Source: Mageeibacillus sp. UBA3708
GTDB lineage: Bacteria > Bacillota > Clostridia > Saccharofermentanales > Saccharofermentanaceae
Assembly (NCBI GenBank): GCA_002371375.1
Contig: DFIB01000080.1
Coordinates: forward strand, 1-5,415
Reading direction: 5' to 3'
DNA: 5,415 nucleotides
Shown here: one piece after another, positions 1-5,415 of the stretch
Numbering within the stretch: position 1 is the stretch's first letter
Layout of the letters: each line of letters opens with the position of its first letter
The notes under the pieces: generated by a model
Database searches by the model: none
What the model was told of the DNA's origin: nothing
What the model saw: the letters and a program-made list of their open reading frames with translations, nothing else
Made by a program: the position numbers and the translations under genes

Positions 1-1229
1 ACCTTCTGCTGATTGCCGCCGGAGAGGGACTTGATCGGAGTATCTGAAGATGCAGTCTTGATATTCAGAAGCTTGATATATTCATCGGCAAACGCCTCGG
101 CCTGTGCTCTCGAGATGGGCCTGAAGAATCCCTTCAATACCTGAAGAGCGAGAATGATATTCTCTCTGACTGACAGGTCGCCTACGATACCGTCACGCTT
201 TCTGTCCTCTGCAAGATAGAATATTCCGTGCTTCATTGCATCGAGAGGCTTGGTGATATTGATCTGCTTGCCGTCCATCTTAACAATGCCGCCGGTAACT
301 TTGTCCGCACCGTAGATAGCACGTACGCACTCACTTCGGCCGGAGCCGAGAAGGCCCGTAAATCCGTTGACCTCACCCTTGCGTATTGCAAAATCGAAAG
401 GCTTGATACCTGTAGTTCCCGCAAGCTGCTGCGCCTCATATACGGGGGTACTGCTGTAATCGATCTTCGCCGTATCAGCATCGCTCTTGATGTCTGCCAT
501 GTCATCGAGTTCCTTGCCGAGCATCTTGGATACGAGCTTAACTCTGGGAAGATCTTCTATTATATATTCACCGACCAGCTGACCGTCACGGAGTACGGTA
601 ATGCGGTCGCAAACTTCATAAACCTGTTCAAGGAAATGTGTGACGAAGATAATTCCGACGCCCTTCTTCTTCAATGAGAGCATCAGCTTGAATAATTTCT
701 CAACTTCCTGTTCGTCAAGCGAGGAAGTAGGTTCGTCCAGGATAAGGACTTTACATTCCATATCGACTGCACGTGCTATTGCTACCATCTGCTGAACAGC
801 GATGGAGCAGCTGCCGAGCTGCTGCTGAGGCAGAGCCGGGATGCCGAGTGAATCGAGCAATTCACCTGCGTGAGTATTTATCTTTTTCCAGTTTGTAAGC
901 TGGCCTTTTGTACGTCCGATGAACATGTTCTCTGCAACAGTCAGATTCGGACAGAGAGTTATCTCCTGGTACACGGTGCTGATGCCGGCATTCTGGGCAT
1001 CCTGAGGAGATCTGATAGAGACATGCTTACCTGACAGCCTGATCTCGCCGCCGTCTTTGGGATAAACACCCGTAAGTACTTTTATGAGTGTGGATTTACC
1101 TGCACCGTTCTCGCCCATGAGTGCATGGATCTCGCCTTCTCTTAAAGTAAAATCCACTTGCTCCAATGCGCGCACATTCGGGAAATACTTGCATATTCCG
1201 CGCATTTCAAGTAAAGAGCTTTTTTCCAT
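1..1229 (-). CDS. ytfR: Sugar ABC transporter ATP-binding protein, YtfR/RbsA family (3' end outside window)
   Basis: Cytoplasmic ATPase that powers a CUT2-type monosaccharide importer; 409 codons are visible of about 500 usual for the family. It has two fused nucleotide-binding domains. The first shows Walker A GENGAGKS (39-46), Q-loop Q88, an atypical signature around SCSIAVQQ (140-147), Walker B LILDEP (162-167) and H-loop H198. The second shows the degenerate Walker A GLLGSGRSE (292-300), EDRKRDGI (341-348) and LSGGNQQK (402-409), where the window ends. Stretches such as VQQMVAIARAVD, KVLILDEPT and FVTHFLEQVYEV are recalled as close to E. coli YtfR, the galactofuranose importer ATPase, closer than to RbsA or MglA. 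The ATG at 1229 has AGGAG at 1238-1242, 8 nt upstream. It lies downstream of the binding-protein gene but behind a strong terminator, so it probably depends on readthrough. Permease genes are expected next, to the left. The family call is firm; the substrate is inferred. Confidence 0.95.
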   Translation of the reverse strand, partial: MEKSSLLEMRGICKYFPNVRALEQVDFTLREGEIHALMGENGAGKSTLIKVLTGVYPKDGGEIRLSGKHVSIRSPQDAQNAGISTVYQEITLCPNLTVAENMFIGRTKGQLTNWKKINTHAGELLDSLGIPALPQQQLGSCSIAVQQMVAIARAVDMECKVLILDEPTSSLDEQEVEKLFKLMLSLKKKGVGIIFVTHFLEQVYEVCDRITVLRDGQLVGEYIIEDLPRVKLVSKMLGKELDDMADIKSDADTAKIDYSSTPVYEAQQLAGTTGIKPFDFAIRKGEVNGFTGLLGSGRSECVRAIYGADKVTGGIVKMDGKQINITKPLDAMKHGIFYLAEDRKRDGIVGDLSVRENIILALQVLKGFFRPISRAQAEAFADEYIKLLNIKTASSDTPIKSLSGGNQQK

Positions 1230-1248
1230 AATACCGTCTCCTGTTTAT

Positions 1249-1292
1249 AAAAAAAGAATGTGCGGGGCGGTGAAAACCGCACCGCACATTCT
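1249..1292 (-). terminator. Intrinsic terminator between binding-protein and ATPase genes
   Basis: Reading the minus strand, 1292-1276 pairs with 1271-1255 as a 17-bp stem with a single T:C mismatch and a TTTC tetraloop. A run of seven T follows at 1255-1249. The stem is GC-rich near the loop (GTGCGGTGCGGT). It starts 34 nt after the binding-protein stop codon and ends 20 nt before the ATPase start, leaving no room for a separate promoter. The likely role is partial termination, giving excess binding protein over ATPase and permease, and protection of the upstream mRNA 3' end. Confidence 0.93.
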
Positions 1293-1326
1293 GCTTGGTT
1301 CCTATATAGTTACTACAACTAAACTA

Positions 1327-2307
1327 TCAGATACCGTACTGGTCAACGTCAGCCTGTGTGATCTTGGAAGCGTCGAAGCCCTTCTCTTCCATGATGACTG
1401 TCTTCTGCTTAGCACCATTCTTGATGATGTCGTCGATGTAAGAAGCCTGGAAAGGATTGCACTGTCCGTCATAGTTCCAGTTGCCTGCGAGGAGTTCCTG
1501 GAGAGCCCACTTGTTGCAGTCGAAACCGATGATGATAACGTCTTTGCCTACACCGTGAGAGATGCCTGCCTTATCGAGAGCCTGAACGGCACCCTTAGCC
1601 ATGTCGTCGTTCTCAGCGTAGATTACGTTGAACTTCTTGCCTGCGTCGATCTGAGCCTGAACGATCTGCTGAGCTTCCTCTGCACTCCAGTTACCTGTCT
1701 GCTGAGTGATGATGTTCCAGTTAGCCTCTGCAGCTACCTTTGTGTCGAGAGCGCCGGAACGGCCGATCTGAGCGGATGAACCCATAACGCCCTGGATGTG
1801 GATGATGTTGTACTCTGACAGACCCTGTGAAGCGAGCCAGTCAACTGCTGTCTGGCCTTCCTTAGCCATATCGGAAACGATGGAAGCTTCATAGAGGCTC
1901 TCGTCTGCGTCGATCGTTCTGTCGAACAGGATAACCTTGATGCCTGCGTTCTTAGCGTCCTGGAGAACTGAATCCCAGCCTGATGTACCTGCTGCAGAGA
2001 TGAGGAGATAGTCAACGCCATCCTGAACATACTTCTGAGCTGCTGCGATCTGCTCTTCATTCTTAAGGCTGTATGTGAACTTTGCATCGTAGCCGTTCTC
2101 TGCCGTGAATGTCTTCTTCATGTCGTTGTCGTTAGCCGTACGATAACCTGACTCGTTAGGATCGTTGTTGATGATACCTACTTTGATGAGTTTGCCGTCG
2201 CCGCCGCCATTGCTTCCGTCTGTGGTGCTCTTATTACATCCTGCGAGTGAGAATGACATTGCACCTACGAGAACAACTGAAACTAAAGTGGTCAAGAACT
2301 TTTTCAT
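1327..2307 (-). CDS. ytfQ: YtfQ-like sugar ABC transporter substrate-binding lipoprotein
   Basis: Extracytoplasmic sugar receptor (326 aa) that delivers ligand to the CUT2 importer whose ATPase follows. An N-terminal signal has MKKF, a hydrophobic core at about 5-20 and lipobox LAGC with Cys24 as the predicted lipidation site, then a Ser/Gly-rich linker to about residue 39. The mature part is a type 1 periplasmic-binding fold: KVGIIN begins the first strand at 42, followed by NESGYR (51-56), GVDYLLIS (97-104), ILFDRTID (126-133), YAENDDM (230-236) and IIGFD (259-263). These positions match ligand-contact strands in the YtfQ/ribose-binding family. The start is set by GAGAGGT at 2314-2320, 6 nt upstream. 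An in-frame ATG at 2328 would place that sequence inside the gene and add MKKRGNK before the signal. It is the first gene of the operon, followed by the terminator at 1249-1292. Galactofuranose, arabinose or a related sugar is inferred, not shown. Confidence 0.93.
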   Translation of the reverse strand: MKKFLTTLVSVVLVGAMSFSLAGCNKSTTDGSNGGGDGKLIKVGIINNDPNESGYRTANDNDMKKTFTAENGYDAKFTYSLKNEEQIAAAQKYVQDGVDYLLISAAGTSGWDSVLQDAKNAGIKVILFDRTIDADESLYEASIVSDMAKEGQTAVDWLASQGLSEYNIIHIQGVMGSSAQIGRSGALDTKVAAEANWNIITQQTGNWSAEEAQQIVQAQIDAGKKFNVIYAENDDMAKGAVQALDKAGISHGVGKDVIIIGFDCNKWALQELLAGNWNYDGQCNPFQASYIDDIIKNGAKQKTVIMEEKGFDASKITQADVDQYGI

Positions 2308-2313
2308 TTTGTT

Positions 2314-2320
2314 ACCTCTC
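2314..2320 (-). promoter_or_regulatory. Ribosome binding site that fixes the ytfQ-like start
   Basis: GAGAGGT on the minus strand lies 6 nt before the ATG at 2307 and is the best Shine-Dalgarno match near the gene. It decides between this start and the in-frame ATG at 2328, whose own upstream sequence has only a distant AGGA. Confidence 0.8.
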
Positions 2321-2346
2321 TTCTTCATAATTTGATGTCCTCGAAT

Positions 2347-2363
2347 CACAGGCCTTTCCTGTG
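2347..2363. repeat. Inverted repeat in the ytfQ-like leader (CACAGG / CCTGTG)
   Basis: Arms CACAGG and CCTGTG are separated by 5 nt. If transcription starts near 2367, this falls within the first nucleotides of the leader, so it could be a 5' stabilising hairpin or an operator just downstream of the promoter. A second repeat, TGTGTT (2360-2365) and AACACA (2379-2384), overlaps it and straddles the predicted -10 box. Confidence 0.45.
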
Positions 2364-2373
2364 TTCTGCATAC

Positions 2374-2402
2374 ACTAAAACACACTCGAAAGGTGCGGTC
2401 AA
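2374..2402 (-). promoter_or_regulatory. Candidate sigma-A-type promoter of the importer operon
   Basis: On the minus strand, TTGACC (2402-2397, 5 of 6 to the -35 consensus) is followed by exactly 17 nt and TTTAGT (2379-2374, 4 of 6 to the -10 consensus). The predicted start is near 2367, giving a leader of about 60 nt before the ATG at 2307. It is the best promoter match seen on this strand of the region, but the -10 is weak, which fits a gene that needs activation. Confidence 0.55.
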
Positions 2403-2433
2403 CGAATCCTCATATGCCCAAAACGGATTGGTT

Positions 2434-2453
2434 ATTTTGCATAAATACAAATT
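2434..2453. promoter_or_regulatory. Candidate operator (20-bp pseudo-palindrome)
   Basis: ATTTTGCAT AA ATACAAATT is symmetric at 7 of 9 paired positions. The core TTTGCAT..ATACAAA resembles, with different spacing, the TTGTAC/GTACAA half-sites of Bacillus AraR boxes as I recall them. It lies 32 bp upstream of the predicted -35 of the importer operon. The half-site TTGTAT recurs on the minus strand at 2476-2481 and on the plus strand at 2726-2731, over the repressor's own -10 box. Assignment to the neighbouring repressor is inference. Confidence 0.4.
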
Positions 2454-2485
2454 CTCCGGCCAAAGCCGGAACAAATACAATTTCG
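2441..2485. repeat. Direct repeat AYAAATACAAWTTC, spaced 30 bp
   Basis: Copies at 2441-2455 and 2471-2485 agree at 12 of 15 positions and start exactly 30 bp apart, close to three helical turns, so they face the same side of the DNA. Between them lies a GC hairpin, TCCGGC (2455-2460) and GCCGGA (2465-2470) around a CAAA loop. The arrangement suggests two half-sites for a dimeric regulator, such as the repressor or an AraC-type response regulator. Confidence 0.4.
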
Positions 2486-2520
2486 TCTGATAAAGCAGTA
2501 ATCGCGCCGGTTTTGTCGAT

Positions 2521-2554
2521 TATCTTACGATTAATTGTTGAATAATCTAAGATA
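2521..2554. repeat. AT-rich 12-bp inverted repeat with one bulge
   Basis: TATCTTA (2521-2527), a bulged C and GATTA (2529-2533) pair with TAATC (2543-2547) and TAAGATA (2548-2554) around a 9-nt loop. All 12 base pairs match. It is about 120 bp upstream of the importer -35 and about 150 bp upstream of the repressor -35. The stem is too AT-rich, and too far from any gene end, to read confidently as a terminator; a protein-binding site is as likely. Confidence 0.5.
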
Positions 2555-2683
2555 TGTTTTTATTGGTAATACCTTTCATGTTAGAACATTTTGACGGAAA
2601 ACATTTTTGCCGCACAATTTTAATCAACTAAACAACAGAAATACGATAAAAAAACACGCTTTCAAACATCCTCTTCTCACATA

Positions 2684-2693
2684 CCGGATCCGG
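2684..2693. repeat. Perfect 10-bp palindrome CCGGATCCGG
   Basis: This GC island in AT-rich DNA ends 12 bp before the repressor -35 box. Outer arms CTTCTC (2673-2678) and GAGAAG (2694-2699) also match, the right arm abutting the palindrome, and a T-run follows at 2702-2707. It could be an operator or a weak insulating terminator upstream of the repressor promoter. Confidence 0.35.
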
Positions 2694-2705
2694 GAGAAGT
2701 ATTTT

Positions 2706-2734
2706 TTCACCAAGTTATTGTCATATTGTATAAT
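2706..2734 (+). promoter_or_regulatory. Promoter of the AraR-like repressor gene
   Basis: TTCACC (2706-2711, 4 of 6 to the -35 consensus), a 17-bp spacer and a perfect TATAAT (2729-2734). A second TATAAT at 2738-2743 overlaps the likely start region. The leader runs about 40 nt to the ATG at 2782. The sequence ATTGTAT (2725-2731), AATGC, ATATAAT covering the -10 is a near-palindrome (6 of 7 pairs) and may be an autoregulatory operator. Confidence 0.7.
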
Positions 2735-2781
2735 GCATATAATCAGAGTAATAAAAAACCTTACAATCCTACAGGAGATAT

Positions 2782-3840
2782 ATGGCTGCAAAGTATCGGG
2801 AGATTGCATATAAGCTTGAACTTGAGCTGCGTCAGATGCGCAGTGATGGCAGGACAAGACTGCCTGCTGAGGCAGAACTGTGCAGTATGTTCTCATGCAG
2901 CCGCCAGACTGTAAGAGCAGCACTTGATGACCTGGCACAGAGAGGACTTATCGTCAAGCGCAAGGGAAGCGGTTCATATCTTGCAGGCAGCATCACCGAC
3001 AGGAGCAGCACGGTGGTCCTCATCATTGAAGACGAGGATGAATATACTAATCCTTCATTCATCTCAAGGCTCCGCCAAATGCTCAAGGACAGGAAATACG
3101 AACTTATCTGCAGGAGCACCGGAGGACTGATATCCGGGGAAGCTGAGATATTATCTGAGCTTCAGCAGGAGCCGCCTGCCGCAGTCATAATCGAGCCGGT
3201 AAATAATGTCATTCCCAATCCCAACATATCCCTTATCTGCGGACTTCACTCAAAGGGGATCCCGGTGATTTATTTAAGGACCTCTTACCCCGAACCCCGG
3301 GAAGCACCGATGATCGGTGAAGACAACAAAGAGGGACCTGCCATTCTCGTAAGGCATCTCAAAGAGCGCGGGCACACTAACATTGCAGGCATCTTCAGGT
3401 GTGACGACAGCAGAGGGCTGATGCGGTATCAGGGTTTTTACGAAGCCCTCGGAGATGCAAATCTGCCTTTCGATGAGCAAGGGGTATTGATGATATCTTC
3501 AAGTGACAGGAAGCGCATCATGCGGGGTGATAACAGTCTCCTGACAAGGTTTATAAATGATAATCTCAGAGGCAAGACCGCCGTCATATGCCAGAACGAT
3601 GAGATAGCCTTCCGCCTCATACAGGTGCTGAACAACAACGGTAAGCGTGTACCCGGAGACGTGGCAGTCGTAAGCTTTGATGACAGTTATTACGCATCAT
3701 CAGCCGGAATAACATCACTTGGCCACAGCAGCAGAAATATGAGCAGCATAGTATCTGATCAGGTAACTGCGGCAATTGAGCACAAGAGGATTCCTGCGGT
3801 ATGTATCGAATGGAGACTGAATGTCAGGAACAGCGGCTGA
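2782..3840 (+). CDS. araR: GntR-family transcriptional repressor with LacI-type sugar-binding domain, AraR-like
   Basis: Cytoplasmic sugar-responsive DNA-binding protein, 352 aa, close to the length of B. subtilis AraR. Residues about 4-68 form a GntR winged helix: LPAEAELCSMFSCSRQTVR (27-45), then DDLAQRGLI and the wing GSGSYL (62-67). Residues about 76-350 form a LacI/periplasmic-binding-like effector domain, with segments GHTNIAGIF, CDDSRGLMRYQGF, CQNDEIAF and VVSFDD that align by eye with recalled AraR sequence. AraR binds L-arabinose and leaves its operators when bound; the effector here is inferred. AGGAG at 2773-2777 lies 4 nt before the ATG. The gene is divergent from the importer operon, suggesting it represses that operon and itself. 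Its TGA is 2 bp from the stop of the convergent lipoprotein gene and lies within an inverted repeat. The fold is firm; the exact orthology is less so. Confidence 0.9.
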   Translation: MAAKYREIAYKLELELRQMRSDGRTRLPAEAELCSMFSCSRQTVRAALDDLAQRGLIVKRKGSGSYLAGSITDRSSTVVLIIEDEDEYTNPSFISRLRQMLKDRKYELICRSTGGLISGEAEILSELQQEPPAAVIIEPVNNVIPNPNISLICGLHSKGIPVIYLRTSYPEPREAPMIGEDNKEGPAILVRHLKERGHTNIAGIFRCDDSRGLMRYQGFYEALGDANLPFDEQGVLMISSSDRKRIMRGDNSLLTRFINDNLRGKTAVICQNDEIAFRLIQVLNNNGKRVPGDVAVVSFDDSYYASSAGITSLGHSSRNMSSIVSDQVTAAIEHKRIPAVCIEWRLNVRNSG

Positions 3841-3851
3841 CATCAGTACTC
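3813..3851. terminator. Bulged hairpin spanning the convergent gene junction
   Basis: GAG (3813-3815), ACTG (3816-3819), bulged A, and ATGTCAG (3821-3827) pair with CTGACAT (3837-3843), CAGT (3844-3847), bulged A and CTC (3849-3851) around a 9-nt loop: 14 pairs with two single-base bulges. Both stop codons (3838-3840 plus, 3843-3845 minus) lie in or touch the right arm. On the plus strand a pyrimidine-rich TCTTTCCTCT follows; the minus side lacks a T-run. It may terminate the repressor transcript; activity in the other direction is doubtful. Confidence 0.45.
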
Positions 3852-4826
3852 TCTTTCCTCTATGATCTCCTTCGTCAGATCTTTACGCGTATACACTGAT
3901 TCATCAACATATACATGCTTGGGGATCTCCTCACCGGCACGGTACTTGCGGATGAGTTCCTCGACTCCGGGGCCGTGCATCGGATTACACTCAACGCAAA
4001 GATCTATCTTGCCGTCCAGACAATACTGAAGCGCTTTCTTTGTCGCATCGAAAGTGATGATCTTCACGCGCCCGTTCTCGCCGTAAGTTATCCCCGCTTC
4101 ATCAAACGCACACATCGCACCGAAAGTCATATTATCGTTCTCACTGTACAGCACATCAAAATCCCTGTTCTGACGCAGGTAATCCTTGACGACCTCGTAT
4201 CCCTTTGCTTCCGTGAAATCCCCGTCGAGCTGGGCGGCAAACTCCCAGTCCTTATGCTGTGCCACCCCGACTTCAAGCGCCTTTGTTCTCAGGAGCTGTG
4301 CAGTCGCACCGTATGACCCCTGCAGATGAAGTATCCTCAGATTCCTCTGCGCCGTATCGAAATGCTGATCCTCCATCCACTTAACGGCTTCATTCCCCTG
4401 CTTCAGGAAGTCCGAGCCGAAGTTCGTAAGGAAAAGATCCGCATTGCTGACAGATACCGAACGGTCAAGTATGATGACAGGTATCCCCGCGTTCTTTATC
4501 TCGGTAAGGACCGTCTCCCATCCGTCTTCCACGGTCGGCGCGATGATTATCAAATCCACACCTTCGAGAATGAAATTACGCACGGCTGCCAGCTGATTAT
4601 CCTGACGCTGCTTGGCATTCTCCATTCTCAGCTCATAGCCCCTGCTCTCGGTAAATGTCTGCTCCATCGACCTGGTGTTGGCAAGCCTCCAGTCCGATTC
4701 CGAGCCGACCTGCGAGAAGCCGATGACGAACAGGTCCTTATCGCTCTTCCCGCCTTTGTCACCGCAGCCGGCAAAAACGGCAGAAAAGATCAATATCAAA
4801 ACCAAACTACAGAACCGTCTCATCAT
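3843..4826 (-). CDS. YtfQ-like sugar-binding lipoprotein, probable sensor partner of the adjacent histidine kinase
   Basis: Type 1 periplasmic-binding-fold lipoprotein, 327 aa, anchored outside the membrane. The signal is MMRRF, a hydrophobic core (7-19) and a lipobox ending AGC, with Cys21 as the lipidation site. Mature motifs are FVIGFSQVGSESDWR (33-47), GVDLIIIAP (89-97), VIILDRS (117-123), DGDFTEAKGYEV (201-212), YSENDNM (227-233) and CNPMHGPG. The first and fourth are nearly those recalled for E. coli YtfQ, the galactofuranose receptor, so this copy looks closer to YtfQ than the importer's own receptor does. No ABC ATPase or permease follows; the next gene is the convergent repressor. 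Its start overlaps the kinase gene by 20 nt, with AAGGCGG at 4833-4839. By analogy with XylFII-LytS-YesN and AraP-AraS-AraT, it likely presents sugar to the kinase's outer domain (inference). It could alternatively feed the importer as a second receptor. Confidence 0.92.
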   Translation of the reverse strand: MMRRFCSLVLILIFSAVFAGCGDKGGKSDKDLFVIGFSQVGSESDWRLANTRSMEQTFTESRGYELRMENAKQRQDNQLAAVRNFILEGVDLIIIAPTVEDGWETVLTEIKNAGIPVIILDRSVSVSNADLFLTNFGSDFLKQGNEAVKWMEDQHFDTAQRNLRILHLQGSYGATAQLLRTKALEVGVAQHKDWEFAAQLDGDFTEAKGYEVVKDYLRQNRDFDVLYSENDNMTFGAMCAFDEAGITYGENGRVKIITFDATKKALQYCLDGKIDLCVECNPMHGPGVEELIRKYRAGEEIPKHVYVDESVYTRKDLTKEIIEEREY

Positions 4827-5415
4827 CTATATCCGCCTTTCGTGGTATGCTTATCGCGATCACCGTTCCCTCATCGGGAACACTCCTTATCTCGAACCTG
4901 CATTCATCGCCGTACAGCAGCTTCAGTCTCTTATATGATGATACCAGACCAAAGCTTGATGTATCCTCCGCTATTACGCGTTTGTTCAGCGATTCAAGCC
5001 GTTCGGCGCTCATTCCGACACCGGTATCGCTCACCTCGAGCTCGATGGTATTGCCGTTAAGAATACCCGTCACCATGATCCTGCTCTTGCCGCGTTTGGG
5101 CTTGATACCGTGATAGATGGCGTTCTCGATAAGAGGCTGCAGTGTCATCTTCGGCACCTTGTATCCCTCTATCTCCGGGTCGATCTGAATGTCATATTCC
5201 ATCACGTCCCTGTACCTTACCTGCTGTATCTCAAGGTAACTCTGGATGTGTTTCTTCTCCTCGGCGATAGTTACGATGTCCTTGCCGTCGCTCAGGAACG
5301 ACCTGAAGTATGATGACAGGCTCGTGACCATCTCCTCGGCCTGCTCGTTCTTCCCTATCTCAATGAGCCACACGATCGCATCGAGAGTGTTATACAGGAA
5401 GTGCGGATTGATCTG
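4807..5415 (-). CDS. LytS/YesM-type sensor histidine kinase (5' end outside window)
   Basis: C-terminal 202 residues of a membrane sensor kinase; the sensor domain, membrane segments and any HAMP lie beyond the right edge. The visible part opens with the His_kinase (PF06580-type) box QINPHFLYNTLDAI, with the phosphorylated His at visible residue 5 (codon 5403-5401). An HATPase_c domain follows: N-box LQPLIENAIYHGIK (92-105), G1 box DTGVGM (130-135), G2-like SFGL (154-157), RLKLLYG (about 163-169) and DEGTV near the end. G2 reads SSFGL where GIGL is usual. The last 20 nt overlap the lipoprotein start, so the two are translationally coupled. Kinases of this family usually pair with an AraC-type (YesN) response regulator, which is not visible and may lie upstream, to the right. 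It probably reports an extracellular sugar through the lipoprotein. Confidence 0.94.
   Translation of the reverse strand, partial: QINPHFLYNTLDAIVWLIEIGKNEQAEEMVTSLSSYFRSFLSDGKDIVTIAEEKKHIQSYLEIQQVRYRDVMEYDIQIDPEIEGYKVPKMTLQPLIENAIYHGIKPKRGKSRIMVTGILNGNTIELEVSDTGVGMSAERLESLNKRVIAEDTSSFGLVSSYKRLKLLYGDECRFEIRSVPDEGTVIAISIPRKADIDDETVL
4833..4839 (-). promoter_or_regulatory. Ribosome binding site of the sensor lipoprotein, inside the kinase gene
   Basis: AAGGCGG on the minus strand matches AAGGAGG at 6 of 7 positions and lies 6 nt before the first of two tandem ATG codons (4826 and 4823). It sits in the kinase's last codons, so ribosomes ending the kinase at 4807 can re-initiate nearby. Either ATG could be used; the first has the better spacing. 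Confidence 0.7.

Follow-up and report, generated by a model that had tools for sequence, protein, structure and literature searches.

The window analysed here, a stretch of 5,415 bases, is the entire contig C76 of the metagenome-assembled genome G000, whose assembly comprises 2.4 Mb in 245 contigs and is 86% complete. It contains the following features:

3..1229, minus strand: the importer's YtfR-like ABC ATPase, truncated at the contig end
1327..2307, minus strand: the importer's own binding protein, YtfQ-like, 326 aa, with a changed pocket
2438..2450, minus strand: conserved box TTGTATTTATGCA in front of the importer operon
2468-2480, minus strand: weaker direct repeat of the box, 30 bp further upstream
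2782..3840, plus strand: GntR-LacI-type regulator, convergent with the lipoprotein gene
3843..4826, minus strand: lipoprotein of the GafA/YtfQ family, 327 aa, the predicted sugar-sensing subunit (sensor lipoprotein)
4807..4826, minus strand: overlap of the kinase and lipoprotein genes, 20 nt (17 nt from the second ATG)
4807..5415, minus strand: LytS/YesM-type histidine kinase, C-terminal 202 residues with NPHF box and ATPase domain, running off the window at 5415

A preliminary description had the kinase gene overlapping the lipoprotein gene by 20 nt, and the overlap is indeed found at 4807-4826. The operon extends beyond the window, the right end of which shares 147 identical bases with the end of contig C6 of the same assembly. 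C6 supplies the kinase N-terminus and, upstream, a 538-residue regulator whose gene overlaps the kinase gene by 4 nt; this is the YesN/AraC-type response regulator gene that had been expected to the right of position 5415, and the operon order is regulator-kinase-lipoprotein. A profile search of the assembly with PF06580 returned two matches, which are the two halves of this single kinase gene. In the close relative L003, the regulator, kinase, lipoprotein (98% identical to that of the window) and GntR-type genes are all located on one contig. Further up from the regulator on C6 lies a long gene in the opposite direction with a GGDEF-like end, and membrane protein genes with a GGDEF-like end stand head to head with the regulator gene in L084 (3692-5476, minus strand) and L003 (370-2076, minus strand), all named by eye. 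At the other end of the operon, just two bases (window 3841-3842) separate the convergent lipoprotein and GntR-LacI-type regulator genes, which leaves no space for a terminator, so that the transcripts would overlap.

The lipoprotein gene had also been described as having no transporter genes behind it. This holds for the operon: as arranged in the window, the lipoprotein gene is not co-transcribed with any permease gene. Beyond the convergent regulator gene, however, the window harbors ytfQ and ytfR genes of the same family, which represent a distinct importer that has a binding protein of its own (1327-2307 and 3-1229). The assembly yielded neither the remainder of ytfR nor the ytfT gene: the window's left end has no match other than itself, and a YtfT search returned only a weak match on contig C172, within the end of yjfF. 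Reading inward from its end, C172 carries the end of yjfF, araA, an FGGY kinase gene, araD and two transketolase halves. The araA and araD products score above the NCBI cut-offs, whereas the FGGY kinase, best matched to xylulokinase at 108.9 bits, falls far below the cut-off of 380.25, so that its label "araB-like" rests on context. Synteny with L004 and L065 suggests that C172 is the continuation of the window's importer operon with approximately 2 kb missing, and in L007, which encodes a YtfQ protein with 93% identity to the one in the window, araA follows yjfF on one contig. A transketolase encoded as two genes (N and C halves) also ends the arabinose cluster of L088 (7545-9438, minus strand).

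The sensor lipoprotein has a FAGC lipobox with Cys21 and measures 326 aa from the second ATG (MRRF start). It matches Peripla_BP_4 with 121.1 bits, and its best NCBIfam model is YtfQ, with 218 bits, whereas two xylF models reach 38.9 and 32.5 bits, far below their cut-offs of 389.55 and 504. Its closest relatives by sequence and by fold are GafA proteins, and both the sequence comparison and the predicted model indicate that it belongs to the YtfQ/GafA (furanose-binding) family, in agreement with the YtfQ type proposed earlier. XylFII is absent among the matches listed for the sensor model, an absence that proves nothing. The sensor resembles GafA more closely than does the importer protein (38% versus 33% identity to M. 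smegmatis GafA; 218 versus 147.8 bits to the YtfQ model), the two window proteins are 32% identical to each other, and neither reaches the 510-bit cut-off of the YtfQ transport equivalog NF041827. The source annotations encountered for proteins related to the sensor label them as transport binding proteins.

Scanning one genome per species gave 99 confirmed relatives; the best 80 were kept as loci, making 81 together with the window. Directly upstream of the lipoprotein gene lies the kinase gene in 60 loci, the importer permease gene yjfF in 18, a fragment in one and nothing in two, and the kinase's place in 60/81 loci argues that the pairing is more than chance. The fragment is that of L044, where a split gene follows the kinase; in this assembly the regulator and lipoprotein genes each appear to be split into two frames. 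With start codons chosen mechanically, 56 of the 60 kinase-lipoprotein pairs overlap, the commonest length being -17 (27 pairs), with -4 in 8, -20 in 6 and -23 in 6. A kinase gene of this family is present in 77/81 loci, while L045, L067, L068 and L077 begin less than 1 kb before the first cluster gene, and a convergent GntR-type gene comes next after the lipoprotein in 46/60 kinase-linked loci. Among 35 genomes of the genus, the sensor occurs in 28, each also with a second, weaker importer-type match, and seven have neither. The kinase outer domain was detected in 27 of these 28 genomes and not in any of the seven lacking the sensor; in the 28th (G032), the kinase adjoins the sensor and is cut by the contig end. 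The 18 yjfF-linked loci (within L062-L082) are more distant and mostly from Lachnospiraceae, and encode regulator and kinase, then the importer genes, then the sensor homologue behind yjfF. Their kinase outer domain is recognisably related, with F63, K64, Y133 and other residues invariant in 51 sequences of both arrangements. Neighbours in loci of this type include an arabinofuranosidase-type GH43 protein (L079) and an L-fucose isomerase-type protein (L069), and their ligands may differ from that of the window.

The available part of PMC10191376 names a Trp, a Phe, Arg38 and Asp111 (E. coli YtfQ) in the GafA pocket. All four letters are kept in the window sensor. Which Trp and Phe are meant, together with further pocket positions, was picked via homology with the ribose-binding protein. 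All 60 kinase-linked sensors carry E, W, R, D, R, R, N, D, D and E in the pocket, while the Phe position holds F in 47 and Y in 13; among the remaining 20 sensors, W, F and E are kept in 18, with Y for W in one and a gap in one. A C-terminal R-x-Y is present in 79/80 sensors versus 4/62 importer proteins and also ends the 120 close relatives listed (P0121, also counted there, is not a sensor), and N232, T234 and F235 of the motif ENDNMTFG are likewise specific to sensors. The importer protein of the window shows the pocket changes W to Y, F to W and E to Q. Across 65 importer proteins, these positions hold Y, W and Q in 54, W, F and E in 8, and mixed or gapped letters in 3. This is a three-letter switch relative to GafA; the ligand form of this family may differ. 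In a tree of 148 rows, obtained by a quick search with long-branch warnings, the kinase-linked sensors form one clade (59/60 such rows plus L045, support 99), L076 falling with the Lachnospiraceae type, whereas 56 of the 65 importer proteins sit on a long stem (support 100), with seven beside the stem and two (L049, L050) with the GafA references. The mean pairwise distance over 41 loci is greater among sensors (0.357) than among importer proteins (0.224).

These data bear on the role of the lipoprotein. It could be a second binding protein feeding the YtfR-YtfT-YjfF importer, with the kinase sensing by itself and only sharing the operon, a view consistent with its membership of the importer family and with the homologue lying behind a permease gene in 18/81 loci. 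However, a related kinase is encoded in the same cluster in 16 of those 18 loci, and the other two start inside the cluster; the lipoprotein of the window's group is tied to the kinase by gene overlap and has its own clade, pocket and signature; and the sensor operon and the importer binding protein lie on different contigs in two of six genomes checked (L008 and L054; shared contig in L026, L036, L039 and L060). We regard such a role in import as improbable. The L054 operon continues into araB-like and araD genes. Alternatively, the kinase might dock the importer's own binding protein, as in chitin and citrate systems, where a single binding protein serves both purposes (available part of PMC10384115), leaving the overlapping lipoprotein as an accessory or decaying copy. 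The lipoprotein frame, however, exceeds 250 residues in 80/81 loci (L044 is split; L045 is short, with 272), and the pocket and C-terminal R-x-Y are conserved, making this proposal very hard to credit. Instead, the lipoprotein is best read as the sensing subunit of the kinase.

The part of the kinase encoded in the window matches PF06580 (87.1 bits) and HATPase_c (38.9 bits), both above cut-off. In the intact L003 kinase (478 residues), 136 residues separate two hydrophobic segments (22-40 and 177-195), and HAMP, His_kinase and HATPase_c follow. Two such segments, separated by 120-158 residues, occur in all 74 complete kinases of the 81 loci, so that the two membrane segments and extracytoplasmic domain anticipated for the kinase are borne out in intact relatives. 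The L003 regulator combines a receiver domain (Response_reg, 87.8 bits) with an AraC-type helix-turn-helix (HTH_18, 77.9 bits). The outer domain of the kinase is modelled as a helical bundle, and LytS bound to XylFII is among its best fold matches at approximately 10% identity in the fold alignment, a likeness that is suggestive only. A mirror-tree test for docking (41/81 loci; excluding Lachnospiraceae-type loci, loci without a complete kinase or importer protein, and L036, L043, L049, L050 and L051) gave distance correlations without outer-domain specificity. In L105, a relative from the same taxonomic order, an apparent 920-residue kinase-regulator fusion spans a stretch of undetermined bases and was discarded as evidence of fusion.

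Upstream of the importer operon, the box YTGTATTTATGCA at 2438-2450 (minus strand) is near-palindromic (TGYAT..ATRCA), and both it and its repeat precede a promoter-like pair, TTGACC-17-TTTAGT, noted by eye at 2397-2402 and 2374-2379 (minus strand). The upstream footprint was found in 44/53 loci with at most three mismatches. It is present in 44/46 loci with a GntR-type gene before the importer and in 0/7 without, although those seven are also distant loci and the comparison is not clean. The box is probably the operator of the GntR-type regulator; a candidate role as the response regulator's site was rejected, since its presence follows the GntR-type gene. A search for a binding site of the YesN-type regulator did not find one. 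In the window's own genome, the box pattern gives 14 matches with at most one mismatch, compared with 5 for the reversed pattern, and only that of the window is exact, so no wider regulon is read from it.

Regarding the ligand, the best solved relative of the convergent regulator is by far the arabinose metabolism repressor AraR (3tb6, E 3.7e-32; next 2.2e-11), and araA, araB-like or araD genes are present in 33/81 loci, many of the remaining loci ending before that part. The AraR-like repressor, the araA and araD genes in the same assembly and the arabinose genes of relatives therefore point to L-arabinose. The furanose ligand hinted at in the preliminary description can thereby be narrowed to this sugar, and its furanose form is suggested by the sensor's membership of the GafA family. 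According to the available part of PMC10191376, Clade II GafA genes are those linked to araBAD. The kinase's sensing subunit might nevertheless bind D-galactofuranose or another sugar, given that GafA proteins differing in selectivity share these pocket letters (PMC10191376, available part), that Asn occupies position R+3, as it does in the dual-binding protein of M. smegmatis, and that some distant relatives adjoin other sugar genes, such as that of the L-fucose isomerase-type protein in L069. With the AraR-like repressor and araA and araD in the assembly, and such genes beside 33/81 relatives, another ligand appears unlikely. However, Phe40 of the arabinose-only Shewanella protein (data in the available part of PMC10191376) corresponds to Asn in the window sensor, so that its selectivity may differ.

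Several known systems resemble this arrangement. In the arabinose locus of Geobacillus stearothermophilus, rows 1-6 of the gene list are presumably AraP, AraS, AraT, AraE, AraG and AraH, with the roles that these names imply. As given in Table 6 of PMC4428132, the list comprises a binding protein, a kinase, an AraC-type regulator, an importer, a GntR-family regulator, araD, araB and araA; AraPST is also touched on in the available parts of PMC4617443 and PMC4194401. As here, a binding protein, kinase and AraC-type regulator stand beside an importer with its own binding protein, with a GntR-family regulator and arabinose genes nearby (PMC4428132, same part). However, the order in that list is binding protein-kinase-regulator rather than regulator-kinase-binding protein, and the importer there is labelled ribose-importer-like and has one translocator row, whereas the relatives here encode YtfQRT-YjfF with two permeases. 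XylFII is the xylose-sensing partner of a LytS kinase. The XylFII-LytS-YesN system of Clostridium beijerinckii also has a LytS-type kinase, whose small helical outer domain is among the best fold matches described above, whereas the sensor here is GafA-type and not XylF-type; XylFII-LytS is mentioned in the available part of PMC9601137. In the cellobiose system CuaD-CuaS-CuaR of Ruminiclostridium cellulolyticum, sensing and transport binding proteins are likewise separate, and the kinase outer domain is bound by the sensing protein rather than by its transport counterpart; both the binding protein (410 residues) and the outer domain (between segments 30-49 and 316-339) are larger than here (available part of PMC10384115). 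GafA/YtfQ of the GafABCD importers (E. coli, Shewanella ANA-3, M. smegmatis) share the family and, in the sources as available, the pocket letters, but are importer subunits, whereas the window lipoprotein is encoded with a kinase and regulator. In the fructose-responsive hybrid two-component system BT1754 (2x7x), a binding-protein fold also senses an outside sugar for a kinase, but there the fold is built into the hybrid system as one of its domains, whereas here it is a separate lipoprotein.

Collectively, these results support the earlier reading of the locus as a three-component sugar sensor. With a probability of roughly 80%, the lipoprotein, encoded by the final gene of a conserved regulator-kinase-lipoprotein operon, senses arabinose outside the cell as a subunit of the kinase and is not part of the importer. 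On the model of CuaDSR, XylFII-LytS and AraPST, this lipid-anchored protein of GafA type would close around L-arabinose, probably the furanose ring, and dock onto the helical outer domain of the kinase, a two-pass protein of LytS/YesM type, changing its activity. Phosphate would be handed from the kinase to the YesN-type regulator, and the latter would switch on the YtfQ-YtfR-YtfT-YjfF importer and linked arabinose genes; the AraR-like repressor would provide additional, intracellular control. The kind of system is known from AraPST and XylFII-LytS-YesN, and on the best reading its new element is a sensing subunit of the GafA family: as the preliminary description suspected of a YtfQ-type sensor, no report of one was recognised among the best open-licence literature matches (titles and abstract starts), most subscription papers lying outside that scope.

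A further possibility, doubtful but worth stating, is that the lipoprotein reads L-arabinofuranose, the short-lived form fresh from plant arabinan or arabinoxylan, while the importer's re-made pocket takes another form. If so, the cell would detect ongoing polymer breakdown nearby and not merely dissolved arabinose. Because the sensor and importer pockets differ in the same cluster, whether one ring form is sensed and another imported is a testable question. In addition, ENDNMTFG and the C-terminal R-x-Y form a signature that could help annotators tell sensors from importer subunits. The sensor arrangement occurs in gut and rumen bacteria, and the proposed mechanism would bring the furanose-binding GafA family into three-component sugar sensing and would show how rumen and gut Clostridia are tuned to arabinose from plant cell walls.
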